Origin: Mesodorylaimus sp. YZB2_4
Taxonomy: Eukaryota; Nematoda; Enoplea; Dorylaimida; Dorylaimidae
Assembly (NCBI GenBank): GCA_030248295.1
Contig: JASANH010000770.1
Coordinates: forward strand, 1,235,080-1,299,079
DNA: 64,000 bases
Direction: 5' to 3'
Below the pieces are notes generated by a model. That model worked only from the letters and a program-made list of their open reading frames with translations. It searched no databases and had not been told where the DNA came from. This document shows, one piece after another, positions 1 through 64,000 of the stretch (within the stretch, counting starts at the first letter, position 1; every line of letters starts with the position of its first letter). Both the position numbers and the translations under genes were made by a program.

Positions 1-1714
1 ACACGACTGAGCAGACCGGGCACACCGAGACGGCAAGGCAACAGACAGGAAGTCAGCCAGACAAAGAGGCAAGGCGTGGCCGCAGAGCGACGAGAGACTA
101 GGCGGACGAATAGGCAGGGCACGTATCACCAAAAAACGCAACATAGTAGGGCAGTGTCGACGACAGGCATAAAAAGACCTAATGGCACGATATATCGAAC
201 ACTATATCCCTCACATTGGCTATCTTGCCAAAACCCAATGGACTCCCACTGTCCATCCAATCTCACCGACTAATAATCGAACGCCGCCGATAAAGCTTCA
301 GATAAGACTCCTGATACGTAATCACTGCCATGGATACCATATACCACCCGATGAGCCGAGCTCAGATAGTCCAGATCCGAATTGATCCAATCGACACAAC
401 ACGCAGCACTTCTACAAAAACTCACACACACTGGCCGAGTCCACAAAAATACTCAACACTATATCCCTCACACTACCACGGACGCTGATATGCCAGAAAC
501 TGGTAGCTTGTGACCAAACCAGAGGTTGAGAACGACTAATATTTTTGTGGCTCCAAATCTCATATGCTGTGTTTTTCTTGCCTTTTTGAGAACTGTCAAC
601 TCACCCAGTAACCTAAACTAGTTAGATTTGGTCGTGCTTGGCGAGTAAAGTGCTTGATGTTGATGTTGACGTATAAGAATACAACGTTGTCCTCAGACGC
701 TGTCATGCGTCAATGATGGCAAAGTAGTAGGTTCAGAAAGGATACTGTTATTATACTTTCGAGCAATTCATAATGTTCTATATGACTTGCGTCAATTACT
801 TGGCCTGCTGACGTCGATAAGACGTGCTCGCACGGCGCACGGCACTTATCTACTTTTAGTTCACTATGCGATAACAAGGTGATTGGGGCTGTTCTAGTTA
901 GAAGGGTGGTGAATGTTGAGACCAAAAGCAGGATGACGATATTGGACAAGGATGGACCTCGCAAATAGGATAAGTCGTGGCTGCTTGGCGGCTTGAGCCA
1001 CGCTACTGGGAGCCGCGATGCGCAGCCACACCCCTGACTAATGAACGGGCAAAGAGAAGATGGTTTTGGCGATACGAGTATTATTCAAGAAATCCATGCT
1101 TGAACTCTTTGTACAACAAGGTGCGCCCTGTTCTGATGCAAGTTGCGAAATGTACCCTTGCTTTATGAAACAAAGATGAGTCGCTGCAAAAAAAAATATT
1201 CTTTATCAGTGGGATCGCAGCCAGAACAAGAAAAGAGGCATTTGGGAGACATCGCTCCAGCAGCGGATAGTTGCCTTCCAGATGCCAGATGCAGATGTGC
1301 CATGAGCGGTGGAGAGATTGATGCTAGAATTGACGATGAGGCGCGGCAGATATAGATGAACTGAAAAATCAGCACGACTGACTAGCGAGTGTCTAGGGTC
1401 AAGGTCCACACTGTGGCCACTGTTGAGTTACGTATTGACAAAGAACAGGCGAGTTCGCGGTGGACAAGAGCTTTCTCATGCGGATATGAAGAGTGCGCGA
1501 TTTCTCTCTAATGTACCCGGCAATGTGCTTCAATGTACCAGTCATTCCACGTAACACTGCAGACTATCTATATTCGCTTTTTCGAGCAGTGCTGCAGCGA
1601 GTTTGTGTAGGGAAATTACCTGGCGTAAATGGGACTGACTAATCGTAAGTCGAATATCGTCTCTCGAAGAATTCGAGCAAATCGGGTCTGAGAGGTCTCG
1701 AATGTATGCATCTT
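1..1714. other. Intergenic, no gene recognised
   Basis: I see no supported gene here. All open frames are short, overlap on both strands and carry no recognisable domain. The phrase CACTATATCCCTCACA occurs at about 200 and again at about 458, so a degraded direct repeat is present. The rest is unremarkable mixed-composition DNA. Confidence 0.4.
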
Positions 1715-2157
1715 CAGCTCAAAGCGGCCGCGGTGGTGCAGCCATTCAGCATTCATCCCTCCGTATTGCTCGGGAGCGAGCGGCTGAAGCTGGACTCGTC
1801 GCGGGTTGAATCCCAGGTGATTGATGTCGGCATGCGAACCATGAACCCTCGCCGACCATGCACGCCAGGTCGTGGGTGACACACCCAGCACCCAAGAGGT
1901 GCATAAAGTGGAGACACGGGCCAAACGAGTAGACAGTTTCAGCTGTCGGAAACCGCCAGTGTTCAGAGCCAACCCGCCATCTTCCGAGAAAGTCGGTGCC
2001 CAGTCCAGGATGCCCTTGCGTATAGGTGCTCTAACAATATGTAAGTAAATGACGCTGCTGCGTGCTGGCCACCGCACAAGCTTGCTTATAAGGCTGGACT
2101 GCTTGCCGGCTAAAGGCAAAACGGGCTCCGGCCCACAAAAAATTTCTTAAAAATCTT
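1715..2157 (+). mobile_element. tRNA-derived SINE, family 1, copy A
   Basis: This is a roughly 440-bp retroposon. Its 5' head resembles a tRNA promoter, with an A-box-like GTGGTGCAGCCATTC and, about 70 bp on, a B-box-like GGGTTGAATCCC. The 3' end reads CGGGCTCCGGCCCACAAAA and then runs into A-rich sequence. A second copy lies in reverse at 60.1-60.9 kb and matches at the head, in the middle (GGGCATCCTGGACTG) and at the tail. The only long open frame here, on the minus strand at 2119-1616, lies across the repeat and is probably not a gene. Being a SINE is an inference from the tRNA-like head and A-rich tail; the similarity between the two copies is seen directly. Confidence 0.7.
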
Positions 2158-2459
2158 TAGCCCAAAGCATTTTCAAGTTGTCTCCCTGATTTGCCTTTGC
2201 CAGTAGCGATTATTCTTGCATCTTGGCACCCAATTTAGTAAATTACAACAGTACAGCAAGTGGGTCTCCATTGTTTATGATTAAATAAGGGATATGATAA
2301 TAGAACCGCAGCAGGTCTTCTAGAGGTTAAGGTTCTTCTTTGTGGTCAGCGCACAAACAAGAAAAATCACAATTCTTTTATTCCCATAAGATACTGTGAA
2401 TTGGTGCTTATTCCCGCGCATATACAATGCAACGATGGCGCTGTGAAGAAGACTAATTA

Positions 2460-3231
2460 CCATTTCTAAAAAAAATCTGATATCAGACAACAAAAAGGTT
2501 AGCCGCCACCCTACTCCAACCAAATGCAAGGCAAACGGGGCTGGCTGGGCTGCCTCGGCGGCACATGCTTGAGTGGGTTATGCTTATGTGGACGTGATAT
2601 ATCTACGTTTATATTGCCTTCAGGGCGAGGCTCACAATCGTATTCTCACACCCACTCACAATGCGTGTCTCTGTGATGTGCTCGGTGCATCGTAGGGTCG
2701 TGGGGTCGACTCCCTGCGGGATTTTATTCTTTCTGTTTTTCACCAAAGGCTAGTACCCACATGAATATACTTACTACTATTTTGGAGTAAGTACGGAAGT
2801 TTGTAGTTTTGGAATACGATTCCCTCCTGTTACCTCGAACTTACTCGGGAAACAGTGACGACTTGCTGCGGTACGGTTGCATCTGTCGTGACAGCACGAG
2901 TACTGAATGTGTAGCACCTACTCAGTGACACTAGAACAGGAAGTTCAGCTTCTGTGAAGCCAGCATGCTAATAGCTGAGGCGTACAACCTTTATCACTAG
3001 AACTAATGACATCGGCCCTTGTGTTTCCATCTCTCTATTGCCTGAATGAAGTAGCTGAGGTGGGGGACGCCCTGTTACACTTTTTCAGTGACAGTAGCAA
3101 TTCTGTTTTATCACAGTTTTTCTACAAACGCTGCCGAGGGAGCCCAGCCAACCTCGTTTGCCTCGAATTTGGTTAGAGTAGGGTGGCTGGGCTAACCTTT
3201 TCGTTGTCTGATAACAGATTTATTTAGAAAT
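2460..3231. mobile_element. Inverted-repeat (fold-back) element with ~98-bp arms
   Basis: The left arm (2460-2558) is the reverse complement of the right arm (3134-3231) with about 85% identity. Shared blocks include TTTGGTTRGAGTAGGGTGGC and TTGTCTGATAWCAGATTT, and the similarity stops abruptly outside both arms. The 575-bp interior has no coding potential but includes a B-box-like GGGGTCGACTCCC at about 2697-2709. This fits a non-autonomous DNA element or MITE. No target-site duplication was obvious. Confidence 0.65.
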
Positions 3232-4753
3232 AATAGTACTTTTTCGCACCCACATTTGGGCTAGGAATTCAGAATAGATGGAAGAAATTTGTGGTCTAGT
3301 CCCTTCTGAGCTGACGCCAATTTCGTTCAAAGAAGGTTTCCAAGTTATGCTCTGTCACTGTAGCTGTAGCCTAATGCGCATACTGTAAGTTTGAGAGTGG
3401 CTGGGCTAAACAGCAAACCAATGTGGCTGTTTATAGGCAGGGGGTTTTCAATTGTAAGCACTACACTGCCGTGTGTGGCGGTGCCGTAATGAATATTACT
3501 GTTACGAATTAATATTACCAATTGATTAATGTTACCACCAGAAATTATTACTGCCAGTAATATTTTGTGGCGGCAAACGGCCTCAATTTCCGCAACAAAT
3601 ATTCTTTGCTACAAAGAATGTACAAAAGATCGCAGGCAGATTTTTAAAAAATTTTGGGCTCAGAAATCAAAACAATGAAAAGCAAGCCGACTAATCCACC
3701 AAACTAAAGAGAACAGAACACTCGTCTCGGCCAGTAATTTTAACGGAGGGTAGCTCCGGCTAACAGAAACAGCACTTACGCGCCGCAAAGCTAATAAAAA
3801 TATTCCGCCTGCTGGCGGTATTCGTTAAAATCCAGTTTTTCGAGCCCAAAATTAATTTGCGCGAATCTCACCCTCACACCCGCAAAAGAATAATGCTCGT
3901 TATCAGAGCTTTCAGAAAAACCAATTTTTTTTGTCCGTAGCTTCCGTGGTTATTGCTGTGGACAGGACCTAAGTACTTCGTCGTCGTCGTAGTCAGCTCT
4001 GGAACAGCAAAACGTGCAATTTGGATCTCGAGAACAGCGGACCCATTTCGAACAAAATGTTGCACGATTATTAGCCATGGCAAACATAGCTTATCCCCAA
4101 ACTTTTGTGCATTTTTGTCATTTTCTTGTCGAGTTATGGACGAGCAAAGTCGTCCGCTTAACATTGCGCGTCTGTGTGGCTGGGTGAACCAGGCAGCTAC
4201 CCTGCCCGTTGATCTCTATCTCTTTTGGTAAATTTATTAATGACAAGAGTCAAATTTTTCTAGGATAATCTTTTTCCTATTACTTGTTCTTTATCTCACT
4301 TTGTTATTCATTTGGGTGATTTGCCCTCCACTGGGCAAGGCGTGTTTGCCCTAAATTCAAAGGTGTTGCGGCTGTGGCTCTTGCTAGTGATGCCTAATAG
4401 ATTCCTGAATTGCGCCAGAGCTTTCAAATAACTCACTCCTTAGAGTGACATATCTATTTTCCATTAAGTCGAGGACGAGTCTTTTTGTTCTAATGTTTGC
4501 CGACGTTTAGAGAGCCAAATTTTTTTGTTTCGATATCATGTTGATCGATGCGGGCAGTGTTGAGAGTCTGATTTTTTAGAGTGGAAAGACTGAAAAGTAA
4601 ATGTAGATGATTTATAGATACTATTCTCACGTGGTTTCTATGTGATTTCTCGCTGTCGAATAAATTTTACTTTCTTACATCCGCAAATAACATTTTTTAT
4701 GGACTGAGGTTGCAAAAATCAGGCATCATGGTGGTGCTTAAATGGTTGGCATA
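3232..4753. other. Intergenic, no gene recognised
   Basis: The stretch is AT-rich and has only short overlapping frames. The phrase GTGGCTGGGCTAA near 3397 repeats a piece of the preceding inverted-repeat element, so part of this may be more of the same repeat. Nothing else was recognised. Confidence 0.4.
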
Positions 4754-5146
4754 TTATGAACTGCCAACGGAGCTATTAAACCATATATCCTGAGTGTTAT
4801 TGAATGAATCGAGAATATTTGTGCCATTTAAAATGATTCCACCGTGTTTTTTTGTGTTGGTATATGCCATTCCGTTAACGAAAATATTTATTTTTCTGAA
4901 TGAAGGTTTCGAAACTGTGCAGACGCAGGCATGCCGTCCAATCTTCTTATAATAAGGATTACAACTCGCGAATTCAAGGCCATTTTTGCGACAGAATGAA
5001 GAGCATTCGCCGCAATTTGGCAATATTTCAACGAGAAGTGTGTCCGAGCTTTCGTTATTTTCATTTGCAGCAATCACAGTCAGCCACAATATCAGGAGCC
5101 CAAAGATGAAAATACGAGAGCAACGTTGAGTGCGACCAAAAGCCAT
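4754..5146 (-). CDS. Small secreted CSalpha-beta (defensin-like) peptide precursor
   Basis: A single-exon frame encodes 130 residues. Residues about 9-27 (IFIFGLLILWLTVIAA) form a signal peptide after a basic N terminus. The mature part has a six-cysteine pattern: C-x2-C-x3-C-x9-C, then about 11 residues, then C-x-C (CGECSSFC ... CNPYYKK ... CVC). A C-x3-C pair followed by a final C-x-C is the mark of the cysteine-stabilised alpha-beta fold found in invertebrate defensins. The C-terminal 50 residues lack cysteine and carry several N-glycosylation sequons (NGT, NNT, NSS), which is unusual for a defensin and suggests a pro-region or a different role. The start at 5146 is the first ATG and directly precedes the signal peptide. 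The same cysteine spacing occurs in the first exon of the VWD gene at 30.9 kb. Function is inferred from the pattern only. Confidence 0.6.
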   Translation of the reverse strand: MAFGRTQRCSRIFIFGLLILWLTVIAANENNESSDTLLVEILPNCGECSSFCRKNGLEFASCNPYYKKIGRHACVCTVSKPSFRKINIFVNGMAYTNTKKHGGIILNGTNILDSFNNTQDIWFNSSVGSS

Positions 5147-7641
5147 ACTGAAATTTCTTCTTATTTTTGAATTTTATCCCTTTCGCCTCCGAAAGAAAAG
5201 ACGAGAATCAAATGGGTCGCACCAAGCAAAGAATATGTACAATGGTTTTCTGCTTAGGTCTTTCGAAGACTCCAACCCCCTCAGCTGGCTCCACTGAATC
5301 TTACCCGTAATTCGTTATCTTCCAGGGCAGCTCGAAGATCTATCTCAGTCAGCTGTAGTTTGACATTTACTATTCTGGGAGGAAGAAAGTGGTTTTGGAA
5401 AAATCAACAACAGCGCAACAATCAGGCGTCACCAGCTGTTTCGTAGATTTCAGCCGATAAGAGGGTCTATCAGCTGATCGACATTGTAATGAGCATCACG
5501 TGACGCCTGCAATAAGGCGAGGTCCTACCAACTAAGTTCCGGAGGTTTAGACTCTAGTGTGTTTGTGTGATTGTGGAATCGGGGAGATGTGGTTGTGGTT
5601 GTGGACATGTGATTGTGGAGGTACGAGAAGTCATATCTACCTACAGTATCTTGAAATTAGGCGTAGGTTTATCTATGCATCCAGGAGAATGCACCAGCGA
5701 CAGTGGCGTTACTCGGAGCAAAATTATTCATCAAATCGACAATTTCAGCAAGAATCATTATGGTATTCTCAAAGAGCGTATTTTCTTCTACAAAAATCGT
5801 TTTTCTTGCAAAACGTTTCTTGGAAATGGGTATTGGAAACATGGCGGGTGTAGTTACTTCAGAGATTTGCGAAGGCTGCACGAAACACACCACACCAAAC
5901 ACACCACTGTGGAAGGGCCACAACCCAAATTTTTCGTGATTTTTCTTTCGTGATAGGGTTCCACTTTTATTTCAATTTGTTCTTCGCGTCTGCACGCCTT
6001 CTTGCAAAGTCAGTATCTCTTTTGCAGAGCAGGGTAAGTTGTGGCAGAGAGTGGTTACTGATAGCATTGCGACCACGAGGCTCCCAGTTCGATGACTCCT
6101 TCATGGCTTGGAATTTTTTGCTTTCGCTTCTCTTCTTTCCACGGGAAAGGAATTTCATTATGAACAAGGTATATGTGGGTGGTCTAAGATTTTGTTGCCC
6201 AGTCATCACTGATAAAGTATCGGCTATGATGAAGGCATAAAACAAGTAACTTTTCTTTATTTTTTAGCCGCGTGTGTGCGCTGTACATATTAAAAAATCA
6301 GTGCATTTGATAAGAAGAATATTTGTTACTGACTATGAAATGGTCAGTAACAAATATTCTTCTTATCGGACTGTACGAGCAATCTCATCTCAGGTACGTG
6401 GATTCACGTTTTGTCGGAGGTTTATTTTTTTCGCAGGCTTGAATGAAAATGTATGGTAGCCGCCGGATTTTCTCAGTCGATCTGTGTTGGGGCATGCGGT
6501 GCTTGCAACAAAATCGAAAAACGGTCATTTAATTTTCCAAAAAAGTCTGTTATGACAGACTCGAAACTTTTAGACCAGCCAATGCACACAATGGATAACC
6601 AGGGCTTCGCACGGCTGGTCTACTAGGCCACACGAGGGAAGGCTCATTGCTCACAGAGTGAAATAACTCGTGCACAGATGCATTCGATGTCAGCATCAAA
6701 GCCACAATGTACTGTACTACTGCTGTTTGGACAGTCTCCCCAAAGGATACCAGTTGTGGTGTTTCAGACGATACGAGTAGCAACCTGAATATGCTAAAGC
6801 TCCAGACTAAGCATCCAGACTTCTAGCCTGCAGCTGCGGGTAAAATGGTATGGCTTATGATTACATACAGTAGATCCCTTAAAATTGTCGAGAGAGACAG
6901 CTCGACAATCTTTCCTTCCCTTCTTCCAGTTTGCTTTGCATGTTCATGTTTTACCATATCAGCAATGGCACGCTTGATGATGGAGGGGACATTTCACAAA
7001 ACGATACTAGCCGCGAGCCGCGCGAGCCAGTAGGAGAGCCCCCAGTTTGAGAGGCGGACTCTCCCAGCCCACAATGAAAACCACGAGCTGGATCTTTACG
7101 TGATCCTCTGCTCGTTGCTCACGACCAGTGCTCGATGCAGGAAAAACTGCTTGAGCACGTTTCCTAATCGACCGTGGCTGCCTTTTGATGTGGCCATGTT
7201 GACCTGCCCTCCTAAGACACGTATTCTACCCCGCTATAAGCTGCAATAGAAAACAAAAGTATGCCCCCCCCCCCATTCAGCTTCATCCTGTATACGTTGG
7301 TATTTTTGCAAGAACCCTTGCTCCTTTTTCATCGTCATCGCCTTCTATTTAATAGAATACAACCAACATCTTATTGCCTCTATTTGTTCGAAATGTAACT
7401 TAAGCTGCCAATATGCATAAAGCACTGCGGCTCACAGCAGAGCTATACAGATTTATATATTCTCCAAGCTTTCAAAAAAGGTCGTCTGTATTTTATTTGA
7501 TCCCATAGCGTAACTTTTACGCCGTGAAACAGCGAGCAGTTATTGCTTTCAACGCAAATCTACGCGCACAAATGATAAGATTTCAATACTTAGCGGGTGC
7601 CAACTCTCAAAGACATGACAAAATCTTTTCACAGATTTTCT
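5147..7641. other. Intergenic with a perfect hairpin and repeat scraps
   Basis: No convincing gene was found. Overlapping frames at 5.56-5.95 kb have no recognisable domain. Features seen are the perfect hairpin at 6309-6367 (listed separately), a fragment of the SINE family 2/LINE 3' tail at about 6937-6962 (CATGTTCATGTTTTACCATATC) and a poly-C run at about 7264. Confidence 0.4.
6309..6367. repeat. Perfect 25-bp hairpin with 9-nt loop
   Basis: GATAAGAAGAATATTTGTTA and the following CTGAC (6309-6333) are followed, after the loop TATGAAATG, by their exact reverse complement (6343-6367). There is no mismatch in 25 pairs. It lies outside any gene. It could be a very young palindromic insertion or a small RNA hairpin. 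Confidence 0.85.
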
Positions 7642-10600
7642 TTATCTTTCATGTCTTCGTTTCGCGATATAGCACGGCAATACCAGTAGTTCGATGATAG
7701 AAAACGCGCCAAAGCCCAGCCACAACCCCACTTGATTGGCCAGTTCAGACATGAAGTCTTCCACCTGCAGAAATATAGTCCAGTTATTTGTACAATGAAC
7801 TAGTTATAGAGCTTACCGATGGAACGAAGCCCTCAGAGTAGAGGACGTATCGCCACTTATGGGCATACACTTCTAGGACACCAACGTCTTGCCTAAAATA
7901 GAGGCTCTTAGCCTGAGCACTGACCACTCCATCCGACAGCAGTTTATTCAGCTGTTGCCCAAAACAAGCTGCTTGGTGGAAAAATGCGCATGCTTACGAG
8001 GACAAATGTGAATTGTTTAGCACTGAATTGCTTGTCGAAAAATAACCCTGAAAGTCATAAATATTTTTGCGTAAGTTGAGTCTTCAAAATATGATCACGT
8101 ACTCCTTTTGAAAATAGCTTCAAGTGGGACTCGACAGTATCGAAAATTCGATTTTGGCACGAGTCCAAGCAATTGCAGTCTGACAATGTTTTCCATTGCA
8201 TCGTCATCAGCTTGTCAATACAGTGTTCTGCAAAGCATATGAAGTTTGTGTAATGGAACGTCGAGTAACTAACAGTTTTCTGTGGTACAGGTCAACAGCG
8301 CCCTGGTTTGTGGTGTTTATCTTTCCAAAAATATGACTACGGTCATGTGAAACAAAGTCATAAGCAGGTCCCGAGTATCTGATGCACAGCACGTTCACGC
8401 ACGCACATTCTCCTAGAGAGCCACTCTAACTTTACTCAAGCCCCCGAATTCGCAAACAGGCATAAAGCTGGGCATGAAAGCGAAATTCAAACATGCTGGT
8501 ATATAAATTCCAGAGAAAATTTTTATATCTTATGATCCTGTTAATCATTTTTTTCTGCTCAGATAAAAGAAAACTTGCTTTGTTTGAATGAGCACAAAGG
8601 CGCGGGAACACTAGCGTTGATATCTTGACTAGGATCGATACACTGGCATTCTCTCAATGCCAGATTTTGAAAGCAGTTTTGCCAACAAGCCTGTAAAGAC
8701 AATGAAATGCAGTACTATCAGCAGTACTCTTGCGGGAGAGATCATGTACATCTGCTGAATACTTTTCGTTTGCGGGTTGACCAATATTCTCGTTTTCGCT
8801 GAAGCAGCCCACAACTTTTTTATATTCTTGCTGCAAAGAGTAAACTTGAAAATCGGCAGGCACTTGTTTCGCAGGGCAGTGCAGTGGTTTCGTCTTGGGC
8901 GGCCCATAAAGTGTGCAGTACACAAAGTATTTCTAGAGCCCCAACATGGCGACCACACGATATGCGTACTCTACTTACATAAGATTGGGCTATCGAAGTG
9001 ACCAGGCCTGGAGATGCAATGCGACCATTGATCGATGGCAATAATGGCAATGCACGATCAGAGATTAAAACCATAACGCCAGCCGACTGGGTGCTAGGAA
9101 CGTAGGTGCTTGTTCGTGTATTGAAGTAAATGCGAAGACCTGAAAACCAAATTTGTCTAAAATTCACGACAAGAAAGCATCATGGAGTTGAGTCGAGAGT
9201 TGTCTGCACGCACCTAATAGGGAAGCAGCGAAGGATTTGGTTACTTTGGCACTGTAAAATTTTGCATACACCCATGTGAATGAATATTCCCAAAACCTCT
9301 GAGGGCCCCAGCAACCTAAAATCCATGGTTTCCCAGTGCCCAGTGCAGTGGGGCGAAAGCACAGGTCGTCTACCTTGAACTGGCCCAGATTTCTCTAGAG
9401 TTTTTTCTTCATTTTCGACGTGATTAAATGAATAACAGTTTCCAATAGAGCTCGAATACCATTTATGCAAGTCTCTGAAACAACATTTTGTAAATGCTAC
9501 AAGGGCTTGAAAGCGATGACAGCCAATCTCGACGTCAATGCGTGTCAAGGCATCTCACACCACACTACATGCACTCACTAACTTCATGCAGTCCTTTGTC
9601 AGAAACGTGCACAATAAAATCAAGTCATGCACATCATCGTAGCCCAAATTCTCTCTCAAGTTTGCTGGCAGATCAGATAGGATATAAGGAATAGCCGCAT
9701 TGATGGCCGCCATTTTCGCGATATCGTCGGACATGGTCTAACACGTAGAAATTACAGAAACTGGCGACAGCTTAGGAGCCGTACAAAAACAAGAAGACTC
9801 TTACATGTAATCCCAGAGCAGTTATCAATTGAGCTTTCGTTTGATTGGAAACTGAAATGTTTTCTGAGTGGATACCAGAAATGGATAGAGTAAGACAAGG
9901 GTAGGGCCCTTACTTATGGCCAGATAGTCGAGAAAATCATAGACAGCCTTTTTCACTGGAGCTTTGTAAATGTTTTGTAGCAATTTTGTTTGTTTTGGGC
10001 TCGCTTCTGTATTCGACGCTAATGTTGGAATAGGTGGTGCCAGACTTTCGATGTGAGAAGGACTGCGGGAAGAGGATAGTGTTTCGGATATCGAAGATAC
10101 GCCTCCGGTGGTTCTGAATGGAGAGTTGGCTGCGGAAAAAGGGCGGCCAGGCGACCATGTAGGGAGGTTAGGATTAGACTTTATGGATGTGTCGATGGAG
10201 GCAAGCAAGGGGTCGGGAAATGTCATTGTCGTGGACGCTGCTTTTGATGTCGGCAGAGCTTGTTGGGATGGGATGGCTATTTCTATGGGCGATGTAGATG
10301 GTATCAGAGGTTTCTTGGTGGTTAAGTGGTATGATGTGGTATGTAACGAGGCGATGGCAGAAGAATGGGAATGGTCTGTTGCAGAAGAAACTAAAGTTAC
10401 TGTGTCGCTGGACGATTCAAAACTGACATATCTAGTTGACATACTTGTAAAACTTGGTTTCGTGGGTCTTTGCTCTATTGCGGCACCCACAGGTGGGGAT
10501 GGGGGTTTGTCTGTAGGAGAAGAGCGGCCAGTTGACCGTGTAGCGAGATTAGGATTAGACTCTGCGGGTTTGGAAGTCAGAGGTGCCATCACTAGGGTGG

Positions 10601-13600
10601 TCGTTAGTAGCGAGGAGCTTTTTGGCGCTATGTTATATGCAGTAACGGTAGAAGCAGATTCTGCTGCTGGGCTACTTGAAATTGTTGACTCTGTAGTAAG
10701 GAGTTTCAACGCATCTGTCTGTGCAGAAACCGTGTTTGGTGAAAATAAAGATGCCGGTGTGGTTGAAGGCATTAATGGCGCTATATCAGATACTACAACA
10801 AAAGCTGTCGAGGTTGCTGGTGATGCGCTTGAAGAAGAAACGTTTCCAATTTGGACTCTCGATGATGATTGTGTCGCAATGATAGTGGTATCTATTCTTG
10901 ATGTGGTTGAAGGTAACAAATACCTTACTGGGGTTGTCGTATCATGTGTTGCAGCAAAGGAAGACAAAGGCGATGTTTGAGAGGAAGGTGAAGCAAGTTG
11001 TGAACTTGATGAAAGCGAGGACCCAGTTGAGGTTGTCGTATTAGACAAAACAAAAGAAGAGCTGCTTGATGTCGACTTTGCCATTGGCGTTGCCTTTGCA
11101 GTTGCAGTTGCAGTCGTATTTTCTGAAGTAGTAGTCCTTGCAGATGGTCCAGCAGAGGAGGATAAGGAGCTCAAGAACGTTTTCACTGGTACAGTCAAGG
11201 GCTGTAAGGAGCTTGTTGATGTTGTCGCAGTTGTAGATATCCTAGTTGATGGCACTGTTGACATAGATGACGTTAGACCTTTTGATGAAGGTGCTATGTC
11301 TGGTGCGGATGGGCTACTGAGCATTGTTACCATTTGTGTGGTTATTGGGTTTGCTGAGGTTGTTTCATTAGGAGCAGCAGTGAAGAAAGATGAGGCGTCT
11401 GGTGAGATAGTTGACTCTGGAATTGAGGAATCTGATGAAATTGGCTTAGCAGTTGTGGTTCTCGATGGGACTGGGTCATCCATATACGTTGCCACACTTA
11501 GTGTGCTCGAAGGTGATGCTGAGGAAGTCATTTGAGGATCAGCGGTGTAAACAGATGAGACTGAATTTATTGATATTCTAGTTGTGCTCACGAGTTTTGA
11601 CATCCTCGCAGGCATGGCTGTAGTTGAACTCAAGAACGTTGTCATCAGTTGCATCAACGGTGAGCGAGCAGGGGCTATAGTACTGCCAGTGGCACTGAAA
11701 TAAGAGGGCTCCGATACGATTGTTGATTGCCCTATTGATGGAGTTTTTAACTGTAATGTCGCTTTTATGGATGAAGACAATATGGCTGATGCAATGCTGG
11801 ATGACCTTGAGTCACCGAACACTCTAGTTGTCGTCTCAGAATGGGAGGAGCTGACTGGGCTTGCCATATTAGTACCAGCGGCGGCGGAAACAGATGAGGC
11901 TGCAGTTGAGCCTGCAGACTGAGGTGTTAAGTCCGCGGTCAGAAATTTTGCCATTGAGGTACTTATAGGGTATGCTATAGATGGGGACTCAGAATTCAGG
12001 GCTGTTGTCAGTTGAAGCGACGAACTCGCTGCTGCCATCTCAGGAATGGTGGTAGAGGCGGATGACGCAGCTGGTAAACTTGTTGACGAGGAAGCTGGTC
12101 TTGTGGTCAGGGGATTTGACGACGGTCTTGATGATAATGATCTCGCTAATGCTACCACTGGTGTAGTTGAAGATATCACTTTAGTATCAGTAAAAACCGA
12201 AGAGGCTGTCATGGAGGGAGTGGATGGAGATGTTGACTCTGCTGTTTTATAGTTCGAAGCAATGGTCTCTACAGATGTGCCAGTGGAGGATAGGAGGCTC
12301 AAGGAGTTAGTGAAAGGTTCAGTCGAGTCACGAAAGGAGTTAGTTGACGCTACAGCTCGAGCAGTGCTGGTAAAAGATGATTCCGTTGCTGTTAAGCTGG
12401 TTAGTGAGCTAGTTGCTTTTGTGGGCTCAACTTCTGACGAAGATGAAATCGCAACCATAGTGGTAGGTGGGGAACTCAAAATTGTCGTCATACTTTCGGT
12501 GAGAGCTTGCGTTACTGGATTAGAAGCAGTTGCATGTATAGATGAGGCTGCTGATGAGCTACTTGATGGGAGATGTGATGTAGGAGTGAAGCGTGTGCCT
12601 GTAGCATTGGCGTAAGACGATGAAGAAGTTAGCGATGCCGTCAATATCAGTGTGGTGGATAATTGTGGGGAGCGTGTTGAAATTTGTGTGCCAGTTGTAG
12701 TGATAGTCGGCATATTAGTTTGGTCCCCTGACTTTGAAGTCGTTGCAGACGTTGACCCAAGAAGTGTAGTAGATGACGACGCAGATGCCATCAAGTTTAG
12801 TGTGGTCACAGGCAGCGAGGACACCGTTGAAATTCCTGCACTGGTCATAGATGAAAAAGAAGATGCAACTTGTATGGAACTAGTTTCTGAAGCTGTTGAC
12901 TCTGTCGTTGGTCTTGATGAAGATAGTACCGTGGGCGTGGTGCTGGATGGAGGCAAAGAGCTTGGCGAGGTTGCCATCGGTGTGGTCAACCTTATATAAG
13001 GCCGTGTTGAGGTCTTTATACTGGAAGGAAAGAAAGGTGGTGCGGATGTTCTTGATGTAGAACTGACGCTCAGGGAACCTGATGACAGCGCCATTGCAGC
13101 TGTGGCAGTGAACGATGATGTAGTCAATAAGGGAGGCATAGTCGTCCCTGAAGACAGAAAAAATGTCGCCACAGACGTGGTTTTCTCAGTGAGTGTAGAT
13201 GGCGTTGAACTTCCTGTCCAGCTTGTGGTTGGTGCGCCCATTGGCACGGAGTTCAAAGTCGACGCTGTCAAAGTTGCCGATGAAGGTAATAAAGAAAACT
13301 GTGTCGACAGCAACGTGGTTGAGGGAATAAAGAATGTTGAAGCTGTAAGATTAGTGGTTGCGAAAGATTCGGGTGTTACTGACGTCGTTGGTGCAGCTGT
13401 GGTCTTGGATTTCAAGGAGGACATCATCGCAGACTTTGCATCAAATGAGGATAACAAAGTTGATAGTGCCAGCTCCTGTGTAGTAGAAAATGTTAAAAGG
13501 CCTGATGAGGTTGCCAAATTAGCAGTGGTGGGAGAACTAGGTGTGGGTGCTGTTGATGTAGTTGTTGTAAGACCCGCAGTCGTGGTCATAGGTTCCAGTA

Positions 13601-16600
13601 AGGTCTTCCTAGTGGAGGAGGGCAGCGAAGTCACCGCTGTCGTCGTCAGTGCAGAAGGTAATGGTGGGGACCCTGTTGATGTGGCTAGATTAGGGATACT
13701 GGCAGAATCAGATAAAGCTGTTGATGTCAGCGATCCCAAACTTGCTGTTGTGCTCTTTGTTTTTGGTGTAGTCCTCATGGTAGAGGAGGATAATGCCAGC
13801 TTCTGTGTAGTAAAGGGTGAACGGAAGCCTGTTGAGTTTACCGAATTAGCTGTAGTGGGATAAGTAGCTGAGGCTGCTGTTGATATAACTGATGCAAAGA
13901 TCGTGGGTTTCAGTGAGGTCTTCTTAGTTGAGGAGGGGAACGAAGTTATTGCTGTCATCGTCAGTGCAGTAGATAATGGTAGGAAACCTGTTAAGGTCGC
14001 TAGATTAGTGACCAGGGTAGCATCAGTTGAAGGTGCTGTTGACGTGGGTAATGCAAAACTCGCTGTTGTGGTTTTGGATTTCAGTGAGGTATTTGTGGTG
14101 GAAGAGAGCAAAGAAGTTAACAATGTCTGCTCCAGTGAGCTAAAGAATAGCGGGGACCCTGTTGAGGCTGCTGGATTAGTAACAGTGACAGAATCGGATG
14201 AAAGTGCTGTTGATGTGTGGGATGCAAAACTTGCTGTTGTGGTTTTTGGTTTTGATGTAGTTCTCATGGTGGATGATGATACCAGCTTCTGTATGGTAGA
14301 GATTGGTGGGGAGCCTGCTGAGGTTGCCAGGGTAGTAGCTTCCTTTGTCCTCAAGTGTGCTGGTGTTGAGGCCGCTGTCGACGTTGTCGAAACTGTAGCA
14401 CTAGATGAAGATGCCAGTGTGGTTGACCTCAGCCAAGAACTAGTGGAGGTAGCTAAATTCGTAGTGGGGATAAAAAGAGTTGAAGCTGATCTTGATAGAG
14501 TTGACGCAGATGTTGAAAAGGACGTTGTGGTCGTGGGCGAAAATGGCGTTGTCACAACTGCGGTTGTGGGTGTGGGTGAAGAAGTAGACATCGCTACTCT
14601 TGTCGTTGTCGACGGCACTGAGGAGGTGGTTGAGGTTGCTCTCGTTGTACTAGTTGTGCTAGTTGTGGCTGTAGATAATGTCGTTGTTGATGAAGTTGTT
14701 GTTGTTGTCGTAGCTCCTACAGTAGAAGAGCGTCTTTTGAATCTTTTGTCTCTTGCACATTTCACGATTAGGCTTACCCGGAATCGGTGCTTGACACACT
14801 ATGGTTAGTGGATACTTTGACGCGTCGCAAACATAGCCATATAAATTATCATATGTAGTTTTAGACGTCGAAAGCTTGCGATTGACCAAAGCGACACATT
14901 TGGCCGTAGATGGACTCGGGTTGTCATAATTGAAAGGCATGTAGACCCCAGCCACAGTGGCATTCGTGTCAAATCTAATCAAGGGAATGGTATAGCTAAC
15001 AAATTTCATACCCACCACAACATAGTACAGTGAAACATTGGCGTTCATATTCCTAGGGAAAAGACTCTTAGATCATCAACTTGTATGCGCATATTTTGGT
15101 GTCATACTTGACCCATGCTTTGAACGCCGAATAGTCATTATTTGAACTAGATACGTCGTCGAAAACTGGCAAACTACTTCCTGTGATTGAACATGTCTGG
15201 GCGACATTTTCGAATGTATCGGTCACAGTGGCAGGATATTGGTAATAACAGAAGTTACCAGCTTGAGTCCATCCCGACTGCTGACACCCTACAACGCACA
15301 CCGGTAGACTTGAATGTTAGGGGCATAAAATAGCTACCAGTACTGAATGGTATTCAGACCTGATTGTCGCTTTTGTCTGTGATGTTCATGAGAATCATCA
15401 GTTTTGATGATAGTGGGCGAATCAGCGTTGCTCTTTCCAAAGTCTGCCCTCCATAATGCGGTATTGACTTGTAAGTAAGGGGGCAACTTGATGTCATTGC
15501 CATGTTGATTAGGATCAGTCTTTGTTGTGTTTTTGTGCTGATGACCTACAGCTGAGAGCGTTGCCGTTTGTGGTTCGGCCCCTGATGCTGTGGAATCAAT
15601 TGACTTCGTTGCACTGGCAATCAATTGGGTGTGCTTCATTGCAGCAATTTTGCGAGAAAGATTTGATGGACCCGCTATTGCTGCAACATCTTGTGGAAGT
15701 CTATGCCGTGTCTGTGCCTGGGTGACACTCATACTGGGTCTTGTTAGAGCCCGAAGGTCAGAAGAGGCGATGCTTGGATGGCTGGAAGCACTAGTGTCCT
15801 CAAAATCCAGACTTTGGGTTGGAGTAGGTGAGTGATTGCTGATTGTCTGTTTCTGCCCAATGATGTTTGCGGGTTCAGATTTTCGACTGGCTTGGCTTCG
15901 AATAACCTCTGGTTGATCGAGTGGACTACTGTATCTAGGAGTAGGGTAAAGGCCAGCTTGACTGGTCGAATATTCGTCACTGCGAATGGGTGGGTCAACT
16001 GAACCACCCGCTGGGCTTCTTCCAATATCGACACTGCCAGAATTTAATGTTGAAGGCCAAAAGGCGGTAAGTGGAGGTGCATTGACCACATGGACCTGAC
16101 TTTGGCGAAACGAGATGCCTGGAATTTGTGCAGCATCAAAAATATTTTTATCCACAGATGCTGTATCATCAACATTGATTGAAATTTGCTTGCCAGCTGT
16201 AGCTTGAATTGACTTGAATTGAAGATGTTCTACGGTTTGACTATGAACAATATCTGCCGGCTGGTGGGCCAGTGTCGAGCGGGGAGGCCCAGGTTGAATA
16301 GTCGTTTCCATGTTTAGAGAAGGTGGTTCCTCTGCGTTTGCTGAATTCCCTGGCATCGCGTTCCCATTGTTGGAATCTGCTAAAGTTACAGCTTTTAAAC
16401 TTGGCAGACAAACTGAACCTGGCGGGTTTTTCTCACTGTTAGTTACATTCGTCGGTGCTGGAGTCGGTGCACCTGGAATATCCCTCGGAAGATGATGCAA
16501 CTGTTCATCCGCTGCGCTTCTGTTTTCAGTGTCATGTGGCTTGACATTCGCTGTCGCCTTTGTCTCATTCTGCAAGAATTTTTGTGTACCTCTATGTCAC

Positions 16601-17058
16601 ACCAACCTAATTCGATTACCTCAGCAAGCATTCCCATTGCCAGTTCTTGCAATGCCTTCAACTTGTAGGGATTTATATTGCACACAGTCACAGTAGGGAA
16701 CGTAGTAGCTGGCTCCTGCATCTGAAATAGTAACACAGGCATTTTCTTAAAATAACCTATGACCTAAAAGCAGCGTTATATGTACTTGTGTGCTAACAAA
16801 CGTATCAGGGCTCAAGAATGCAATAACTGCAACGGCCACGTAAAAAGCGCAAGCAGTGAACACTGCAACATCTGTCAGCAGCCACGATGCCTTCCAAATC
16901 TTGCTGCTCCGATGAACGCAATTGAGTAGTATATCCAATGTCCATCCCTCTCCATCTCCAATCCCATATGAAGCAAGGGGTGGGTCCTTATTTTCTTCGT
17001 CATTTTCAATCTCTTCTTCGAACTCATCTGGAATCACTATGCAGCTTCCCAATGCCAT
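7642..17058 (-). CDS. DEG/ENaC channel with a C-type lectin and mucin domain inserted in its extracellular region
   Basis: This is a multi-exon gene of about 2,650 residues. Exons read with GT-AG borders and matching phases are 17058-16786, 16721-16620, 16569-15360, 15288-15108, 15052-14778, 14716-9876, 9737-9583, 9474-9374, 9139-8979 and 8830-8750. Then come 8690 onward, a short piece around 8380-8340, about 8227-8099, about 8046-7997, 7951-7817 and 7764-7642. Borders between 8690 and 7951, and the donor at 9876, are uncertain. Exon 1 gives an acidic cytoplasmic N terminus and TM1 (residues about 58-82). Exon 2 carries the family motif FPTVTVCNINPYK. After the inserted domains come CTF...DC...GNCYSFN, GLRIYFN...AGVMVLI, YSADACWQNC...RECQC, HCIDKL...CNCLDSC and TM2 (GLWLGFGAFSIIE), ending with IAKRRHER. 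The cytoplasmic HG gating motif reads HR and the GxS filter reads GFG. DEG/ENaC subunits are usually 500-900 residues. The family is certain; the exact C-terminal exon set is not. Confidence 0.85.
9876..14716 (-). other. Mucin-like Ser/Thr-rich segment of the DEG/ENaC gene (exon 6)
   Basis: One exon of about 4.84 kb encodes some 1,614 residues almost wholly made of Ser, Thr, Ala, Pro and small hydrophobics, without cysteine in most of its length. This is the composition of a heavily O-glycosylated mucin. Near its N-terminal side a unit of about 55 residues recurs at least five times in degenerate form (cores TTTASFASHTSTAL, TTTASFALPTSTAP, STTASLGSLTSTAL, TTTAGLTTTTSTAP; about 14270-13440). 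The last 60 residues change character (LLQNIYKAPVKKAVYDFLDY), as if returning to the channel fold. The donor used at its end is uncertain: GTATCC after 9876 keeps the frame with the next exon, while a better-looking GTAAGG about 35 nt upstream does not. Confidence 0.8.
14778..15288 (-). other. C-type-lectin-like domain of the DEG/ENaC gene (exons 4-5)
   Basis: Two exons joined across a 55-nt intron encode about 150 residues with the layout of a C-type lectin-like domain. The opening is C-x4-GW-x4-NFCYY, then TFENVAQTC...GSSLPVF, and further on AKCVALVNRK, YGYVCDAS and IVCQ. Six cysteines fall where the long-form CTLD has its three disulphides. The usual calcium and sugar-binding triplets (EPN/QPD and WND) are not visible, so sugar binding is doubtful. 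The domain lies between a furin-like site and the mucin segment, in the same open frame as both. Confidence 0.7.
15360..16569 (-). other. Hydrophilic linker of the DEG/ENaC gene ending in a furin-like site
   Basis: Exon 3 encodes 403 residues that are polar, rich in Ser, Thr, Pro, Gln and His, and free of cysteine after the first few dozen residues. It starts about 20 residues after the FPTVTVCNINPYK motif, so it should lie outside the cell. Its last residues are HHRQKRQS, a basic cluster matching a furin-type R-x-K-R site, and the lectin-like domain follows at once. The 50-nt intron before it and the 71-nt intron after it both keep the frame. No domain was recognised inside the linker. Confidence 0.7.
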
Positions 17059-18064
17059 TAAATAAGACTTTATAAGTTTCGTTTCTTATAAGACAATCAG
17101 ACATACGGCGAGCTACAGCATGTCTAAATACTACAGCTATTTCTGTCAGAGAGCTTATGCTGTGACAAAATGCATATCCAACCGTCCACAGATTTTAACT
17201 CCTGTAGTTGCCCTGGGATACAAAATCACTGCTTGTGTACTCGTATCTTCAAGAGAGACGCATTTAGCATGTTTATTCACAATTTGGCGATCAACTGACG
17301 GCAATAAGCATGACAGCAATGAAAAGATGCCGTTTGCAGTGCAGCAGTAGCCAAATATTAGAAGCAACATTAGAGATATCTGCCAGGCAACCAGCTGGGA
17401 TAAGCGAAAATCTCTTCGTAAAATGTCGTTATTAACGAGCACCATGAGTTAATTGACACTTTTGTTATAATTGCCCCGATGTTGTGGCAGGCAGTGCATG
17501 TTGTTCCTCTCATGAAATGAGCAGCTACCAAGAATAGCTTCGATGTGTACTCGAATTCTGACTTAACTTATTAATGACGTCAGGAGGGTGGCCTTTGGTA
17601 ACCATCAACTTGGTAGCTAAACGTGGCAGGTTATTTAGAAATCTAAATTTTGTTGACACTGCCACGTTTTAAGTGAATTCGTTTTGATCAACTGGGTAAT
17701 TGCAGCTTAGCTTGCATCCAATCAATACGCGGGGATCTAGGTCAATTGTTCGCCAAGCAGTTGTTCGCCATAGCAAATGTTCGACGCGCACTTTTATTCG
17801 CCATACATAGTTCTGTATATTTACGAACAAAAAATATTATCCAAGCGCGCAATAAGTCAAATACTGCAATTCAAGAGCAAAAAAAGAAAGCAAAAAATAC
17901 AAAGGATCGTGTCAAATAAAAGAAAATGTAAAGATAATCATATATCATAAAGTGACATCAGCAATCAAAATTATGAGCGAGTCCGCGTAAATAATCGGTT
18001 AAATCGATTTCGCCGTATTGATCGACGATTCTCGAAATTCTTGCGGCGCAATCCCTTTATTTCT
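17059..18064. other. Intergenic upstream of the DEG/ENaC gene
   Basis: This is the likely promoter and 5' UTR side of the minus-strand channel gene. A 96-residue minus frame at 17445-17155 has one hydrophobic stretch but no family likeness, and I found no splice that would attach it. Near 17745-17800 the phrase TGTTCGCCA or close variants recurs, perhaps the end of the neighbouring transposon. Confidence 0.35.
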
Positions 18065-18750
18065 TCTCACCCAACGGCGCTTCTTGACCGGCGACATATT
18101 GCTCAATCGAAGCTTAGTTCTTGCTTTGCTCGAGCTTCAAAGCTTTGCTGAATTTCCAGATCGTAGGGTGGGATGCGCCAACAATTTCCTCAAACGCATT
18201 ATGCAAGCCTTCGACTGAATTGTTCGTTTTTGTAAGACCATCGACAACGGCGTGATAACAATTCCAAAGCGAGACAGAAAATCGTGGTGGACGTCGACGA
18301 TTGCCGAGTCGGACGGCCTATCCAAGTATCTTCAAAATAATCGATCACTGGCTGAGCCTCGGCCGGAAAAGCAACTTGATCCAACAAATCGTTAAAGGAT
18401 TCGACTACATTTTCAGGAGGCACGTAAGCCAACGATGACAGCATTTTCATTTGTAATGCAAAATCATCGTCGTTTTCGAATCGTTATTGCAGAATAGCGG
18501 CTTGAATATGGCGATAAATGCATTGATTAAAATGATAAAAGCAACCACGTTGAGCTGTGTTAGGAAACACATTGCCAATTGCATTGCTCGATGCGGTTTC
18601 GAAATCGGTTAGGATGGACCGAGGGGCGGTGGCTGGTGCAAGGGTACGAAGTTGATCGAAGAGGCGAGTTTCGGTTGTTGTCTCGAAGAATTCTTCGCCA
18701 GTTTCGGTTGCTGTTAACTCAATAGGGATTTCCAACATATATTCTGGCAT
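18065..18750 (-). pseudogene. MULE transposase remnant
   Basis: Three minus frames in a row match the middle of a Mutator-like (MULE) transposase. The first (18750-18484) includes SILTDFETASSNAIGNVFP and GCFYHFNQCIYRHIQ, which holds the catalytic-region Asp of the DDE fold and the following conserved C-H pair. The next (about 18450-18300) reads LAYVPPENVVESF ... YFEDTWIGRP. After a one-base shift it continues with WNCYHAVVDGLTKTNNSVEG and ends near 18110. The N-terminal FLYWCH or zinc-finger part and part of the catalytic core are missing. With a frameshift and a stop at 18485, it cannot be active. Confidence 0.75.
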
Positions 18751-18790
18751 CGCCGATGGGACGCACTTCTGACGGGTGACCTACTGACTG

Positions 18791-18968
18791 ACAAGGGATG
18801 TGCACGCAATTAAGAGTTTTCCCAGTATCGAGACAAGTGCTGAAATGTAGGCCGGGACAACGAAAAGCTGTTGTTAAGGCTTTAGCTGCAGTTTTTCCTT
18901 GTCCCGCCCAACATTTTAGCTCTTGTCTCGATACTTGGAAAACTCTTAACCACGTGCACATCCCTTGT
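18791..18968. repeat. Imperfect palindrome, ~85-bp arms
   Basis: ACAAGGGATGTGCACG at the left end is matched by CGTGCACATCCCTTGT at the right, and the similarity continues inward to a centre near 18879. Shared pieces are TTAAGAGTTTTCC and AGTATCGAGACAAG. Open frames on both strands give similar peptides because of the symmetry and are not genes. It lies next to the MULE remnant and may be part of that element or a separate fold-back insertion. Confidence 0.75.
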
Positions 18969-20530
18969 GAGTCGTGTGTCATTGTGGGGCTTTTCTTTGG
19001 AGGTCTTGCTCGTGACCCCGCGTAGTAGAGCGACGTGTCCATTTGGCGCTGCAGAAGGGACCAATGCCTGTTGGGCAAATGGCAAAAGAGTATTTCGCAT
19101 GATTTTACCTTATAGAAATGTGATCACATACGATTAGCTAGTCCGTTTCGTTATGACAAAGCTAAAAGACTTGCAAGCAGTTTCCACGTGTCAGATCTAA
19201 CATTATTACATTTACACTTCACTGATCATGGGCCGATTGTGCGTACGATTAGCTAATCCAGCAAGCGAGCACTCGATCAGATGAAATCTGTATATTTGGG
19301 TATACCTTGTGTACTGTACAGTAATTATTGGTGCGCCATGAAAGACGTTCAAAATTTAAAGCAGTTAGTTTCGAAGCGTTCCTATTTTATAGCTTTCCTA
19401 GCTATTTTATAATCGAATAGCAATCCAAGCGAGCATCATCTTGGTGGCGAAGAAGCTGGAAAACTTCTTACACTTTGATGCACTGGGCTGGGCTGAATCA
19501 CAAACCTAATGGCTGCGAATTTGGGAGCGCATATTGGGAAAACAGCATCGATGCCCAGAGTAAAAATTCAAGGCTACTCCTTTGGTTACTTAGTACTCAT
19601 GATGTGGTTGGATGTTTGGAGCAGTACGAGTATGAGTGCTCCTTTGCTTTCATCAGTTGATCAATGCTTCCTAATAAGGTGCACGTGCAATACATGGCCA
19701 GTGACCCTGCAAATAGACCAAATTGATGCTAGTCGTCAAAGCTGTATCGCTGTTTGGACAGCGCCAGACAGAAGGGAGTCGAAAGTGCGGGGGCTGAGAA
19801 ACACGCGCCCCACTCACACGCGTCGCACTCACAGGCGACGCAACAGCGGGCCTGGAATGCATGTCGCCAGAACGACAGTCGCCGTACCGTGCGTAAACCC
19901 AGGTATTTGACTCTGGACAAGCCAACTACTTTATCCACTAGATCATATGATAATCCGATGGTGATGGACGATCGAACTCACAACCACCTGCTGTCCGCCC
20001 CTCCTGTCAGCACCTCGTGGGGCACAGCAACACGGACCACAGCAAGCAAGACATCGCAAGTTATGAAGGACCCATAAAACACTTGACATGCCCCATGTCA
20101 AAATATATTTTATTTCTTGCCGTATTCTCTGTGCTTGAAATCTTACGATTAGTTCTACTCTCTTAACGGTAAAGCGACCTACTGCGCAACTTATTCTTCT
20201 TTGTTGTTTGGTTTTTCCAGTTTTGCCCCCTCAGCTCAATTTCAGCTCCTTTCTGTCCGTTCACGCTAGTGTTTTATAGCACAGCCAGCTACAGAAGCAG
20301 TAGTAAACCTAAAGTTTTAACAAGCTTCATTCGCTGCTTCTTTATTTTTGTCAGGCGTAATCTTGTCACATGAGACCACAATCACAGATAACTACATTCC
20401 GAGGATAACGATGCAATAAAATCAAAAACCTATCAAACTATTCTTATCAGCGCTATGATAAAGATTCATTCGTGCATAAAAATTCAGTTCTCTGTCTTCT
20501 GGTTCGTTTGGGCAACTAGTCTTTTTAAAA
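18969..20530. other. Intergenic, upstream of the NKCC gene
   Basis: No gene was recognised. Overlapping frames on both strands at 19.5-20.1 kb lack known domains. The last few hundred bases must hold the promoter of the plus-strand cotransporter, but I see no clear promoter element. Confidence 0.35.
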
Positions 20531-23500
20531 ATGGACTCCAGTAAGAGAGGAAGCGGCCACGTGAACTTTAGCCACAGGGCGTCGCTCGCCTCCTTATACT
20601 CGAGTGGACCCAATTCGATTGAACCTGCCCCGCATATCGACCATTATAGAAATGTCTTCTCGCAACCTAAATCGTCGACTGTGCAACGACCAACCTTGCA
20701 CGATTTGCATCGAGAGATCATTTTGGATCCTGAGATTCTGGGCGATTCGGATCAGGTACTATTAGGATGTGTTGTATGAGATCAGGGCAGCTACCATGTA
20801 TACTGCTGTAGCAATCTATTGGACCTGAATCTGCAAAAGGTGGGAATAAAGCCGTCAAAGCTGTGAAGTTCGGATGGATAATTGGAGTTCTAGTAAGCTG
20901 TTATGTTGTGCCCTCTGGCGTTCTCCACCTGTCATTGCTGGACTTTCAGGTCCGCTGTGTGCTGAACATTCTCGGAGCCATGCTCTACTTGCGTTTGACT
21001 TGGATCGCTGGCCAATGCGGGATAGGACTGGCTACTCTGATGATTATTGTCAGTGCAATTGTGACGACTCTTACATCGCTGTCCATGTGCGCCATTTGCA
21101 CGAATGGTGAAATACGCGGAGGTAAGCATTTGTTTGCTACAAGGCGCCCCCTCGTCTAGCACCCGTTGCAAAGCCCCTGCTGCGCGTCAAGCTTATTAGC
21201 AAAGGTAAGGGAAAGACAAAAATAAAGTGCGCCCCCCCCGCAAACCTTTGGTCTATCCCAGGCGACTATTGGTGTGAATCCCAGTACTGTACGAGGCAGC
21301 ATGTGTTTACAAAACTGAAGAATTTGTGGTAGGAAGGAAAAAGAACTTTGTGCATGACATAAAAGCTTACATAAAACAGTGATAGCCACGTTTTATGCCC
21401 TGGACTTGGATGATCAACAGAGGTACCTGGTTCAAACGCCGACCGAATGTCATAAACCCAAAGTTGTTTGTTTGTATATGCCATCATAGTTCAACTTGGA
21501 ATCAGCTCCGTCAATACTTGATCTTGAGAGTTGCATATACAGTAGCTGCATATATAAAAAAAAAAATTGTGCGTACTATGGACTGTTCTCCGGCCCAGTG
21601 CACTGGTTCAGGGAACCGGTCCTCCACCTTGAAGTCGGGCTGACACGAGACAGTTTGAGGTCGAGTGTCCGGTTTGGTTGCAGGCATCGGTAGAGAACTG
21701 GTATCGAGTTCTCAACTTGAACTGGTCTGTGAGCACTTCGGTCCCAGGTCCGTCAGAACCTCTTCGACGGCCGACTGCTCCACGAATTGTGAGTCTACAC
21801 GTCCTTCTTGGTGTGGGATAGTAAAGCACGCTGACAGTCCTGGGGAGAGCCAAGGATTTCACCGATTGCCTAATTAGCTGTACTTACGATAAGAAGCAAA
21901 CTTTACACTGAAGCTTTTATGATTGTGAGCGCTTGCTTGAACTGAATCCTTATTTTACCAGCGCAAAAAGTGCGTTAACTATGAAATCGAATATGTCGTT
22001 GAAGTCATCCAACATTTTTATTTTTATTTTATTTTTTACTTATCCTGGTCGGTCCAGGGGATGGTCAATTTTTGGCCCTTTACCCGGCCGGGCTAGGGGG
22101 CTTTAGTCGACCCTATCTTGCCATCGATTTGGGTCAATCCGGGATGCATGCCAAGCAAGGGCGAGTGATAGTCGCAACCCCGCGATGTCGGCGGTAACCC
22201 CGTGGGGCCACCATACCCAGCCCGTGCCCCGTGAGGGGACCCAGATTCGAGAGCCTCCCGCCCCATGAGGCCTCTCCTCGTTTATTGACCCCGGAGGGAT
22301 GAATGGTGAGTCGCCAATCGCCAGGCGTGCAAGGCGCAGAGAGAACTTCGCCAAGTTCTCAGACGGCCAGAGTTGAGCCCGCAGCCGACCGGTTTTCAGC
22401 TCTGCCAAGCAAGCTGTGACACCACCCAGGCGGCTCCCAACATTTTTAGGGGGCGCATACTTCATGCTGTCGAGAGCCCTGGGACCAGAATTTGGAGGGT
22501 CAATGGGCATGATATTTTCTTTGGCCAATGCCCTCGCCGCAGCATTGCATGCAACGGGCTTCGCCGAGACGGTCAAGGATCTGATGAAGGTAAACTCAAA
22601 TGAGGTCCATCCAGATTTGCATGAAATTATTATTCCAGGAGTACGGTGCCCAGATCGTTGATGGGGGCACGAATGATATCAGGATCATCACAGTCTCCAC
22701 CCTCTGCCTTCTCATGGCCATCGTCATTTTGGGAGTCAACGTCGAGGTCAAGGCTCAAATCGTGCTCCTTATCATCCTCCTCGCTTCTTACGTTGTCTAC
22801 ACGGCTGGCACGTTCATACCCCCATCGGACACTCTGATGGCCAAGGGTATATCTGGATATTCATGGCCCACACTGGTCGACAATTTTGGACCCGGATTCC
22901 GAGGCGAGACGTTCTTCAGCGTGTTTGCTGTCTATTTTCCTGCGGCGACAGGAATCATGGCAGGGGCAAACATATCTGGCGATTTGAAAGATCCAAGCGT
23001 GGCCATACCCAAAGGCACATTGCTGGCCATATTGGCGACGAGTATACTTTATATAAGCGCTGTTTGGATGTCGGGCGCCAGTGTGATAAGGTAGGGCAGA
23101 AACATTGGACACGTTAGGCGGGCCCTGTCCAACTACTAGAACTGGTCAAACGGAGCAGCAAAACACAATGTTTGCTTCTATTGCAGGGACGCGTCTGGCA
23201 ATGTCGCTGACCTGGCGGCAGGTACATTATCTGCTTGTGCAAACAATGGATCATGCCCCTACGGCTTGATGAATTATTTTCAAGTACACTGCGGACATGC
23301 GAGTCTAAAATTTGAAAAACATAGTGTATTCTTTGTTCCAGACCATGCAAATGCAAAGCGCGTTTGGGCCGTTGATTATCGCAGGTATTTTTGCGGCAAC
23401 TTTAAGCTCCGCTTTGGCATCCCTGGTGTCTGGCCCAAAACTATTTCAGGTATTTGAGTGGCTGAATATTTATGCCCGGTAGTATCCATGTTACTGTTTA

Positions 23501-26500
23501 ACTATATACCTACCTCCTGCATCTGGGCACTCTACTGTGCCTGGAGGAAAGTCCATACGGCTGCGGAGATACTTTCTTGTAATGGCATGCTGCAACGACT
23601 GCGAGCTCCAGCTGCAGTCGTCATGCAGAAAGTATCAGAAAGCATCGACATTGCCTGGCGACTAGAAATCTTGCGAACATTGTACAGGAGGCTTCAGAGC
23701 ATCTACAATAAGCAGTTTACGCAGAACGCTTGTTCGCGTGTGCAAGCAAAATATCATGTCCATGTTCATGTTCATGTTTTACCACATCACCAAACGCTTA
23801 TGCGCACTCGAGGGTGAAGGGACACATTTTACACGAAATTTTTCCCGGCCGGGGAGCCACCCCCCCCCCGAACGCCCCGCGGGGGGGGGAACCCCACACA
23901 AAACACGGGGCGGGGGCGCCCAAATATCAAGTCCTTTTCCAGGCTGTCGGAAGGGATAAGCTGTTCCCAAAGATCGATTGGTTTGCCAAAGGTTACGGAC
24001 GAAATGACGAACCCCGCCGTGCATATTTGCTAGGCTTTGTAATATCCTTTGCCATGGGCTGTGTTGGTGAGTGCTTGCTCTTCGTTTCCAAGAGGGATAT
24101 TCAGGATGATGCAATAAGACCCCTATATTACACGGATTTTCAAAGTGTGAAAAGAATAAGATAGAGGACAGGACCTATACACGCAGGGCTGTTAACCGCT
24201 TGCTGTACGTACTGTAGATGATGCAATGTTTGCCATTTCTGGCCTGATTGTAGCGGCAGCTAATGCAAACGCGATATGAGGGGGTATAGCTCAGTGGCAG
24301 AGCATTCGACTGCAGTTAGGTGGGAAAGAAGACAACCACAAGCAGGTATCGAGAGGTCACCGGTTCAACTCCGGTTGCCCCCTACGCTTTTGTTCTTTGG
24401 TGTGGCATTGACTGGGTGCAAGGATTTTAAGATGAACTTTTCATGAGAAAAGCCAAAACTGTTTTCGCCTCGCATGGACTGTTGTGCGCTGCAGTCAAAA
24501 ATATCATGGAATTTTCATTTAAGATTCTGCTTGGCTGTGCAATTCTTTTTATGAAACTTTTCCAAAAGCCTAGGGGGCAGCCGGAGTTGAACCGGCGACC
24601 TCTCGATACCTGCTGAACTACCTATTCCTGCTTTACTGCAGTCGAATGCTCTGCCACTGAGCTATGCCCCCTTACATTCTCCTCAAATATGGTGCCTTTC
24701 ACATCTATATCCAGACATTGTAAATAATGCGATCCTTCCTGTTTCAGGCGACCTAAACACCATTGCCCCATTTATTTCCAATTTCTACCTGGCCACCTAC
24801 GCTTTGATCAATTTCGCCTGTTTCCATGGTTCGATTGCCAAATCTCCGGGATGGCGGCCCGCTTTCAAATATTACAATCGATGGTTGTCGTGTTTGGGGG
24901 CCCTGCTGTGCATTGCTGCCATGTTCATGATGAGCTACATCGCAGCACCGCTGACATTCATTCTAATGGCTGCCCTGTACATCTATCTGAGCAGGAGGAA
25001 GCTAGGTACGCTCTGAAACCTTGATCGAATGATAGATACTGGCACTCTGATATATTGTCATCCCATTGCAGATGTTAATTGGGGCTCCTCGAATCAAGCT
25101 CATCAGTACATAATCGCTCTCCAATCCATGTATCGCCTGCTTAGAATCGAAGCACACGTAAAAAATTACAGACCACAAATCTTGGCCCTGACAGGCAATC
25201 CAGCCACGAGACCATCGATGGTTGATTTCGTGAAAGGGATCACTAATAAAAATTCATTACTGATTTTTGGCCACATTCTCCCTCGTCCGATCAACGAAGC
25301 TAATTGGAGAACCTATGAGAATTTACGACGTCGCAGTACTGAAGCTTACCTTTGGTTAAAACAACGACGCGTCAAAGGGTTCTATCAGCCAGTCACAGCC
25401 GACACAACGAGGGACGGATTGAGGGTGCTGTTAGAAGCGGTTGGACTGGGAAAAATGAGGCCGAATATCGTGATAATTGGGTACAAAAATCGATGGAGTG
25501 CGTGCAGAGTTGGAGATGTCAGAGATTATTTCGAGCTAATTCAGTAAGTAAGATGTTCATTTGGGGTCAGCTCTTCGTAGGCCAGGGGGCAGCCATTATA
25601 AATATTTGGACTTAAACGCTGAAAGCGCTAGTAAAAGCGTTCGATTCCTTCTTGTTACCCATGATCACTTATTTTCAAACTTTTTATGGTTGTAGTGAAT
25701 GCTTCGATGCGGACATGTCCGTGTGCGTGCTTCGTGTACACGAAGGATTAGACTACAGTTCGGAAATGCTGGAATACAATGTGGAAGGGGCTGAAGCTAT
25801 TAAAACTGTTTCATCCAAAAGAATGTCCATCGCCAGATTCCTACCAGCCGCTTATCGGGCATCTTTCGACGCCATTAGCGAAGACCCACTGGGCGAAGAC
25901 GGGCCTAACATCGGCAGCGCTGCCGAATCTGGTTACTTTGACCAAGGCACCAGAGCTTCGTTGGACACTGAAGCCAGCTTGCAGCAGGAGATGGCAGCTG
26001 TAAGCCACAAAAACCAACGAGAGCAGGAAGTCATCGGGATGGTGAACCGGTTTCGCACAAAAGTCAAGAAAGGAGTGGTCGATGTGTGGTGGTTGTTTGA
26101 CGATGGAGGTCTGTCTCTTCTTTCACTTGGGGTCTGCTCTAGATGAGCAAAGAGGTATTTGATCTGCTGTAGGATTGGCTCTCTTGCTACCTCACCTATT
26201 GGTCAGTCAAAAATCCTACCTTCGTGGATCCAAGTTACGAATTTTCACGACTTCTAATAATGTGGAGTTGGTCAGTGAGCAGCAGAAAAGGTAACACATG
26301 CTGCTTTTTTCGTCGTTGCAAAGAAGTTTTGTGCTATTTTACTTGTTTTAGCATGGTCGCCCTCCTGGCTAAATTCCGAATCAGGTGCACTGATGTGATA
26401 ATTATCAACAGTGCCGATAGGGCTCCCTCGCAGGCAACGGTGGCCGAATTCAATAAATTAATCGAGCCGCTGATGCAACCGCATTTGTGCGGCCCGTGCG

Positions 26501-27020
26501 AGCAGTATTCTTCTGTCTTGATTGACGAAGAAGAAATGACTGCGCTGCAAGATAAGGTAAGCAAGCTGTCATGGGTTCACCACTGAAACTAATCAGAGCT
26601 GAGAGCCTTATTTTCTGCGTCGAATTCGCTGCACTGCACTGGTCGCTTAATCCTGGTGCAAGGATATACTGAATGAGAGGTTATCAGGACAGAATTGTAG
26701 CATCTTCATAGCATTCAACAAGTGAGACTTACTGGAGCCCACAACCATGCTTACAGCAGAATGGGGCAGTTTATTTGCTGCACGTACATAAGAAAGCTAC
26801 TGGTTCATTTCAGACCAATCGTCACCTGCGAACTCGGGAGCTACTAATGGAACATTCCAAGGACTCGTCGCTCGTCATCATCACACTTCCAGTCCCGCGC
26901 AAGAACGGCATATCGGCATATCTATACTTGGCTTGGCTGGAAATGCTGACTAGTTTTACCAAGTCTCCAGTTCTGTTGGTGAGAGGCAATCAACAGTCAG
27001 TGCTAACGTTTTATTCTTGA
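20531..27020 (+). CDS. NKCC1: Na-K-2Cl cotransporter, SLC12 family (NKCC1 type), complete
   Basis: Fourteen exons join in frame to 1,023 residues: 20531-20755, 20812-20892, 20950-21121, 22450-22589, 22639-23090, 23187-23283, 23342-23449, 23943-24066, 24748-25005, 25072-25543, 25696-26108, 26173-26290, 26352-26556 and 26814-27020. Every border is GT-AG and the total is a multiple of three. The protein imports Na, K and Cl together across the plasma membrane and serves cell volume and chloride control. The short N terminus keeps HIDHYRN and RPTLHDLH, as in NKCC1, but I see no RFxV kinase-docking motif. The twelve-helix core has [37 protein letters not shown] and FAKGYG. The cytoplasmic part has [17 protein letters not shown] and the ending [15 protein letters not shown]. 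Introns 2 and 11 are only 57 and 64 nt. Intron 8 holds two tRNA genes and introns 3 and 7 hold repeats. NKCC fits better than KCC; NCC is less likely. Confidence 0.93.
22010..22445 (-). mobile_element. GC-rich retroposon-like insertion in NKCC intron 3
   Basis: A block much richer in G and C than its surroundings fills most of the intron before exon 4. Read on the minus strand it ends in ...CTGGACCGACCAGGATAAG followed by an A-rich tail (AAAAAATAAAATAAAAA). This is typical of a retroposed sequence. It has no coding likeness. No second copy was found in this window, so the family is unknown. Confidence 0.5.
23757..23930 (-). mobile_element. tRNA-derived SINE, family 2, copy in NKCC intron 7
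   Basis: Read on the minus strand it ends in CTTCACCCTCGAGTGCGC, AAGCGTTTGGTGATGTGG and TAAAACATGAACATGAACATG. This matches the copies at 48.35, 53.94 and 55.03 kb. The 5' part (23850-23930) has long C and G runs and has lost the tRNA-like boxes, by mutation or through assembly error. Confidence 0.65.
24280..24383 (+). tRNA. tRNA-Cys (GCA) with a 32-nt intron
   Basis: The cloverleaf is complete. The acceptor GGGGGTA pairs with TGCCCCC (one U-G), the D-arm is GCTC...GAGC, and the anticodon stem TTCGA pairs with TCGAG. The T-arm is ACCGG-TTCAACT-CCGGT and the discriminator base is T. The anticodon loop is C-T-GCA-G-A, and a 32-nt intron sits between positions 37 and 38, the standard place for eukaryotic tRNA introns. 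It lies in intron 8 of the NKCC gene on the same strand. The A box (TAGCTCAGTGG) and B box (GGTTCAACTCC) are intact, so it may be transcribed by Pol III. Confidence 0.93.
24572..24671 (-). tRNA. tRNA-Cys (GCA) with a 28-nt intron
   Basis: This is a second cysteine tRNA, pointing towards the first and 188 bp away in the same NKCC intron. The acceptor GGGGGCA pairs perfectly with TGCCCCC, and the T-arm GCCGG-TTCAACT-CCGGC is perfect. The anticodon stem and loop match the first gene. The intron, again between positions 37 and 38, is 28 nt and differs from that of the first copy. It is antisense to the host gene. Confidence 0.93.
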
Positions 27021-27590
27021 ACCAAGATAAAAAACGGCGTCAGGCTTTGACATATGCTGCTACGACATGTATGTGCGCCGTTACTCCCTATAGGGTGGTC
27101 ATGAAGGCCTTTGCTTTGCAAAAACGCCACTTATCCGGTACTGTGTGCACGATTTTCAAATAAAGTAAAGCGAACGACATATTTGCAGTTTTAACCCCGC
27201 CCATTCTTGATTTTACCCCGCCAGAATACGAGTCACAGTCACTACAAATGGCTCTGCTCTTCTGATACATCACTACATGTATTTCTATCCACTAGCCCTA
27301 CCAAAATTCTGTGCTTATGTCGTGCTGTATATGCACCCCCCTCAGAGTGATTCCACAGTTTGGATCCAGCAGGTGAGTTTTAATGCAGTTTCAGTAACTG
27401 CATCTTTCACCTAAAATGAAAAAATATAATTCTTAGCTTTGCCTCACAGCATACCCAAGTCTTCCTGAAACCCTGGGACCAATCCTAAATAAGGCGAATT
27501 GCTGTAGTCCTGCTAACTGATTGGCTTATCACGTGAAATTTCAGTCTTGTACACTCCAGAAAGACTGTATCAATCAAATTCAAACCTTTT
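27021..27590. other. Short intergenic stretch between NKCC and the VWD pseudogene
   Basis: This holds the 3' UTR side of the cotransporter gene. I found no match to the signal-peptide exon or the GCWGDPHCW exon of the intact VWD gene, so the following pseudogene lacks its 5' half. Confidence 0.4.
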
Positions 27591-29031
27591 ATACACTCAG
27601 GTCAATGAGGAAAAAAGAAAATATTCCATATCGCTTTTCCGAACTTGACGATTATTGCGAGCACTTCGTCAACATCGCTTTCGGGGATCCTAAGAAAACT
27701 CAAGTTATCTTGACAACCAGCTTTGGTCTTCGCATCGTGCATGTGCGCCATCAGACGTAGTGGCACGACCAAAGCTGTGTCCGATCTCACAATCGAGACA
27801 CCTCGTCACCCAGAACTGAAGCATAACACACACGGTCTATTGGGGCGTTGGAATGGAGATCCAAACGACGATTCCATTGATGCTAATAGAAAGAAGCAAA
27901 AATTAGACGCGAAGGTTTCATGGGCTTTTGGCGATAGTTGGATTGTGTCTAGCGACATAACGAAAACACCAGATTGGTAAATTAGGTCAAGATCTAGTGA
28001 TTGGAAAAAAATATTTTTTGATTTCAGCGAGCAAGAAGAGGCAGAAAAAATCGATCAGGAAACAATTAAAGCAACTGATCCTAAATTGAAACAAGCAATT
28101 CAAAAGCAATGCATTGAAATTCTAGAAAATCTAAATTAAAGGAATGCGCTGAAAAAATCGGCCGTAAGAGATCAATTGTCGAAAATTGTATCATCGACTT
28201 GATTTTTATGGAAGATGACCAAAGTCACACAGACTACATCGAAGATATTCGAGAAAGTTTCTTGTAGACGGTCGACAGACGTGATCATGTAAAAGGCAAG
28301 AACCAGTTCGGCTTGATCGTGAATGATCGTGATGACGAGAGCGATGAAAATGACGAAAAGGGTGGTAAACGACCCGTCAATCAAAAACTGGTACTGACTG
28401 AGCAACCGAAACCCAATCCGCCTCAGCCTCAACCTCAGGCAGCAGCCCCCCCCCCCCCCCCCCCCAAGCCTGAGCCCGCACAACCTCCTAAAGCTCCAGG
28501 TTGCACTCTTAAAAATTTATGCGAGTCCCATCTTTCAAAAGTGTACACAGCTGACCTATGTCTCAGCCTCTGTTTCTCTTCAGCTTCCCTCTACCGTCTG
28601 TACAAGCACGCGACGGGCAATCATTTCTACACCACCAATTGCAACGAAGCCGTCAACGCGATCCGCCATCTTAGGTACGTCAGCGAAGGCAGTCCTGGTT
28701 CTGTGGCCACTACACCAAACCGGTCTGCAGCCAGTCTATCGTTTATATAAGCCAGCCGCTAACGAAGACCACTTCTACACGCTGAGCGCAAAGGAGGCGG
28801 AAAACGCAGCCGCCAAGCTTGGAAAAGGAAAGGAATCGCCAACTACTGTCCAAGTGCGAAGAATCAATGTGGTGCTAGCCTGAGTTTTATCAGGTACTTC
28901 CGCGGTATTGATCATTTCTACACAACCAGCATAGCGGAAGGCAACAAGAATGTGATTCCGCATGGAGGGAAATATGTAGGCATACTCTGCCATATTTGGC
29001 CAAACAAAGGATCTGTGACTCAGCCGAAATA
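27591..29031 (+). pseudogene. Broken VWD-domain gene extended by three DUF5648-like repeats
   Basis: From about 27600 it matches exons 3-4 of the intact VWD gene at 30.9-32.8 kb: ENIPYRFSE, FGDPKKTQVILTTSFGLRIV, NTHGLLGRWNGDPNDDSID, FGDSWIV and EQEEAEKIDQETIKATDP. The differences include an extra base at the exon start, a stop and frameshift at about 27758, a stop at about 28137, and TAG at about 28265 where the paralogue has Glu. The intact gene ends in a charged tail. This copy instead runs on through a proline run (poly-C at about 28448) into three DUF5648-like units: LYRLYKHATGNHFYTT (28588), VYRLYKPAANEDHFYT (about 28712) and RYFRGIDHFYTTS (about 28895). Frameshifts lie between the units. 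DUF5648 units are best known from bacterial and fungal secreted proteins. A dead fusion gene is most likely; many assembly indels are possible. Confidence 0.75.
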
Positions 29032-30861
29032 GAGAAACAAAACAACTTATGGTAATCTGCTGAGTAGTTTTCTTGAGGCAATATCGAATACAAGGTATTT
29101 ATGAATAAAAAGATATGATCTGATTGTTTAGATCGATATATCTTAGCCAATACAAGAGTTCAAAACTAAATTGGAGCAGTTTATCAGAGTGCTTGATTTT
29201 CTCCAAAGCACACTGGCAATGGGATAAGTCGCAGCCGAAGAACTCGCTCACGATCAGAGAGACTTGACTACCGTTTCCAAGTGCCTGTTCCAAATCGCAG
29301 ATGCTTATTATAAGTCTGTGTAAATCTTATTACGATCAAAAGAGGGGTTAATACACTGACTACTATAAATTGAAACAAGATAGCAATCAGCACAAGCTCC
29401 TTTACAAGGGCGAAATGTCCTGATGGAGACCCGAGAAAAGGCAAAGGGTGCAGGTCAAAGTATTCTTCTTTTCTGTTCGATCACCATAGATGCTTGAAAT
29501 TCTTCTTCTGCAGTGAAGGAACTCATAATTAATGAATTGTAGTGAGCACAGTATCAAATTTTGCCATAGTAAGATTTTTACACCCCCTGTCGGATATGCA
29601 ATACAAATGGTACAAAGAAAAGCATCGGCAGAGATAGGTTTGTGTGCTGGCAATAAAAGTGGTGAACTGTCGAGTAAAATGCATCTGAGCAGGGGATGAC
29701 TGTCATCACGGACACAGGTGTTCATGCACTTGAAGACAAAAATGAGAGAAGCACCTCCAAGGGTTTTACCCACAAGTGGAGACCTGCCAAAGCGGGGTGC
29801 AGGTCAGATTTAAATAAAGACACGGATGCTTTAGCAACTAAATAAAGCTGAAACAAAAAAATCCACTAATGTATAGTATGTTTCTTCGGGAAGCCTAACC
29901 CACATCATTGCGTTCACTGATCATGTAATACGACTAGCTAATCTATATTGGTGGATGTGGTACATAGCGCAGCTCACATAGCGCAGCTCACATAGCGCAG
30001 CTCGTGGTTGAAACATTATCCTGGCAGGTGATGCTCCCAGCTGCCAGCTATGAGAATCGATTGTGATTGTCGACTGCCACACAGAACTCACCGTCTTTGA
30101 TTCCTCTCCATTGATACATACAATTCTCACGATTGTTAGTTGATCAGTGTAGTTGAATCAAGTAGTCATAAATAAATTTAATAGGACTGTAAGAGTGTTC
30201 ACCGATTTCTTCACAGTCTTTAGTGAAAAATATCTCTGCCCGCGCCTTCAACCCGGAATCGCCAGGCACTACATGACCAACATGGAAAAATCTAATCATC
30301 GTATCAAACTGCTACAGGAAAACACATACCTGCTCGCATACCTGCTCAACTGCAGTCAAAACAGAAAGCATTTGCTCCTGCGGGACATTGAGCATTGTTC
30401 TTCGTCTCAACGTGATTTCCAGTGTGGCAGTGAACTATCGCCACTCAAAGACGTTCTGTAGCATAGCATGCCCATTTTCCGCTGTATTTGCAGCTATATC
30501 CTCTGCACTTATTTGCTTTCATCTCGGTGGCTTTTGATCCAGTACAAACGGGCAAAATCATGAATCAAAGGCTCCTCTCAATGCAAAGAGACAAACAAGA
30601 AGTTTAAAGCACAAATCAGATGAAAGAGTCGCATGAGAAAAGATCATTTTCTTAGAATATGCGCTTTGAAGCATGCCGGCAATGAGCGATGATTTGCTCA
30701 GGCGTGCGTCCTTGGACCATTATTGCTGAGTATGTCAATAGCCAAACGTAATTTATAAAGAGCTTGACCACCCAAGAATCACTTCAGTCTTTAGAAAGCG
30801 AGGACTGAACTATTTCAACCAAGGACCATTATTGATCGTTTTCACTTGATTTGCAATCGCA
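29032..30861. other. Intergenic, upstream of the intact VWD gene
   Basis: No gene was recognised. A tandem triplet of the 14-mer CACATAGCGCAGCT lies at about 29960-30003. A plus frame at 30153-30461 has no recognisable domain. Confidence 0.4.
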
Positions 30862-32753
30862 ATGCTCCGATCTCTGATTGCACTTTTGGCCCTTGGTGCC
30901 ATCATCAGTTCTGGTAAAAGCCATTCTATCATGACTTTTACTAACATTGAGGGAAGTCAGTTTCCATTGGTTTCAGAAGCCCTCAGCGTGAAGCCTCCTG
31001 TTGGCTCGACGTGCGATGTAGGAGAGCAGGAAAGGATCCCAGGCTTGTGTCCTAACGGCCATGATCCCAAGACATGCAGAGCTTACTGCACTAAGAAATT
31101 CGGTGGCGAGTTGGTCAGTGCCGTGTGCAGTGCGGAGAGAAAGAATAAAAAGCGTGAATGCATTTGCAAATTGAGTAAGTGGCTGATTCTCATGACACCG
31201 AAATAGGCAGTCCTCGTTTTCTCTATTTGTCTTCAGTTACAAATAAGCTAAGGCTTAGATTTGAGATTCCTGTGTCTGCGAACGACTGACTCTGATGACA
31301 GCTGCACTCGTTTTCGTCGCTGGAAGTGACGGTTGAGAGTGAAAAAAGGTCAATGGCGCTGGGTGTTCACTGCCATCTCTTGTTTTTTGGCAACTGACAA
31401 TTTCAATAGGAACTTCAAATTTAAGACTGAACGGCAACTCCTGTTCTCGAGCTCCGATTTAATGCGCACAGAATAACATTCACAAAAAACCGAAAAATCC
31501 ATCACTATAACCATTAAAATCATGAATAAAATTCAGTTTCAGCCAAAGACTTGATCTTACCTTTCAGAATGCTGCAACCAAGGCTGTTGGGGTGATCCTC
31601 ACTGCTGGACTTGCGATGGTGTGAAATTCGGTTATCAAGGCTTGAAGAAATATGTGGTGATGAAACCTATTTCCAAATTTTCTACCGTACCCGAGTTCGA
31701 AATTCGACAAATTAATAAGCCATGGCAGAAAGGACCTATGGCCATCCTGGACGTGTCGGAACTTGTCATAAAGGACTGGAAACTAGTTATTGTGGTTAAA
31801 GTGCCGGATGGTCCCAAGGGCACCTACATTTTGACTGTAAGTGATCAGACCACCCATCCTCTTTGTATATCTTTGATGAAAAGGAAAGGGAGCGCCCGCC
31901 CATACGACATCATCCCTGATAACTTCATTCCTTTACACGAATTTTAGGTAAACTCGAAACAAGAAAACATTCCGTATCGTTTCTCTGAATTCGACGACTA
32001 TCGCGAGCACTTTGTGAACATTGGTTTTGGTGACCCGAAGAAGACCCAAGTTGTGCTCACCACAAGCTTTGGTCTCCGTATTGTCTACACCACAAAAGGC
32101 AGTGGTAGCCGCGTCTACTCCGATATCTCCATCGATACACCTCGGCATCCTGAACTGAAGAATAACACGCACGGTCTGCTGGGACGTTGGAATGGCAATC
32201 CTGCAGATGACTCCATCGATGCCAATGGTAAGCAGCATAAATTAGACGCCAAGTTTTCGTGGACTTTCGGCGACAGCTGGATTGTGCCAAGCGGAGGCAG
32301 AACGAAAACACCTGATTGGTATGCTTCATGCAAACTTTTATCGTCTGCAGGCCTATAACAGCATGTGTTCAATTTAGCGAGCAGGAAGAAGCAGAAAAGA
32401 TCGATGAAGAAACAGTCAAGGCGACTGATCCTAAATTAAAGCAAGCAATCGAAAACATGTGCTCGCAAACTCTATCAAATCCTAAATTGAAGGCTTGCGC
32501 CGCGAAACTAGGTCGCACATTGCCATCCCTGGAAAATTGCGTTATCGATTTGATCTTCACTGACGACGAGCAAACACGAAAAGATTACATCGAAGACATT
32601 CTCGAAAGCTTCTTGGAGACGTGCGACAGGCGTGATAATGCGAAGGGCAAGAATGACCTCGTCCTCGTCGTTCAAGGTCGCAACGACGAGAGCGATGAAA
32701 GTGACAGCGATGAAAAGAAGGGAAAGGGGCCAGCTAGGAAGAAAACTGGTTAA
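30862..32753 (+). CDS. Secreted protein: CSalpha-beta-like module plus VWD domain
   Basis: Four exons (30862-31174, 31568-31836, 31948-32318, 32378-32753) join in frame to 442 residues. Exon 1 gives a signal peptide (residues 1-20) and a cysteine module: CPNGHDPKTC-RAY-C, ten residues, C, nine residues, C-I-C. That is CSalpha-beta spacing. Exon 2 opens with CCNQGCWGDPHCWTCDGVKF, the start of a von Willebrand factor type D domain. Exon 3 holds TSFGLRIVYTT, THGLLGRWNGNPADDS and FGDSWIVPS, the form seen in Muc4 and SUSD2-type VWD domains. Exon 4 supplies the closing cysteine, then a helical Glu/Lys-rich stretch with four cysteines and an acidic-basic tail ending KKTG. VWD domains build extracellular polymers and are often secreted; a cuticular, gut-lining or immune role is possible, but I cannot say which. 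A broken paralogue lies 3 kb upstream. Confidence 0.85.
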
Positions 32754-33068
32754 GTGCAGCCAAAATAAGAAGGGCCATTTGTCGCTTGATTGAATTTCGC
32801 AAGCTAGCAGGAAAGTAAAGACTTGCAGTGCACTTTGCAGACCCTGCTAGCCAACACAGTTGAATCTTGTTGCCACCTACTCTGCGGGTGAGGAGGCAAC
32901 AATGCATGCTTCATGCTTCAGGTCGCCGTGAAGCGCATATCGCCCATAAAGAAGCGATTAGACGCTAATAGAAGAAGCAAACCTGTCAAAAAATCACGTG
33001 CTATGGAAAACGGTTATTGATGAGGAGGGCAGTACCATCGCACAGAGAGGACACTTGGTATTCGTATA

Positions 33069-33808
33069 TCACAATCTCACTCCGTCGTCCAAATATCCAT
33101 AACAACGGGAAATAACATAAACGCAGAAGCTTTCTACCAGAGCGGCGATTAAAAAACAAACACCACTGCCCACAGCCATATAACCTGCTGGTTCAGCTTT
33201 GTCCAGTTCGCTCTTCCAACCTTTGGGTACCATGCCGATGGTAACTAGGAAAAGTCCGCGTATCGCGAATCCGACAATTGCAAGGACCTGAAATGAGCTC
33301 GCTGCAGTACTGTTGCGAAGCAGCATAAAACTGAGGAGCTGAGGCCCACACTGTGCGTACGTAACGCGAAACCTATGTTCGGTGAGCACTGTATTGTGCT
33401 CGCAGTTTGAATCCTGTGCGTCCCCGACTCCTGTCTCCTTCCTATGCACCTATCTTCCTGGACCACTTCATGCGCCAGCTGTCTCACCTGAATTGCAATG
33501 TGCGGTATTAGCAGCGACGGCTTCTCGTTCTTGACCCCATAAACCATCAGAGGAACAAGAAGCAGCCAAATAATGCATCCAACAAGTCCAATTAATGTCG
33601 TTAATGTTCTAAAGCTAGTTTTCGACTGACGAGTATTATCCCTCAAAAGAGAGACCAAATCATCGACCAATACTCCAGCACATATTATCAAGCTTATAAA
33701 TTCCACGACGCTGATTACTAGGGAGTATGTGCGAACATGACAACAGCATAGTCGATGTTCATCGATCCCATTTAGCTCAATAGAAACTGGAGTTGGCAAT
33801 CGCTTCAT
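33069..33808 (-). CDS. Four-helix LAPTM/DUF7027-like membrane protein, copy T1
   Basis: Two exons (33808-33488 and 33287-33069) join in phase 0 to 179 residues. There are four membrane spans at about 29-50, 72-92, 106-125 and 145-170. The family marks are the LCCCHVR cluster just before helix 1, YGVKNEKPSLLIPHI before helix 3, and RCYGYL after helix 4. These are the marks of the LAPTM-like families of endosomal and lysosomal membrane proteins. The terminal YGYL fits a YxxL sorting signal. The only intron falls just after PHIAIQ, as in the other four copies. The molecular function is not known. Confidence 0.85.
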
Positions 33809-36486
33809 CGCTCTGGGCTCGTCCAGCAGATGCAGCTAGGGTAAGCGAGACGCAATGATGTTGGGAAAAGGAGGGTATGACTCGTTAGAAAGTTAGAAAG
33901 TTTCGAATGGTGAAAAACTTGATGCGAGTAGCAACGAAGATTGAAGACAGCAGCTGACTAAAGTCTGCCCTGCTAGACTTTGCTCGGCTAGTAGGTATAT
34001 ATTTGGGGCTATGCTGTTGCATGCTGCTGGCAACCAAGGGAGGATGTGAAGCAGCAAAAAATATTTAGGATATGCAAGTACTTTTATTTTTGGGAGTGGA
34101 AAATGGAACCATAAAGCAGCACTTTTTTGGAAACTTAAAAATTACTCGTACACTTCAAAAAATTTAAAGATGTTCAGTATGTTTCCACCTCTATCCAGTG
34201 GCACCTAACCATGAATACGACCTCCTGCTTGACAGTGATCATACCGTTGACCCATGGATTTCACTACTCGATCCTTATGAATCCTCGTGGGGTTTTTTTT
34301 AGAGAGTTTCTGAGAGACTCCGAGTCAGAATAAAAAAAATTAAATAATATAAAAACAAAAATAATTTCTCTTGATTTTTAAGCATAACTACTCAAAATTT
34401 TTAACCAAAATCAGCCTTTTCCCTAAACATTCCATATAGCAAGAAAAATCACCAACAATCATCGAATGGGATCGACTCGAAACCCTCTCTTCTGATACGC
34501 CGACCCGGGGCTGGCCTGTCGACTTCTTTGAGCCCCCTTTTATATGTGCTCCATCGAAAGTACTTACAAAACTGATTGCCTTGGCCTGTTTTTCATATTT
34601 GTTGATAATCAGGTTTGGCCACATCCTGCATGCATATGCCTGTGTCACCTTCTGTGCTACAGGTTTGTGTACAGAATGCATGAGCGCAGACTTTTTTGGA
34701 AAATAACCATGATACGAATTAATAATTCCCATATCCGTGAAGAAACCAGCTTCCAACATGCTTTTTCTGAAAGCAAAATGTGGCGGCAACAGGAGGAACA
34801 TTCACTGGCGGCTGGGTATGCACTTCATCCGTGTCCCAGTTGACTATGGCACTCATGTAATCGATTTTTAGGTGGAAGATCAATACATTATGGGATCTGT
34901 TTTTTCTCGAGAAATAAAAAAATAGATGGTTCGTACACCCGCTTATATATTTTTAGATTGCAAATTATTCTTTTGACACATTGCAGGGACCGATGCATTG
35001 ACCGCTGATAGCACAGTCAGCCGTTGCAATGCTCCTATCGTAGTCCCCTTCCAGAGTTAGTACCTGGCGCAAACACTGTCGGCAACTACAAACGTTTGAT
35101 TTATAAACAGTATTCATTTAAAAAAAAAACCAGCCTTTCAACTGGGTCTGCGAGGCTCGTTCGTTCTAGTGATAGTTTCCTGCAGGGGAAACAAAAACAG
35201 AAAAAAATTGCCTTCTGTCGTATCTCTTAATCCCTGACAATTTATCTCCATCTTTGCTGATCAAAAATTTACTCGCTCGTTTGAAAACAAACAAAACAAA
35301 AAAAGTGGGAAAATATTTTTTTTTGAACCAGATCCGAAACTGGATTCGAGAGATGCAATCTGCAGAAACCAAATTGACTGCAGGGGAAGTTCCAAAAGCA
35401 GACATCACGGCTGAACAGTCGTCAGTGCAGTACGGTGAAGGAATATGTGTTTCACACAAATGCGAATTCAAATGAGATATCGCAAAGAATAGGATTATCT
35501 GGCGATTTGCTTGAGGTGCAAGTTCAGTGAAAAATTGTCTTAATCTTTTCATAATTTAACCGCATAAAGCGGCATGTCGGTCAATGCCATCGACCTCAGT
35601 ATGATCCACTGCTCGTTATCAGGGTCGATCCTTTTGAGTTTACCGCTGGATTACACATTATAGAGTATATACGCTGTCCAAGAAGACTGGTATAATCTTA
35701 AGGATCCTGCTGCCACATCTGTAAAGCCACAATCCTTTTTACAATCCTCCTCTAAAGTTGTCCGACCTTTTGTCAAAGGCAGGCCAGAATGTGTGGGGGG
35801 CCCAGGCCTAAATCCTTATCCATTTGCATTTTTTACCCCGATACTACTACACTGCGAGCGCAGGATTCGTGCTGTAGGCTGAAGGAGTCAGGAGGTTAAC
35901 TCTGATTAGCCTTATTGACAGGCTCATGGGCACCCCATGCTGGTCTTTTCCTCTCCATGGGGCTATTTCGATTTTATCCTCTTTTTTAATCTTTCGGCCA
36001 GTAATAATGAAAGGAGAGCTTTAGAGCGGTTAGTAGTATATGGTCGCTGTGAATGAAAGGGAATCGAACTGTCCTAAGGTGAACGGGCAAGTCGATCATT
36101 TTTATGAGATTCATCAGGTTTCTGGCTTTTGCCACATACAGTACTGCAGGACACTAAACAGAAAGATATGCTGTAGGCACAGAACAAAAACGTGAGCTCC
36201 GAGCGAGAATCGAACCCACGCCAATCAGTTCACCGAGTAAAAACAATACACAAACAAGCCATGTATCGCAAGACAGTCAGCCTACCCCTCACTCTAGCAT
36301 ACGCCAGTGTTTTCGACATGAGCCATTCACATAGAATACAATAATGATGACAATATGGCACGACACCTTGAGCAATAGGTTTTCTGTTTTCTTTGGGAAA
36401 ATACACGCTCTCCACGTTGCCGCATAGGCCGCGTGTACATTCCCAAAGAAAACAGATAGTACAGAGCTACAGTCGCGGTGGTCTCT
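33809..36486. other. Intergenic, repeat scraps and one hairpin
   Basis: No supported gene. A 137-residue minus frame at 34801-34388 and a minus frame at 35552-35166 have no family likeness. A B-box-like GGTTCGATTCTCG occurs on the minus strand near 36205. An imperfect hairpin lies at 36384-36455. Confidence 0.4.
36384..36455. repeat. Imperfect hairpin, ~26-bp arms
   Basis: CTGTTTTCTTTGGGAAAATA followed by CACGC pairs with GCGTGTACATTCCCAAAGAA followed by AACAG, with two mismatches. The loop is about 20 nt. It lies just beyond the 3' end of the minus-strand gene T2. Confidence 0.75.
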
Positions 36487-37351
36487 CTAAGGATTGTCAG
36501 TCTGACCATCTTTCGGACCAGGTAACTTTAAATAACAATAACACTGTACCAATACATAGAGAACAAAAATCTGAATTACTGTCAATGCCAGGCAAGCGCA
36601 ACCATATTCAATAGCCAATAGCTTGGTAATATTCATTCCGAATGCTGTGACCGTCTCTTGATCTTTTGTTATTACGGCGCCAGCAATGAGAAGCTGAATT
36701 CCAATTATACCAGCCAGGACTGTTAAAGCCTGAAACGCAAACTAAGCCCCTTTCTGACAGTTCTAAACTTGGTTGTAGCGAGAAAAGTTGACTTCAGTGC
36801 GAACTATCAGATTATGCCATGTTATACGTACATTGCCATAAGGTCTAAAAACAGAAACTTTGCATATTGTCCGCAGTTCCCCAGATGGTAGTGCAGCAGT
36901 TTGTGTAAGTGGTTACATACTGTACTTGTGGAGTCATATCACATTGTGGCATTCTGAGAATTGTGTCAGTTCCAATAAAAATACTGTAGCAAAACGTTGC
37001 ATAAAATATTCTTACCGAAAGCATTATGTGCGGAATAAGTAACCATTTATTCCGAGTTTTCGCCCCATGCATCATAACTAATATGACCATGAGCCAACTC
37101 ATGCAAATAACAAGAACAGTCACAAAAATGTTTAGAAATTTTTCGGCCACAAGCGGTTTGTTTTCTTCGATCCACGAAACAAAAAATAACAAGAAAACTG
37201 CCCAGCTAATTGTCAAAATGCCCAATTCAATAAGACCGATAAGAAAGACAAGAGTGCGGATTTGGCAGCAGCAAAGAAATGAGAATGGTGTTGGATCATC
37301 TTCTATTTTAGGGCTGATATCCAAGTCCTGATTACTGGTAATGATAGCCAT
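36487..37351 (-). CDS. Four-helix LAPTM/DUF7027-like membrane protein, copy T2
   Basis: Exons 37351-37016 and 36729-36487 join in phase 0 to 192 residues. I took the ATG at 37351 (MAIITSNQD), because the frame upstream of it looks like leader sequence; an earlier start at 37462 is possible. FLCCCQIR precedes helix 1, HGAKTRNKWLLIPHIMLS precedes the intron, and the second exon opens ALTVLAGIIG. The C terminus reads VQCYCYLKLPGP, keeping a YxxL signal. The second exon has no ATG of its own and is easy to miss. Helix 2 and the loop before it are longer than in the other copies. Confidence 0.8.
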
Positions 37352-37462
37352 GACGAGCCCGCTAACGCTAATGGTTACTAAACTGCTGGACGTTCCCAGC
37401 AGAGTCTGTGAAAGAGTGAGTATTTCTGGTGTCATATTCAGCGCTTCTTGCTCGAGCAACAC

Positions 37463-38462
37463 CTGACACCAAAATGTTGGTTTTCATTCGTTTCAGTTGG
37501 CAGGGAAAGTTTTTAACATCTAGTATCATGTTCGGCTCAACACAACCTGGCACGCATCCTCTTGTTGTGCAGCAGTTTGCGTTGTTCTGCCAAAATGTTG
37601 GAAATAGGCTAATTTATAAAATTTTGATTAATGTACCCAACTTTTCATCAACTTCCTCAAAATACTGTGACTGTTGCTTATACTTACCCGCCTACCAGTA
37701 AAAATTTATAGCGTTTTAACAATTTACGAGCCTCATTTTGGATTTTCACTTTAGTTCTTGCTCTCATTTTGCTTGGTGTGCTACGAATAAATAATCCAAA
37801 ATAATGCCAACTGCTGATATATTGTACAGCCTAGAATTAAAAAAAGAATCGTGGATGAAAATGCCCGCAACAAACTTACATCGCCTCCATCTTGTTTTCG
37901 TTCAAAAAATTAAAGAATTTCTCCAGCTAATTCTAAATAAGCATTATTTCGGCAAATCCGACTGCCTGCAGTGGCTTGTCTTGTATATGCTAGAAGGGTT
38001 ACAGTATAACGAATGAGAGGGCTCCCAGAAGTGACAGAAGGGCTCTACTGGATCTGGGGGCTCCCCATGCTTCCCTTCGTCCAGAATTCTAAATAGGGTC
38101 CATGAGTCGGCTGACGATGCAACAGGCCAGCTAACTACATGCGTGTTCTCGTATGGAGGATTCACATATGGTGTCTCCATCAGGGCCAATAAAATTCGAG
38201 CGTTCTCATGCTTCTAATAAAATATCTAATGGGCGAGATGTTTTCGTGATGATCCCTCGAGCACCCCACTTGGATCGAGGCATTACATTTAATTTAAAGG
38301 ACAATAGCGACGGGTGGCAGTAATGGCATTAAGCGGGCTAAGAGAGGAAATTTCTAATTTTGTTACGTTGCCCGTGCATCTTTCAGGATCCTTGACATTT
38401 TTCTGCCTATCCCGGACCCTTCTATAAATTCATGTAGTTTCGTCGAGAACGGTCAGAACGAA
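37463..38462. other. Intergenic between T2 and receptor G1
   Basis: T2 and G1 are divergently transcribed, so this 1-kb stretch should hold both promoters. The 45 bp before the G1 ATG resemble those before the G2 ATG (GTAGTTTCGTCGAGAACGGT against GTATTTCGTCGCTGACAGT). No other feature was recognised. Confidence 0.4.
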
Positions 38463-39569
38463 ATGGCCGAGAATTTCTCTACTGAGTCGTTTATCCCAGA
38501 GAATTATACTGCGATCAAAATCGCATTGACAGAAGCAGAGTTATGGTTCCAACTAGTTTTCGCGTATGGCACCATTGGATTTGTTTCCGTTCTTGTGCAC
38601 ACTCTGATCGCTACATATTCTTATCGGGTCGAACGCCTCCACAATCGTTTTTATGTTTTCATATTCTTCATGTCAATTGCTCGTGTTTTATATGGAATTA
38701 GTCACGTGGTCCTGAGTGTTCAGAGAATTCTACGAACCCTTGGGATAGTAAGTGTATCGATGACGTCCCTGAAGTGTCACACTGTTCATTTTTTCGTATA
38801 TATCTCGGCAACCTTGGATCTGTTCCTGCTCCTGTTGCTGGTCATCGACAGAACTGTGTCCTTCTTGAATCCAATCGCTTACCGCAATATGTCCGCTAAA
38901 CAGGCCACTTGTCTGTGCGTATTTGCTTACATATTTTGCATAATTTTCCGTTTGTTACCGTCTTATGATGGTATTTCGACAACGGAAATCGTGCACTGTG
39001 TCAACAGTTTGTCACCAGTCACATCCATTTATGGTCTTTATGGCAAGTACTTGGACTTCACCCTCAGCATTCTGATATTGATAGCGTACGCAATTTTGTT
39101 GTTATCAGCTCATTTGCAGATGACGAAAGGAAAGAATTCTTCTGTTGGTGACGCTGGCTTAAAAAAGTCCATGAAAGTTTTACCTTTTTTGCGTCTGCAA
39201 TTGTTTGCACATTGTTCGCTTATACTGAGCTCGAGGATGATGCAATTGGCGGCGGGCTACATTGGCGATGAGACGCCATTAGCTCAACGACTGATTGCTT
39301 ATTACGCAGAGATTTGTTCTTTCGATGTTCTGCTCAATGCGGCGATATTTTTCTGGAAGTATCCCAAATCGTGGCGGGCATGTGTAAAAATGGTTTGCGG
39401 AGAAAGGGTGGCCCAAGTGCTGTCGAAACAACAACTGAAGAACGAGAAAGTGCCGCCTGGTGGCATCTTGTTTTCTCCTTCGCCGTTGGCGGTTTCTGCT
39501 CGCACAAAATCTGAAGTACAAGTAGCCGTTAAAGACTGTGTAAAAAGCGTGGCAGACGCAAATGTTTAA
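38463..39569 (+). CDS. Intronless rhodopsin-like 7TM receptor G1
   Basis: The frame encodes 368 residues without an intron. Seven spans lie at about 29-53, 62-86, 105-128, 148-167, 196-216, 240-262 and 277-298. Cys105 at the top of helix 3 and Cys179 in loop 2 can form the class A disulphide. Helix 3 ends DRT where most class A receptors have DRY, and helix 7 has NAAIFFWKYP near the usual NPxxY place. The layout resembles nematode chemosensory receptors such as the srsx group, an inference from pattern only. Ligand unknown. The region from residue 56 to about 319 is almost identical to G2, while both ends differ. Confidence 0.85.
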   Translation: MAENFSTESFIPENYTAIKIALTEAELWFQLVFAYGTIGFVSVLVHTLIATYSYRVERLHNRFYVFIFFMSIARVLYGISHVVLSVQRILRTLGIVSVSMTSLKCHTVHFFVYISATLDLFLLLLLVIDRTVSFLNPIAYRNMSAKQATCLCVFAYIFCIIFRLLPSYDGISTTEIVHCVNSLSPVTSIYGLYGKYLDFTLSILILIAYAILLLSAHLQMTKGKNSSVGDAGLKKSMKVLPFLRLQLFAHCSLILSSRMMQLAAGYIGDETPLAQRLIAYYAEICSFDVLLNAAIFFWKYPKSWRACVKMVCGERVAQVLSKQQLKNEKVPPGGILFSPSPLAVSARTKSEVQVAVKDCVKSVADANV

Positions 39570-39719
39570 CGCTGTCAATGCAGTATTTGGACATGCGAGT
39601 CTGATGCAATGCATGTAAGAACTACTGTTTGCGGTTTTTCCCTCAATAAAAATGCAAACGATAAGTGTGTTGGTCCTAAATTCAACTACTGTTGATAAAA
39701 TCATGTTCTCAGCGGGGTT

Positions 39720-39746
39720 GGTGGGGGGGGGGGGGGGGGGGGGGGA
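39720..39746. repeat. Poly-G run
   Basis: About 24 G in a row lie 150 bp beyond the G1 stop codon. Such runs are unstable and the exact length is doubtful. Confidence 0.8.
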
Positions 39747-40019
39747 AGGTGTAAATCTCGAATTTGGACGTCGCCCTTGGCGTCTGAGGGTATTTAGTCA
39801 GGAATAAACGTCAGTCTGTGCATAATGCTTCGCTAGTGTCACTGATTGCCAACGGTAGTAAGTATATTGAGAAAACCGCAGATTGACCGATTTGTTTCGA
39901 ATGCACAAATCAGGATAACGGACAGGTTAACAGAGAGCACATGATGAAAAACCTAATCCATTGAAAGGTGCATGGAAGATGACTGTGACCTGGCTCCAGA
40001 CGACGATGGCCAAGAACTG

Positions 40020-40718
40020 ATCCAACACACTTAGGCCATCTACTATTCCATCGGCATGCCTGCAAAGGGCCAAATTCAACCAGCTATTGACTTTGCGTCG
40101 AATTGTGTTACCGATCTCAAACTAGGATTGAATGTCGACAAGACTCATGCCTGCATTTTTCGTTTGAATTCTTCAACCGATGGACTCGCTGAATTTCCGT
40201 TAAATGGTATGTCGATCCAGGTTACAGATACTGGAAAATACCTGGGAGTTCATTTGTCAACCGACATGCGTTTTGGTTATCACTGCCATGAAACTGCTGC
40301 ATCCGCCAGGCAAATGATTGGGGCGTTCCGAGAAAAATTTGAAAAATTTGCCTCGAAAGTGTTGGAAGCTGTGTATCTTCAATATGTAAGATTGGCGTTG
40401 TTGATAAATAGTCCCCGATTTATCAACAATCGATAGGCGATCTTGAAAAAGCACAAAATTTGCTGCGGGTGGGGCCGAAAAAACAACTGGACAATGCCAT
40501 ATGAGTCGATGTTGGAGCAACTGAAGTGGCACTCTCTAAGTGATCGAAGAAATCACCTCAAACTTATTCAATTTCATCGATTCAACCACGGGCACGCGTT
40601 CTGCCCGAATCGACATTTTATTCACTCGGACATAATTGATCGTCGGGTCAGCCCTGGCTTCCTGCTGCAACCGCAAACTGGAGTATTAACTGCGTGGACT
40701 GATGCCGAGGAGTACTGA
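40020..40718 (+). pseudogene. Non-LTR retrotransposon reverse transcriptase fragment
   Basis: The frame at 40056-40436 reads LGLNVDKTHACIF, then KYLGVHLSTDMRFGYH and AARQMIGAFREKF in variant form. This is the thumb side of a LINE-type (RVT_1) reverse transcriptase, after the catalytic YADD, which is not present. A second frame (40443-40718) continues with LEQLKWHSLSDRRNHLKLI...FHRFNHG. A stop and a shift lie between them. Endonuclease and catalytic palm are missing, so it is dead. Confidence 0.75.
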
Positions 40719-43700
40719 CCCCACGGATCTGGGAAAATAAGCAGAGACTCGGGAACGCTGGAAATGAATGACCGACCGAAAACGATGAACAAGGTGAATG
40801 TGCAGCCGGCGTGAATGGGAATGAGAATGAAAATGCAGGAGCTCAGAATAAAATAATGAACTCAAAATGAAAAGGAAAACTGAAAATTAAACGAGCCACG
40901 TTCCGCTACAAATTTCTGTAGCGATGTTTCCCTACAGAAGAGAACACAGCTGAATCTTGCCAGTCTTTTACTGCACACTAAAACATCATCCTACAGCTAG
41001 CAGGCACAGAATAGCTGAAGAGAGTGGAATGTGGATAGGAAAAGAGGTCTGTTTGGGTTAGAAGCAGAGAGTGCGCTAGAATGTGCATGTGGGAAAATGG
41101 ATTGTTTCAGGAAGAGCCGTGAAAAAGGTTACTGAGTTGAGAGGTGAGGTCATGATTCGATGAGAAGAAGGAAAGGTCATTATCGCGAGAGTCGCGACAA
41201 TCGATGTTTTTGAGGCGTTTGTGACAAATCTCCATTTTTGATGTCTTATTACGTTTTAACCGTTGTGCTGTGCTTTATAAATGGACTGATTCTTGTGGTA
41301 CAGGAAAGCATAGCATAGCCTGCAATGCACAGGACTACCGGAATCCATTTGGTTTCGGTCATGTCACAATCTACCTTGAGTAGTTTTGCTGGTGGGAAGC
41401 AACTCGGACACCCGCTGTACTATCACAGCCATTGTTAGAGGGCACTAATCGTAAGCATCCTCGATGAGATTACTGTAAAGGCGGAACACTAAGAAACGGA
41501 AAATTATTCGCATCGGAGAAAGTTCGCGGTTTTTGCGGTTGAGATTCTTCCCCGAAATTTTTGCGTCGCTATAAAAAGATACCTTTTTTGAAATTCCATA
41601 AAAAGCAAAATCAGCGCATCATTTGACATGCCCAATGATTTGCTGCATCAAAACTGGTATCTTGGATGCTATGGCCCTGCCTCATCCTTTGTCTAATTTG
41701 CAGTGGCAAATGAGACAGTAAATGGAAACGTACTTTAGTAGTTGCTCGCGGTTTTGAAGGTGAAAAACTGAGGATCAGGTGGCAGGAAGAAGATAAGGGA
41801 TATTCATGGTAAGCACTGATTTTCAGTAAGGACTCTGTACTTCCGCGAGAGCGCTGGGGCGCAAGGGTGTGTGAACACAATGACATGGGGTGATTTCAAG
41901 CTACAGAGTAGGGGAAGCCCAGTGGAGCATATTCAGTCAGTCAAATATCAAAATTATGTGCGCGCGCCCACGTAAAATATCAATGTTATCTCTACTGGGA
42001 AAAGCATCGACCAGGGGCGGGGGGTAGTGGTAAGTCTTACAGCAGGTGTACCAGGCAGTCGTCACTACGATATACTAGTAATTAGAATTGTCCTCGCCTG
42101 TGCCATTCGAGGAGCCAGCCAGAGGAGGTGTCCACTCACCGAGGACTCTGGGGCGCTATGACCTTTCACCGCAGGACAGCTCAACGCAGAGGTTTCAACA
42201 CAAAGACTTTTCAACGTGAGCTCGGCTGCAATATCGATGTCTTGGAGCGCTTGCGGGTCGGTATATGTATGGTGCATTCTCTCAGTGACCAACACGAGCC
42301 AGTTGCCGTTGGACGGTCGAATATTTTGGGAAATTCGCCTTTGCCTCCATTGATAGGGCTGATGTTACAATAGCGATTATTCTTTGACTGGAGTCTTGAG
42401 TCGCAGACGGTACGGCTTCGGCTGCAGCTACTGCACTAGCGACCTATAGATGGAAAACAAAAATTCTCACTGCTCACGATCGTCTTTACGCGTCCTTTGC
42501 ACATTTGCCGTCCATCAAGATTTTGGCCACAACGCCAGCTTGCTGTTCCATCAGAATTTTCACGATCCTGATGAAACGTAGGATTTAATTTTAAAATCAT
42601 TGAAATAGCACGTTGTTGTGCTCACCATGCAGTGCAGTCGACCATCATAAGCAAGCTTTTCTTTCCCACGCTTCGATTTGACGAAACTGTAGGCCCTGGG
42701 GACACAGCAGGGTATTTCTGTAAGTTCGACAATCCAACAATATCGACCGATTTGATATCACCATGACTTCAAGCCTCCAGCAGACAGAATAGACCCCGTT
42801 TCAAGACCGCACAAGCAGGCATTAGAGCGATACTGACAAGAAGCGACAAGCAACAACCGGTCAAAAGCACAGGAAAACCAATCAGCATGACCTGTTTCTG
42901 ATGTTAGAATGGCAAAAAACACGATTATCATCTTGTTTGCGTTGAACTGTCCTGCGGTGAAAGGTCTGGTCCCCCGGACTCTGGCGCCAAGGTGTATGCG
43001 CTCACAGTCTGCTGTCTTGCTCCTAATTCCAGGTGACTGCCCTGAGACTGCTAAAATATCAGATCCCAAAGCGAACTTATTTACAGTCCTTTAGGCCGAT
43101 AAAGAGCGACCAAATATGGGATCAAAGGAAAATAAATGGAACAGTCGAATCAAGTACAGAATATTAGAAAGACCGTATAGAAAGGAGAAAGAAGCCCAGC
43201 TACCAAACACCGAACTACTGTAGCTAATGGTCGCTGTGTTCGTAATAGACTGCGAGGTGCCTGAAGCAGAAGACCATCAGACTCATTCTATTTTTGTCTT
43301 CCCCCACCTTTTTCCCTGGTCGCAAACGTGTAAAAAGCGCTTACACGTTTCGTTAAGTTGTCCGCTCAGATGCAATCACAAACAGGCCCAGACTAAGGCG
43401 GATTTACGCAAAATTAAAAAGCCTGAATTTAAACGTCGCCCTTAACCGTTGCACCCTGAACTGCAATGTGTGTACGATGAATGGCATGCCGTGCTTTGAT
43501 GTTGTATTATACATTAGCTATCGGCACTGGAGATGGCTGCTCTATGCACTGCTTCCTGATGGATAACGGCGGAGTGATTATATATTTCATCCAACGAACT
43601 GCTTGATGTAACTCCATGGTACAAAGGGGTAGTTGAAGTCATTGGCTCACCCTGGGCTTTCTAGAGGCACACTATCACTGACCAGAGGAGAGCCAAGCCA

Positions 43701-43949
43701 GACTATCCCGCGCAGTCCACGACACCTCGTTTTGAGTTTATTTAGCCAACACACCGTAAGGGCTGTATAGACCCCTCATTTGTGAAACGACCACACGTGT
43801 TGGCCATAAACGGGCTTCTATGGGACCTGAGACCTCAGTGCTCACGGAGCAATCCAGACCAGGAACTCAAGACGTAACAAAGATACGTTAACAGAAAAAA
43901 CACAGGAGGGATAAGAAGTACCATCGGTTTTAGTGTGTTCGAAAGAGGT
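40719..43949. other. Intergenic with a short inverted repeat pair
   Basis: No gene supported. A block of about 45 bp at 42143-42190 recurs inverted at about 42943-42990 (GCGTTGARCTGTCCTGCGGT and GAAAGGTC shared), so the 0.85 kb between may be a non-autonomous element. Frames at both sites give matching peptides only because of this repeat. Confidence 0.45.
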
Positions 43950-44530
43950 TTTCGCGACTAACACAATCTGAAGCTGGTCAATGCGAAGTTCGAAAACATC
44001 ATCGACACGGGCGACCACCCTTCATCAACCATCTCAGAGGATGCCGTTTCAGCGCGAGATAGTTAACAAAAGACAACGACATGGAAGGTGGACAGATTGA
44101 AGATTCGAAGACCTTATGGGCGAGTCCATTCTGCCCGTTTGGAAAGCAGGCGCACCCGAGTTGCGTTTTTGTGTGGACTGCAGAGCCGGAAACGCTACAG
44201 CACGATATCCATTCTCATTGTCAGGAGCAAAGCTTCTCTCCAGTAAGGATTTGATTTCGGATCACTGGAAAATCAAGTTGAAAGAAGAGGACAAAGACTT
44301 GACCGCGTTTCATGTAAAACCGGAGGTCCCTACCAATTTCAAGGTGCTTCGGTTCGGACTGACTTAAAAGCCTGGATTACGTCACTGCTGACCCGTCGCC
44401 CGTTAAAATTCAGAAAACTTGGGTGGCCATGCTTCGTGCAAGCCAGCTACATCGATGCTATCTTGTTTCCGCTCATAGATGAATTGGAGCCGCTGATTCG
44501 AATCAGCTTTGTTTAGTTACCCGGCTGCCC
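43950..44530 (+). pseudogene. Ty3/gypsy reverse transcriptase fragment
   Basis: Broken frames match a Ty3/gypsy LTR-retrotransposon polymerase. First comes a IDTGDHP-type piece at the start of the RT domain, then PILPVWK...LRFCVD, SGAKLLSSKDLIS and IKLKEEDKDLTAFHVKP. A part between FCVD and SGAK is deleted. The catalytic YxDD, RNase H and integrase are absent. No LTR was found. Confidence 0.75.
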
Positions 44531-45039
44531 GCAATGTCTTCTCATCACACGTACCAGGACGGAATTATAACAAATAGGTTAGTTTCCGGGATCGACAGGT
44601 GGGTTTTTTGAGAGCTTTCGGATGCCCCACTAGTTATCATGCCTTTAATTCGAAAGTAGGATGCATTATTCTTGTCATAACTATGAAGCAGACCAGCTAA
44701 CAAACATGCATGCTATTCAAAGGGAGAATTTTACATGTGCTCCAAGCACCAGGGCCAATTCTCGTATATTCACACAGTTCCATTGACAAACTGAGAAATG
44801 GAAAAAATTTCCGCGATTCTTGTGAGAGGATATTCCATTTGCTCATAGAAAGAGCAGCGGATGAATGCTCTAGTTTTAATTTAAAGCTCAATGGGCGGCA
44901 GCGCTCCAGGTGGTTGTAATCACACGAAAGGAACAAGGACAAAGATTTCTTTTTTTTTGCCTTGCGAATTTCTAAATTCCCTACATTTTTCAGAACCCTG
45001 TTTGAATCCCTGTATTTCGTCGCTGACAGTCAGGACAGA

Positions 45040-46143
45040 ATGGTCGAGAATTCCTCCACAGTTTCCACGATCCCAGAGAATTCTACTGTGTCTAAAGTCG
45101 CATTGACAAAAGAAGAGCTTTGGTTTCAACTTACCTTTGCATATGGCACTATTGGTTTAGTTTCCGCTGTAGTGCACACTCTGATCGCTATATATGCTTT
45201 CCGGGTCGAACGCCTCCACAATCGTTTTTATGTTTTCATATTCTTCATGTCAATTGCTCGTGTTTTATATGGAATTAGTCACGTGGTCCTGAGTGTTCAG
45301 AGAATTCTACGAACCCTTGGGATAGTAAGTGTATCGATGACGTCCCTGAAGTGTCACGCTGTTCATTTTTTCGTATATATCTCGGCAACCTTGGATCTGT
45401 TCCTGCTCCTGTTGCTGGTCATCGACAGAACTGTGTCCTTCTTGAATCCAATCGCTTACCGCAATATGTCCGCTAAACAAGCCACTTGTCTGTGCATATT
45501 TGCGTACATATTTTGCTTAATTTTCCGTTTGTTACCGTCTTATGATGGTATTTCGACAACGGAAATCGTGCACTGTGTCAACAGTTTGTCACCAGTCACA
45601 TCCATTTATGGTCTTTATGGCAAGTACTTGGACTTCACCCTCAGTATTTTGATACTGATAGCGTACGCAATTTTGTTGTTATCAGCTCATTTGCAGATGA
45701 CGAAAGGAAAGAATTCTTCTGTTGGTGACGCTGGCTTAAAAAAGTCCATGAAAGTTTTACCTTTTTTGCGTCTGCAATTGTTTGCACATTGTTCGCTTAT
45801 ACTGAGCTCGAGGATGATGCAATTGGCGGCGGGCTACATCGGCGATGAGACGCCATTAGCTCAACGACTGATTGCTTATTACGCAGAGATTTGTTCTTTC
45901 GATGTTCTGCTCAATGCGGCGATATTTTTCTGGAAGTATCCCAAATCGTGGCGGGCATGTGTAAAAATGGTTTGCGGGGAAAGGGTGGCCCAAGTTTTGT
46001 CGAAGCAACAATATGACAAAGAGAAAGCGACAACTGGTGTGTTATTTCCTCTGTCGCCATCGGCAGTTTCTCCGAATACGAAATCCCAAGTACACAAAGT
46101 TCGTGTGAAAAGCTTATCAGACGCAATGGCCATTGTTAGCTGA
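45040..46143 (+). CDS. Intronless rhodopsin-like 7TM receptor G2
   Basis: This receptor has 367 residues from the ATG at 45040, chosen because it aligns with the G1 start; the frame is open 26 codons further up. It has the same helices, DRT motif and loop-2 cysteine as G1. From about 45205 to 45995 the DNA differs from G1 at only about a dozen places, several of them silent. The first 55 codons and the last 50 are clearly diverged (KALT/EELWFQLTFAYG against ALTEAELWFQLVFAYG; tails unrelated in detail). N-glycosylation sequons (NSS, NST) lie near the N terminus. Function as for G1 unknown. Confidence 0.85.
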   Translation: MVENSSTVSTIPENSTVSKVALTKEELWFQLTFAYGTIGLVSAVVHTLIAIYAFRVERLHNRFYVFIFFMSIARVLYGISHVVLSVQRILRTLGIVSVSMTSLKCHAVHFFVYISATLDLFLLLLLVIDRTVSFLNPIAYRNMSAKQATCLCIFAYIFCLIFRLLPSYDGISTTEIVHCVNSLSPVTSIYGLYGKYLDFTLSILILIAYAILLLSAHLQMTKGKNSSVGDAGLKKSMKVLPFLRLQLFAHCSLILSSRMMQLAAGYIGDETPLAQRLIAYYAEICSFDVLLNAAIFFWKYPKSWRACVKMVCGERVAQVLSKQQYDKEKATTGVLFPLSPSAVSPNTKSQVHKVRVKSLSDAMAIVS

Positions 46144-47061
46144 TACATCGCAAAGTTCGCGTGCGCTTGTGTTCGCGATCGACGACATTATGTTTCAAGA
46201 AATGGTGGTGGATTTAAATTGATCAATGTGTTTTGCATCGGCGTCGTAAATGCCGCCCTGATTTCGATATAGTTTAGAGTACGAGGGCTATTACGTAGTC
46301 GTCTCTCAGTGTTAGCCTGGGCACAATGCGTTGATGCGGGTAGTAGTGTCACATACAGTATATAATTGCACTCAAATGCTATAATTGGCCGCAAGCTAGT
46401 ATTCAAGTACAGTACCTCATGTTGTGACGATAATAATTGAGTGCAGGCGCCCTTGGCTTATATCCTAAAGTTAAGGGTTAGAAAAATAGCTCGATCCCTG
46501 GACAAACTGGCATTCAGGTAGGTAGGTCAGGTTGTTCTACATTATTCTTAAACTCTAGACGGAATAGATTTTAAGCATGAGAATATTAGAGACGCCGAGA
46601 TGGGGTCTAGTACTCTTTATCTGAGACAATCAAATCCTAATAGACTCACAAAAAGCATCGCCGCTGTTACGTTTGATGATGAGTGAGAGTACAACTATGA
46701 ACGAGTTCGAGGAATAGTAGCTAGAATTGCTATCGCGCAAAACTCGGCGCCAGGATACCACCGCCAAAAACGGATCGCAACGTTTTGAGATATAGTATGA
46801 TATATCATGGACGGAGATCTCATACTCTTTTTTTCAATATATTCTCCCGCTTCTTTGACTAACTCTTCGCTCAAATCTGCATTTTGCGTGGGTCAATTAG
46901 AATCAAAAGCTTCGCTGGTTCCTGATGATAGGAGAAACTCCACTCACTACTTTCACAAAATTTGTCTGACCTTATGCCCCACAAAGCGCAGCATAAAAGA
47001 AACCCAGAATTGCAACAACTGAAACACGGCTACGAACAGCCTCAGATGGCATAATTTTCAA
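46144..47061. other. Intergenic between G2 and T3
   Basis: The two genes converge here, so this should be 3' flanking DNA. No feature was recognised apart from copies of the common phrase ACATACAGTA. Confidence 0.4.
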
Positions 47062-47762
47062 TCAGTACCTTATAATCGGATAAATTGGATGAATCACTCC
47101 ATTCTCTATCCGGGAAAGTGCCACCTTCTCCATATAGTGCCAGCAGCTAATTACAACATAATGGAACCAAGAAAAAGCAATGCACAAGACCAACAAGTAT
47201 GTCCCCGCCAGCGCATCTTTATATCCTGCCTGGGGATCCCTATTTGAATACACAGGGAAATATCCAATGCCTCCTGTCATCATCGAAGCTCCAGGAATGA
47301 TGTGATAATAAATGACGCTAAAGCAGACTCGCACAATCAGCAGCTAGAAAGATGCGATGTTGTTATAATCGAAATATGATCAAAACACACAGCCCAATCT
47401 GAAGCCGATATGGTTTTTAACGCGAGCATTATATGTGGCAGAAGCCAGGACTGTTTTCTCATCTTGGCCCCGTACATCATGGCTGGCGTGGCGATGGGAC
47501 AAGTAATAAAAATCCCAACAAGGACTCCAAAAATGAACACACAAGGCACATTAAAATCTTCATTTACCAGGATCACGGTGTCTATGATCAGGCTGACTAC
47601 AAGTGGTACGAGAAGAACCAACTCGGCAATGCCAACATGGAAAGCATGGGTTTGAATATCGTAAAGACAACAGCAACAGACTCTTTTTAGCTTCCTTCGG
47701 ATGCGTGATGGCCGAATGTTCCGTCCTTTGATCTGAGGAGCTGTCATTGCGGTCCACCGCAT
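47062..47762 (-). CDS. Four-helix LAPTM/DUF7027-like membrane protein, copy T3 (divergent)
   Basis: Exons about 47762-47391 and 47343-47062 give about 217 residues. The marks are RVCCCCLYDIQTHAFHVGIAEL, then MMYGAKMRKQSWLLPHIMLA, then a second exon opening LLIVRVCFSVIYYHII. In the other copies the intron follows PHIxxx at once. Here no donor sits there, and the only in-phase GT is 12 codons later (GTGTGT), which leaves an intron of just 47 nt. The C-terminal sorting motif CYxYL is replaced by CWHYM, and the tail is about 20 residues longer. It may be functionally diverged or decaying. Confidence 0.7.
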
Positions 47763-48351
47763 CAAAACTGCCTTCCACTCTCTTTTTTTGACGATGCTAT
47801 TTTCTATCTACAGCACCAGAACCCTACATTGCACTTTTTTTAAAACAAAACTTTCTGGGTTTTTGAATCGACTTTGTGGATTTCCTCTTGCCTGCATAAT
47901 TATCTCGATTTGTCTAGAATACATGTCACTGCTTGGAAAGAATTATTTGCCTATGGTGTTTCCATTTAGAATCGGCTAAATCGTACTGTACCTGCATGGG
48001 TTTCCGGGCGACGTAGATACAAAAAATGGAAAGAGAATTTGTGTAGGAAAGAGCCCAGATAATTTATTCATTCTTTGGATATCGTGATTAAGTGAATTAA
48101 TTACGTCATACCCAACAGAAGTAAAACAGAATTTTTCGCGTTTCGTGGAACAAACTCGCCTTCATTCCAAAAACAAAGTATTATTTCGTTTCTTCATAAC
48201 AGAAATCCAGACTGTGGAGCGTGATCGAGCATGATTGTATTTATGTATCAAGTTATAGCAGCAGCGAGCATGCTCATATACTGTATGTAGACCCCGTGTG
48301 AAAAGGATAGAATCAATCAAATGAATACAACCACTCCGATCCTTTGTACAT

Positions 48352-48505
48352 CTTCATGTTTTACCACAACACAAAAAGCTAATGCGGACTCGAGGCGCAG
48401 GGACGCATTACCATTCACATAAAATAATTACCAGACCGCGACTCGAACACTCGCCTGTAACCTGGCTTGAAAGGGAGAGGCCAAACCCGCCAGCCCGCAG
48501 CTCCT
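48352..48505 (-). mobile_element. tRNA-derived SINE, family 2, copy
   Basis: On the minus strand the head contains a B-box-like GTTCGAGTCGCGG and the end reads GTGGTAAAACATGAAGATG. It matches the copies at 23.8, 53.9 and 55.0 kb along its whole length, with some deletions. Confidence 0.7.
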
Positions 48506-48973
48506 GTACCTGTACTTATCTTTCGTCACCTTGCATTGCATGATTCCCAGAAATAATTAGGCTTACCCACGCTCACCACGCGCATAATTGCAAATATGTA
48601 TTTCCAGAGAGTCACCAGTATCGATCATGGGTCAAGAGCCGCCTACCGAAAATAACACTGGAGAAATTTTGAATTGAGGTACTCCCTTCCCGGCGTCGTA
48701 CCTGGACAGTTCAGAAACTACTGTACTATAAATTTGGTTGTTTTGCAAAGGATGAACCTTTGGCACCATATTGATGTTTTCTGTTGATATTTTTCATATA
48801 TATAGGAAGTAAATACCATTCATACCATTCCATACCATTAAATACCATTCCTAGTCCTCCAATCCATCTGGTTTAACGATTTTCCGCTCACATACTCTAC
48901 AGTAGTTTCCCAGGGTGTGGTCAGTCACTGATGCATTGCGACATTAAGTGGCGTGTGGTCACGGATGAAACGG

Positions 48974-49025
48974 GTGTCCTCGTATAGTGGTACGGGACTG
49001 CCGCCGTACCACTATACGAGGACAC
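48974..49025. repeat. Perfect 22-bp hairpin with 8-nt loop
   Basis: GTGTCCTCGTATAGTGGTAC followed by GG (48974-48995) is matched exactly by its reverse complement at 49004-49025. The loop is GACTGCCG. No mismatch. It is not in a gene. Confidence 0.85.
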
Positions 49026-50197
49026 AAAGCCAAACACGCCTATTTCACGGAGCCGATGGATACTCTGCTCGATGATTTTGAGAATAAAGTCGTTAGTTCT
49101 TCGGGAGAACTTCGAAGCCTGGCACATTTTTATTTCTCACATCAGGGCGCTGATCTGCTGCTACCTTTGTTCGATCTGTGAGTTCTTCAAGGTTATCTGC
49201 GGCTTTGCGTCATTATCGGCAGGACAAAAACAGTATAGATCAATAAATCAACTATATTTTCTTTTGTATTGTGGTAGTACTGCGCATTATATACTCGTAT
49301 GTGCTTGCAGATACTCTGAGAGAGCCTGGTTGACAATTCTGCTACCCATATTCTTCTGGCATGAAAGGCTCACATGGCAGTGATTCCAAGCTCGCCATGA
49401 GGATAATTGTAGCCCCAAAACTCTGAACGGAGGTTAGCGTGTTTATTTGGTTGGAACGACGGCAAAATGAAAGGCGAAAGCAGGGTGTTATTGCTAACTA
49501 GGAATGCGGTACATGAGATATGTGCTGCATTACATAGCTTCTTTGACTCTTCCAAGCGCACCATTCATCCATCAACGCTCGGACGCTGAAGATCGAAAAC
49601 AACAAGTGGCAGAGGCTTATGGAGCCCAGATTTTATGAAAATGTCGGAAGCGTGATGATGTTAGAAAACGCTTATATGAAGGACTAGCTCACATCAGTTA
49701 CATTCCAGGAGACTACTTTTTGCACGGGCATGGCAACAAGGCATTTGGTCCATCTTGGTGCGATTTAGTCATTGACGCAGATGATGTGCGATATCACTTT
49801 TTAATGTATTCTTTGACTAATCTACGCATGCTTCCTGCCCCACGATCTTATGTTGATGCGCTGAAGCGTTTACGTAAGGAATAAACAGTACGTACAGTAT
49901 ATGCGGGTGCAGGTCAGGTCAAAACAGAATTTAGCGTACGTAAGGCCAACATTATAATATTGACCAGAGAGAGGATAGCATTATTTAATTATCGATGGCC
50001 TAGTAAATTTTTCAGACGCTGATAAGCATAGAATTTAAAACCTCGCGCGATGCGCAAGAAAACCATTCTTTGTTCCCCTATTACCTTGTTTTATAGCTTT
50101 TTTAAAACATTCTGCAAATTTTGTACAAAATCACAGGCCTATCGCTGATTCCCGCAAAAAAGCACAAAATTTCTGCTTTGCACAGCACTCGGATCTT

Positions 50198-51011
50198 TCA
50201 GGCTAGTCTAACTGGATTAGCTCCACTGCTAACCAAAAATCCATAGCATCGGGCAATAACGTACAGGAAGAAGCCCATAACTATTGCTCCGCTGAGCATA
50301 ACGACTCCGTAGGCGACCATGTGAGTGGCTGCATCATCATTAAGTTTATTCATAGCATAGCTGCCAACTATGACCACGAACAAGCCATAAGTGATGCTGG
50401 CGACTATTGCCAATGCCTGCTAAACGAAGGGCAAGATATAATTGATAAGAACTGCATAAACCACATATTCTATTAGAAGTCTCTTTAAGTTCGTTAGAAG
50501 TCAAGTTACCCCCTGCAGAAATCTGCCAGGTAAGGTAGTGGAGTAAAATGAGGGATAGGTATCTCCCGATTATCCCAGCGGATTCGACTCGATACTGTGG
50601 CAGCTTATTTGCATATACTGTTGTATCTGACATGACTGGCTCGAAGGAAGCTCCGGACTAAATAAACATGAATCCTTTCTGACCAAAATTACTTACTAAG
50701 ACGACAATATGCGGCAACAAAAATGATGGTTTTCTGTGTCTCGTTCCATATATCATTAAGGAAATGACCGTGAGCCAGACGGCACAGCCGATTATTCGTC
50801 CAGTCAAGTCTGGGACACTAATATCGAATCTGTCTGTCAGGAAGTAGACTGTGTCGATGGTCATTAACACCGCACTGATGGCCAGCATAGCAAGTTCAAT
50901 CATTCCCACTGCGACAGCGTACATTCGAACACCGCAACAGCAAAGGGAGCTATTTTGTTTATCGTCGTCCACATGGACAACAAGGGGTCCACCGCTTTTA
51001 TGAACAGTCAT
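50198..51011 (-). CDS. Four-helix LAPTM/DUF7027-like membrane protein, copy T4
   Basis: Exons 51011-50697 and 50416-50198 join in phase 0 to 177 residues. SLCCCGVRMYAVAVGMIEL begins helix 1, YGTRHRKPSFLLPHIVVL ends exon 1 with a strong GTAAGT donor, and exon 2 opens ALAIVASITYG. The C terminus is ARCYGFLVSSG, with YxxL kept. Four spans are clear. The N terminus has an acidic DDDK stretch before the cysteines. Confidence 0.85.
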
Positions 51012-52900
51012 GGCTGGGGAGCACGAGTCGCAGAGGCTTTTGCCGTATGAGCTTCTGCAATATCTTTCGGGCTCTTTTATATGTGTTCGTTCACAGAAAG
51101 AAGCTGTTTCGAATTTTTCAGAAAAGATAACAGCTGACTCGTTCGATCTTTTTTGCGTGGGAGGCCGGACTTCATGATGGCACTTTTGACATTATTTGTT
51201 CAGCTAATCTTTAGTCATATGGCCAGGTGATCTTGCTGGGATTCCCCGACCTCGATATTCCCAACAAGTGAAAGCTGCGTTCCATAAACCTCAGCCAGTT
51301 GTTGTTTTCAATCTTGCTTTATGACTAGTGAAAGAATACTGCGCTGGGGAAGATTCGGAGAAACTGTTTAGTGCAGCACATGAGGATCGATCAGGAACTA
51401 TCAAATAACCGCGGCACCTGACAATCACATGCAGAAACCAGCTGGATGATATTGAACCCATCAAAAATGTGATTCCATAATTAATTACAAAAGAACCATT
51501 GCTGAAGCCTTGCTTTTTTTTATAACAGCAGCACTGGGATAGCTGTAGCCGATATTATTTCTCTAATTCCAGTGACCAGTCCGGCACATACGCCATTGAT
51601 GATTGTGAATACCTAAATAAATACAAAGTGAACATAACACACCGAGCGCGTTTGAGGATGTGTGCATATCTTCATATTTACCATGAAATCATAATAAACG
51701 TGGCATGCAGACTACTTGGATGATAGGGAAACCAATGGCAATGACTTAAACAAATTTTAAATCTCGCGCCGTTTCGAATTTTAAACTTTTTATATCCCTT
51801 ATCCCCCCGGCGCCTGACAAATATATCACCCCCCTCCCCATTACCGCATGGAGCTCATCACACCTAGTCACGTTCTAACCTATAGAATATCATGCTGGTT
51901 AGGGCAGCTGTTTGCATGGAGCATTATCTACTTATGGTTGCTTGATTTGAGTTTCATATTTGGGCAGAGATTTTTCACGCCACTGATTGTGAGCCAATGC
52001 CTTTTTGGAAAACTGCTGATACTGTCGCCTACTTGGTTATTTTGCACACAGGGCATTTACCGCATATAAAACCTCACTCATATATCCTGTGTAAGAATTT
52101 CGTATTTCTGGTTCGACGAAAGCAAGATACCAAGATCCAACGACTGCTTTCGAGGGACGGCGGCCAAAATAAGACTTCAATTCCAACATTCTTTCTCAGG
52201 GTGTGTGAAATATAGGTTCAGATGGAGGTCCCTTTGGGAGTATTCAGTGCATAGGCACTTTGTGTACTATATGCTTCAATTGATTATTATATGTATGTTC
52301 CGAATAGATATTGAAAGATGGGAACAAAATTAGATCCCTTGTCGCATGACATACAGTATATCAACACCATGCAGCTCATCAAACAATAGTAACGATCCAC
52401 AAATGCCCCTAGTTTGGCTCTAGTAGTCACTAGCATAGAAGTCACTGAGGATTTCTCAGTCTGTCCTCTCCACAGCTTCTTTCAGACTCTAATTTGACCG
52501 CAGTAAAATTCTAGAAAGATCTCTGTCTAGCTAGCTTAACCATGTTTTGTCTTAGCTTCTTTCTTACCATGTCTGTCGTAGCTTCTCTTAGCATTATTGC
52601 ATCAGTATAAGCAGAAATGCTGATCACAGTTTCCTCGTAGCTTATTATAGGCTTCGTCTCTGAGGTTTAGATACAACCAACTGATTCATTACAGTGCAGC
52701 TCCTTCGGTTCGTGAATCAGCCAATTGTATGACTTAATCTCAACGGACTTAAGAACATACCTAGTTGGTTTTAGAGGAAAAATAACAATTGTGTTTGTAC
52801 GGGTTTCCCCTTTATTTTTATCAATGCGGAGCAGTTCGCTTGGTAAAGAAGCTGAATAGCGCGGAACACAGCTGAAGTGATGCCAAAGGCTATGGATTAA
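51012..52900. other. Intergenic with a lone T-family exon remnant
   Basis: Apart from the remnant at 51526-51612 nothing was recognised. A plus frame at 51848-52069 is hydrophobic but has no family likeness. Confidence 0.4.
51526..51612 (-). pseudogene. Remnant of exon 2 of a four-helix LAPTM-like gene
   Basis: After a TTTAG acceptor the minus strand reads VFTIINGVCAGLVTGIREII, which lines up with the start of exon 2 in T1, T4 and T5 (VLAIVGFAIRG, ALAIVASITYG, VVAVMASIIRG). It ends in a stop after about 28 codons and no matching exon 1 is found upstream. It is probably what is left of a sixth family member. Confidence 0.45.
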
Positions 52901-52904
52901 ATTG

Positions 52905-53943
52905 CAAGCATTTCTACTCAACCACCCACAATCACTGTCGCCTTGACCAGTGTCGAGCTTTAGTTTCAACTCGTTTTTGCCCATGGTCTTCTTGGCATTA
53001 TTTCTGTTATCACGCATTCTCTTATCACCACGTGCGTTTACGAAATCGAGCGCTTACGAAACCGATTTTATGTTTTTACATTTTTTATGTCCATTGCTCG
53101 TGTGCTATATGGTCTCAGTCACGTGATGATTAGCATTCATAGAATTCTTCGGACATTGAAAATAGTGGGCACAGAAACCACATTTTTCACCTGTCATTCC
53201 ATCAATATTTTTGTCTATATAGCGGCAACATTAGATCTTGTATTTTTGTAACTCTTACTTGCGTACAGAGCAATATCATTTCTTCGACCCTAGTTTTATC
53301 GCACTTTGTCAGTCAAACAGGCACCGGTGATTTGCATAGGCGCTTCTTTAGTTTGCATTGTTGTTCGCTTTTTCCCATCTTATGCCGGCGTCAGCTACAG
53401 TCATGGTACAGTGCATCAATAACTTCTCTCCTGTCACACGGACATACAGTACGGCTTATACGGCAAGTACTTCGATTTCGCTCTGTGCATTCTTATATTA
53501 CTAGCATACGGTACCTATCTCGGTCGTCTCAGCTCATCACAGCATCGCTCGTGGCACCAGTACCAGTGTGGGCGAAGCGGCTTTCAAAAAGTCCATGAAA
53601 GTATTGCCATTGCTGCGCCAGCAGTTACTCGTTTATTGCTCGTTGGTGTTAAGCTCGAAATGCATACAGTTAGCTGCTGGATATATCGGCGATGAAAAAC
53701 CTTTAGCTCAACGATTAATTGTCAATTACGCCTGGATAGCATCGTTGGGTGTTGTGGTGAATACGGCAATATTTTATTGGAAAAATCAGAAATTAGGGTA
53801 TAACAGTGTGAAAATGATTTCTGGTGAAAACATGGCAGAGATTTTATCAAAACATCATGTTGTCATTCCAACAGCACTGCCCACAAGTCAAGTCGCTCCA
53901 TTTGCCTCAGTTGCATTTGTCAGGACTTTGCACTTCAAATGTT
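52905..53943 (+). pseudogene. Dead 7TM receptor of the G family
   Basis: The translated pieces cover the whole receptor: VALTSVEL-stop-FQLVFAHG (the Trp of the other copies is TAG), then RNRFYVFTFFMSIARVLYG, CHSINIFVYIAATLDLVFL followed by TAA, YGLYGKYFDFALCILI, KKSMKVLPLLRQQLLVYCS, and NTAIFYWKNQK. At least three stops and two or more frameshifts break it. The DRT region is lost. It is nearer to G4 than to G1/G2 in several places (IERLRNRFYVF, SHVMISIHRILRT). Confidence 0.85.
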
Positions 53944-54090
53944 GATGTGCATGTTTTACCACATCACCAAACGCTTATGCCCACTCGAGGGTGAAGCGAC
54001 ACATTTTACGCGAAATGATCTACCGGCCCGCGAGTCGAACACGCGCCCGTAACTGCGCACCTGGCCGCCCTAACCCGCCGGCCGTCAAAT
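53940..54090 (-). mobile_element. tRNA-derived SINE, family 2, copy
   Basis: This is the best-kept copy. On the minus strand it begins GGCCGGCGGGTTAGGGCGGC, has the B-box-like GTTCGACTCGCGG, and ends GTGATGTGGTAAAACATG. It starts directly at the end of the dead receptor and shares its head with the copy at 55.03 kb. Confidence 0.75.
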
Positions 54091-54306
54091 AATAATTTGA
54101 GGTTATCCACTTTGAATCCATGTCACAGCAAAATGGAATATGATCATCAGCGTTATTACCATCGCAAAGGTCATCCGTTTTGTTCAATACAGCTTCGTCT
54201 TTCAAACCAACTGGTGCGCTTACACTTTGAGATATCTCTCTCCCTCTTGCACAATCGCTGGCTTGTGCGGTTGGTTTCCTCGTCATTCTCCGACCACCAT
54301 GACGGT

Positions 54307-54617
54307 CAGTTCCTGTGCGCGCTATAAATGGACTGTAGGACGAGGGCCCAAAGATGCCAAAAGAGATGGTGGCAGAGTCTGGCTAACCACGAAGAGTAAA
54401 TGTGGTCGGGTTGCCCCTAATTCTCCCCCGATAGGTGCGACTGGTGGCACGGGCACTGGTGCAGTTTTACCAGCATCGATAGCTGACAAAATTAAACTTG
54501 TTAAATTTTCAACCCGACCACCTTTACCCTTCGTGGTTGGCTAGACTCTGCCACCATCTCTTTCGGCATCTTTGGGCCCTCGTCCTACGCGTCCATTCAT
54601 AGCGCGCACAGGAACTG
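54307..54617. repeat. Fold-back element, ~106-bp inverted arms
   Basis: The left arm 54307-54412 and the right arm 54511-54617 are inverted copies with very few mismatches, for example CAGTTCCTGTGCGCGCTAT at the outer end and GGTCGGGTT at the inner end. The spacer is about 98 bp. Frames crossing it are not genes. Confidence 0.85.
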
Positions 54618-55029
54618 GGAAACTTTCACAAAACTCGTTTCGTCGAAACTTTCACAGTGTTTGTGCCATGCAGTGTCGTCATTCTGCAACAAATGGTCCG
54701 ACTAGCACCCAGACGTTCTTCGCTGCTATAATGTCATGCATGGAAAATAAGCAATGGGGCAGGAAATTGTTCTTACAAAACCAGGTATCTAAAAATTCGA
54801 TTTATATTAACCAAAAGAGCAGGATTCATGCTTGTTTTGTCATTCCTGTGTTATCTTGATCGATTTGACCAGTCCACAATTATTTCAAAAACGTGTTAGC
54901 CGATAACGCTATTGATTAACTAAAGAATAATCAATTCCTTTTGCATCATGGGCCTCCCTGCCGTCCTCGTAGCTACAGGGAGGTCAGCAAGCTCAAGGGA
55001 TCTCGTTGTTTCATGCGTCACTTCGAGGA

Positions 55030-55200
55030 AGCTTTGCATTGCCTGACCCGGCCGAGAGGGGGTGTGTAAGGTGGCTTCCACTCTCAGTGCAGTTACCACC
55101 GAGTGTTCGACTCGCGGTCAGGTAAACCATTTTTGCATAACGTGCCCCTTCATCCCGGAGTGCGCATAAGCGTTTGGTGATGCGGTAAAACAGGAACAAG
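55030..55200 (+). mobile_element. tRNA-derived SINE, family 2, copy directly before receptor G4
   Basis: The plus strand has the B-box-like GTTCGACTCGCGG, then CGGAGTGCGCATAAGCGTTT and GGTGATGCGGTAAAACAGGA, ending ACAAGAACA only about 10 bp before the G4 ATG at 55211. The gene's 5' UTR, if longer than 10 nt, must therefore be SINE sequence. Confidence 0.75.
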
Positions 55201-55210
55201 AACAGTGAAA

Positions 55211-56257
55211 ATGGTCGAATGTGATCATAACTGTCTCCTCAACATTTCCAAACATATTTCTGCAGTTTCGTTAAGTAAAGGTGAACGTTGGTTTCAATTG
55301 ATTTTTGCTTATGGCATACTAGGCATAATATCAATTATTCTTCATTCCCTCATCGCTGTGTGCGTCGTTCATGTAGAACGTTTGAGAAATAGATTTTATG
55401 TCTTTATATTCTTTATGTCTCTTGCGCGGTTGCTATATGGAATCAGTCACGTGATGTTAAGCGTACATCGAATTCTGCGAACAATAGGTTTAGCAAGGAC
55501 TGAAATCCTATCCTTAGAATGTCATTCAGTTCATATTTTTGTGTACATATTAGCCACATTGGACATGCTATTGCTGCTAATTTTGGTAATCGATAGGACT
55601 GTAGCTCTTCAGTATCCTTTCTATTATCGTAATTTATCCACCAGGCAGGCCATAAAAATTTGTTTATGTGCTACTTTATTTTGCATTGTATTCCGTTTTT
55701 TGCCCTCTTATGCCGGCGTCTCTATAAGGCATATAGTTCATTGCGTGAATAGTTTGTCCCCAGTTACTGCAGCCTATGGCATATACGGCAAGTATTTGGA
55801 TTTTGTCATGAGTGTGGTGGTGGTTGTTGTTTATGTCGCCATGCTGATCTTGGCTCATAGGCGGGCTAAGATGAAGTCAGAATCCCGAGAAAGCGAGGCA
55901 GTGATCAGAAGCACTTTGAAAATCCTTCCCTTTCTACGTCTGCAATTGATTGTACATTGCACTTTGATAATGACATCCAGATCGATGCAGCTGGTGGCCG
56001 GATATGTCGGCGATGAAACTCAAATGGGACAACGAATGATAGCTTATTATGCGGAAATCTGTTCGCTCGATGTGGTGATCAATGCTGCGGTATTTTATTG
56101 GAAATATCCAAAATTGTGGCACGCAAGTGTGAATCTGGTTTGTGGAGAGCGGGTGGCAAAGTTGGTGTCCAAGCAAAAAGCAGTCCATCCTACGAGCCCT
56201 TCGTCAGTTATTACAGTATCGGCGAACAGATCAGTTGCTGGAACATCTCATCGTTAG
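55211..56257 (+). CDS. Intronless rhodopsin-like 7TM receptor G4
   Basis: The frame encodes 348 residues from the ATG at 55211. It has the same seven-helix layout as G1 and G2 at roughly 60% likeness, with RNRFYVFIFFMSLARLLYG, C-HSVHIFVYILATLDM, VIDRTVALQYPFYYRN, IVHCVNSLSPVTAAYGIYGKY and NAAVFYWKYPK. The DRT motif and loop-2 cysteine are kept. Residues such as SHVMLSVHRILRT agree with the dead copy upstream, so the two are probably sister duplicates. A SINE abuts the start codon. Confidence 0.85.
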   Translation: MVECDHNCLLNISKHISAVSLSKGERWFQLIFAYGILGIISIILHSLIAVCVVHVERLRNRFYVFIFFMSLARLLYGISHVMLSVHRILRTIGLARTEILSLECHSVHIFVYILATLDMLLLLILVIDRTVALQYPFYYRNLSTRQAIKICLCATLFCIVFRFLPSYAGVSIRHIVHCVNSLSPVTAAYGIYGKYLDFVMSVVVVVVYVAMLILAHRRAKMKSESRESEAVIRSTLKILPFLRLQLIVHCTLIMTSRSMQLVAGYVGDETQMGQRMIAYYAEICSLDVVINAAVFYWKYPKLWHASVNLVCGERVAKLVSKQKAVHPTSPSSVITVSANRSVAGTSHR

Positions 56258-58284
56258 CCATTTCAATTTTACACAACTTACTGTATCTCGGCCTCATTTT
56301 TCGTTTTGACTGGGAGTTTTTTAATATGATTCAGATCATTAAATGGACTGAGTTTGCTGCTGACAACTGCTTCTTGAACAAAAAATTGAGATTAAGTGTT
56401 TGAGCTCGCAGTGGTTTCTGTTAGCCATCTGCTTCCAGCGGCGGCCACTGTCCGGTCATTCAAGATTGGGGCGTAATATTTTACGTCCAAAGCGGGAACC
56501 AGCACGAAAACGAGTTTTCCGATGTCGATGAGGGTATGATCATTTGATGCACAGTTTTAGGGTCGAAGGCGGTTAATATATGTAAGTTGCACGGCAGGCA
56601 AGTCGAAGTAATGGTGTATTCCTCAAGTCTGCAATTACAACACAAATATAAACTGATCTGATCACCGAGTTATACATTTTCCATCGCAAAAACTTTAACC
56701 CATAGTGGCAATTACAGTCAGCTTGCTACAAAACATAACGATTATGATAGGACTGTGGAGAAGGTATGTAGTGTATTCGGGTTCCTCAATTGGCCGCCCG
56801 CTACTCCAGGAGAGGCAGAAACCCGTGGTTACATGTCAAAAGACTGCGCGACAAAAGACCGCGGTCATATGACCGCGCGTGCAAAAAACCGTGTGCTAGA
56901 AGACCGCTTATCCAAAACACCACGCGTAAGGCCGCATGTAAATATGACCGACCTCAACACAGATGCGACAGTGAGTAGTTGGAGGAAATGTTTTTTCTTT
57001 GCAGCCTTTTGCATTATATGGTAAGTCCTGTATGTGTTTTGAACATGGCTCTGGAATTTATCAAAAGTCAAATCGTGGCAGCTGTAGTGCGAGGTATTAG
57101 ATGAAAGGTTCTGGTTAGAATGTGCCTTCGGTAGAAAAGATCAGGATGGCGTGAGAAGATCGTTGTTTGTACTAGGTTTGAATAGCATGCCAGTCTGGTG
57201 TACTTAATGGTGCGAACTTATGAGGTTTGTGTGTAGTGTTCGAGTAAAGCTCTGATCCGAACGGTCGTCCCGGGGCTGCCAGACGCTCAAAGTGAATCCC
57301 GTCGCACGTGACCCTAAAAACCTTCATCACTTATCCAAAAGCCGTCAATAATTCCCTCACAAAAAACGCTTGCGGTATCAACGAGCTGGAATCACAACGA
57401 GGCCAGACAAAGGGAGCATCAAGCTTTCACTGAACGGCGCCTTGCTAGCTGCAACATTTCTTCGATAAAATCTAATGGCTCATAAGCATCTTCAAAAACA
57501 GGTTTAGTACCTCCAGCTTTTTCAACCTCCCCATCAGTAGCGTCTATCTCAGAATTAAACATTTTCCCCTATGGCGCAATGAGGGGGCTGAGCACCAGGA
57601 ACTTTTAACCCGAACCTTGAGAACAACACAGAATCTACATACTGCGTCACACACGAGTCCATGACGCGTTTTTTTAAAATTAAGACCAACAGAAGTAAGT
57701 AGTACTCCCTCAGTGTATGGTGAAGCAAAAGTCAAGACTATTTTTAACCCTCATCCACATGGAGATACACATTAAAACTTGTTGCTTCGGCGATATGGCC
57801 CATATCTCCCCGACCCTTGGTCCTGAAATGATCCAAGAAATATCACAATAATCCCGAGCTGATGAGCTATAAAATTTTGTTTTTAAAGTTCTCCTAGGTC
57901 CCATCATTCGTGAGATCCCGCCAGAAGTGAATTCTCAGATTTCTTCGCAAAAAACTTGGGCTTATATTTGAAAGAGGAAAAACAAACCTCAAATGATAAT
58001 TTCACCAGAGATGCTCCTTGGTGTGCAGATGCTACAATATTTATATGCTGTATGCATTATCAATGCATCTGGATGAGACAATTGCAAGGGTCCGAATTTT
58101 TAAGCATCTTTTTTTGGCCATGCTCGTCTTATAAGCTGGATCCTCTTATAGGATCCCTTTTTTCCCCTCTGCCATTTTTGTCATACAGAAAAAGTGGCTT
58201 GTTGTAGCCACGCAATAGATTCGTAAAGGTCATCCAGGCACATAAGCGTGCAGTTTAAAAAAATTAAGTCACCTGATTCTTACC
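56258..58284. other. Intergenic with a GACCGCG-rich repeat
   Basis: Between 56825 and 56950 short phrases of the form AAAAGACCGCG recur, and the block is matched in reverse at 61210-61375. No gene was recognised in the rest. Confidence 0.4.
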
Positions 58285-59958
58285 AGTAACCCCACTAAAA
58301 AAGGTCCATGAAATGTTGCTAAAGCGTTGCTGGTTAGGGTTTTTTTGAGGCATAGCAATTAGTACGAGTTTTAGAGAAGAGAGCAGTGTATGGGAAAGGG
58401 GGGAAAGCCGGGGGGGGGGGGGGGGGAAAAGGGGGGAAATTATCGAGGTAAAGGAAAGTATGCAGGATTGTCGATGGGTGTGAAATGTAGGAATAGTTGG
58501 GTACTGCAGTGCTGTGGTGCTGACATAGTTGGTTTAGATATGAAGTTTGTAGAGAAGATTTCGCTGTACAGTAGAAAATAAGGGTAATTTTTTTTTAATC
58601 AGGAGGAAAAGAAAATTTTGTCGATGGTGGTACGCGAATGCTGTGATTTCGTTAGGGTCGCATGTTTGTTTATAGGCGGGCGGGTTGCGGTGACGTTGTG
58701 CAATTCATCGTAAGCGCGGGTTAGCTTAGGGAATAGAGATTAGCGCCATAGGCGAGGGGAGGGGGGCGTATGTTTTGCGTGTGTGGGCTGTGGAAAGTAC
58801 AGTGGGGGATTTTTGGCACGGTCGGTGGGCATCTGGGTATAGCAATGGGGTATGCATGGTCACGTGCTGATGGGGTGGCGGCGGGTGGCAGCGAGGGGGT
58901 GTTATCACCAGTGTTTTCTGGAACTACAGTATTTGGTAATGACATAGATATTTTATGGATGAAGTGTGTGGAGAAATGTGGGGAGTAATTCATGGCAGTT
59001 TTGTGGTATGGGGCAATCCTGGAAGTCTTCCTCGCCACTCTGCCGGTCGTCATCTCCATCGGTATCTGCCAAATCGTACATGACGACTTATATGAACTCT
59101 TCGAATTCTATAGTTCCCTTGCCTGAAATCGCATGCACTCCCATCATCTGATCGGCACAACTCGGACATATTTTCGACCAGAAGCCGAGACTTGATGTCG
59201 TCGTGATTCTTAGCAGTGAAATTTATTTGTTCACTTATCTAGTGTCGTTAATTCGGTCGACAAATCATCCACAACGCCAATCATGCCATATACTTTTACT
59301 GGCAACCTGCCAGTAAGCGAGACCCCCACTAAAACCCCTAGGTGATTAGGAATAGAGAACACAAACCTGCCACCAAAAAACCGTGCGAAAAATTTTCCCT
59401 CTCCACGCGCTTCTCTATTCCTAAGCCCTGACAAATGATACCGTTGTGCGTTGCTGCAGGAACGCTGAAGCTTCGTGGCATGCGGTCACTACACTCACGT
59501 TCTATGTATAACGTGAAATAAACATTGCACAGGAAGCTTGCTCTTTGACACAATGAGTAACCGACACAGCCATTATATCCGGACACTTGGCATTCTATTA
59601 ATTGACCTACAGCTTGCAATCGTAACATGCCTACAGTTATAGTGACATAACGCACTGTCCATTTACAAAATGCATAGTTTACTTGAAAGACTAAACGAAT
59701 CACTGCACCGAACCCATAACAGCAAAATCTCATGCCTCCAACCATGCAAGCAATGCAGCAAATGCTTCTATGCATTATGACTCGGCATGCAATGTATTCT
59801 CCACGCTATACCTAACGCAAGCGTATATCAGGGCTTAGGAATAGAGAAGCGCGTGGAGAGGGGAAATTTTTCGCACGGTTTTTTGGTGGCAGGTTTGTGT
59901 TCTCTATTCCTAAGCACCTAGGGGTTGGTCCATTTCATGGACCTTTTTTAGTGGGGTG
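58285..59958. mobile_element. Non-autonomous DNA transposon with ~26-bp TIRs
   Basis: The left end ACCCCACTAAAAAAGGTCCA followed by TGAAAT (about 58288-58313) is repeated inverted at the right end (about 59931-59956) without mismatch. The 1.6-kb interior has no transposase. It holds a poly-G run at about 58411-58428, two diverged direct copies around 58500-58580 and 58910-58985, and a second inverted repeat at 59335-59928. Superfamily is not clear. Confidence 0.65.
59335..59928. repeat. Nested inverted repeat, ~94-bp arms
   Basis: CCCCTAGGTG at the left and CACCTAGGGG at the right frame two nearly identical inverted arms (59335-59428 and 59835-59928). Each arm is itself bounded by TTAGGAATAGAGAA and its complement, giving palindromes within the palindrome. 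It lies inside the right part of the TIR element. Confidence 0.85.
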
Positions 59959-60103
59959 ACGGGAAACCTTCACATCTAGCAACCCTGGGTCGTCCTCCTG
60001 AGTCCTCTGACTACGCAGCCGCAAAGTTGGCTCAAACGTAGCAGTACAGGGTCATTAAATGAGAACTTATGCCGCAAACGCAGAATTAATCGACGTCAAA
60101 CTT

Positions 60104-60905
60104 AATTTTTTTTTTTTAATTTGTGGGCTGAAGCCCGTTTTGCCGTTAGTGGCCAGCATTCAAACTTTATAAGCAGGGCTGTGCGGGGACCGGCACACAC
60201 AGCAGCGTCCCTCTGCGTGTCTCCACTAGGAGCACCTCCACGCGGGCATCCTGGACTGCACACCGACTTCCTCGGACGATGAAGGGGGTGGGCTTTGACC
60301 CTGTCGGTGTTGGACACCATCATCATCATCATCATCATCATCATCATGTTTTATTCATTAGACAAACGCTGAAGCGCACTCAAGGTTGAAGAAACATTCA
60401 GTTATAAACACGCAAGAGAAATCACAAAGATACAAAAACACGATTTCGAAAGTGCGAATATGACGACCATGCAGTCTCCCAGGACAACTGATTCCACATA
60501 TGAGTACACGAGAAAATGAAGCTTTGCTTATACGCATCAAAAAAGTGCTTGGGCGTATTCAGGTGATGCGGCTCACAGGCTTGACGGGTGGCACGGGATA
60601 CAGATCTGTGTACAAGTCGACTATTGGAAAAATCATGAAAGCCATGATAAAAGCGATAAAACTGACTGAACATCCGAGACTGTCTGCTCGTTTGGCTTCC
60701 ATCTCTCCACTCGGAGCACCTCGACGGTGCCAGGTGAGCCACCCACGGTCAGCGAGCAAGGTCAGCGAGGGTTTATGGCTCGCAAACTGATCTACATCAC
60801 CGGGGATTGAACCCGGGATGAGTCCAGCCACTCGCTCCCAAGCAATAAGGAGAGACGAATGCTGAACCGCTCTGCACCACCGCGGCTGCTCTTCAAACTT
60901 GGTTT
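60104..60905 (-). mobile_element. tRNA-derived SINE, family 1, copy B (interrupted)
   Basis: On the minus strand it starts GCCGCGGTGGTGCAGAGCGG (A-box-like), has GGGTTCAATCCCC (B box) and ends GGGCTTCAGCCCACAAATTA followed by an A run. It is split between about 60310 and 60640 by a LINE tail. It matches copy A at 1715-2157 on both sides of the split. Confidence 0.7.
60310..60625 (-). pseudogene. 3' end of a non-LTR retrotransposon with (ATG)n tail
   Basis: On the minus strand a frame ending near 60422 reads KHFFDAYKQSFIFSCTHMWNQL, the usual last part of CR1- or jockey-like reverse transcriptases. After it come CTTCAACCTTGAGTGCGCTT and AGCGTTTGTCTAATGAATAA, then AACATG and about ten ATG repeats (60317-60347). 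This tail is close to that of SINE family 2. Only the end of the element is present, as expected from 5' truncation on insertion. Confidence 0.65.
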
Positions 60906-61581
60906 CTTGGAACGTTACTGCGCAGAAAGAATTGAACGGATCGTCAACGATTACGCTAATCGCGATATCTTGGACTACTTGCGTGGACTGGCTCATAATT
61001 TCAATTTTTAGTTAACAGATAAGGTGCCTCTATAGGCGCGAATTAATTTTTTACTTGCTCAATTTTAACATTCAATTTTTGCTTGCATTTTTATGGCCAT
61101 TATGCAGTATACGCTAAGTACAGTATGTCAGATAATTATCAATTCTTCGACTTTTGTAATAAAGTAGTATACTTTAGCTTATATAGTCGTGTCACGAAAC
61201 AGTAAATTTCTCACCGCGATATTTCAAACATGCGGTCTGTTGTCCAAACCGTCTTTTTGACACACGGTCATTTCTACACGCGGTCTCATTGCACGCGGTA
61301 TTATGACCGCGGTCTTTTGTCGCGAGGTCTTTTTGCTCGCAGCCATTTGACGTGACACGAAACCCGTCAGGTTGATGTTTACGGCTCCTACAACTAGGAG
61401 GCATGCTTGCAGTGTTCTCATTGTGATACCATTCGCTCCCCGCGGTGTCTTTTCCAATGAAGGGCTATCACGTGTACACACAGAACATACAGTAGATTAC
61501 AGACCCCTTTAATTCAACTTGCTCCTCAGCAGATATTAATTCAAAAATGTCACAGATGCAGCAATTCCAAATCCGCCAACA
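60906..61581. other. Intergenic with inverted GACCGCG repeat
   Basis: 61210-61375 matches 56825-56950 in reverse, sharing CGCGACAAAAGACCGCGGTC. No gene was recognised. Confidence 0.45.
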
Positions 61582-62330
61582 CTATACATCAGCCACCCAT
61601 TCTTGTTGCATGGTTTTCAAATAGCTGTAGCAACGGATAATGACGAGCAAGAACCAGCTTTCTGTGAATGCACCAACCAAGAAAGTAATGCCGAAGCCGA
61701 TGGCAACTAAGCCGAAATAACCCTCTTTGTCGTAAAAATCTGCACTGGTTTGGTGATACAGCAGTTGAGTGGTTCCATTTACGACCAATGACACGCCGCG
61801 AATAATGCTCGCCATCACTGCTACAACCTGCAAAAGTCTTAGTTTGAAACTCGCAAACTATGAGTCTCATGATGCATGTTTTTTGCCTAAGTTTGTGATT
61901 AGTGCACATACTGTAGGTCCTCCTACTCTGGTTGCCCCAAAATGCTGCACATAAACGTTAAATAACTTACCGAAACGATGATGTGAGGAATCAAATAAAA
62001 TGGTTTCCCATTCTTCACTCCATACATCATCACAGGAATAACAATCAACCAAATAAGACACGCCACAAAGCCAATCACAACTGCCCTGAGACTCCCAGAC
62101 ACTTCTTCCACACGCATAGAATCCTCCTCAATTTTCTTATTTTCGTCGCGCGGTTCGAACAATTCAACAAATTCGATAATCAATATTGATGAGCTAATCA
62201 TAAAAATAACAAGTTCGATAATCCCAACCACGAGTGCATAATGACGAATATGGCAACAGCACAAATACGTTTGATGACCATGATCGGTCACGTGCACAAG
62301 GAAAGGGGCATCGCCGTGTCTCGTCCGCAT
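61582..62330 (-). CDS. Four-helix LAPTM/DUF7027-like membrane protein, copy T5
   Basis: Exons 62330-61971 and 61827-61582 join in phase 0 to 201 residues. YLCCCHIRHYALVVGIIEL opens helix 1. A charged loop (EPRDENKKIEEDSMRVEE) separates helices 1 and 2 and is longer than in T1 and T4. YGVKNGKPFYLIPHIIVS ends exon 1 with a GTAAGT donor. Exon 2 opens VVAVMASIIRG and ends IIRCYSYLKT, keeping YxxL. It is closest to T1. Confidence 0.85.
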
Positions 62331-62802
62331 ACTGCATGCGTAAAGATAACATCTTATGCGGTCGAAGGACAGATCGTCAGAGTCAACTTTATTTCTGTTC
62401 CTTCTTTCGCCATGTCACGAGTGCGCATGCCATTGTGAAGGCAGCAGCTGTTGACTCTTTAGTGCTTACCGGAAGCATTCGATTTCGTCAGCAAGCAGGC
62501 AGAAGGCAGAAGATGTAGCAAACGCTAGCTTTTTCACAAATTTCTAGATGAAGCTTCTCGAAGAAAGCATCCCAGAAAATGTTTCTAAACGACGTCATTT
62601 GATGAGAAAAACTTTGTAAAACCTGAACATGTCCCAACTTCTAAAAGATAGACGTCAGTTGAGTCTGAGAGCATCATAAATTGTTACGCTGTCATGAAAA
62701 ACTTTTGTTAAACCTGGAATCTGCTACAGACGTGTTTTACAACAGAAAGTTCTATAAACTAGAAGTGCCCGTACTTTGTCTCATGCACGGCGCTATGGCT
62801 CT
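62331..62802. other. Intergenic between T5 and the next gene
   Basis: T5 and the following gene diverge, so their promoters should lie here. The phrase AAAACYTTTGTWAAACCTG occurs twice (about 62607 and 62700), a diverged direct repeat. Confidence 0.35.
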
Positions 62803-63410
62803 ATGCCGCAGACATTAGGAGGCAAGAAGTGGTCGCAGGCTGATTTCACATATCCAGCAGTTCCTAGCTCAACTGGGTCGAGGAGACCATCAAGGAGAAA
62901 ATCAATAATTTCCAACACCAGCGATGCCGATCATCCAAATCCCGGACTAGCTCGTGAAGACCAAGAGTGGGGATTGTTCCACGATTCTGGAGCCCAACAA
63001 TCCATGACTTCTTTTTCCATGGAGCTCAAAGCATGTGTCGGAGAGTTCAGACAACGATCGGTACAAAAGCGTGGAATCCAGAAACATGGAACCTGCAGTA
63101 GACAGTCGAAAACCAGCAAGGACGAGCAACAATGATGATCCCATGGCATCAGTCCTTCCAGGTATGGCGGCCTCCTTGTCTGCTGTAAGCCGAATGATGT
63201 CAACTATGGTTTTATACTTCAGAATACGTTGGCCCTCCAGCATCCCACCATTTACCGCCTAGTCGCCCTGACATCGGAAAAATCGTTGATGGAAACGAGA
63301 TTTCAGAGGCTCATCGTAAGCGTAGGCGCATGGAACCTCTGAGAGCTTCATACATGATTTGTGATCATATTTATTGCCACTTGAACTTCGGTTCGTCTAC
63401 TCCCAGTTAG
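62803..63410 (+). CDS. Basic Ser/Arg-rich protein, unknown function
   Basis: Three exons (62803-62966, 63025-63161, 63223-63410) join in frame to 162 residues. The introns are 58 and 61 nt. The first donor (GTGGGG) is weak, so a one-base frameshift is the alternative. The sequence is polar: MPQTLGGKKW, SSTGSRRPSRRKSIISNTSD, SESSDNDRYKSVESR, then PPASHHLPPSRPDIGKIV and a basic KRRRM. RRPSRRKS resembles a basic phosphorylation or nuclear-import segment. The frame is open a little above 62803, so another exon may precede. No domain was recognised. Confidence 0.5.
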
Positions 63411-64000
63411 GTCCGGTTTCGTCAGTTAGGTTTTATGGACGGTCTGTTTCAGCGCAGGCATTGGCGGGAGTTTACAGTTCGTGTATTAGGTCAGTTTTGG
63501 AGTAAGGCTGCGTTTCTTGGGATCCAACCTTGAAAAAAGGATATCGATGAGCTCGAGAGATCAAAGGTTTTTGCTTTTCGTCTTTTGTGAGAAATTATTT
63601 GACTTATGATGAGGCTTTAGTTCAGACTGGCTGGTCGTCCCTTTATGCTCGTAGGAAGCGATTGAAATTGTAAAAGTTTTATAAATATTGTAACGGCATT
63701 CATGACTTTCCTAATGCATTTTTTGTTCATCGACTTGAATCCGGATTGCGTGCGAGCTCCTCATCGAGTGGTTGTTTCAAAACCGAATTTCGAGCGTTTA
63801 GCGAAGTTTTTTGTTTTTCGTTTTAAATTTATGGAATTCCTTGCCGCACGATGTGACTACTCTCATCGTCAGCTTTGCATCTTTTCGTGACTCCGTTTCG
63901 AAGTCGATATTTGACTGATGAAGGTTTTATCTTTTTTATCTTTCCATTTGTTTATTTTTTTATAGACTTATATTTGAGTTCTGAATCCCTTGTACTCGCT
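63411..64000. other. Flanking DNA at window end
   Basis: Probably the 3' UTR and downstream DNA of the preceding gene. It is T-rich on the plus strand. No further gene was recognised. Confidence 0.35.

Follow-up and report, generated by a model that had tools for sequence, protein, structure and literature searches.

The window, that is, the whole stretch of 64,000 nucleotides that was analysed, carries on its minus strand a gene running from an ATG at 17058 to a stop codon that ends at 7642 (Table 1). Joining of 16 exons across GT-AG introns gave one reading frame of 2,672 residues, in agreement with the coordinates, strand and in-frame splicing of the original prediction. Introns 1-7, which flank a large insert in the protein, measured 64, 50, 71, 55, 61, 62 and 67 nt, matching the range of 50-71 nt given previously for the introns around the inserted domains. 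The borders of exons 11-14 are provisional, having been set by eye and by frame, and comparison with C51, a paralogue on the contig of that name, suggests another start for exon 11 than the one modelled. As had been predicted, the hallmarks of a DEG/ENaC channel are found at both ends of the gene, with TM1 and FPTVTVCNINPYK in exons 1-2, GNCYSFN in exon 9 and TM2 in exon 16.

Table 1. Features of the channel gene and its surroundings, in window coordinates.
Feature	Position	Strand	Basis
Whole channel gene, 16 exons, 2,672-residue protein	7642..17058	-	exon chain, ASC Pfam matches
Exon 1 (residues 1-91): TM1 preceded by the cytosolic N terminus	16786..17058	-	hydrophobicity maximum of 2.58, residue 64
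Exon 2 (5' phase 0, 3' phase 0): FPTVTVCNINPYK; probable helix 1 of the finger	16620..16721	-	exon chain, ASC and gamma-ENaC alignments
Exon 3 (5' phase 0, 3' phase 1): linker of 403 residues	15360..16569	-	exon chain
R-Q-K-R, proprotein-convertase-like site, residues 523-526	15367..15378	-	motif search; equivalent place in relatives
Exon 4 (5' phase 1, 3' phase 2): first half of the CTLD	15108..15288	-	exon chain, CTLD comparisons
Exon 5 (5' phase 2, 3' phase 1): second half of the CTLD	14778..15052	-	exon chain, CTLD comparisons
Exon 6 (5' phase 1, 3' phase 1): mucin; final residues KAPVKKAVYDFLDYLAI run into finger	9914..14716	-	composition
Exon 7 (5' phase 1): short exon of the finger, ISNQTKAQLITALGLH	9805..9851	-	exon chain; counterpart exon in C612, C537p, C51
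Exon 8: finger, probable helix 2	9583..9737	-	exon chain, genome search
Exon 9: GNCYSFN	9374..9474	-	exon chain, PDB alignment
Exon 10: palm strands	8979..9139	-	exon chain, PDB alignment
Exons 11-15: Cys-rich thumb/palm	7817..8932	-	8932-8816, 8690-8575, 8268-8099, 8047-7998, 7951-7817
Exon 16: TM2 and stop	7642..7764	-	exon chain
G-F-G at selectivity-filter position, residues 2649-2651	7708..7716	-	aligned with beta-ENaC G-G-S
AATAAA, candidate poly(A) signal, ~145 nt past stop	7492..7497	-	motif search

Channel domains and the pore

The Pfam search that had been proposed as a check returned the ASC domain (PF00858) in two parts, the match being broken by the insert at residues 126-2262. Profile positions 15-87 fell on residues 50-119 (E 2.2e-8, 34.0 bits) and positions 134-454 on residues 2317-2660 (E 1.3e-33, 117.1 bits), so that both halves exceed the gathering score of 23.6. 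The two highest hydrophobic peaks of the protein, at residue 64 (2.58) and residue 2648 (1.93), fit two transmembrane segments enclosing one large ectodomain. Comparison of the channel with the PDB gave beta-ENaC as the top match (E 1.8e-8); 25 of the 28 sequences listed were ENaC, ASIC or FaNaC and the other three were phosphatases (E 0.05-0.06). The TM1 half aligned with gamma-ENaC (E 0.0015), with which the protein shares FPxVTxCNINPYK.

The selectivity filter of Na+-selective ENaC and ASIC pores is G/S-x-S. This motif is absent at the filter position from the window gene and C51, both of which have G-F-G instead, and C612 and C537m, two further relatives, have G-F-S. The G-F-G filter bears on selectivity and not on DEG/ENaC homology, and it leaves conduction and Na+ selectivity of the window channel unproven.

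Linker, lectin-like domain and mucin

A large ectodomain insert had been predicted at about 2,150 residues and was indeed found, its size by count being ~2,137 residues, with a linker, a convertase-like site, a diverged C-type-lectin-like domain (CTLD) and a mucin following one another in that order. The 403 residues predicted for the linker were confirmed (residues 126-528), and identity with the linker of C51 was 27%. At its end the furin-like site noted previously is present as the candidate R-Q-K-R, and the protein has no other R-x-[KR]-R; of 20,000 shuffles, 34 placed such a motif there, equally for the window gene and C51. The mucin (residues 682-2260) is 53% Ser, Thr and Pro and has no Cys; its length was counted as 1,579 residues and not the 1,614 originally given. 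Mucins of the relatives contained 37-64% of the same three residues, with no Cys in three of the four and two Cys in C537p. Their lengths were 670 residues in C51 and up to ~1,250-1,640 in C612, C537m and C537p, taken as far as the stop of the open frame. The mucin arm is predicted to be O-glycosylated and, to judge from its residue count, may be up to hundreds of nanometres long.

The C-type-lectin-like domain of the original prediction stood as to its fold, but not as to the Lectin_C cut-off of Pfam. Six aligned Cys in the long-form pattern were found in all five family copies, C537p having two more, and all 21 PDB matches of a five-copy profile up to E 5 were C-type-lectin folds by name. 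The best whole chain reached E 3e-6 as a sum across its repeated domains; among the alignments shown, no single domain did better than E 0.0013, which is weak per domain. Comparison with lectins of the same genome using hhalign gave a prob of 86% and E 5e-6 over 71 columns. The window CTLD alone had no matches in the PDB, and in the Pfam search likewise proposed for Lectin_C it gave only CBM49 (E 0.0037), which was rejected as the identity of the domain, being below the cut-off and found in one of the five members. None of the five copies reached the Lectin_C gathering score, one giving a sub-cut-off E of 0.015.

C-type lectins that bind sugars in a Ca2+-dependent manner carry EPN or QPN, and WND, at the Ca site. 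No copy of the five has EPN, QPN or WND there; C537m does have QPN (residue 35) and C537p EPS (residue 19), both off-site. Sugar binding by the CTLD is not supported by these sequences and, because the motifs are missing, a protein or other surface partner would be as likely a ligand as a glycan. The architecture first described was upheld; the suggestion that the channel senses a glycan or mucus layer is unproven.

Relatives in the same genome and the integrity of the gene

A whole-genome search revealed the TM1 half, CTLD and channel half in the order of the window gene in C51, in C612 and in the two C537 genes (C537m and C537p). The CTLDs of the latter two were weak matches with the window query (E 0.004 and 0.02) and strong ones with that of C612 (down to 8.6e-28). 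The CTLD and mucin design is thus found in at least five genes. In C15, a sixth member of the clade, the mucin is present and a CTLD was not detected.

With the window peptide as guide in picking the exon borders of C51, all nine of its modelled introns share phases with those of the window gene, eight being GT-AG and one GC-AG. An intron of phase 1 before the CTLD and one of phase 2 within it were common to all five CTLD members, the acceptors before the CTLD in C612, C537m and C537p being by-eye readings, and a phase-1 intron follows the domain in all four of the five that were modelled there. R-x-K-R lies 1-5 codons upstream of a phase-1 donor in 6/6 members, the linker-exon models of C612, C537p, C537m and C15 stopping short of the exon start. 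The five other linker regions contain 20 rows of R-x-[KR]-R, and a GT[A/G] phase-1 donor was found within seven codons only at the four expected sites. Each of these four donors reads GTAAG[C/T], C51 has a GC donor, and four other rows in the linker regions have a chance GC match only. Between the window gene and C51, dN/dS was 0.12 for the TM1 part, 0.06 for the CTLD, 0.05 for the finger and 0.04 for the palm (dS 1.3-2.8), which indicates that all four are under purifying selection and that the CTLD has been conserved jointly with the channel core.

The lectin, mucin and channel parts almost certainly constitute a single gene. Paralogue order and intron phases strongly support the architecture first proposed, in which linker, furin-like site, CTLD and mucin lie inside one ectodomain, and on these grounds separate genes were rejected. 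The gene model was built from genomic sequence, and a channel fragment and a lectin-mucin gene might splice in frame on paper by chance; this is scarcely credible, however, with the same order at five loci (the window gene, C51, C612 and C537 twice), with intron phases at the CTLD borders common to them, and with hydrophobicity inside the insert nowhere strong (at most 1.44 vs 2.58 for TM1). Separate transcripts, the outcome named as refuting the original prediction, are likewise unsupported by the genomic sequence, there being no AATAAA on the coding strand in the linker-lectin or mucin-GNCYSFN intervals, and the CTLD being conserved with the channel core.

The genome holds many other DEG/ENaC genes. 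That many of them have large single-frame inserts was considered and ruled out on reading C215, C14, C30, C117 and C12. No insert was definable in C12, merely short Pro/Gly/Ser/Thr-rich stretches were present at the insert site in C14, C30 and C117, and the two ASC parts of C215 lie in open frames ~1.4 kb apart, for which an intron is the simpler reading.

Possible functions of the insert and known systems

On alignment the insert occupies the place of the protease-gated GRIP domain of ENaC, between what would be finger helices 1 and 2. An excerpt of PMC6197857 places the GRIP domain between these helices, with furin sites, an inhibitory tract, a second cut site and gating by proteases, and attributes a bearing on gating to the helix 2 region. 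Like the alpha and gamma subunits described there, the window protein belongs to the ASC family and has an insertion at this place with a furin-type site within it (PMC6197857). The stretch in gamma-ENaC, however, is about a hundred residues (matches end at 114 and restart at 237), whereas that of the window protein is ~2,137 residues long and contains a CTLD and a mucin. ENaC has an inhibitory tract and a second cut site (PMC6197857); the window protein has a single R-x-[KR]-R.

A furin-type convertase would cut R-Q-K-R in the secretory pathway, and cleavage at this candidate site is probable. The product would be a two-chain subunit, TM1 and linker forming one chain and CTLD, mucin, finger, palm and TM2 the other, the two presumably held by the ectodomain fold and disulfides. 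A long mucin arm, O-glycosylated and rooted beside finger helix 2, would then end freely in the CTLD. The chances are about even that the protein is such a two-chain channel, with the CTLD-tipped arm rooted in the finger as an extracellular tether or sensor. Channel opening could be altered, by way of the finger, when the arm is pulled or when its tip attaches to another cell or to matrix, cuticle or mucus, the outcome being a tether-gated or contact-gated channel from one gene; gating of this kind is possible, at somewhat less than an even chance. More tentative is a fully self-tethered channel, in which the subunit's own lectin-tipped, convertase-freed mucin arm, rooted where proteolysis gates ENaC, would let one gene supply the pore, the spring that gates it and a tip for binding matrix or making contact.

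The GRIP position of the insert and its convertase-like site would also suit an ENaC-like proteolytic gate. The insert would then be a huge inhibitory plug on finger and thumb, relieved when R-x-K-R is cut first and other proteases follow in the linker or mucin, and the channel would sense proteases or mucinases, not force. Linker and mucin sequences are poorly conserved, as expected of disposable tracts, but a CTLD nearly as constrained as the channel core would be needless for a plug, and with a single R-x-[KR]-R a furin-type convertase by itself would excise nothing; a gate of this type is considered unlikely. It is quite improbable that the arm is no more than an anchor in mucus, glycocalyx or cuticle, or a coat over the channel, and leaves gating unaffected: the differing mucin lengths among copies (670 to ~1,640) fit a spacer, but the arm is rooted between the finger helices, a region bearing on ENaC gating, and not at a terminus. 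An adhesion protein with a dead pore, that is, an ex-channel retained for surface display of lectin and mucin, would accord with the filter of the window gene and C51, which reads G-F-G and not G-x-S, and other DEG/ENaC genes could provide the pore. It is very doubtful, however, given strong purifying selection on the TM1 part, finger and palm, and the G-F-S of C612 and C537m.

The tethered channel favoured here has parallels elsewhere. Known EGF-bearing DEG/ENaC proteins also have an additional adhesion-type domain, EGF as against CTLD and mucin, the likeness being one of domain type. Polycystin-1 (PC1) carries a CTLD. Polycystin-1 and LOV-1 are channel-complex proteins with a large ectodomain and, after cutting, two chains, according to an excerpt of PMC9829181, as the window protein would be if cleaved; they belong to an unrelated family, and their ectodomain is N-terminal with GPS autoproteolysis (PMC9829181), whereas the window module lies between TM1 and TM2. 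Tethers to matrix have been proposed for ENaC, with its N-glycans, and for MEC-4/MEC-10, as outlined in part of a review (PMC9108448). The latter, a touch channel, is likewise a DEG/ENaC with proposed extracellular-tether gating, but its partners MEC-1, MEC-5 and MEC-9 are separate proteins (PMC9108448), whereas the candidate tether of the window gene is part of the subunit. No channel-lectin-mucin fusion was found in the literature searched, a weak claim with subscription journals and InterPro/UniProt architectures outside the search.

Open questions in the field include the coupling of DEG/ENaC channels to the matrix and the evolution of finger-domain proteolysis, and the separate partners proposed for MEC-4/10 are hard to reconstitute. 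A candidate tether fused to the finger, with arm variants of 670 to ~1,600 residues, would make tether force and GRIP-type gating testable in one polypeptide. The arrangement suggests that exon shuffling put a giant adhesion module inside the channel ectodomain and not at its end. Exons 4-6 form a phase 1-1 cassette that could be skipped in frame, switching the arm off.

A channel gene with an insert

The minus-strand DEG/ENaC gene of the window was modelled with 16 exons, of which exons 11-14 are provisional, whose GT-AG borders join in a single frame of 2,672 residues. Both ends matched the Pfam channel domain (ASC) above its curated cut-off, residues 50-119 to profile positions 15-87 (E 2.2e-8) and residues 2317-2660 to positions 134-454 (E 1.3e-33), and Pfam found no ASC match in the linker, C-type-lectin-like domain (CTLD) or mucin frame. 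Gamma-ENaC (62-114) aligned with the first channel half (E 0.0015), and beta-ENaC from 239 (E 1.8e-8) and gamma-ENaC from 237 (E 6.4e-8) with the second. Since the two strongest hydrophobic peaks are the transmembrane helices TM1 (residue 64) and TM2 (residue 2648), the insert, residues 126-2262, would be extracellular by topology. At the selectivity-filter position the window gene and its relative on contig C51 have G-F-G in place of G-x-S, and conduction and selectivity are therefore only putative. The filter varies naturally inside this small clade, with G-F-S in the relatives C537m and C612.

The mucin passes directly into KAPVKKAVYDFLDYLAI and then the finger of the channel ectodomain. 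Exons 4-6, the CTLD-mucin cassette, are symmetric, since exon 3 is left and exon 7 entered in phase 1; exon shuffling could have brought the cassette in, and it could be skipped with the frame kept. On the coding strand between 7000 and 17400 AATAAA occurs four times, once 145 nt past the stop, twice in coding exons and once upstream of the start, and it is absent both between linker and lectin and between mucin and the exon 9 channel motif GNCYSFN.

Features of the window and candidate cut sites of the related genes
Feature	Position	Strand	Details
DEG/ENaC gene	17058-7642	minus
Selectivity-filter position	7708-7716
Linker			403 residues, between TM1 half and CTLD
R-Q-K-R			within insert; sole R-x-[KR]-R in protein
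CTLD-like domain			~150 residues over two exons
Mucin			one 4.8-kb exon; 1,579 residues by count, 53% Ser+Thr+Pro, no Cys
Cut site, window gene			RQKR-QS
Cut site, C51			RPKR-QSG; GC donor two codons downstream
Cut site, C612			RNKR-QAAIG; phase-1 donor GTAAG[C/T] within seven codons
Cut site, C537p			RKKR-QVETG; phase-1 donor GTAAG[C/T] within seven codons
Cut site, C537m			REKR-QAPT; phase-1 donor GTAAG[C/T] within seven codons
Cut site, C15			RVKR-S; phase-1 donor GTAAG[C/T] within seven codons
MULE transposase fragment	18487-18780	minus	upstream of channel gene; Pfam MULE E 9e-10
Perfect inverted repeat	6309-6333 and 6343-6367		25-nt arms, 9-nt loop
SLC12-type cation-chloride cotransporter exons	22.6-25.5 kb	plus	AA_permease E 3e-22, SLC12 E 2e-30
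Three Srsx/rhodopsin-type receptor genes	38.3-39.6, 44.9-46.1, 55.2-56.3 kb	plus	long single open frames

Relatives in the same genome

The whole 145-Mb genome was searched with the channel half, the CTLD and the TM1 half as queries. All three matched C51 and the two genes on contig C537 (C537m and C537p) in the order of the window gene, and the part order on C612 was identical. On C537 the window query gave weak CTLD matches (E 0.004 and 0.02), and matches were strong (down to 8.6e-28) when the CTLD of C612 served as query. C51, modelled through exon 10, has nine introns (eight GT-AG, one GC-AG) with the phases of the window gene, an agreement that is not fully independent as its borders were picked using the window peptide as a guide, yet one that needed the frames and splice signals to be present. 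Together with the part order and the lack of AATAAA between the parts, these phases strongly support the original prediction of a single gene with an insert. The intron separating linker from CTLD exon is GC-AG in C51 (locus L032) whereas it is GT-AG, in equal phase, in the window gene.

Between the window gene and C51 dN/dS was 0.12 in the TM1 part, 0.06 in the CTLD, 0.05 in the finger and 0.04 in the palm, ratios that are rough because synonymous changes approach saturation (dS 1.28-2.82 in these parts; not computable in the linker). On these rough ratios selection on the lectin domain is about as strict as on the channel core (0.06 against 0.04-0.12). Linker identity was 27%, and the C51 mucin has 670 residues against ~1,580. 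In C537m the mucin (L058, L022) contains, by exact count, 14 near-identical 16-residue repeats, SSGPP[ST]SASSILTSTT, followed by non-repeated mucin.

The CTLDs of C612, C537m and C537p are split in phase 2 despite low identity to the window copy (27, 25 and 27%). All three have a phase-1 acceptor before the domain, read by eye from the flanks, and the exit is phase 1 in C612 and C537m, the two in which it was modelled. In C15 two Ser/Thr-rich open frames (55% and 41% Ser+Thr+Pro) separate TM1 from the channel part, and a profile search found no CTLD there; CTLD plus mucin occur in five of the six clade members. In a tree with four other DEG/ENaC genes of the genome, one branch (support 97/96) set the six apart from these four, without settling where C15 falls among the six. 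The overall conclusion is that this DEG/ENaC variant is real and has several members, which carry a lectin-mucin arm at the site of the protease-gated GRIP domain of ENaC.

Candidate cut site and lectin-like domain

Linker regions of the five relatives contain 20 R-x-[KR]-R occurrences in all three frames (23 counting overlaps), each of which was checked for a phase-1 donor at most seven codons downstream. A GT[A/G] phase-1 donor followed only four, the sites of C612, C537p, C537m and C15, and two further stretches each in C612 and C537p had only a chance GC match. With the window RQKR-QS, a convertase-like site is assigned by its phase-1 donor in all six members, by frame, place and phase in those four, whose linker exons were not modelled to the start. 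When the linkers of the window gene and of C51 were shuffled, such a motif fell within 12 residues of the linker end in 34 of 20,000 trials for either gene. Selection for cleavage is suggested, because the motif recurs in an otherwise fast-changing linker.

The window CTLD alone found no sequence in the PDB and no Pfam family above cut-off. A five-copy profile matched 21 PDB sequences at E values of 5 or lower, whose names all denote the C-type-lectin fold; the best match (E 3e-6) adds up the repeated domains in a single receptor (best single domain E 0.66), and the second is a single-domain chain (E 0.00095, domain 0.0013). It also aligned with proper Lectin_C domains of the genome (probability 86%, E 5e-6, 71 columns). 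Six aligned cysteines are common to all five copies, C537p having two more, and the WIGL position reads VPLGL or VVVGM. The domain is read as a diverged CTLD with weak single-domain scores. EPN, QPN and WND were not found at the Ca site of the five copies, and sugar binding is not supported by the sequence.

Possible role and genomic setting

The GRIP domain of ENaC, located between helices 1 and 2 of the finger, holds the furin sites and controls gating (PMC6197857). The insert position equals that of GRIP: YKLKALQELAMGMLAE, presumed to be helix 1, precedes it, and the stretch presumed to be helix 2, in exon 8, follows it. Cutting at R-Q-K-R would give two chains, TM1 with linker and CTLD-mucin-finger-palm-TM2, and leave the CTLD as the free tip of a long arm whose root is in the finger. 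Tether- or contact-gating is the likeliest role, because tip and root are conserved and the spacer can vary in sequence as well as length; against it stands C15, with its lack of a detected CTLD. Less likely alternatives are an ENaC-like inhibitory plug and a plain anchor.

The genome has at least 114 DEG/ENaC matched places (93 of 1,086 candidates scored) and at least 90 CTLD places, and the building parts were therefore at hand. The DEG/ENaC family is very large, and in a number of members a single stop-free, i.e. intronless, frame matches most of the ASC profile. C-type-lectin domains are densely clustered on contig C21 (~899-952 kb). The finger site looks tolerant of insertions, because short Pro/Gly/Ser/Thr-rich stretches also lie near the equivalent site of other DEG/ENaC genes on contigs C30 (L006), C14 (L004) and C117 (L061), that on C30 including R-P-R-R-S. 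The inverted repeat in the window is possibly a small mobile element. The receptor genes sit among minus-strand multi-TM proteins, e.g. 36848-37483 (DUF7027 below cut-off).
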